Below are positions 1 through 28,333 of a stretch of DNA of 28,333 nt, in pieces. The notes beneath the pieces are model-generated. The model did not search any database and had not been told where the DNA came from. It saw only the letters and a list, made by a program, of their open reading frames with translations. This DNA is from a virus, in IMG/VR virus record IMGVR_UViG_3300023116_000258, positions 1 to 28,333 of that record; one strand, written 5' to 3'. Within the stretch, counting starts at the first letter, position 1; each line of letters begins with the position of its first letter. The position numbers were made by a program, and so were the translations under genes.

Positions 1-165
1 TGCATCCTCTCCGAACAATAAAGGTTGTGAATAGACTTGATCGTTCTCAATACCAAGCATATTTAGTAATCCAGTCATAGCACTTACACTAGGTTCAGAT
101 GTATAACCCATATCTGGACTAGGTCTTGACATTTGTGCTAATTCTTCTTCTGTAATAGGTCTCAT
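1..165 (-). CDS. Partial hypothetical protein (N-terminal 55 residues)
   Basis: The reading frame opens with ATG 17 bases after the stop of the 1221-aa gene and stays open to the left edge, so only the N-terminus is visible. It begins MRPITEEELAQMSRP and has an acidic, Met-rich start with no signal peptide or membrane segment. No strong Shine-Dalgarno precedes the ATG, so it is probably translated by coupling from the gene upstream. The position after the terminase and polyvalent gene suggests a virion or late protein, but I do not recognise the family. Confidence 0.6.
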   Translation of the reverse strand, partial: MRPITEEELAQMSRPSPDMGYTSEPSVSAMTGLLNMLGIENDQVYSQPLLFGEDA

Positions 166-181
166 AATGTAATTCTACCAG

Positions 182-3100
182 TTATTCTCGCCAATCGAGT
201 ATTGTGTTAATTCTGCCTTTGTAATCATTTTTTACAGGTTTAGGTCTTGTATTTGCTTTAATTTCACCTGCTTTATCCCATCTTGCTACTTTTCCGTATT
301 GACCACCAAGATGTTCTCTGTTGCTGTAATATTCTTTAGCACCCACTTTGTTCCAGAATTTTTTGCCATCTGGCGTTATGTCGTAGACTTCTAGTTGAGG
401 AGATACTGAATATGGATCTGCTTTAGATGACTTTTTCATACTGTTTATAAACTTAGTACCCATACCTTTGTTTTTGTCATCAATCATAATATTGATAAGT
501 CCAGTAATAGGTTTTTTATCGCCTACTGTTTGTCTGACAAGTCTAGTTTTACCAACTTCTTTACCTGTAGATTTATCAATGATGTTGTACCAATCATCGC
601 TGGTGTTTTCGTAATTTGTTAGTTTTTCACCTCTAGTTAAATATTCTAATTGAAACTCATCATTTTCTAAACCAAACTTGTTTCTTCCAACTAAACTTAT
701 TGTATTTGGATCTTCGTAATCATATGGTCTAAATGCATTTTCTGGTTTTACTTTGTTTGCACCCTTACTTACTTCATCTAGTAAACCTTTGGATTTGTTA
801 GTAAGATAATTAGGGTTTGTAAACTCATCTGGGAGTAGTCCTATCTTTTGATCTGCAAAGATTGTATCTTCTACTCCTGCCTGTCTATTCTTTTCTCCAA
901 ACTTACCAAAGTTTAACCAAGAGTTTTGACCTCTAGTCTCTGTTGCCAATGCTTTTTGTGCTAATGGTGAATACATAGATGAGTGTGCGATAAATGCGTT
1001 TTCTTCGCCACTTGCTCTAAATCCAACACCTTCTTTAGCATGACCAAAATAATCGTGTACTGCTCTAAATATGTCGTTTGCAGGTGCTATTTCACCATTG
1101 ATTCTAAACTCAGTATCTCTAAGTAATGGATTCTCTGTTACATCAAACTCTACATCGCTACCAAATCCTTGTTTAGTTGGGAAGATGTAAAGATGATTGT
1201 TGTTAGTAATATCGTCTATTGCATCCCATGGATTAGGATAAGGATCAAAGTCTTTCGGATAATATTCAACCTTAAGACCATTGTCTAGCATTACTTTATA
1301 CTGCTCAAGTGTTTCGTCTATTAGTGCGTTGTATGCTTCTACTACTTTAGGATCTCTAGGATTATGCTCCATTTCCTCAAATGCATTAGCAACCTTTGTT
1401 GAGTATTCTTCATCAACCTCTACAAATTCATTGACTGGTTTGTACTCAATACCTTTTTGTTCTGCGTATTGTCTTGATTGATCCTGAATTATTGGACTTG
1501 CTTTTGCAGGATTCTCTCTTCCTACATCTCTTGGTAGACCTACAAGAGACCCGTCTGTTTCTCTTTCTTTATAATACCTCTGATATTCTGGTTTGCGTAT
1601 GACATCTTCTTGCGATACCATGCCAAGGATTCCTCGTACGCTTCCTTCGTCTTGTAGTCCTGTTGTTGTGGTTTTTTGAACATCATCGTCTCCTATTTTA
1701 CCCAATAAAGATACATTTTCTGGATCTAAACTAATTAATCTTTCGTTACCATCTTTAATAGTATCTATTCCATGATACTTAAAGAAATCAGCATTAAATT
1801 CGTTTGGTGTAAAACTACCTCTTGCTAATTTATCTTTTAAGAATTCCTTATGTGTATATGTAGCATTAGGGAATAGTTCATCTACAGAATCTATCATTCT
1901 ATTTATTTGTGCAGGATCTGGATTGTTATAGTCTAATATTCCACCTACTTTTGTTTCTAACTTGTAAATATTGTCTCCAAACTCACCAGTAGTAAGATCT
2001 AATAATGAGTTTTTGATTTGTGGTGCAGAATGTATGCCTTTTGGTAAACCACTACCACCATGTATTGGATCTCTTATTTCTAACTTACCGCCTTCTATTT
2101 CACTTGATGGAGATGCGTGATAAGTTGTAATCGTGTCTCCTTCTTTTATATCTTTAAAAGATTTGACATCTTCGCCTAAGTTCGTTACATCATCAAATCT
2201 AACTATTGCATCTTCTTTTGATACATTCTGGAATGCAGGTAATAATCCTTGTCTTTCTAATTCACTTAAATTAAATCTATCTTGCGTTTCAAATGCTTCT
2301 GCTTCACCCGCTAACTTTTTATAATTCTCAAATCCTTCTAGTCTTGCTTTTTCACCTAGTGATGCATATTCCCAATATAGATCTTGATTAGATTCTTGTA
2401 GTTGCCTTAATTCTTCTGATGCGTTTCTATATGCTGTTTGTCTATCCATGTCTTTTGGATAACCAATATCTTCTAAATCTGAATCACTAATATATTCAAA
2501 ACGATTAGATGCTTTATTGATAAAAGGTATTAATGCTTGGACTCTTTCAGTTCCCTCATCAAACTTTCTTTTTACTTCAGCAGGATAACCTGTATTCATT
2601 ATTAATGAGGTTTCGTTCCTTTGATTTCCACCTCTAGCAGTACCCTCTATTCTTTGTATTGCATGTTGGATTTCATGTGCTAAATATGATTCATAGGTTT
2701 TTTTATCATCCATCTTGGTAGGATTCATCTCAATCAATTGACCATGCATAGGATGATCACCATGAAATACACCACCAGTTCTTTCTGGTAGTTGATACTT
2801 AAATGGTGCTACTTTTAATTCTCTTAATTCTGGATATGTATTGAATAGTGTTGGGTGTTTAATTACTTGCTCTAATGGGCGAAGGTTTAATGGATTTTTT
2901 GGCACATCATCTAATGTTAGTTCCATTTTAGAGTCATCAAACTCATATCGCCATTTATCATCAAGACCTCTAATCAACCCATGTGTATTCCATATTTGTT
3001 CTGGACTCGCACCTTCTGCTTCCATCTTCTGTGCTTTATCAACAAGATCTAGTTTGCCAGTTCTTTCTAGTCCAACCAGACTTCCAAACATTTCACTTCT

Positions 3101-3847
3101 GTTTGACATTTTTGTTTCTGGAAGTTGCCTAGATGCTTTATCAACAAGATCAGCAAATCCTGATTTATCTGCAAGGTTCTGTAGTTTTCTTAATCCACCA
3201 ACAGTTAAATAAGAACCACCCAATACCATACCACCTGTATCTACTGGTCTTTCATACAATGCTTTCTTAAAACCTTCCCATGATCCAAAGTCATTTACAA
3301 TGCTTTTTGCTACTGCATCTGCCATTGCTATATCTTCTTTGTTCCACTCTACACCCGTTATGTTTTGCATTACACCAGATGTAAGATTCAATCCTGTTTG
3401 TACTACATCTTCTGGTTTAGATGCCATCTCTAGTATTCCTAGATTAACTTCTGCTATGTTTTTATCTAGGTTACTTATCTGTTTGTTATATGCATCACCA
3501 TAATCAGTAATATCTGATTCACTAATTAAAGGTGTTTGATTAGTATATTCACCACCACCTATAGCAAACTTGCCTTTATATGGTGCTGTAGGCATTGCTT
3601 CTACTTCTTGTCTCTTTTCCTCTACTCCAAGAATACTTGATCTCATTTCACTAGGAAGTGAGTAGAATGCACTTACTGGATTGTTATTGTATATAAGGTT
3701 TGACGGATCAATATTTAAAAGATTGAATCCTTCTGATGCAGGTTGAGTTATTTGTCCAAGTACACCTGATTGATATTCGTTCTTACTTCCAAATTCATCA
3801 AAGTCTCTATCTGGGTATATGTAATCAAATATGCCTAGTTTTGCCAT
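182..3847 (-). CDS. Large polyvalent protein: zincin, ART-like, His-rich and GNAT-like domains
   Basis: A 1221-residue multi-domain protein. The start is the ATG that shares one base with the terminase stop (TAATG); the upstream extension to 3889 would need an ATT start. Seen: a zinc-metallopeptidase motif HEIQH at about residues 391-395 with EG six residues on, as in polyvalent-protein zincin domains. At about 574-720 is a segment opening TTYHAS and ending in a YHGID/ERLISLDPENV-type stretch, resembling ADP-ribosyltransferase-like domains of polyvalent proteins. At about 925-985 is a conserved block with HDYFGH, GEENAF and TETRGQNSW, which may bind metal. At about 1067-1190 is a GNAT-like fold, with NKGMGTKF matching the acyl-CoA loop and a GKKFWNKVGAKEYY ending. 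Such proteins are thought to be delivered with DNA by phages and conjugative elements and to act on host targets. The enzymatic activities here are inferred from motifs only. Position after the terminase implies late expression. Confidence 0.8.
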   Translation of the reverse strand: MAKLGIFDYIYPDRDFDEFGSKNEYQSGVLGQITQPASEGFNLLNIDPSNLIYNNNPVSAFYSLPSEMRSSILGVEEKRQEVEAMPTAPYKGKFAIGGGEYTNQTPLISESDITDYGDAYNKQISNLDKNIAEVNLGILEMASKPEDVVQTGLNLTSGVMQNITGVEWNKEDIAMADAVAKSIVNDFGSWEGFKKALYERPVDTGGMVLGGSYLTVGGLRKLQNLADKSGFADLVDKASRQLPETKMSNRSEMFGSLVGLERTGKLDLVDKAQKMEAEGASPEQIWNTHGLIRGLDDKWRYEFDDSKMELTLDDVPKNPLNLRPLEQVIKHPTLFNTYPELRELKVAPFKYQLPERTGGVFHGDHPMHGQLIEMNPTKMDDKKTYESYLAHEIQHAIQRIEGTARGGNQRNETSLIMNTGYPAEVKRKFDEGTERVQALIPFINKASNRFEYISDSDLEDIGYPKDMDRQTAYRNASEELRQLQESNQDLYWEYASLGEKARLEGFENYKKLAGEAEAFETQDRFNLSELERQGLLPAFQNVSKEDAIVRFDDVTNLGEDVKSFKDIKEGDTITTYHASPSSEIEGGKLEIRDPIHGGSGLPKGIHSAPQIKNSLLDLTTGEFGDNIYKLETKVGGILDYNNPDPAQINRMIDSVDELFPNATYTHKEFLKDKLARGSFTPNEFNADFFKYHGIDTIKDGNERLISLDPENVSLLGKIGDDDVQKTTTTGLQDEGSVRGILGMVSQEDVIRKPEYQRYYKERETDGSLVGLPRDVGRENPAKASPIIQDQSRQYAEQKGIEYKPVNEFVEVDEEYSTKVANAFEEMEHNPRDPKVVEAYNALIDETLEQYKVMLDNGLKVEYYPKDFDPYPNPWDAIDDITNNNHLYIFPTKQGFGSDVEFDVTENPLLRDTEFRINGEIAPANDIFRAVHDYFGHAKEGVGFRASGEENAFIAHSSMYSPLAQKALATETRGQNSWLNFGKFGEKNRQAGVEDTIFADQKIGLLPDEFTNPNYLTNKSKGLLDEVSKGANKVKPENAFRPYDYEDPNTISLVGRNKFGLENDEFQLEYLTRGEKLTNYENTSDDWYNIIDKSTGKEVGKTRLVRQTVGDKKPITGLINIMIDDKNKGMGTKFINSMKKSSKADPYSVSPQLEVYDITPDGKKFWNKVGAKEYYSNREHLGGQYGKVARWDKAGEIKANTRPKPVKNDYKGRINTILDWRE

Positions 3848-5130
3848 TAAACAACACCTGCTAAGTTTCTTCTGATTGGTTCGCCCCAATTACTTGTGTT
3901 TTCACGATAACCAATTGCTAAATATCTAAATGCATCTGCACCATGAGATGCCCAATCGTGTCTTGGTCTTAAACGCCAAGTCTTACCATTCTCATCCCAA
4001 TCACGGGAATAATTTACCAAACAATCAATTCCCTTCTCTGATTTTACCTCATCAAACCAACATCGTGTAAGCATTGATCTAACTGCTTGTATACCATCAT
4101 CAATAGCAAGTTGTGGTGCTATCTCTACTTGTCTAATACCTAAGTCTGCTAATACTTCTAATCTACTCATACCAGAACCAAGTTCTTTTACTCTAACATC
4201 ATGTGGCAATATATGTTGATCATACACATATCCTTTATCTTGTAAAACTTTTGCATAATGATCTAGTCCTACACCAGATGCTTCATAATAATCAATTAGA
4301 TGTACTTCTGTTCCAATAAACTGTGCAAACCATATAGAAGTAGAATCTCCAATACCTAAGTCCCATGCAGTAATAACACCTTTAGCAGGATTGTATTTAA
4401 CCTCTCTTATTCTTCCTTCTGCTTTTGCTTCTCTCATTTCTGCACTATAGTATGCACCTTCTGAGAATGTTAAGAAGTCTCCCTCCCATATGTGATCATA
4501 GAAGTCTGGTCTTGTTTCTTTATCATGCAATCTTTCATCGGAAAGAACTTTAGGAAACCAGTTATTGTCAGACCAATTAAGAGATACTATCTTTGCACCT
4601 GCGGGAGGATTCTCTCGAAACCTTTGATGTGTTGCAGAGTATTTACTTTCTGGATTCCATGTAACCCATATCTCTGACTCTTGTTCACGAACAGTAGGAA
4701 TTAGTTTTTGCCATGCCATATCAGAAACATTCTCTGCTTCATCTACCCATGCTAATAATATTCTTGCCTTAGACTTTATTGCATCTAATGATTTTCTAAG
4801 ACCAACAAAGACATAATGTATATTACCATCTCTTGATCTTATGTATCTTTCACCACACTCATAATACTTATCTAAGAATGGTACTGCCTTAATTGCTTGT
4901 TTAATCTCTTCTAATGATGAATCATCTAGTGAGTTCTGAAACTCTCGTCCACAAAGTATTTGTCCAGTCCTACCAGAGTTACCCCATTGATAACCTCTGA
5001 TTGCTGTCATCAAAGCAAAGGTTCTAGTCTTTCCTGATCCTCTACCACCATAAGCACCTCTGTATCTTGCATTACCCTCAAATACAGGTACTAACTTATC
5101 TGGTATCTGGATCTGTTCTTTAATCTCCAT
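3847..5130 (-). CDS. terL: Terminase large subunit (packaging ATPase/nuclease)
   Basis: The DNA-packaging motor: it hydrolyses ATP to pump DNA through the portal and cuts the concatemer. With the ATG at 5130 it is 427 residues, usual for PBSX/P22-type large terminases. Seen: Walker A GGRGSGKT at 28-35, Walker B ending VDEA at about 129-132, a coupling-like TWNP motif near 158, and nuclease acidic residues in WDLG (D257), HILPHD (D311) and HGADAFRY (D399). I chose 5130 because a longer version would need a TTG at 5145; ATG 5130 overlaps the small-subunit gene by 11 bases, as expected for coupled terminase genes. The stop overlaps the start of the polyvalent gene by one base. Confidence 0.95.
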   Translation of the reverse strand: MEIKEQIQIPDKLVPVFEGNARYRGAYGGRGSGKTRTFALMTAIRGYQWGNSGRTGQILCGREFQNSLDDSSLEEIKQAIKAVPFLDKYYECGERYIRSRDGNIHYVFVGLRKSLDAIKSKARILLAWVDEAENVSDMAWQKLIPTVREQESEIWVTWNPESKYSATHQRFRENPPAGAKIVSLNWSDNNWFPKVLSDERLHDKETRPDFYDHIWEGDFLTFSEGAYYSAEMREAKAEGRIREVKYNPAKGVITAWDLGIGDSTSIWFAQFIGTEVHLIDYYEASGVGLDHYAKVLQDKGYVYDQHILPHDVRVKELGSGMSRLEVLADLGIRQVEIAPQLAIDDGIQAVRSMLTRCWFDEVKSEKGIDCLVNYSRDWDENGKTWRLRPRHDWASHGADAFRYLAIGYRENTSNWGEPIRRNLAGVV

Positions 5131-5494
5131 CAGGTCTAACACCAACTAATTCTATTACTGTTGGTTTCATAGATCCATCGCTTGAACTGATGTCTGTTTC
5201 TATCCTGTCAGAGTAACCATGTTTAGTTAGCATCATCTTTGTAGTAGAAGCATTAAATTCGTTTGATAGACCGCCATTTATGAGTCCTCTTGCCTGTTTT
5301 GTTAATACCTTCTTATAGATGTCGGAAAACTCATCATATTTGTCCTTCCAATCGTAGACTGTATCTCTATGAATATCTAGCGTATCTGCTAATCCTTCAA
5401 CGCTTGGTACAAAGTCTCCATGCTTCCTAAAGTTCTTTAAATAGTCTCTTGCTATATCTAATAGTTCTTCACTATATTTTGTTGGTCTTGCCAT
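5120..5494 (-). CDS. terS: Terminase small subunit
   Basis: A 124-residue protein that recognises the packaging site and hands DNA to the large subunit. The N-terminus (MARPTKYSEELLDIARDYL) and following VEGLADTLDIHRDTVYDWK form a helix-turn-helix at about residues 30-50, as in Sf6 gp1-like small terminases. A helical region follows (KKVLTKQARGLINGGL) and a disordered tail. It starts in a TAATG overlap with the preceding small gene and has a GGAGG-type ribosome binding site. Gene order small-large terminase supports the call. Cos or pac type packaging cannot be decided from the sequence. Confidence 0.9.
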   Translation of the reverse strand: MARPTKYSEELLDIARDYLKNFRKHGDFVPSVEGLADTLDIHRDTVYDWKDKYDEFSDIYKKVLTKQARGLINGGLSNEFNASTTKMMLTKHGYSDRIETDISSSDGSMKPTVIELVGVRPDGD

Positions 5495-5697
5495 TAGTGT
5501 ATTCCTCCATGAGGTCGAAGGTTGATAAACTCATCGTCTATCTCTTCTCTCGTTGTTAATACAACATTATGAGCATCAATAACATCTATCATTGGATCAC
5601 TACTTATGATCATCAATGCAGTTAGATATAGTTCAAATAAATCTACTGAATCATATTCACTTAGTCTTAATTCATGTGCTATATCATCTATGTCCAT
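5494..5697 (-). CDS. Hypothetical acidic 67-aa protein
   Basis: With the ATG at 5697 this is 67 residues, acidic and helical (MDIDDIAHELRLSEYDSVDL). The longer frame to 5763 would need a TTG and would overlap the upstream gene by 80 bases; the ATG gives a 14-base overlap. The stop shares one base with the small-terminase ATG (TAATG), so it is probably co-translated with the packaging genes. I do not recognise the family; the position suggests a role in replication-to-packaging transition, but that is only context. Confidence 0.6.
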   Translation of the reverse strand: MDIDDIAHELRLSEYDSVDLFELYLTALMIISSDPMIDVIDAHNVVLTTREEIDDEFINLRPHGGIH

Positions 5698-6115
5698 TCT
5701 GCTCTCGCTTGTAACCCATTGATTCAAAATATAAATCTTCAGGTCTAGGGAGCATAATACCAAATTCTATGGCAAACATGTCAATATCAATTAAGTAGTC
5801 TTTCATTTCTTCTACCTTTAACTCAGTAGTAGATCGTAATGCTTGAATACTTTTATCTTTTGTTTTAACTATTCTGTACCCTAAAAACTTATCTCTCATG
5901 ATGTCATGCATAGCATCTTTTGTGTATCCTGTTTCACTTGACAAAATACCAATCCACTTCCAATACAGTTTATTTTGTTTCTCTGATCTGGTCATCTTAT
6001 CTTCCTTAATAGTAATTACTGCTTTGTCTGCTTTAGGATGTTCTTTGTAAAATGACTTCACCATGTGCTCAAAGATTTCTGTTTTAGGTTTATCTTTCTG
6101 GATTACTCTTCTCAT
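5684..6115 (-). CDS. NinB-like recombination protein
   Basis: A 143-residue protein with a TRSEKQNKLYWKWIG motif near residue 40, then a conserved block with LRSTTELKVEEMKDYL and FGIMLPRPED in the C-terminal half. This layout resembles NinB/YbcN-type phage proteins, which bind single-stranded DNA and act with phage recombination functions; the assignment rests on motif resemblance only. The ATG at 6115 overlaps the upstream stop as ATGA, so I prefer it to the ATG at 6148. It lies between regulatory-looking winged-helix genes and the terminase genes. Confidence 0.55.
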   Translation of the reverse strand: MRRVIQKDKPKTEIFEHMVKSFYKEHPKADKAVITIKEDKMTRSEKQNKLYWKWIGILSSETGYTKDAMHDIMRDKFLGYRIVKTKDKSIQALRSTTELKVEEMKDYLIDIDMFAIEFGIMLPRPEDLYFESMGYKREQNGHR

Positions 6116-6327
6116 AGTTTCTGAAAGTAGTGTACGAATCTGGAACATGCATTAGTTATCTCTACTTCTTTTGCATAACCATCATCACATAGTTCATGAG
6201 ACAATTTTCTGATCACTTCACAATTAGTATCGATTCCATCTATTTTCAATAACTTTTGCATTTGATCAGTCGATAGTGGTGCATCAACTCTAAGTATGTT
6301 TAATATTTTATCTTTTAGTTCAGTCAT
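6112..6327 (-). CDS. Small winged-helix-like protein
   Basis: A 71-residue protein. The sequence LKDKILNILRVDAPLSTDQM followed by CEVIRKLSHELCDDGYAKEV reads as two helices, a recognition-type helix and a wing, as in winged helix-turn-helix DNA-binding domains. It overlaps the preceding gene by 8 bases and is coupled to the NinB-like gene by ATGA. It may regulate the middle or late genes; the target is unknown. Confidence 0.6.
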   Translation of the reverse strand: MTELKDKILNILRVDAPLSTDQMQKLLKIDGIDTNCEVIRKLSHELCDDGYAKEVEITNACSRFVHYFQKL

Positions 6328-6604
6328 TCATTAATCTCCAAGTATGTACCTTTACACCATAAGATCCCATCTTCATAACATCTGTCTTTTGCAACTTACC
6401 CTGAGATGTTAATACACTCATTGCTCTTACTACACTAGCAGTAGGATAGTTATATCCAAAGATCCTGCACTTCTTTTCAACATCTTCTCTGCTTAAATTC
6501 TCATCTTTAACAAACAATCCAAGAATAATATCTTCTTGCTTAAATGAATTTTTAATTGATCTATCTAATTCTTTGCCTTTTGATTTATTAGTATTAAAAA
6601 ACAT
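6320..6604 (-). CDS. Winged-helix-like DNA-binding candidate
   Basis: With the ATG at 6604 this is 94 residues. That start has a strong GAGGAGA ribosome binding site five to seven bases upstream, and it lies just after a terminator-like hairpin, so longer versions running through the hairpin into the upstream gene are rejected. The C-terminal half (EDVEKKCRIFGYNYP, then SVVRAMSVLTSQGKLQ and a GVKVHTWRL strand) fits a winged helix. A second winged-helix-like gene follows directly, forming a pair before the recombination and packaging genes. Confidence 0.65.
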   Translation of the reverse strand: MFFNTNKSKGKELDRSIKNSFKQEDIILGLFVKDENLSREDVEKKCRIFGYNYPTASVVRAMSVLTSQGKLQKTDVMKMGSYGVKVHTWRLMND

Positions 6605-6620
6605 AACATTCTCCTCTAAG

Positions 6621-6650
6621 TTAAAAAGGGAGGTGTTACCCTCCCGTTGA
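6621..6650 (-). terminator. Rho-independent terminator-like hairpin
   Basis: On the minus strand a stem GGGAGG / CCTCCC with a short loop (arms at 6640-6645 and 6628-6633) is followed by five Ts at 6623-6627. It lies between the 102-aa gene and the winged-helix gene and should end or attenuate transcripts from the 7300 promoter before the recombination/terminase genes. Confidence 0.7.
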
Positions 6651-6959
6651 TTAAAAACATGGATCTCTGTAAGTATCTGGTTCATCACTAGGAGACCAGT
6701 ATCCAGTTTGACTACCCATCTCTCTCCAGTATGATCTGCCATGCTTGTTAGTTCTGTATGAGATCACTCTAGTTTTTCTGTTCTCATCAAAAGCATGTAT
6801 CCACTTCTGGTTGTTGTAGTAATCACCTACTTGTGTTGAGTCCATACTTTGTACCTCGATACGAGTTGGTGAGATTTGTTTGACAACTGCATAAGCATAT
6901 CTGTCTGATCCAATTTGGTAAGTAAAAAATGGTTCGTTGTTATAGTTAGTTTTTTTCAT
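6651..6959 (-). CDS. Hypothetical 102-aa protein
   Basis: A 102-residue protein rich in aromatic and polar residues (MKKTNYNNEPFFTYQIGSDR ... EMGSQTGYWSPSDEPDTY), probably a small beta-rich soluble protein. There is no signal peptide or membrane segment. Its ATG shares one base with the stop of the preceding gene (TAATG), and its stop is followed by a terminator-like hairpin, so it is the last gene of the unit starting at the 7300 promoter. I do not recognise the family. Confidence 0.7.
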   Translation of the reverse strand: MKKTNYNNEPFFTYQIGSDRYAYAVVKQISPTRIEVQSMDSTQVGDYYNNQKWIHAFDENRKTRVISYRTNKHGRSYWREMGSQTGYWSPSDEPDTYRDPCF

Positions 6960-7261
6960 TACACTCTCTCCACTACTAATTCATTTGTATTCATGTTGTA
7001 ATCAATATAATCATTACCAAGTTTGACTACACCAGTTCTATGGTTCTTTTCTAAATGGTATAAATCCTCATTATTTTTTGGATCACCATCTACCTCTGTG
7101 AAAAATATTGATCTTGACCAAAGGCAAGTATTTTCATATGGAGTGTTTTTGAATTGTTTTCTGAAGTCGTTATCATATACTGACTGAACAATTACCTCTA
7201 CACCATTAAAGTTATAGTGTTTGCCTTCTACAATGTTAGTGTCAATAGATAAATTTTGCAT
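6959..7261 (-). CDS. Hypothetical 100-aa early protein
   Basis: First gene after the promoter at 7294-7321, with an AAGGAG ribosome binding site eight bases before the ATG. The 100-residue product is polar and beta-rich (GKHYNFNGVEVIVQSVYDND). No membrane segment or known motif is visible. Direct control by the shared promoter/operator module marks it as an early, possibly host-acting protein. Confidence 0.7.
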   Translation of the reverse strand: MQNLSIDTNIVEGKHYNFNGVEVIVQSVYDNDFRKQFKNTPYENTCLWSRSIFFTEVDGDPKNNEDLYHLEKNHRTGVVKLGNDYIDYNMNTNELVVERV

Positions 7262-7293
7262 TTTTAGATCTCCTTCTTTATTAAAGTAAGTAC

Positions 7294-7321
7294 ATTATAT
7301 CACATTTGATATACATGTCAA
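7294..7321 (-). promoter_or_regulatory. Early promoter with operator palindrome (copy 1)
   Basis: On the minus strand a perfect TTGACA (7316-7321), 16-bp spacer and perfect TATAAT (7294-7299). The spacer and -10 carry the palindrome ATATCA-N4-TGATAT at 7297-7312 (TATATCA/TGATATA if extended). It is the nearest promoter to the 100-aa gene starting at 7261 and closely matches three others in the window. Confidence 0.85.
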
Positions 7322-7333
7322 ATATATTTTTAA

Positions 7334-7750
7334 TTATTCTTCACCTACAGGTTGATCTCTTTCCCATACTCTTTGACCATCAATCCAGATAAACTCTTTA
7401 CCATCAAATAGTTCACCTGTAACCTCAACTCTAACATGAAGTCCTAGATCAACAAGTTTCTCCCATATTGGCATTATTGGACTCCAAGCACTAACACAAT
7501 TAAATTCAAGAACTGATAGATTTTTGAAATCAGTATCACATTGAATATTTACAACTTCATTTATATCGCTCTTAGAACCCCAATTAGTGTCTCTCCATAC
7601 TCTTTGCATATTTGACTCTTCAAGAGATTGCTCAATAGGTTCTGGTGTTACTACTTGACATAGTGTTTGTTTTTCTACCGCACCCCAAAGACGAACGATT
7701 ACTGATCTATCACCTTCAAGTCTTACTTTTTGTCTTACAATATTTGGCAT
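7334..7750 (-). CDS. DUF1281/Api92-like protein
   Basis: A 138-residue protein starting MPNIVRQKVRLEGD and containing WRDTNWGSKSDINEV in the middle, followed by FNCVSAWSPIMPIWEKL. This order is typical of Api92-like (DUF1281, YubB-type ferredoxin-fold) proteins seen on phages and plasmids; their function is not established. It has its own promoter/operator module at 7782-7809 and a GAGAGG ribosome binding site. Assignment is by motif memory, not alignment. Confidence 0.65.
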   Translation of the reverse strand: MPNIVRQKVRLEGDRSVIVRLWGAVEKQTLCQVVTPEPIEQSLEESNMQRVWRDTNWGSKSDINEVVNIQCDTDFKNLSVLEFNCVSAWSPIMPIWEKLVDLGLHVRVEVTGELFDGKEFIWIDGQRVWERDQPVGEE

Positions 7751-7781
7751 TTTCGACCTCTCATTTGTTTAAAGTAAGTAC

Positions 7782-7809
7782 ATTATATCACATACGATAT
7801 ATGTGTCAA
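7782..7809 (-). promoter_or_regulatory. Early promoter with operator palindrome (copy 2)
   Basis: TTGACA (7804-7809), 16-bp spacer, TATAAT (7782-7787) on the minus strand, with the palindrome at 7784-7801. The left half is perfect (ATATCA on the plus strand) and the right half has one change (CGATAT). The bases just past the -10 (AAAGTAAGTAC on the plus strand) are identical to copy 1, so the two units share their transcript start sequence. Confidence 0.85.
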
Positions 7810-7812
7810 GAA

Positions 7813-7980
7813 TTATTTTAAATATTTTTTCTTGTTTGCAATCGCTTGATATGTCTCGATATGAGACTTTACTCTTTTCTTCTGATCAGTAGTCAGGGTG
7901 TTCCAAAACTCTAGTTTTTCGGAGTCTGATGCGTTTATAAGTTTTATTGCTTTGGCGTTCAGGCAACCCTGAATTACCAT
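7813..7980 (-). CDS. Hypothetical basic 55-aa protein
   Basis: A short gene of 55 residues fitting exactly between the 82-aa gene, which it overlaps by 7 bases, and the promoter at 7782. It begins MVIQGCLNAKAIKL and ends in a helical, lysine-rich stretch (DQKKRVKSHIETYQAIANKK). No known domain is recognised. The overlap with its neighbour and continuity of the operon support a real gene. Confidence 0.55.
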   Translation of the reverse strand: MVIQGCLNAKAIKLINASDSEKLEFWNTLTTDQKKRVKSHIETYQAIANKKKYLK

Positions 7981-8222
7981 TTCTTACAAGACCAGTAACC
8001 TGCGGATAGTTTAGATTTCTTTTCATCACATTTATGTCTAGCACGAAAAGATTTGCGTCTTGCAGGGATGTTTTTCTTGATAGTCATATTAGGATCACCA
8101 AAGCGTACTAATCTTACTGTATCGCCTTCTTTTGCTAATACTGCAAACTTTTTAGATTTGTTTGGAGTTCTTTTAGGTTTGTTATAACCAGAAAACCTTT
8201 CACCTCTATATGTTATCGCCAT
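7974..8222 (-). CDS. Small basic conserved phage protein (DUF6321-like)
   Basis: An 82-residue basic protein ending in the block VRFGDPNMTIKKNIPARRKS, then FRARHKCDEKKSKLSAGYWS and CKKW. This C-terminal pattern (RFGDPxM, RRxSFRARHxCD, YWSCxxW) is common in marine phage genomes and I associate it with DUF6321, without certainty. The two Cys and one His may bind a metal or nucleic acid. It overlaps the HNH gene by 17 bases. Confidence 0.7.
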   Translation of the reverse strand: MAITYRGERFSGYNKPKRTPNKSKKFAVLAKEGDTVRLVRFGDPNMTIKKNIPARRKSFRARHKCDEKKSKLSAGYWSCKKW

Positions 8223-8493
8223 TCTTCATCTTCACATATTTATTAACAAGTTCTAAGTGATGATCCTGAGATCCATAGATGCTTTCCCAAGTTTCTACAC
8301 CAATCTGATGTATGCCCTGATTACCTCTATGATGATCAACACATAATGGAATAGTATACTCATCTTCTGACTTAAGTGCCATTCCTTTGTTGTTTCCGAT
8401 TAAATGATGTATCTCAGCAGGTCTCCTACATACACAACAACCATACTGTGATAGTGCTTCAAATCTATACTTCCTCTGTTTGTGGTTCAACAT
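8206..8493 (-). CDS. HNH-family nuclease (DUF968/Ref-like)
   Basis: With the ATG at 8493 this is a 95-residue protein. That start has a GGAGAG ribosome binding site and overlaps the VRR-NUC gene by 29 bases; the longer frame to 8715 lies mostly inside that nuclease gene and is rejected. Seen: Cys19-x2-Cys22, His29-His30, PLC at 49-51, His54-His55 and His62, the layout of DUF968/Ref-type HNH proteins, which cut DNA during phage recombination. Zinc is probably held by the Cys pairs. It sits in a recombination cluster with VRR-NUC and SSB. Confidence 0.75.
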   Translation of the reverse strand: MLNHKQRKYRFEALSQYGCCVCRRPAEIHHLIGNNKGMALKSEDEYTIPLCVDHHRGNQGIHQIGVETWESIYGSQDHHLELVNKYVKMKNGDNI

Positions 8494-8854
8494 CAAAGAC
8501 TCTCCATCTCTCCAATATTTGTTTAACTTCGTCCAGAGACGATACCACCTCAACTGGACAACCTTTTTCATTGATTTTACCAAACATCTCCACTTGCTTT
8601 TTAGAGACTGTGCCACCCGCATCTTCTTTTGTTTTCGGTCGTTTAACCTCCAAGAAATATGCTCCTCCATTGTGCAAAATGCATAAGTCTGGAATACCTG
8701 CTTTAACACCTTCACGCTTTAGTTTCCCCCCTACTATAGCACTCATTCGTGCTGATCCTCTATAACCCCCATTAGGAATTGCAAAATAAAATATATTGTT
8801 TAGATCTAAATAATTACAAATTGATACCTGTACCTGATGCTCAATCTTCTTCAT
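8465..8854 (-). CDS. VRR-NUC domain nuclease
   Basis: A 129-residue stand-alone VRR-NUC domain (PD-(D/E)xK superfamily). Seen: Glu5 and Gln7 in the first helix, IPNGGYRG at 26-33, GIPDL at 53-57, and FLEVKRP with the catalytic Glu69-x-Lys71; Gln87 follows. Small phage VRR-NUC proteins act on branched DNA such as Holliday junctions, so a junction-resolving role before packaging is likely. It overlaps the upstream 47-aa gene by 14 bases and the HNH gene downstream. Confidence 0.9.
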   Translation of the reverse strand: MKKIEHQVQVSICNYLDLNNIFYFAIPNGGYRGSARMSAIVGGKLKREGVKAGIPDLCILHNGGAYFLEVKRPKTKEDAGGTVSKKQVEMFGKINEKGCPVEVVSSLDEVKQILERWRVFDVEPQTEEV

Positions 8855-8984
8855 CTAAAAATTCTTGATACATGTCATCCGCAACATCACACAATGCGTG
8901 TTTAGTATTTGGATCATCCACCACACGAAGTTGCTCTATGATGTTGTGTAATGACTCTACCAATGCTTCTGTTTTATTTTCCAT
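8841..8984 (-). CDS. Hypothetical acidic 47-aa protein
   Basis: With the ATG at 8984 this is a 47-residue acidic helical protein beginning MENKTEALVESLHNIIEQL and ending in EFLDEED. That start overlaps the HTH gene by 11 bases; the longer frame to 9038 would overlap by 65. It sits tightly between the HTH regulator and the nuclease. Function unknown; the charge might suit binding to a basic partner. Confidence 0.55.
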   Translation of the reverse strand: MENKTEALVESLHNIIEQLRVVDDPNTKHALCDVADDMYQEFLDEED

Positions 8985-9195
8985 TGTCCTTTTCTTGCAT
9001 GTAACATTTAACTCCACGAACAAGTAGGTGAAACTCATCCTTACCTGCTCTCAGTCTGTGTTGTAAACCAGACCAACTAAGTCCTATGATACTCGCAAAT
9101 TCATTCTGGGTTAGACCCATATTTCTGATTTCATCCCTTAAGGATAAGTATCTGTAATCTTTATATTGTTTTAAGTATGAGTCGTCCTTGCTCAT
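8974..9195 (-). CDS. Small HTH protein, candidate early repressor
   Basis: A 73-residue protein with a helix-turn-helix at about residues 29-50 (LTQNEFASIIGLSWSGLQHRL), like XRE/Cro-type regulators. It is one of the few plausible DNA-binding regulators in the window and could recognise the ATATCA-N4-TGATAT operators; that link is inference. The ribosome binding site AAGGAG is 11 bases from the ATG, rather long. It overlaps the gene before it by 35 bases. Confidence 0.65.
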   Translation of the reverse strand: MSKDDSYLKQYKDYRYLSLRDEIRNMGLTQNEFASIIGLSWSGLQHRLRAGKDEFHLLVRGVKCYMQEKDNGK

Positions 9196-9457
9196 TGTAG
9201 TAATTACTCCTTCTTTGATTAAATGTTAAACCTGTTTCTTTAGGTTTTTTGTTTCGCACATAAGTTCTTTTCTTCACTAACAATTGTTTCAGATCTCTCT
9301 CACCCAATTTCAACCTGTCATAAATAATATTTGCACTTACAGGTTCGTTGTTTTTGCGTATATATTCCTCTACAATCATTCTTACAGATACTGTTCTTTG
9401 ACCATCAATAGTTCCGTTTGTTAAATGGTACTTACCATCACCTTTCTTTCTTGGCAT
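9161..9457 (-). CDS. Hypothetical basic 98-aa protein, possible winged helix
   Basis: A very basic 98-residue protein (MPRKKGDGKYHLTNGTIDGQ). The middle (VSVRMIVEEYIRKNNEPVSA, then NIIYDRLKLGERDLKQLLVK) could be a winged-helix-like DNA-binding unit. The ATG is two bases after the SSB stop and has no clear ribosome binding site, so it is probably translated by coupling to SSB. Its function is not recognised, but placement with SSB and nucleases suggests DNA metabolism. Confidence 0.6.
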   Translation of the reverse strand: MPRKKGDGKYHLTNGTIDGQRTVSVRMIVEEYIRKNNEPVSANIIYDRLKLGERDLKQLLVKKRTYVRNKKPKETGLTFNQRRSNYYNEQGRLILKTI

Positions 9458-9459
9458 GA

Positions 9460-9915
9460 CTAGAACGGAATCTCATCTGCAAAACCTTCAGCAACTTCCG
9501 CTACCTTAATTTGTGCATCTTGTTTCTTTGGTTGTGGATCAGTTCCATATCTAGGGTTTTCTGTCGATGCTTGTCCTTCATTACCACCTAACATCTTGAT
9601 CACACCACGATCCGATACGACTACCTCAGTTGTGTACTTATCTTCACCAGTAGACTTATCTTGCCACTTGCGTGTTTTGATTTGACCTTCAACATATAGT
9701 CTTGTACCTTTTTTACAATACTGTCCAACAATGTCTGCAAGTTTTCCATAGACTACGATCTTGTGCCAATCTGTAATCTCTTGTTGTTCACCCGCCTTGT
9801 TCTTCCATCTTTCAGTAGTTGCAAGGTTCATTAGACCAATACTTTGTCCTGTACTGGTTGCCTTCATCTCAGGATCACGACCTAAGTTTCCTAATAGAAT
9901 TACTTTATTAATCAT
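9460..9915 (-). CDS. ssb: Single-stranded DNA-binding protein
   Basis: A 151-residue SSB. The OB-fold is plain: MINKVILLGNLGRDPEMKAT at the start, then TTERWKNKAGEQQEITDWHK and a GQIKTRKWQDKSTGEDKYTT strand. A variable linker leads to the acidic tip DEIPF, which in bacterial SSBs docks replication and repair proteins. A bacterial-type tip suggests contact with host replisome proteins, in keeping with the host-type origin. It has an AGAGGAA ribosome binding site and a structured leader upstream. Confidence 0.95.
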   Translation of the reverse strand: MINKVILLGNLGRDPEMKATSTGQSIGLMNLATTERWKNKAGEQQEITDWHKIVVYGKLADIVGQYCKKGTRLYVEGQIKTRKWQDKSTGEDKYTTEVVVSDRGVIKMLGGNEGQASTENPRYGTDPQPKKQDAQIKVAEVAEGFADEIPF

Positions 9916-9965
9916 TTGTATTCCTCTTCTAATTAAAAAATATGACTGTTTTTGTCTTTACTAAC

Positions 9966-10028
9966 GAGGTTAAGTTATGAGATCGATACCCCGACTCAGC
10001 AATTCAGGTAACAGTCAAACCTCTGAGT
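9966..10028. other. Inverted-repeat structure in the SSB leader
   Basis: Between the 19-aa gene and SSB, ACTCAG (9994-9999) pairs with CTGAGT (10023-10028) and, after a six-base bulge, AGGT (10006-10009) pairs with ACCT (10019-10022). A competing pairing exists: GAGGTT (9966-9971) with AACCTC (10018-10023). The transcript could thus switch between two folds upstream of ssb. A tRNA was considered and rejected: the span is too short. Confidence 0.45.
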
Positions 10029-10087
10029 TACATAAATAAAATACTTGCTACAGCGAATACAGCATTAATCGCTAGGAATGTTTCCAT
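10028..10087 (-). CDS. 19-residue hydrophobic peptide
   Basis: A minimal reading frame, METFLAINAVFAVASILFM, essentially one membrane helix. Its ATG shares one base with the stop of the 211-aa gene (TAATG) and is preceded by a strong GGAGAGGA ribosome binding site, which together favour real translation over chance. It may be a tiny membrane peptide or a leader that controls ssb downstream; its stop lies at the foot of the hairpin. Function unknown. Confidence 0.4.
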   Translation of the reverse strand: METFLAINAVFAVASILFM

Positions 10088-10722
10088 TAGATCCTCTCCT
10101 GCTGTTCGTTTGCAAACCCTGCATCAATATCTATTGCAGGAAATAATTTTAACGCATGATTACTTACTTCTTCATTTTTATCAATGTATGCATCAGTAAA
10201 TATATCCATTGCTTTCTTGTAAGCACTATCACTATCATCCATTACTAACTGATCAAGTTCTTTTTTCTTTGCAGTAGTGTCTGCTTTGTATTTAGTTTCT
10301 TCTACTAACTGCTCTTCATTAACAAGATTCTTTTGATCCTTAAATGTTTCTGCTTCTTCTTCAGAATATACATCTGCATGGATTCCTAATAGTTTTAGTA
10401 TGACACGATCCTTTGCTCGTTTCTCTGCCATTGCATACGGATAGAATCCTTTACTATTCATGTTAGATGCTTCACCAGTAGACCATTCAACTCGACTACC
10501 AATACGACCTTTTACAACCATAGCAACATTACCACCTGCTCCATCCATCTCCATAAAGATTGGATCATCAAATGTAACACCTTCATAAACTGCTAGGCGT
10601 TCTAATGTTTTATGCTTCAAGATCCAGTTACCACTTTGTTTATGCATCCAAGCATTCTCTTTACTGGTAAGTCCATGTCTCTCTAACAATGTTCTTACAT
10701 TTTCTGGAATTTCACTACTCAT
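10087..10722 (-). CDS. Possible single-strand annealing protein (Rad52/Sak-like)
   Basis: With the ATG at 10722 this is 211 residues; AGGAGG lies six bases before it. The core runs GNWILKHKTLERLAVYEG, then VVKGRIGSRVEWSTGEASN and GFYPYAMAEKRAKDRVILKL followed by LG. The AMAEKRAKDRVILKLLG helix resembles the region of Rad52/Sak-type annealing proteins where a helix packs on the DNA groove, and the gene lies just upstream of ssb, the usual place for a phage annealing protein. Relatives in databases often carry a tRNA isopentenyltransferase name; no P-loop or other feature of that enzyme is visible. The C-terminal 80 residues are acidic and variable. The annealing role is inference. Confidence 0.55.
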   Translation of the reverse strand: MSSEIPENVRTLLERHGLTSKENAWMHKQSGNWILKHKTLERLAVYEGVTFDDPIFMEMDGAGGNVAMVVKGRIGSRVEWSTGEASNMNSKGFYPYAMAEKRAKDRVILKLLGIHADVYSEEEAETFKDQKNLVNEEQLVEETKYKADTTAKKKELDQLVMDDSDSAYKKAMDIFTDAYIDKNEEVSNHALKLFPAIDIDAGFANEQQERI

Positions 10723-10846
10723 TATCATCCTCCTCAAATGTTTCTATTTCTGCCCATTCTAGGCATTCTGCACACATGCCAATATCGTTATATTCAGTAT
10801 TCTCAACAATACTAGCACCACAACAGTTTGATTGTTCAATCATCAT
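10715..10846 (-). CDS. 43-aa Cys-motif protein
   Basis: A 43-residue protein with CC near residues 8-9 and CAEC at 25-28, a probable small zinc ribbon, then an acidic tail (FEEDDNE). AGGAGA lies five bases before the ATG at 10846. It overlaps the genes on both sides by 4 and 8 bases, and the frame fills the gap exactly. It may be a protein or nucleic-acid binding adaptor; the family is not recognised. Confidence 0.6.
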   Translation of the reverse strand: MMIEQSNCCGASIVENTEYNDIGMCAECLEWAEIETFEEDDNE

Positions 10847-10956
10847 TTTTTCTCCTGCCTTTCTCTTTCTTTCTTAAGATCGTCCTCTATCATGGCAAAT
10901 AACTCATATAAAGCATAGAAAAGGACGGCAATAAATACTACTTCAAAAATATCCAT
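10843..10956 (-). CDS. 37-aa single-pass membrane protein
   Basis: A 37-residue protein: a membrane segment (about residues 4-22, FEVVFIAVLFYALYELFAM) followed by a charged tail (EDDLKKERERQEKK). It starts in a TAATG overlap and ends in an ATGA overlap with the Cys-motif gene, so all three junctions around it are coupled. It may act at the inner membrane early in infection. Function not recognised. Confidence 0.6.
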   Translation of the reverse strand: MDIFEVVFIAVLFYALYELFAMIEDDLKKERERQEKK

Positions 10957-11165
10957 TACTCTAAACTCTCACGAATATCTTTTGCTAACTGATCAAGTTC
11001 TGAATCAACTTTGTCAGACCAACTGCAATACTCTTGTCTAACTTCTGGTTTAGCAAACTCTTGTTCAGCAACCTTTCTAATACGATCTTCTAACTCATAC
11101 ATCCTACGAACTTCTGGTGTCCAAGTATCTTGATCAATTGTGTAATTTTGTTTTAATGCTCCCAT
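10956..11165 (-). CDS. Hypothetical 69-aa helical protein
   Basis: A 69-residue, charged, mostly helical protein (WTPEVRRMYELEDRIRKVAE). It has a strong GAGGAG ribosome binding site and its stop overlaps the next ATG by one base. No domain is recognised. It belongs to the early unit that leads into the annealing protein and SSB. Confidence 0.65.
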   Translation of the reverse strand: MGALKQNYTIDQDTWTPEVRRMYELEDRIRKVAEQEFAKPEVRQEYCSWSDKVDSELDQLAKDIRESLE

Positions 11166-11177
11166 GCTACTCTCCTC

Positions 11178-11480
11178 TTAATAACCAAGTTTTTCCATTG
11201 CATCGCCAAACTTTTCCCAAATATAATCTTCAGCGTTGTCATAGAAATTATATGAATATGTATACCCATCCCAAGACTCAAAATCCCAACTTCTTGAATC
11301 TTTAAATATGTTGTCGATAGATTTTTTTACATTCTGGTAATCGTTGATCTGAATTAAATCATCTTTAACAACGACATTGTGTTCAAACTTAATGCACTCT
11401 TTCTCGATCCAAACATAAAAATCTTCTTTTGCTTCGTCATGAAAATCCCAAGCATCGTATTTGTCAAACTGTTCTTTCAT
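11178..11480 (-). CDS. Hypothetical acidic early protein, 100 aa
   Basis: First gene after the promoter at 11512-11541. The 100-residue product is acidic and aromatic-rich (MKEQFDKYDAWDFHDEAKED, later SWDFESWDGYTYSYNFYDNA). Such acidic early phage proteins are sometimes DNA mimics or host-enzyme inhibitors, but nothing here proves that. The ribosome binding site is weak (AAAGAG). Confidence 0.65.
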   Translation of the reverse strand: MKEQFDKYDAWDFHDEAKEDFYVWIEKECIKFEHNVVVKDDLIQINDYQNVKKSIDNIFKDSRSWDFESWDGYTYSYNFYDNAEDYIWEKFGDAMEKLGY

Positions 11481-11511
11481 AATTTTTGATCTCTTTTATT
11501 AAATTAAAGTA

Positions 11512-11541
11512 ATTATATCATATGTGATATTTCAATGTCAA
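11512..11541 (-). promoter_or_regulatory. Early promoter with operator palindrome (copy 3)
   Basis: TTGACA (11536-11541), 18-bp spacer, TATAAT (11512-11517) on the minus strand. The palindrome ATATCA-TATG-TGATAT at 11515-11530 is perfect on both halves. It drives the longest early unit, from the acidic protein through SSB, HTH and nuclease genes. Confidence 0.85.
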
Positions 11542-11546
11542 TATAT

Positions 11547-11747
11547 TTATCTTTTTTTTAATCGTCTATATGCGTAATAAACATTTGGCATTGGTTGATC
11601 TAGTCCTGCGTGTTCATTTAAGAAGTCAGTTACATCTTGCCAACTATAACCTTTTGATCTTAGTTCCTCGATAACTGGCATATACTGATCCCACTTTGAC
11701 TCTCTAATTTTTTCAGGCATTGCCTGTGCTTTTTCTAATAAGTTCAT
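11547..11747 (-). CDS. Hypothetical 66-aa protein, HTH-like
   Basis: A 66-residue protein whose middle (MPVIEELRSKGYSWQDVTDF) and end (NVYYAYRRLKKR) resemble short DNA-binding HTH units of phage and plasmid proteins. The ribosome binding site AGGAGAG is well placed. Its own promoter is not evident in the 135 bases upstream; it may be read from the promoter at 12274 through a terminator-like hairpin. Confidence 0.6.
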   Translation of the reverse strand: MNLLEKAQAMPEKIRESKWDQYMPVIEELRSKGYSWQDVTDFLNEHAGLDQPMPNVYYAYRRLKKR

Positions 11748-11844
11748 TTCACTCTCCTACATTAAATTTTGGATTCGATATTTGCCCATATTCAAGAGAT
11801 TATGTATTGACCTATACCTTACCCTACCCTAAATCCTTAACTTT

Positions 11845-11876
11845 TTAAATAGTAGGTGTGAGTTTCCCCACACCCA
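11845..11876 (-). terminator. Terminator-like hairpin after the 102-aa early gene
   Basis: Arms GGTGTG (11855-11860) and CACACC (11869-11874) with an eight-base loop, just past the stop of the gene at 11884. On the minus strand only a poor T-tract follows, so termination is probably partial. The remaining intergenic bases (11748-11844) show no other signal I recognise. Confidence 0.5.
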
Positions 11877-11883
11877 TTATCAA

Positions 11884-12192
11884 TTATGCTTTGACTTGAT
11901 CAAGTGTTACTTCTTCGATAAATTTATCATCTCCAAAGTAAACACCTTTGCCATCACAATCTTCATTCGTATATCCAATTTGACTACCAACTTTTAGGCA
12001 TTCAAAATCAGTTACATCGTAGACATACATTTTTGTTTGTGATTCATCGATCACATAGTAAGAACCCCAATCTGATTTAAGAATCTCTTTTGCATTTTTC
12101 TTTTGGCGTTCCATGTCAGAACCTCTTGCCCATGAACCACCTGCACCAAATGGAATGTATACTAAATAATCTGTGTCTTTGTCTTTAGACAT
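11884..12192 (-). CDS. Hypothetical 102-aa early protein next to the origin
   Basis: First gene downstream of the origin region, read from the promoter at 12274-12302 and with an AGGAG ribosome binding site. The 102 residues are polar (MSKDKDTDYLVYIPFGAGGS, later YVYDVTDFECLKVGSQIGYT). No known domain. As the most upstream gene of the early block it may act on the host or on replication control. Confidence 0.7.
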   Translation of the reverse strand: MSKDKDTDYLVYIPFGAGGSWARGSDMERQKKNAKEILKSDWGSYYVIDESQTKMYVYDVTDFECLKVGSQIGYTNEDCDGKGVYFGDDKFIEEVTLDQVKA

Positions 12193-12273
12193 ATTGATCT
12201 CCTATTTAATTGTTAAAGAACCACCAGTTTACAAGCGGTGTTACTTGATCTATTACAACTTTAGATACTTCGT

Positions 12274-12302
12274 ATTATATCACATTTGATATATCGTGTC
12301 AA
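12274..12302 (-). promoter_or_regulatory. Early promoter with operator palindrome (copy 4)
   Basis: TTGACA (12297-12302), 17-bp spacer, TATAAT (12274-12279) on the minus strand, with the perfect palindrome ATATCA-CATT-TGATAT at 12277-12292, the same core as copy 1. It fires away from the DnaA-box array into the early genes. The leader 12193-12273 shows no clear structure beyond a weak CACC/GGTG pair. Confidence 0.85.
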
Positions 12303-12434
12303 GTATTTTTTTTAATCGATCAAAAAGAAATGTTTATTTTTATTGATCCTGTGTACAACTTTTTATTTTTAATTTTTAATATTATTATTATTAGTGGTCG
12401 TTTTTTCTGTGGATAACTCAAACAAATCCTTAAT

Positions 12435-12447
12435 AATCAATAGTTTG
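12435..12447 (+). promoter_or_regulatory. IHF-consensus site 1
   Basis: AATCAATAGTTTG matches the IHF consensus WATCAANNNNTTR at every position. It lies between the first DnaA box and the 12-bp-spaced triplet. IHF bends DNA at oriC to help DnaA load. A 16-base neighbourhood is repeated at site 2. Confidence 0.55.
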
Positions 12448-12583
12448 TCTTGTGGAAAAACCTGTGGATAAAAATGTGTATAACTTTCTAAATTGTGGAT
12501 AACTCTAAAAAACAGTCTATTTTCTGTGGATTGTGGATAACTCAATATTTAGGGGTGTGGATAACTATATGGTTTTAGTTAAT

Positions 12584-12596
12584 AATCAAATAGTTA
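12584..12596 (+). promoter_or_regulatory. IHF-consensus site 2
   Basis: AATCAAATAGTTA matches WATCAANNNNTTR fully and sits between the DnaA boxes at 12556 and 12600. With its flank TTAATAATCAA it is a direct repeat of the region at site 1, about 149 bases away. Confidence 0.55.
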
Positions 12597-12653
12597 GGTT
12601 GTGGATAAGTCTGTGGAAAACTGGTCTCAACAAGTGCTAGAGAAGAGGAGAGT

Positions 12654-12818
12654 ATGATGGGTATAGCACCTGCTGAGATTTATTATTATAGACTACTCAA
12701 TTTTAGGTGTAACAGTAACTCTTCTATGTTCGCCAGTTTTTTTATGATAGGTGATTGCATGAGCGGATCTCCAAGAGTTATAACCACCTCTAGTAGCATA
12801 AGCATCTCTACCTGCTAG
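12654..12818 (+). other. Plus-strand start with strong ribosome site, possible gene remnant
   Basis: AGAGGAGAG four bases before ATG on the plus strand is the same ribosome binding site type used by the phage's real genes. It opens a 54-codon frame (MMGIAPAEIYYYRLLNFRCN) that soon runs antisense into the phosphoesterase gene and becomes Ser-rich as a shadow frame would. It may be the head of a rightward gene cut off by recombination, or chance. Not called as a gene. Confidence 0.25.
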
Positions 12819-13859
12819 TGTTGGATGCCTTTCTACGATTGCACCACCAGACTCAGACATTTGTTGTTCTGCATGATGATAATGTCCTGTATGTATGTAA
12901 CAATATTTAGCATTACCCCACATAGATCTATATCTTGGTTCTGATGCAAATAATTCTGGTAATTTAGTATTTTTTACTTTGTGTCCATGATGGAACGCCA
13001 ACATAATTTCACCATGCAAATGTGCATAAAATGGAAAGTCTGTATCATCTATTTCTACACGATCATTTTCTGAATATATTTTCTTGATTGCTTTCCTTAC
13101 CCACATAGAACCAACAATATCGTGGTTTCCTTCACATACAATAACCTTAACAGTTTGAAACTTGTTTAGCATTATCTCTACTGAATGCATAATAATATCT
13201 AGCGATACATCAATCAATCTACTAAAACGAGTATCAGCGTCTAATAAATGCTTTGCTGTGGGAGTAACTGCATCTAGTCCATCCCAATGTAAGAAATCAC
13301 CTTGTAGGTTTAATATGCCAGTCTCAGAGTTTGGTGATCCTTCACACATCTCTTTAATTGCCATAATGTACTCATCACTAGCAATATCAGTATCCCAATT
13401 ATCTCCAGTTTCTTTTTCATAACAATATGCACCTAAATGGAAATCAGTTATTGTTAGCAATGTACATAGATCCTCATTAAGCGGTCTAGGTAATCTTTCT
13501 ATAGTTGGTGCAGGTTTCCATTCAAATGCTTCTAATCGTTCTAAAAGTTGTTCTTTTTTACGATCTGCATCTTCATTAGACTTAACCCATTGTCCTGTCA
13601 GTATTCCGTCTTTATTGTAATAAGATGAAACACCTTTAACATTGTACCCATCTGGAACAGGATGATGCATATCATGCTCTGGATTATCACCTTGCTTAGA
13701 TGCTTTAAATATTAAATTCTTGATTGTTCTGTGTACTGATTGTTTGGTAATACCAAGTGCTGTTCCTGCTTTACCAAAACTACCATGTTCATTCATGGCG
13801 TTTACTTTTTGACGAGCACTTTCGTTTTCGCAATACTTAAGTAAATAAGTATAGTCCAT
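12693..13859 (-). CDS. HTH-metallophosphoesterase
   Basis: A 388-residue two-part protein. Residues 1-55 hold a helix-turn-helix (GSFGKAGTALGITKQSVHRT). Residues 130-370 are a calcineurin-like phosphoesterase with the metal-binding motifs in order: DFH at 139-141, GD at 187-188, GNHD at 244-247, HGH at 291-293 and GHYHH at 325-329. Such enzymes cut phosphodiester bonds in nucleic acids or nucleotides with two metals. The N-terminal HTH suggests it is brought to particular DNA, perhaps the adjacent origin. Ribosome site GGGGGAG. It is the gene that ends at the DnaA-box region. Confidence 0.85.
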   Translation of the reverse strand: MDYTYLLKYCENESARQKVNAMNEHGSFGKAGTALGITKQSVHRTIKNLIFKASKQGDNPEHDMHHPVPDGYNVKGVSSYYNKDGILTGQWVKSNEDADRKKEQLLERLEAFEWKPAPTIERLPRPLNEDLCTLLTITDFHLGAYCYEKETGDNWDTDIASDEYIMAIKEMCEGSPNSETGILNLQGDFLHWDGLDAVTPTAKHLLDADTRFSRLIDVSLDIIMHSVEIMLNKFQTVKVIVCEGNHDIVGSMWVRKAIKKIYSENDRVEIDDTDFPFYAHLHGEIMLAFHHGHKVKNTKLPELFASEPRYRSMWGNAKYCYIHTGHYHHAEQQMSESGGAIVERHPTLAGRDAYATRGGYNSWRSAHAITYHKKTGEHRRVTVTPKIE

Positions 13860-13882
13860 ACATCTCCCCCGAGTTTTTTGTG

Positions 13883-14152
13883 TTACTGGTATCTTTTAAA
13901 CCAGATTCTACGACCATTCTTTCTAATATCAATGGTCTTACAATATTGCGTTGCACCTCGTGCTTCTGCTGATCTAACATAATCTAAACACCTTTGTGCT
14001 GATGTACATACAAATGTGCCACCGCCCTCTACACCATCATTTTTTACAACATCCATTGTAACCAAATCATTTACAGGAAATTGATACATTGATGGTCTTT
14101 CATATGCGGTTGCTAGACCACTTACAAAAAATAAAATTAATAACTTTTTCAT
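13883..14152 (-). CDS. Small exported protein, 89 aa
   Basis: A Sec signal peptide (MKKLLILFFVSGLATAYERP, cut probably after ATA) followed by about 70 residues with three Cys (VCTSAQRC at about 48-55, then YC near 71), likely disulfide-bonded in the periplasm. AAGGAG ribosome site. It is one of three exported proteins in the block. Function not recognised. Confidence 0.7.
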   Translation of the reverse strand: MKKLLILFFVSGLATAYERPSMYQFPVNDLVTMDVVKNDGVEGGGTFVCTSAQRCLDYVRSAEARGATQYCKTIDIRKNGRRIWFKRYQ

Positions 14153-14202
14153 ATACTCTCCTTACTTTTAACAACTTTTTTATAAAATTTCCTTACTTTA
14201 AA

Positions 14203-14559
14203 TTACAAACTTAATGGATTGACATCCTTGTTATCCACTTTGCTTTCTGTCTTTTCTATATCCTTCTCAAGTCTCGAAATATTCGATTCTACGGCATTTA
14301 ATTTTTCTTTAATGCGAATGATAGCATCTGAGTTTGCAGTAACTCTACCAGACATAGGTGCGTCATCGTACTCTGGAGTCTTGTCATGTGCTTGTGATTG
14401 TAATGCAGATATAGAACCTTGCATACCTTGATACTCTTGCCAAAGTAATGTACCTGACCATGCAATACCTGCAACTGCAACTGCAATAGTTACGATCCAT
14501 TGTGCAGACATTTTCTTACCTGCCAATGCTTCCTTAATAAAATTTAGTATTGCTTCCAT
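14203..14559 (-). CDS. Membrane-anchored coiled-coil protein
   Basis: A 118-residue protein: an amphipathic N-terminus, one membrane helix at about residues 21-42 (IVTIAVAVAGIAWSGTLLW), then a coiled coil (DAIIRIKEKLNAVESNISRL) and a charged end. The layout is like an Rz-type spanin subunit or a holin partner, but there is no partner lipoprotein that I can identify. It overlaps the preceding gene by 26 bases; AAGGAG lies about 10 bases before the ATG. Confidence 0.65.
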   Translation of the reverse strand: MEAILNFIKEALAGKKMSAQWIVTIAVAVAGIAWSGTLLWQEYQGMQGSISALQSQAHDKTPEYDDAPMSGRVTANSDAIIRIKEKLNAVESNISRLEKDIEKTESKVDNKDVNPLSL

Positions 14560-15637
14560 ACCAATTTGTCTCCTTGTAAAAGTCTATGTTATTGAATTTT
14601 AATGTATCTGTCAATAATATCTCTGATTCGTAAAAATCAGGTTCGTCATAAAAAGTAGGTTCGATTAGTTGTATTGTATCAACTAGATCAATCCCGCCAC
14701 TTGATAATAGATCCATTCCATTAGTGCTAAAGAACCCATTAACGCTCCCACCAGTACTACTATCAACCATGCTAGACACCATTGATGCTGTAGTAAAATT
14801 TTCAATATCTCTTTGGTTTCTTGTATTAGTTGTTTGTTTTGATTCATTTTTCTTATTTCCTTTAGTTTCTTTTTTAGCAGTTTGTTTCTTCGTCTCAGTT
14901 TTCTTCTGCACAGTTGTAGTTGAAGGTTGAGTAACAGGTTGTTGTACTGGTTGAGCAACTGTTGGTGCAGGTGTATCAACTTTAACTTCATCTACTTTTA
15001 CCTCTACTTTAATTTCATCTATCTTAGGCATACCACTAGCATCTAGGTCGTATTTAATATCTACCTTTGCTATGTCATAAACTGGATCAGTAATTAAATC
15101 TAATGGTATTTCTTGATAATCATAAGTCATGTATATATCACCAATACGAATATCATCTGTACCATTACGATCACTTGATCCTGCTACTCCCATCCAGATT
15201 TCTTTAGTAAGATTTAACTTTTCCATGTCGTTATAGATTCTATCAATATTTACCCATTGACCAGTAATAATGTCATATTCCATAATAGCATCATCAATCA
15301 TAGTTCCATCATCATCAATAAGTGCTATTGCAATTGCTACTTCACCAGATTGATTTGAATAATATTTGTATCCATAATTAACTTGCGTAATCTCATATGT
15401 AAGTTTATCTAAGTTAATTTGATGCTCTGCTACTGCACTATCTCTGTAGTTTAGACTTGCACCTGTATAGATATATGGATCGTAAGAACCATCACCATGC
15501 ATGTGAATGTTTGGATATTCGTATTTGCCGTCTAAGAAATCGTTATAAGGATCATCAAAAAGATTCTCAGTTGTTATTGTTTCGGCATTAATTCCAGTTA
15601 TGAGAACTAGACTCAAACTTATTAGTAGTTTTTTCAT
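14534..15637 (-). CDS. Large exported protein with low-complexity linker
   Basis: A 367-residue protein with a Sec signal peptide (MKKLLISLSLVLITGINAET). A beta-rich domain occupies about residues 20-190; then come a KVEVKVDEVKVD-type repeat and a Pro/Gln/Thr/Lys-rich linker, about 195-275, and a final globular or tail segment. It overlaps the upstream gene by 50 bases, an unusually long overlap. Function is not recognised; a periplasmic or cell-surface role is likely. Confidence 0.7.
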   Translation of the reverse strand: MKKLLISLSLVLITGINAETITTENLFDDPYNDFLDGKYEYPNIHMHGDGSYDPYIYTGASLNYRDSAVAEHQINLDKLTYEITQVNYGYKYYSNQSGEVAIAIALIDDDGTMIDDAIMEYDIITGQWVNIDRIYNDMEKLNLTKEIWMGVAGSSDRNGTDDIRIGDIYMTYDYQEIPLDLITDPVYDIAKVDIKYDLDASGMPKIDEIKVEVKVDEVKVDTPAPTVAQPVQQPVTQPSTTTVQKKTETKKQTAKKETKGNKKNESKQTTNTRNQRDIENFTTASMVSSMVDSSTGGSVNGFFSTNGMDLLSSGGIDLVDTIQLIEPTFYDEPDFYESEILLTDTLKFNNIDFYKETNWYGSNTKFY

Positions 15638-16175
15638 CTTTCTTTTCTATCATGTTCCCATCTTCATCCATATAACCCGCATTAATAAGTATTTGTTTCT
15701 TCGCTAAGTAATCCTCATAATCTGGTCTTAACTCTGGATACTTATTCCACATCTCTTTTGCTTGATCACCAATAAGACCTTTAAAAGGACATGGTGTATT
15801 ACTATCAATCATTGCTTGGAATACTCTGGCATCTTGACACATAATTGCTACTGATGCTACCTTCATACCACCGCTTCTTAATTCACGAGCAAGTTTGATT
15901 CTTTCACAATTCTCATCTGTTACTGTTACACCCATACTAATACCTAACACATTAGTCTGAGCACCACCACTAACTGCACTAACACATACATCAGAATTGG
16001 TTACTGATATTGTAGGTGCTGATGATCTTTGTACTGGTTGGTTTTTGTAATCTACTGTAGAAGTTGAATTAGTATTGTTTGTATTCGTACTTGTAGATGT
16101 AGTTGTGGTTGTAATGTTTGTATCTGCTGAATATACAGATAATGGAATAAGTAGGGTTAGAAGTAGTTTTTTCAT
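15588..16175 (-). CDS. Exported protein with paired cysteines
   Basis: A 195-residue protein with a signal peptide (MKKLLLTLLIPLSVYSADTN), a Thr/Asn/Ser-rich linker (residues 20-45), and a conserved core with Cys pairs (SDVCVSAVSGG, DENCERIKLARELRSGGMKV, MCQDARVF, TPCPFKG). The core pattern recurs in marine phages as I recall, but without a known role. AGGAG ribosome site; ATGA overlap with the previous gene. Confidence 0.7.
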   Translation of the reverse strand: MKKLLLTLLIPLSVYSADTNITTTTTSTSTNTNNTNSTSTVDYKNQPVQRSSAPTISVTNSDVCVSAVSGGAQTNVLGISMGVTVTDENCERIKLARELRSGGMKVASVAIMCQDARVFQAMIDSNTPCPFKGLIGDQAKEMWNKYPELRPDYEDYLAKKQILINAGYMDEDGNMIEKKDEKTTNKFESSSHNWN

Positions 16176-16408
16176 TTGACTCCTAAGATTACGCCTACCA
16201 ATGCAATTAATCCTAAAAATCCTGTTGTCATTAAAGTGGTAAATTTTCTGTCAATGTGAGACTGTAGGTTATCGATAGTAATGTCTAAGTGCTTCAGTCG
16301 TCCATCAATACCAATAAACTTTTCATCGATGCGTGTTTCAATCCTGACGATCTTTTTTTCTATCTCGTCAATTCTTGTATGTGCATCATTAACAGTTCTT
16401 GAAGTCAT
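16172..16408 (-). CDS. Tail-anchored coiled-coil membrane protein
   Basis: A 78-residue protein: heptad-like helices for residues 8-55 (RIDEIEKKIVRIETRIDEKF) and a C-terminal membrane helix (LMTTGFLGLIALVGVILGVK). No signal peptide, so the coil faces the cytoplasm if tail-anchored. It starts in a TAATG overlap. Its position near the holin candidate suggests a lysis-related role, uncertain. Confidence 0.7.
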   Translation of the reverse strand: MTSRTVNDAHTRIDEIEKKIVRIETRIDEKFIGIDGRLKHLDITIDNLQSHIDRKFTTLMTTGFLGLIALVGVILGVK

Positions 16409-16575
16409 TACATTTTACGCTTTGCGTATTTATCACCCATAAAACCTTTTTCTGATTTTTCCATTGCACAATATCCTAGTGCTTTACATCTTTCTGGATG
16501 TGGACAACCTTCACATGGTTGAAACTCACCGCCCATTGCTTCTTTCATTGCCATCATTATTGCTTCATTGTCCAT
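16408..16575 (-). CDS. 55-aa four-cysteine protein
   Basis: With the ATG at 16575 the product is 55 residues; AAGGAAA lies six bases before it, better than the longer frame from 16650. The core CEGCPHPERCKALGYC (C-x2-C-x5-C-x5-C) may bind zinc or an iron-sulfur cluster. The start follows the stop of the 55-aa basic gene by one base. Function unknown. Confidence 0.65.
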   Translation of the reverse strand: MDNEAIMMAMKEAMGGEFQPCEGCPHPERCKALGYCAMEKSEKGFMGDKYAKRKM

Positions 16576-16576
16576 A

Positions 16577-16744
16577 TTATTTCCTTTTCTTATATGTTTT
16601 CTTTTTAGCAGTTTTCTTTGCTTGTTTAAATGCTTTTGCAGTAGGTGCACCTTTAGATCCTACTTTACGCATTTTTTCACCACTACCTGCTTTTATGCGT
16701 TTTCTCTTTGCGTGTATGTTTGCGTAGAGTCCTTTTTTTGGCAT
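16577..16744 (-). CDS. Small basic conserved phage protein, 55 aa
   Basis: A 55-residue, strongly basic protein beginning MPKKGLYANIHAKRKRIKAG and continuing with GSKGAPTAKAFKQAKKTAKK. Proteins of this type are frequent in marine phage genomes; the role is unknown, but the charge suggests binding to nucleic acid. TAATG overlap with the holin candidate before it. Confidence 0.75.
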   Translation of the reverse strand: MPKKGLYANIHAKRKRIKAGSGEKMRKVGSKGAPTAKAFKQAKKTAKKKTYKKRK

Positions 16745-17172
16745 TATTTTTTTGCTAGTTGTGCACCAAAATAAAATTCAATGATCATAGTTGCCCATTT
16801 GAATATCTCTTCGTATTTTATCAGACCTTCAACAGGCAAATAAGTCGTTTTGTCTCCAGTAATTTCAAAACCTAAAATAGATGTTCCTTTCTCTACTACA
16901 GGTATTGCTGTTTGTACATCAAACAATACTGGTGCTACTTGTGTGAATACAACTAATGCTAGGATCACTAAGATGATTATTCTTCTATTCATCTGTGCCA
17001 TAACAGGTTCTTTTTCTGCCATCTCTCTAGCGTTATTAATAGCATTATTTTGTGCCATTAATGCTTCTAGTTGCATCTTTTGTGTTTCTCTTTTATTTGC
17101 TTGATTTAAGGCAAACAATTTCATTAAGAAACCACCAAGTATTGGAAGTACATTGGTGAGGATGGTCATCAT
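16744..17172 (-). CDS. 3TM holin-like protein
   Basis: A 142-residue protein with three hydrophobic segments: about 4-21 (ILTNVLPILGGFLMKLFAL), 69-87 (IIILVILALVVFTQVAPVL) and the C-terminus (WATMIIEFYFGAQLAKK). A charged coiled stretch separates the first two. The end FYFGxxxxxK is the signature I associate with GTA_holin_3TM proteins. A holin would make the pore that lets the lysin act; no endolysin was found in the window. Confidence 0.6.
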   Translation of the reverse strand: MMTILTNVLPILGGFLMKLFALNQANKRETQKMQLEALMAQNNAINNAREMAEKEPVMAQMNRRIIILVILALVVFTQVAPVLFDVQTAIPVVEKGTSILGFEITGDKTTYLPVEGLIKYEEIFKWATMIIEFYFGAQLAKK

Positions 17173-17174
17173 TA

Positions 17175-17735
17175 TTAATCCTCAGTCAGAGATACAAATG
17201 CTGGGTCTACTTCTGCTAGTGGGTCTGTTGCATCAAAGTGCATACACTTATCTATACTTCTAGTAAATGATTCTGTTGTTTCAGTTAAATTACCTTCATT
17301 ATCATAAGTTTTTCTGACCTCTGTGTAACTAGCATTCTCATAAGCAATAACATCATCAATAGTTGTTAGTGCATTAATCTCAGTTTCTTTAGTATTGCCT
17401 TCTGTTCTGATTGCAGTTCTGTATGTAGTTACATCACTAGGTACTGCTGTGCCACCTTCAGTTGCCCTTACTACCATCCAATCTGTTTTTGATAGTCTAG
17501 CACCTACTTGTTCTTTAACCTTACGAACCATATCCTTTTTAAGGTCAGAAACATCTCTAGGATTGTCTGTAGTATTCCAATAGTATCTTTGGTCTGCTAC
17601 TGCCTCTGGTGTGTAAGATGTAATACCTAACTCTGCTAGTAGGTCTGCATCTTTAAATATTTGTTTAGGATAACGGACATCATTAATGACCATTTCCTTT
17701 GCTGTCTTTATTACTTCGCCATTATATTGCCACAT
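17175..17735 (-). CDS. Tail fibre assembly-like protein
   Basis: A 186-residue protein following the fibre/adhesin genes. The middle, VGARLSKTDWMVVRATEGGT then AVPSDVTTYRTAIR, matches the DUF4376/XkdW-type pattern of short phage proteins at fibre loci (RxxxLxxTDWxxxR). These are considered fibre chaperones or fibre-tip parts. The N-terminus is polar (MWQYNGEVIKTAKEM). GGAG ribosome site. Confidence 0.65.
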   Translation of the reverse strand: MWQYNGEVIKTAKEMVINDVRYPKQIFKDADLLAELGITSYTPEAVADQRYYWNTTDNPRDVSDLKKDMVRKVKEQVGARLSKTDWMVVRATEGGTAVPSDVTTYRTAIRTEGNTKETEINALTTIDDVIAYENASYTEVRKTYDNEGNLTETTESFTRSIDKCMHFDATDPLAEVDPAFVSLTED

Positions 17736-17747
17736 ATTATTACTCCG

Positions 17748-20093
17748 TTATCTTGCGTTAGTATATTTGAATGGGTTTTCTGCAAATGCTATGTAGATGT
17801 AATCACCACCACTCACATTTATATTGTCAAAAGATGTTCGCCATTTAAACCCATTGGAAAGTAAATCCGTATCAGGTGGACCACCTGTATTTTCTGCATC
17901 AGCATTATCTGCTTCTAAACGAACGGTAATTTCGTTATACGGTGCGGAACGCTCATTATCAAACATATGCCAGCCACCACCACTATCAATCCTTTTCTGC
18001 ATCACAAATGCAGGTCTAAACCCAGTATAAACAAATGTACCATCAGAAGAACCATTACCAGTATATGAACCTACTTTACTAAAACCATCTACACTATGGA
18101 AGCAGTAACCAATAGTATCACTACCAGAATAATTTAATTGTGAATATCCACCTGCTGTAAATACTGTTGAAGTAGGGTCTGTGCTTTGCCAATATAATGC
18201 ACCATCTGTGTCTTTTGCATTAGCAAGGTTAAGGAATAAATTGTAACCATTACCAATACCTTTATGGTAAGTAATCCAGTTGGAAGAACCACTATCTCGT
18301 CTTTTAAATATCATCATCTCAGGTGCTTGAGAAAGACCATGACCTACAGTACCATTACTACCAGTACCAGTAAAATTAACAATACTAAATCCTGCATCTT
18401 GGTTAGCACTAACAGTAGAAGTTATTGAACCATTTGTGTTTGATACTCCAGAACCATTTGCTTTCCAGTTCCAAGCGACATATGCTTGACCAGATTTATT
18501 GTACTCATACCAAGAACCTAAACTAAATCCATCTGAATCAAACGAAGTTATTGCATTAGAACCAGATGCAATCTCTGCACTAGTTGTATTTGAATGCAAC
18601 AAAGAATTTGTCCCACGAACAGCATCCATGAGAGAATGATATTGACCCTCTACTCTATTTTTACCCCATACAAAATCTGGTTGGAATCCAACGCCTGTAA
18701 TACTCTGAGTTGAACCATTACCCGTATAAAGCACAGTATTAAAGTTTTCACTAGGAATAACAGCAGGGTCTGGTAGATTAGCAGTACATAATGCTAGATA
18801 ACCACTAGGAGGTGTGTAATAGAAATCACCAATACCATTACCATCTGTATTACCTTGTGCAGTTTTGTTACCTGCAAATGATGAATCTTGACCGAAGTTA
18901 GCAATCCAGTCAGCATTATCCGCTACACCTACATAAAACTTCCATTCGTTACTACTATAGACTGAATTAGTAGTTGAATTAACTAGAGTGCCATTCTTAT
19001 AGAAAGCAATAGTACCCCCATCAACATCTAATGTAACGCCAATAATATCGCCAGTACCGTGAGTAGTTCCAGTATTGGTATTTGATACACCAGTACCCTC
19101 ACGATAAATGTAACCATTATCTTCATAGACAGTTCTAAGACTATCAACCTCTGAATGGTTCATACCATTGTTACCTAAACCAGTAATACCACAAAGACTT
19201 GTTTGAGAATCTTTATTGTAAAACTCAGCATACCATTTACCAGAAGTCATTCCAATAGTTGCAGGGACATCTGTGTAAGTGCCTAAATCTTTCGCCCATA
19301 AATTGCCCTCAGCAAGAGTTGCGTTAGTATCCAAAGGATTAAATGTAGCAAAGTTATTTGTTGGACTATCTGGTACTACATCATAAGAAGATAGATTATT
19401 TGCAGTAAAGTTATTACCATTACCAGATTTATCATTGTAGTATGTGCCATCAAAGTCAAGATAAAAACCATTAGTACCATAACTACCAGTATATTTAATA
19501 GGTTTCCAATGTCCGTAATCTTCGTCAGTTTCTCCGAAGTATGTAGGGTCTAATTGTTGTCCATCTATTTCGTGGATTTCTGCCATATAAACATCAGCGT
19601 ATCTACCGCTATGTATTTCTGACCTACCAACTGCGTGTTTGGTTGTATGATTTATTTCTGTGTCATAGTTTTGTGAAAAAGGATTGCCACCATTAGTTGA
19701 TTGTAATTCACCATTTATATATATTTTAACTCTATCACTAGCAGAACCTAATGTTGTATCTACTGCAATAACAATGTGATACCAAGAAGCAGTATCTCTT
19801 AATTTTGCTGAAGTTTCGACAGAATCTACACCATTTCTAGTTACAAATATATAATCACCATTACCAAGACCAATGCCATTATTAGCAGTTGAAAACAAAT
19901 AAGTAGAAGTACTAAAAGATATATTATTTCTTTTGACCCAAGCACTAAAAGTCCATTTCTTACGATTTGTAGCGGAACTAGAAGGTGTCCTACTTAGGTA
20001 AGCAGAATCATTATCATTAAATCTAAGAGATTGTTCTATCTGGTAACCACCAGTAGGTAAGGCAGGTACAACTGCTGAATTATCTAAAGACAT
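17748..20093 (-). CDS. Tail adhesin with LamG-like, SPRY-like and repeat domains
   Basis: A 781-residue candidate receptor-binding protein. Seen: an N-terminal concanavalin/LamG-like domain at about 20-180 (SLRFNDNDSAYLSRTPSSSA, WTFSAWVKR, WYHIVIAVD, VKIYINGEL); a SPRY-like domain at about 280-405 (SGKWYAEFY, GDIIGVTLDVDGGTIAFYKN, WKFYVGVAD); then three repeats near 450, 570 and 670 (FxxVxYTGxG, GFxPDFVWxKxR type, the DUF7483 pattern) and a C-terminal YIYIAFAENPF motif. All are carbohydrate-binding or surface-display folds. It joins the fibre gene through a TAATG overlap. The target sugar cannot be deduced. Confidence 0.8.
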   Translation of the reverse strand: MSLDNSAVVPALPTGGYQIEQSLRFNDNDSAYLSRTPSSSATNRKKWTFSAWVKRNNISFSTSTYLFSTANNGIGLGNGDYIFVTRNGVDSVETSAKLRDTASWYHIVIAVDTTLGSASDRVKIYINGELQSTNGGNPFSQNYDTEINHTTKHAVGRSEIHSGRYADVYMAEIHEIDGQQLDPTYFGETDEDYGHWKPIKYTGSYGTNGFYLDFDGTYYNDKSGNGNNFTANNLSSYDVVPDSPTNNFATFNPLDTNATLAEGNLWAKDLGTYTDVPATIGMTSGKWYAEFYNKDSQTSLCGITGLGNNGMNHSEVDSLRTVYEDNGYIYREGTGVSNTNTGTTHGTGDIIGVTLDVDGGTIAFYKNGTLVNSTTNSVYSSNEWKFYVGVADNADWIANFGQDSSFAGNKTAQGNTDGNGIGDFYYTPPSGYLALCTANLPDPAVIPSENFNTVLYTGNGSTQSITGVGFQPDFVWGKNRVEGQYHSLMDAVRGTNSLLHSNTTSAEIASGSNAITSFDSDGFSLGSWYEYNKSGQAYVAWNWKANGSGVSNTNGSITSTVSANQDAGFSIVNFTGTGSNGTVGHGLSQAPEMMIFKRRDSGSSNWITYHKGIGNGYNLFLNLANAKDTDGALYWQSTDPTSTVFTAGGYSQLNYSGSDTIGYCFHSVDGFSKVGSYTGNGSSDGTFVYTGFRPAFVMQKRIDSGGGWHMFDNERSAPYNEITVRLEADNADAENTGGPPDTDLLSNGFKWRTSFDNINVSGGDYIYIAFAENPFKYTNAR

Positions 20094-20980
20094 TACTGTT
20101 GTGCCCCAGAGTTATAGATTCTTGTATCTGTTCCATCACTAATATATCCAAGCACATAAGTTCCTGCTGTAGATATTGTAGTTAATAAGTCTGCACCCAT
20201 TACTTTAGTTGTTGATGCTGCACTTACTGTATATCCACCAGAGTTTACAAGAATAATTGTTCCTGCTTGACCAGATGTGTGATTAGTAAATGTCAATGTA
20301 AAGTTTGCAGTAGGTGTGCATACAAAGTGATTAGATGCTTCTAGGTTAAAATTACCATCATTATCTGTAGTTTTTGTTCCATTAACACGACCACTTACAT
20401 ATACACCTTGATTTGTGGTTTCTATTTTAGTATTGTTGTCATATCTAAGACTACAAGCACCATTATCATTAAACTGGGCATAAGTTTCTCCACCATCCCC
20501 AGAACGAAAATATATTGAAGAACTAGAATCAATATAAAGATTACCAGTACCTTGGTCTCTTATATAACTAGCAGAACCATCGTGATAAATCTCTAGGTCA
20601 TTACTAGCACCAAACTGTGTTTTAACATTATCACTAAACCTTAAAGAACCATTTGTCTTATAAGCAGTAGTATCACTTCTTAATAATTGAGATGATTGTA
20701 CACCATCAAGAGTATCAGCATCTAGTCCACTACCTGAACCATCATTACCTGAGTGCCATATAGTTCCTACGCCATCTAATTTATTAATTTCTGTTGCATT
20801 AGCAGTAATTGTTGTTCCACCAACTTTAAAACCACTTAGGTTAGGTGATATTGCTGTAGTGCCATCTAATAAATCGTCTATAGTGTCTAAGTTATTGTTT
20901 AACTTAGTTCCCCATGTATCCGCAGACGCTCCAACTTCTGGTTTTGTCAGCGAATATGTTGTAGTTGTAGTATCTGCCAT
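20093..20980 (-). CDS. Tail fibre protein
   Basis: A 295-residue protein starting [20 protein letters not shown], a typical fibre N-terminus, with GLDADTLDG at about 82-90 as in many phage fibres. The rest is a Gly/Ser/Thr/Asn-rich beta structure ([20 protein letters not shown]) with a compact C-terminal domain ([20 protein letters not shown]). The N-terminus probably binds the tail. AAGGAA ribosome site and TAATG overlap with the 40-aa gene. Confidence 0.8.
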
Positions 20981-21102
20981 TATTTATTCCTTTTCTTTGC
21001 TAAGTAACCTAAGTACGCTTTATTTGCGGATGCCTTGGTTTTGTAAATTGCTTTACCTTTCTTGCCTATTTTATACTTATTTCCTACTTTGTAAACTGGC
21101 AT
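20980..21102 (-). CDS. Small basic protein, 40 aa
   Basis: A 40-residue basic protein beginning [20 protein letters not shown] and ending [10 protein letters not shown]. It directly follows the stop of the 96-aa gene (TGAATG) and shares one base with the fibre gene. The type is common in marine phages near capsid and fibre genes; it may be a small virion or DNA-binding protein. Confidence 0.65.
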
Positions 21103-21393
21103 TCAGAACTTACCCTTCCATACCCTAAGTTTATCAAAGTCGCCACTAAGCATCATTTTCTTAACGACTTCTTTTCTTGCTTCGACATCGTTCCAATTTA
21201 CGCCTAGTTTATTACAAACTTCTTTTAAAAGTCCTACAGGAATACTTCCTGCAAATTTGTAATCTTTTCCATCGCCAAGACCACTCTGTCTGATCTTATC
21301 TACTCTGTTCAAATGAGGACTGTTATCCCATTGCTTTTCAATAATGATTTTATTGTTTTGGTAGTCTTTGTGCCAAATTTCTTTATCTGCCAT
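21103..21393 (-). CDS. Conserved 96-aa protein next to the major capsid gene
   Basis: A 96-residue charged protein (MADKEIWHKDYQNNKIIIEK, later GDGKDYKFAGSIPVGLLKEV). No Shine-Dalgarno precedes the ATG; the start is seven bases after the T-tract of the terminator-like hairpin. Translation may therefore be weak or coupled. Its place between capsid and fibre genes suggests a head-completion or structural accessory role; the family is not recognised. Confidence 0.65.
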   Translation of the reverse strand: MADKEIWHKDYQNNKIIIEKQWDNSPHLNRVDKIRQSGLGDGKDYKFAGSIPVGLLKEVCNKLGVNWNDVEARKEVVKKMMLSGDFDKLRVWKGKF

Positions 21394-21399
21394 AGTTTT

Positions 21400-21430
21400 T
21401 TTAAAAAGAAGGGGTAGGGTTACTACCCCC
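21400..21430 (-). terminator. Terminator-like hairpin after the major capsid gene
   Basis: Minus strand: GGGGTAG / CTACCCC stem (arms at 21423-21429 and 21411-21417), five-base loop, then TTCTTTTT. A strong candidate for intrinsic termination; it would let the capsid gene be made in excess over the fibre and lysis genes. Confidence 0.75.
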
Positions 21431-21454
21431 TCAATTCACCTCTGTATAACTAAA

Positions 21455-22411
21455 TTATGAAGTTGAGTTATCAGCAACGATTCCGTTTGCTTTCTCGTTC
21501 TTACATACTAGAGTTAATTCAGTAGTAATTTGACGCTTCTCAGAATCACCTGTCTTAGCAAGTGCTACATTCTTAGTAGGTCTAAGAACGCCAATTGACC
21601 ACATATCATCTTGCATGATGAATACATCACTACCTCTGTTTTCACGAGAAGGTGTGAACTCTACTGTACCCCAAGGTGTTACATAAACATCAATTGCATT
21701 AACAACTGAGTTAGTACCACCAACAGAAGCACCAATTGTAGATCTTTGGTTATTCATGCCAGTAAAACCTAATGCAACATTCATTTGGTAAGCAGAAAGA
21801 TATACTCTATCTGGGTTTGCACCATTTTCCCACATTGATTGCATTACTGTATCAAAACGAGTTTGTGAAAACGCTTCAGCAGTACCATCTGTACGAGCAT
21901 CAGTACCATCACCAGTAGGGTTAGTACCATCAGATGCTTTAGATACATTTGAAATCAACCAAGCAGGAGCACCTGCTAATTCTCTAGCAGTATTTGATGC
22001 ACCTGCAACACGAGCGTTGTTTGCAAATAATGCTTTTTCAATATCTAACTTTTGCTCTTTAGCAATTTTTAGAGTTTGGTAAGCAATTTCAGTTGAACGA
22101 CCTGCTTTATCAAGACCTGAATCAGTATCAGGAATAACTACTGCGTTCTTAAAGATTTGCGTGTAGTTGCCCAGTCTTGAAGTAGCAGTTCTTGCTTCTG
22201 CTGTAGTGTCATCACCTTCAACATGAGCATTAGTAGTAGATGCTCTTAGAGTATCTGTCTGCCACTCGTGGAAAGTGTTAGTTGCTTTAACTTTTTGCGT
22301 ATTAGAATAAAAAGGAGTTTCTTCTGGTGAGATGTTGTAGATAACATTCTCAAGATCCTCTCTAATTCCTTCCGCATCATAACTATCAAAAGTGTTAGTC
22401 GGTTGTGTCAT
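21455..22411 (-). CDS. Major capsid protein (DUF5309/SU10-like)
   Basis: A 318-residue shell protein. The N-terminus (NTFDSYDAEGIREDLENVIY, then NISPEETPFYSNT) and the later LGNYTQIFKNAVVIPDTDSG and TLKIAKEQKLDIEKALFANN fit the SU10/DUF5309 HK97-fold capsid family. The gene follows the scaffold, has an AGGAG site and is followed by a terminator-like hairpin. Placement after portal and scaffold is standard. Confidence 0.85.
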   Translation of the reverse strand: MTQPTNTFDSYDAEGIREDLENVIYNISPEETPFYSNTQKVKATNTFHEWQTDTLRASTTNAHVEGDDTTAEARTATSRLGNYTQIFKNAVVIPDTDSGLDKAGRSTEIAYQTLKIAKEQKLDIEKALFANNARVAGASNTARELAGAPAWLISNVSKASDGTNPTGDGTDARTDGTAEAFSQTRFDTVMQSMWENGANPDRVYLSAYQMNVALGFTGMNNQRSTIGASVGGTNSVVNAIDVYVTPWGTVEFTPSRENRGSDVFIMQDDMWSIGVLRPTKNVALAKTGDSEKRQITTELTLVCKNEKANGIVADNSTS

Positions 22412-22432
22412 TATTAGTCTCCTAAAAAAATT

Positions 22433-23470
22433 TTAACTATTCATAATCAAACTAACTGCATCTTGAATTGATCCAGATTGTTTGAATTTTGCCATTTGCT
22501 TTTGACGGACTTTACGAGTCGAATCATCAACCTTTTTAGCACCTGCTTTAACAACACGCTTTTTACTTGTTTTCTTAACCGCTTTATTCTTGCCTTCCAT
22601 GATTTCTCTATACTTGATAGCATCATTTAAAACACGAATTGCTCTATGATCCATAACCATACCGATTTCCTCAGCACTATAACCATAGTAGTTAGATCCA
22701 CGAGTAACTAACTTATCTCTAACAGTCTTTGCTTTTTCAGGATCTGCGAACTCAGGAATAACCTTTTGTAATTCTGCCATTTCCTTTTGTAGATAAACTT
22801 GCTGTGCTTGTTTTTCTGCCTGTGTCTGCTCTTGCATAACAGAATTAACTTGCTTCATTTGTTTATCATATTCTGCCTTTGCCTCATCATATTCTAATTT
22901 CTTTTCCATGTAACTTAATGGATCAGTATCAAAATCTTCTTTTGATGGAGGTTTAGGTGCAGTTGCAAATTGACCGCCTTGCATTTGCTGTAATAGTTGT
23001 GCGACTTGCTGTCTTTCCGCCTGTAATGCTTGAAACACCGCTTCCGCTTCCTTTCGTTGGCGGGATGCTTCTTGCATACCTTTTTGGACATATTCTTGAC
23101 CACTATATCCTTGCTTTAGTTCATCTAAAGTAACCTCTTTGACTTGCCCATCAACTTTTACGCTGTAGGTGTCGAGTCCTTCATCCTGAACGGCATTTTC
23201 TTCATAGTCGTTATCTTCATCGTCCATATCAGATGCTTCGATTTCAATCTCATCATCTTCCTCAGAATCTAAAGAAACTTCTTCTTCTACATCGGACTCA
23301 GCAGTAAGTTCCTCTACTTCAGCATTCTCGTCAGATGCTTCAATAGTCTCTTCTTCTGTTGCCTGAGTTAATTCCTCAACAGTTTCCGTTGCTTCTTCAG
23401 TTGGTGCGAGTATCCCCGCTACCGCATCATCTATAGTTAGTGATGCATTATTAGTTTCAGTCGATTCCAT
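22433..23470 (-). CDS. Scaffolding protein
   Basis: A 345-residue protein. Residues 20-110 are very acidic (Asp/Glu-rich); then comes a long helical region with Gln-rich coiled coil (about 135-265) and a basic C-terminus (KKTSKKRVVKAGAKK). This bipolar, helical layout is typical of capsid scaffolds, whose basic end binds the capsid protein. It lies between portal and capsid genes. AAGGAG is 11-12 bases before the ATG, a long spacing. Confidence 0.8.
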   Translation of the reverse strand: MESTETNNASLTIDDAVAGILAPTEEATETVEELTQATEEETIEASDENAEVEELTAESDVEEEVSLDSEEDDEIEIEASDMDDEDNDYEENAVQDEGLDTYSVKVDGQVKEVTLDELKQGYSGQEYVQKGMQEASRQRKEAEAVFQALQAERQQVAQLLQQMQGGQFATAPKPPSKEDFDTDPLSYMEKKLEYDEAKAEYDKQMKQVNSVMQEQTQAEKQAQQVYLQKEMAELQKVIPEFADPEKAKTVRDKLVTRGSNYYGYSAEEIGMVMDHRAIRVLNDAIKYREIMEGKNKAVKKTSKKRVVKAGAKKVDDSTRKVRQKQMAKFKQSGSIQDAVSLIMNS

Positions 23471-23485
23471 ATCGGTGCTTACTCC

Positions 23486-23713
23486 TTATTTATTTCTATC
23501 ATTCATTATATCATCTGCGATAACTGCATCAATATAATCAACGATTTTGTTAATAGCAACAACTACATGGTGTGCTTCATCTCTTTCCGCTCCATCGGAG
23601 TTAGGATTGAGAAACACCTGTACTTGCCTCTCTTTGACATCTTCAATCAACATCTTAAATGTATCATCTTCTGTCAATCTTCTAAAAGCGTTTGCCTTAT
23701 CTTTATTATTCAT
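23486..23713 (-). CDS. Hypothetical 75-aa head-module protein
   Basis: A 75-residue helical charged protein (MNNKDKANAFRRLTEDDTFK, later VVVAINKIVDYIDAVIADD) between portal and scaffold, starting in a TAATG overlap with the portal gene. It may be a portal or scaffold accessory factor. No family recognised. Confidence 0.65.
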   Translation of the reverse strand: MNNKDKANAFRRLTEDDTFKMLIEDVKERQVQVFLNPNSDGAERDEAHHVVVAINKIVDYIDAVIADDIMNDRNK

Positions 23714-25809
23714 TAATATCTACCACCTGATACTGCTTGACTTGGTGTTGTGTCAGGGTATCTAGGTTCTTTTTGCATCGCTTTAATTCTTTCTATATCT
23801 ACTTGAGTTCCATGTTTCCCAAGTATATCAACTGCTTTAATAATAAGTTCTTGATCCATCTTATCACGCTCTCTGTCATCTTGAGCAATTGCTTTCTGTG
23901 CATCAATTTCTGCCTTAAGCATATCAGTTTGCAGTTTAGTTTGTGCTTTAACTTGTTCCGCTTGTACTTGTGCTTGTGCCAATACCTGCTCAGGAGTAGG
24001 TTGTTGTGCCATTTGCATTTGTTGCTGAATCAATTGTTGCTCAACTTCAGGAGTTAATGGATTAAAGTATCTATCAGCGTTTCTAACACCGCCTAGTGCA
24101 AGAATATCGCCTAATGTATTTCTAATTTGTGTAAGAGTAACCAGACCATTTTGTGCACCATATGTTTGGTAGATTTGCATTTGCATACCTAACGCTTGAT
24201 TCAATGCCATTGCTTTTTGCTCTTCTTTACCCATGCCAATACCAACATTAACTGTTACATCCATGTTTGCATTCCATGATCTTGGATCAATAGGCACATA
24301 TTGTCCATTTAAACGCATTAATTGCTCTTCGTCTGAGTTCTCTACTAATATCTTAAGAAGTAGTCTAAATAACTGCTTCATGCCACCCTCAGCAAGGTTT
24401 CTTGCCATGACTTCTACTTGACCTGCACCTGCCTGTGCTGTAATTTGTGCACCAGTAGCAGTTTGGTTTGATAATGCTTCTGGATCAAGTCCAACCGATG
24501 CTTTAGTAACACCTGTTTTAGATTCTGTCTGTAAATCCATATACTGAATAGCAGAAAGTGTTTGACCTGCAACAAATGGTATTGGATTTGCTTGGATAGC
24601 ACCTTGAGTTTTAACTCTTCTAATAGCACCAATTTCATTATTAAGAATATCATCGATATTTGCTTGTCCTTCTACTACATCAATAGCAGGATTATTTACA
24701 AGTGCAACATTATCTAAAATACCTCTTAACATCGCTGTAGATGAATCTTGATCATTCATGATTAAATCTGCTACAGAACGACCAAAGAAAGTATGTGGTT
24801 CAGGATCTACTTCAAATACTGCAAAAGGTACTTCACTATATGGTTCGTAATCTAATAATGTATCTCTTCCACCTGCTAATAAGATTCTATGTAGCATAGG
24901 TTGTCCTGTGCCATATACATCTATCTTCATATAGCATTCAGTAACTTCAATAAGTTTCATTGACGGATCAAATCTTTCTTCCTCATCAATTTCTGCATAA
25001 CCAGTACGCTCAAATTGCTCTGCTTCACTAAATGTATCGTCTACACTAGAACCAGTTAATTCTGATACTTCATCAAAGTCATAACCCATTTGAACTAACT
25101 CTGCTACAGTTAATTCTCTCTTATGAGCAACTACATATGCATCATCAATAGATTTAGCACTACGATCTACATAAAACTCTTCTGGTGGTACTGAATCGAT
25201 ACATAATTTACCTTTCTCTTGCCTTCTTACTACTTTCATTGTGTAGCGTGGCATTTCTACTTCAACACCAAACTGATCGATTTCCATCTTAACTGTTTTA
25301 GACTGCTCAATAACTTCTACATCTTTTTCATTGACTAGAAGTGTCATTTCTTCTTCAGTTAGATTGTCAAAGTCATAAATCTTTGCATCGTCATAATCTT
25401 CCCAATAAACTTTTAAGATTCCTGTTTTCTTAACTAATGCATCATGTATTGCATCATTTAGTAATCTGTAACCATTTAGTTCTTGGAATTTGTAATGTGC
25501 GAACTTAGTTGCTTGTTCTGCCATAGCAACATCTTTTGCACTTTGTGGTACATACTCTACTGGGTTTTCACTTGTAAGGAATACACGCATTAATGAAGGT
25601 TTGATACCTCTTACTGTGTCTCTTACTTTAGTTGCTACTATTTTAGAGCGACCTTCCTCCTCACCAATATCGACTTCCCCCTCGAAGTATCTCTGTGATT
25701 TTAATCTTGTTGATACGATCTCTGATTCTACAAAGTCAATGGCATCTGCTACTGCACTACTTGCAATGTTCTGAATCTGTCCCTCATCCATTCTTTCAGG
25801 TTTCGCCAT
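23713..25809 (-). CDS. Portal protein (P22-like)
   Basis: A 698-residue portal, the dodecameric channel at one capsid vertex through which DNA enters and leaves. The N-terminal half (KSQRYFEGEVDIGEEEGRSK, then VATKVRDTVRGIKPSLMRVF) and the block HTFFGRSVADLIMNDQDSST are typical of podovirus P22-type portals. The C-terminus is a Gln-rich coiled helix (QQLIQQQMQMAQQPTPEQVL), like the barrel of P22 portals. AGGAG ribosome site; length fits the family. Confidence 0.9.
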   Translation of the reverse strand: MAKPERMDEGQIQNIASSAVADAIDFVESEIVSTRLKSQRYFEGEVDIGEEEGRSKIVATKVRDTVRGIKPSLMRVFLTSENPVEYVPQSAKDVAMAEQATKFAHYKFQELNGYRLLNDAIHDALVKKTGILKVYWEDYDDAKIYDFDNLTEEEMTLLVNEKDVEVIEQSKTVKMEIDQFGVEVEMPRYTMKVVRRQEKGKLCIDSVPPEEFYVDRSAKSIDDAYVVAHKRELTVAELVQMGYDFDEVSELTGSSVDDTFSEAEQFERTGYAEIDEEERFDPSMKLIEVTECYMKIDVYGTGQPMLHRILLAGGRDTLLDYEPYSEVPFAVFEVDPEPHTFFGRSVADLIMNDQDSSTAMLRGILDNVALVNNPAIDVVEGQANIDDILNNEIGAIRRVKTQGAIQANPIPFVAGQTLSAIQYMDLQTESKTGVTKASVGLDPEALSNQTATGAQITAQAGAGQVEVMARNLAEGGMKQLFRLLLKILVENSDEEQLMRLNGQYVPIDPRSWNANMDVTVNVGIGMGKEEQKAMALNQALGMQMQIYQTYGAQNGLVTLTQIRNTLGDILALGGVRNADRYFNPLTPEVEQQLIQQQMQMAQQPTPEQVLAQAQVQAEQVKAQTKLQTDMLKAEIDAQKAIAQDDRERDKMDQELIIKAVDILGKHGTQVDIERIKAMQKEPRYPDTTPSQAVSGGRY

Positions 25810-25817
25810 TGTAACTC

Positions 25818-27572
25818 CTATTGATTGTAATCATCCATGATGCTAGGTGCTTGACTCATTTCACCTAATAAACCTAAACCAAATCTTTGGTATGTTTTTG
25901 CAGTTGGATTAATACCAGTTGTTTCTGAAATAATATCGATTGGTCGTCTAAGATTACCTAGTGTTTGTGCTGTTCTTGCACCAAATCTAGGCGATGATGC
26001 TGTTAAACCACCTAATGCAACAGGAAGTCCAAACTCTGATCCAACTACCGCACCACCTATTCCTGCTGTTGCACCTTGTATTCCTCTTGGTAATCTTGAT
26101 TGTGCAGATACACCCGCTATTGCAGATGGTAATGTTGGTGCACCACCTTGTTCTGCAAGTTTTTGTAATGATCTCATTCTGCCTTGGAAATTAACATTTA
26201 CATCATCTCTGAATGCACTTAGTAATTTTCTAAATTGTGTATCCATAGCGGTTTTATTACCGCTCATTAATGTTTTATCAATATCAAAAATAAGTTCTTG
26301 CATATTGTTGTATTGCTTCATAGCAGTTCCATATGCAGGTGCTTGTTTTTCAATTGTTTTTTTAATTGAATGATATGTATCCATTAATATTTTTTTAGAA
26401 ATCTTGTCTTGTGCATTATCACTTTGAGCAAGATCCTCCATAGCATTATAAATTTTTTGCTTAAATTGATCCATACCTTCTACATCTTTAAAAGCAGGAT
26501 CTAAATCATCATATTGTTTAACCATGCTTTTTAATTTGTTTAAAGTTTTTAAACCTTTTTCAGAAGTAGTCATATATTGACTTGTTTGTTTTTTAGGTTT
26601 GTATCTTACTAATTTTTCTGATTTTTCAAGTGATTTATAAACATCTTCAAGACTTAATACTTGACTATCTTTAGACCATAATGCTTTGTTATTTCTGTAC
26701 TGTCTACCTGCATTATCTCTAATAGTTTGTATTGCACTCCTTGCTTCTGCAACAATATCTTCTAATGGAATATCACCTGCAATCGCTTTATTAAATGTCT
26801 TTTGTCTTTCTCCACCTGCTCTACCTACAGCATATGCTTCTTTTAATACTGAAGGAGATACGCCAGATAATCTTCCAATTGTTTGTGAACCTAATCCACC
26901 TACTACTTTTTCTGCAACTTTTCCCGCTCCTAAAGTAGCAGATACAGGTTCTGTAACTTTTGATGCAAACTCAGCAACACCCGCTGTTTTTTCTAAACCT
27001 GCACCCCTTAAACCCATAGCACCACCAGAAAATATCATTGATAAATCACCTAATACACCTATAGGATCTTTAATAAATGATCTCTTTGCTTCTTTTAGAC
27101 TTCCATATCTGTCTTTGAAGTAAGAGTTAAATGCATTTGCCATATCTTTTTGCTGTTGCCCAAGAGTTGTTACTTGAACATCTAAACCCATAGCATCTAA
27201 CGCATTTAGTCCTTGACCACCCATAATTTTCATGAATGTCTCAACCATTTTCATTGGATTATCAGTTACTGCATCATACATTTGACTCATGTAACGATTG
27301 TATGACTCTGGTGAGTTTTGGAGTGCTTTCCATACAGTTGTTTGTAGATTTGCTTTGTCCATTTGATCATTACGAATAGACTCTTGAATTGCCATCTGTC
27401 CATTACGAAATTGCTCTATTTGTTCTGCTGTAGCACCTTCAGGAATTGACCAACCTTCTAATACAGGAACATCTGATTCTTTTAGACCTTGAGTCATAAT
27501 AAACTCATCGATCATTGCATCAGTAACACCCTCTGGTAAGTTGTAATTTGCTCTTACTTCGTCTCTAGTCAT
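25818..27572 (-). CDS. Candidate internal virion/ejection protein
   Basis: A 584-residue helical protein. It has Gly/Ala-rich amphipathic or membrane-prone stretches (DPIGVLGDLSMIFSGGAMGL; later GIQGATAGIGGAVVGSEFGL) between long charged helical regions. Such proteins next to the portal are commonly ejected with DNA to form a conduit across the envelope. No enzymatic motif seen. Gap to the portal gene is 8 bases. Role inferred from composition and position. Confidence 0.6.
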   Translation of the reverse strand: MTRDEVRANYNLPEGVTDAMIDEFIMTQGLKESDVPVLEGWSIPEGATAEQIEQFRNGQMAIQESIRNDQMDKANLQTTVWKALQNSPESYNRYMSQMYDAVTDNPMKMVETFMKIMGGQGLNALDAMGLDVQVTTLGQQQKDMANAFNSYFKDRYGSLKEAKRSFIKDPIGVLGDLSMIFSGGAMGLRGAGLEKTAGVAEFASKVTEPVSATLGAGKVAEKVVGGLGSQTIGRLSGVSPSVLKEAYAVGRAGGERQKTFNKAIAGDIPLEDIVAEARSAIQTIRDNAGRQYRNNKALWSKDSQVLSLEDVYKSLEKSEKLVRYKPKKQTSQYMTTSEKGLKTLNKLKSMVKQYDDLDPAFKDVEGMDQFKQKIYNAMEDLAQSDNAQDKISKKILMDTYHSIKKTIEKQAPAYGTAMKQYNNMQELIFDIDKTLMSGNKTAMDTQFRKLLSAFRDDVNVNFQGRMRSLQKLAEQGGAPTLPSAIAGVSAQSRLPRGIQGATAGIGGAVVGSEFGLPVALGGLTASSPRFGARTAQTLGNLRRPIDIISETTGINPTAKTYQRFGLGLLGEMSQAPSIMDDYNQ

Positions 27573-27578
27573 TACTAA

Positions 27579-28333
27579 TTACTCCTCTGGTACTAACCTG
27601 CCATTTTTAATAACAAGTTTTTTCTTGGATGAATATGGAACAATTGGTTTAAGCGGTCTATCAATGTAGTCATAAATACCTTCATTAAGATTAGCGTTGT
27701 ACTTCTCAATTGCTTCATTAATAATTTCTTTTCGTCTTTGTGTAATTCTAATTAATGCTTCTCTTTGTTGTGTAACAGAACCAGTAAGTGATTGTTGCAT
27801 GAACTTTCTTTCTTCTGGTGTATCGAAACCCCTAGCACCAACACCTAAAATACTAATTAATGGGAATACTTCTGAACCTGTAAGTGCTTCTAAATATTCT
27901 GTATTGCTTAACTGGTCTACATTATCAACACCTGCTAAACTAAGTGCTTTCGATATACTTTTTCTAATATCTTGTGCAAAACCTACAATAGGTGCGTCAT
28001 CACCTTGTTTATTTAAAAGTTTTAGCGTTTCATCTATTGTCATTAGTTGTCTATTTGCTTTTTGTGCAGTTTTAATAGTTTCAAAATCTTCTTTAGCAAA
28101 TAGTTTTGAACTTTCTGTTGCTTGTGCACTTTGCTCTTCTTGTACTGGTTTAATACTACCTGTAGATGAAACATTGTAAAGTGCATTAGGCGGTAGACTT
28201 GTGCCTAATCTTTTATTAATTTCTGCACCTGTTTCTTGTGTGTATCTTGCTTTACCTAATTGAGTTAATGCTTGTGTTGCAGTCATTTGACCTGACTCTA
28301 GTGCAAGTGCTATATCCTCTCTACCCATTTTTC
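27579..28333 (-). CDS. Partial internal virion-type protein, C-terminal part
   Basis: The frame is open to the right edge; the first Met in it (28328) has no ribosome binding site, and the codon before it is open, so the true start probably lies outside the window. The visible 249 residues are helical and charged, with VGARGFDTPEERKFMQQSL near 165-185, a motif I associate with the C-terminus of long podovirus internal or tape-like proteins. It precedes the ejection candidate and portal. Confidence 0.6.
   Translation of the reverse strand, partial: KMGREDIALALESGQMTATQALTQLGKARYTQETGAEINKRLGTSLPPNALYNVSSTGSIKPVQEEQSAQATESSKLFAKEDFETIKTAQKANRQLMTIDETLKLLNKQGDDAPIVGFAQDIRKSISKALSLAGVDNVDQLSNTEYLEALTGSEVFPLISILGVGARGFDTPEERKFMQQSLTGSVTQQREALIRITQRRKEIINEAIEKYNANLNEGIYDYIDRPLKPIVPYSSKKKLVIKNGRLVPEE

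Follow-up and report, generated by a model that had tools for sequence, protein, structure and literature searches.

The polyvalent proteins of phages described by Iyer et al. (2017, PMC5512222) are long multi-domain late proteins that have been proposed to constitute a delivered set of effectors, and LPD23, zincin and GNAT-like domains are found among their modules. HEXXXH peptidases also occur in these proteins, and DdrB of phage P1, which bears a zincin, is processed prior to packaging (PMC5512222). The 1221-residue protein described here shares with them its length, multi-domain organization and late position, as well as LPD23, a predicted zincin and a probable GNAT-like domain. It differs in containing a domain of ~230 residues with an HDxFGH motif, and a zincin together with this domain is present in none of the 78 other viral HDxFGH proteins (0/78). 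The HDxFGH domain itself is shared with PHROG 3170 (mycobacteriophage cluster C1 gp100-like proteins), although there it corresponds to a separate 434-residue protein and here it is one module of a protein of 1221 residues.

Organization of the polyvalent protein gene

The window is the whole of IMG/VR record IMGVR_UViG_3300023116_000258 (28,333 bases). It encodes an SU10-type portal (E = 1.5e-188), and an SU10-type adaptor is encoded downstream in a sister contig; the gene of interest, placed between the terminase large subunit gene (terL) and the head-tail genes, is therefore assigned to the late head-tail module of an SU10-like phage. A preliminary description of this DNA placed a 1221-residue gene at 182–3847, and both its coordinates and its length are borne out; ORF analysis puts it on the minus strand, the plus-strand frame across this interval being full of stops. 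Its ATG overlaps the terL stop codon by one base (the last base of the stop). The features are as follows, in plus-strand coordinates.

182–3847, minus strand: polyvalent protein gene, 1221 residues, stop codon included; open frame with ATG at 3847 and relatives in five IMG/VR contigs
3847–5145, minus strand: terL, the upstream context gene, from the ORF list, with its terminase identity read from the sequence
2918–3055, minus strand: LPD23, residues 265–310 (Pfam PF18838, E = 6.1e-13, above its cut-off)
2243–2890, minus strand: predicted zincin-like metallopeptidase, about residues 320–535, with invariant motif residues and phage relatives
2663–2677, minus strand: HEIQH motif, residues 391–395, from the zincin alignment
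1643–2194, minus strand: segment first called ART-like, residues 552–735, with one distant relative
818–1516, minus strand: HDxFGH domain, about residues 778–1010; phrog_3170, large family, AlphaFold2 pLDDT 96
1040–1057, minus strand: HDYFGH motif, residues 931–936, with H931 and H936 invariant in 113/113 sequences
185–760, minus strand: probable GNAT-like C-terminal tail, residues 1030–1221, placed by a switch point and by weak GNAT matches of the sister tail

LPD23 scores 48.8 bits against a curated cut-off of 27 in a Pfam search of the 1221-residue protein, and it precedes the zincin. The zincin had been recognized from its HEIQH motif, and its site is intact: none of H391, E392, H395, E515 and E517 varies among the 34 zincin sequences aligned, such that the alignment predicts both the HExxH motif and a later Glu ligand (E515). 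Phage relatives of the zincin part are large proteins, mostly unnamed, although some are annotated as structural. LPD23, the zincin and HDxFGH thus place at least two distinct effector-type domains in one polypeptide, encoded in a single frame next to the terminase gene within the late module, and the earlier designation as a polyvalent late protein stands; its assignment to the type of Iyer et al. 2017 (PMC5512222) is well supported. A multi-domain alignment intended for modelling one large structure was set aside, as its zincin and ART-region rows were 13–20% identical and evidently misplaced.

The preliminary description also proposed that residues 552–735 are ART-like. A YHAS sequence at the start and GIDTI at the end of the segment look ART-like by eye, but a clear strand-2 Tyr is absent. 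Neither the segment nor its only distant relative has a Pfam match, the segment is not matched by ART-PolyVal (PF18760) even at E 10, and it has no match among PDB sequences. The ART assignment finds no support in these searches, and the segment is left unassigned.

The HDxFGH family and its chromosomal neighborhoods

The HDxFGH domain matches phrog_3170 (E = 7e-21), a PHROG of unknown function, with relatives in cyanophages, mycobacteriophages and Rhodococcus phage E3. The family extends to at least 592 viral contigs and to 113 stretches of bacterial and archaeal genomes. Most phage copies of the domain are embedded in long proteins (median ORF about 1390 residues among 78 loci, 21 of which have ORFs of 500 residues or fewer); chromosomal copies are often proteins in their own right, of about 220–290 residues, a form that can be purified and assayed. 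An alignment of 113 sequences with pairwise identity below 85% contains ten invariant residues (N924, R928, H931, H936, G947, E948, H955, E970, Q974 and K1001), each either polar or glycine and kept across phage and cellular members; D932 varies once. The HDYFGH/TETRGQNSW block singled out in the preliminary description is real, far beyond chance, and forms the core of this domain.

AlphaFold2 predicts the fold of the phage domain with a pLDDT of 96.0 and a pTM of 0.93, and that of a Chryseobacterium homologue with values of 91.9 and 0.90. The fold is found in 21 viral proteins of BFVD with E <1e-3. Proteins of 146–206 residues at BFVD ranks 20–29 (from phages LKA1, shl2 and Scott and Vibrio phage 1.204) weakly resemble the HDxFGH core and are possibly minimal versions of the fold. 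Common in phages, strictly conserved and confidently folded, the domain is covered by no LPD or other Pfam model and is unnamed in both Pfam and NCBIfam; its profile has no PDB sequence relative, and we found no open-licence paper on HDYFGH, DUF3293 or the type B cluster described below. The earlier statement that the block has no nameable function thus holds for every library tried, and the family, its invariant residues, a confident fold and cellular neighborhoods are now established.

A neighbor of the AhcY family (S-adenosylhomocysteine hydrolase) is present at 15 of 49 standalone chromosomal HDxFGH loci, in two cluster types and several phyla, a count in which the genomes were chosen by similarity and are not a random sample, and in which related genomes are not independent. 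The two types are located as follows.

Type A three-gene cluster: loci L108, L111, L112, L114, L116, L117, L118 and L124, in Bacteroidota and in Alpha- and Gammaproteobacteria
Type B cluster around the HDxFGH gene: L126 7986–14373; L154 4825–12151; L161 4492–12805; L165 4677–13002

Type A contains an AhcY-like gene, a gene with the HDIFGH form of the motif and a DUF3293 gene, and is found in Bacteroidota, Ruegeria and Enterovibrio. HDIFGH and DUF3293 are fused in one protein in the BD1-7 clade, and no DUF3293 gene is seen alongside at the Chryseobacterium locus. The AhcY-like products of type A are shortened paralogues in which some of the canonical motifs are retained. The cellular form of HDxFGH is very rare and type A genomes are sporadic, with only the search-centre genome matching strongly in each of two orders (1/246 and 1/248), and the cluster members tested have no PADLOC match.

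The type B cluster is present in Streptomyces, Micromonospora and one gammaproteobacterium, and includes genes for a canonical AhcY, a homocysteine S-methyltransferase, a SAM methyltransferase, a Cys/Met PLP enzyme, a class-V aminotransferase and an MFS transporter, not all of which are visible at each locus. It looks like an uncharacterised biosynthetic cluster. A third group of 26 Micromonosporaceae loci (L128 and 25 others) has the HDxFGH gene without an AhcY neighbor. The gene there adjoins a divergently transcribed N6 DNA methylase gene (Pfam N6_Mtase in L128) and a kinase-like gene, a pairing that may be plain vertical synteny. Phytohabitans suffuscus has a second HDxFGH copy (G014:C1:6306929–6307518) that is split over two reading frames and is perhaps a pseudogene. 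No AhcY homologue is located near the 78 viral HDxFGH loci, so this cellular partner is not common to the phages.

Candidate chemistries of the HDxFGH domain

Aromatic amino acid hydroxylases have an iron-site motif of the form H-[DE]-x-x-G-H. The HDxFGH motif fits this form (PF00351; bacterial examples compared), and the invariant E970, a candidate ligand, is 34 residues after the motif, with the corresponding Glu at about 40 in the hydroxylases; the residues before the motif differ. Tryptophan hydroxylase 2 ranks first in Foldseek searches with both HDxFGH models, and hydroxylases account for some two thirds of the list for the second (Chryseobacterium) model, although all of the matches are insignificant (best E 0.14) and the motif letters themselves may drive the ranking. 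The models and their Foldseek matches give TM-scores of 0.12–0.21, and VIA-align finds none at Z ≥2 with either model. An hhalign comparison with the hydroxylases scores 30.5 against a maximum of 23.6 in 200 shuffles, but the score falls to the shuffle level once H-[DE]-x-x-G-H is masked, leaving no profile likeness beyond the motif, and PF00351 is not matched by the 101 HDxFGH members among the best 25 of 54 families listed. Since the profiles agree in the motif only and no structure superposes, the domain is not filed under the aromatic amino acid hydroxylases, although it may work like their iron site. That it is a distant mononuclear-iron oxygenase with such a site, hydroxylating a small molecule or a side chain, is a doubtful but substantial possibility.

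The other reading, a zincin-like hydrolase whose motif is an extended form of the HExxxH type, as in some polyvalent proteins and in the MATCAP peptidases, is the weaker of the two and on balance quite improbable. The HEXXXH peptidases already reported in polyvalent proteins offer a precedent for it, HDxFGH has two His five residues apart as do the MATCAP/QEGLA peptidases (PF08014), 7 of the 101 members weakly match Pfam MATCAP (best E 6e-5), and the helix-strand-helix order predicted ahead of the motif helix would be compatible. However, 112 of 113 sequences have Asp where the catalytic Glu would be, there is no QEGLA motif, and a rebuilt MATCAP profile aligns with the weakly similar N-terminal helices only and not with the active site; the hhalign probability against MATCAP is <1%, and neither Foldseek list contains a peptidase. 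Membership of MATCAP was rejected on the HD residues and on a likeness lying outside the active site.

Proposed role, delivery and tail exchange

The explanation that we favor, with a confidence a little short of even, is that of a late polyvalent protein, probably virion-borne, that carries a metal-dependent HDxFGH enzyme tied to SAM-cycle chemistry and an exchangeable tail. The SU10-like tailed phage would join LPD23, the zincin, the segment at residues 552–735, the HDxFGH domain and the GNAT-like tail in one product that is most likely carried in the particle and delivered into the host along with the DNA. The family of the zincin suggests that it probably cleaves either the polyprotein itself or some protein of the host. 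The invariance of its residues and the motif suggest that HDxFGH is most likely a metal-dependent enzyme in which H931, H936 and a neighboring carboxylate (E970 or E948) would bind the metal, and it would probably act on a small molecule of SAM/methionine-cycle chemistry or in a pathway which that chemistry feeds. This substrate class is proposed because S-adenosylhomocysteine hydrolase and other genes of the SAM/methionine cycle are repeatedly found next to the free-standing homologues of bacteria, and the link is a new lead that provides the first concrete substrate class for HDxFGH. Counting against the explanation as a whole are the lack of AhcY at the 78 viral loci and in the Micromonosporaceae group, the failure of the superposition and profile tests to connect HDxFGH, apart from its motif, with an enzyme of known chemistry, and the lack of the zincin and HDxFGH combination in other phages. 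A far more speculative and improbable extension is that HDxFGH represents an undescribed metalloenzyme family acting on SAM, S-adenosylhomocysteine or a related metabolite, which phages would carry in the virion so as to interfere, early in infection, with restriction or other host functions that depend on SAM. The effect would be like that of the SAM-destroying enzyme of phage T3, with the difference that HDxFGH would be delivered with the DNA. If phages do deliver HDxFGH, a new chemistry would be added to early infection.

Virion delivery and an anti-defence role of the 1221-residue protein are plausible hypotheses. PADLOC matches no known defence gene to this protein, to the cellular HDxFGH relatives or to their partners. 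Relatives sharing one domain are annotated as 'structural protein' in Rhodococcus phage E3 (gp205, an HDxFGH protein) and in Pseudomonas phage 8P, and a relative in phage AF comes after internal virion protein and lysozyme genes. Packaging is indicated only by such annotation and by gene position, and the processing of the P1 zincin protein DdrB before packaging offers a precedent for a protein that is not injected, acting instead as a late maturation or structural factor whose domains function in assembly or are remnants. We consider this unlikely, as the strict conservation of catalytic-type residues does not fit remnants, and the AF gene order and the E3 and 8P annotations speak for packaging.

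The C-terminal end was earlier described as GNAT-like. Four GNAT models are hit by the homologous tail of sister contigs, each with a score short of its curated cut-off (best E 7e-4), but none is hit by the tail of the window, which carries KNKGMG where the acetyl-CoA loop of GNAT enzymes has the pattern (Q/R)xxGx(G/A); a GNAT-like tail is probable from the sister matches. Five IMG/VR contigs are 99.5–99.7% identical in DNA to the window as far as plus-strand position ~777 (residue ~1024), shortly past the HDxFGH domain. Beyond this switch, which is exact to the base, the five share a different tail, with no difference among them in the 261 bases compared. The two tail versions are homologous yet clearly different, with a single alignable DNA stretch at 75%. 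Unless the window contig is chimeric, these comparisons show that the last domain has been swapped between close relatives at a domain boundary. A chimeric assembly joining two related phages at ~777 is quite possible, if not the reading that we prefer, since the window alone has its version of the tail while five other contigs share the alternative, and an exact switch would also suit such a join. The window tail is however a homologous full-length reading frame that closes with the sequence of the alternative, which is what a natural allele would show, and exchange of the tail between phages remains our preferred reading.

In Rhodococcus phage E3 the gene directly after gp205, gp206 (L010 7346–8605), is annotated as an aminotransferase. 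Its product has no Pfam match and by eye appears to contain GNAT and ART-like parts, and the aminotransferase label is likely a misannotation; a parallel with the cellular class-V aminotransferase was rejected, there being no similarity between them. If the reading of gp206 by eye is right, GNAT and HDxFGH are paired in two unrelated phages, consistent with the delivered effector set proposed for polyvalent proteins (PMC5512222).
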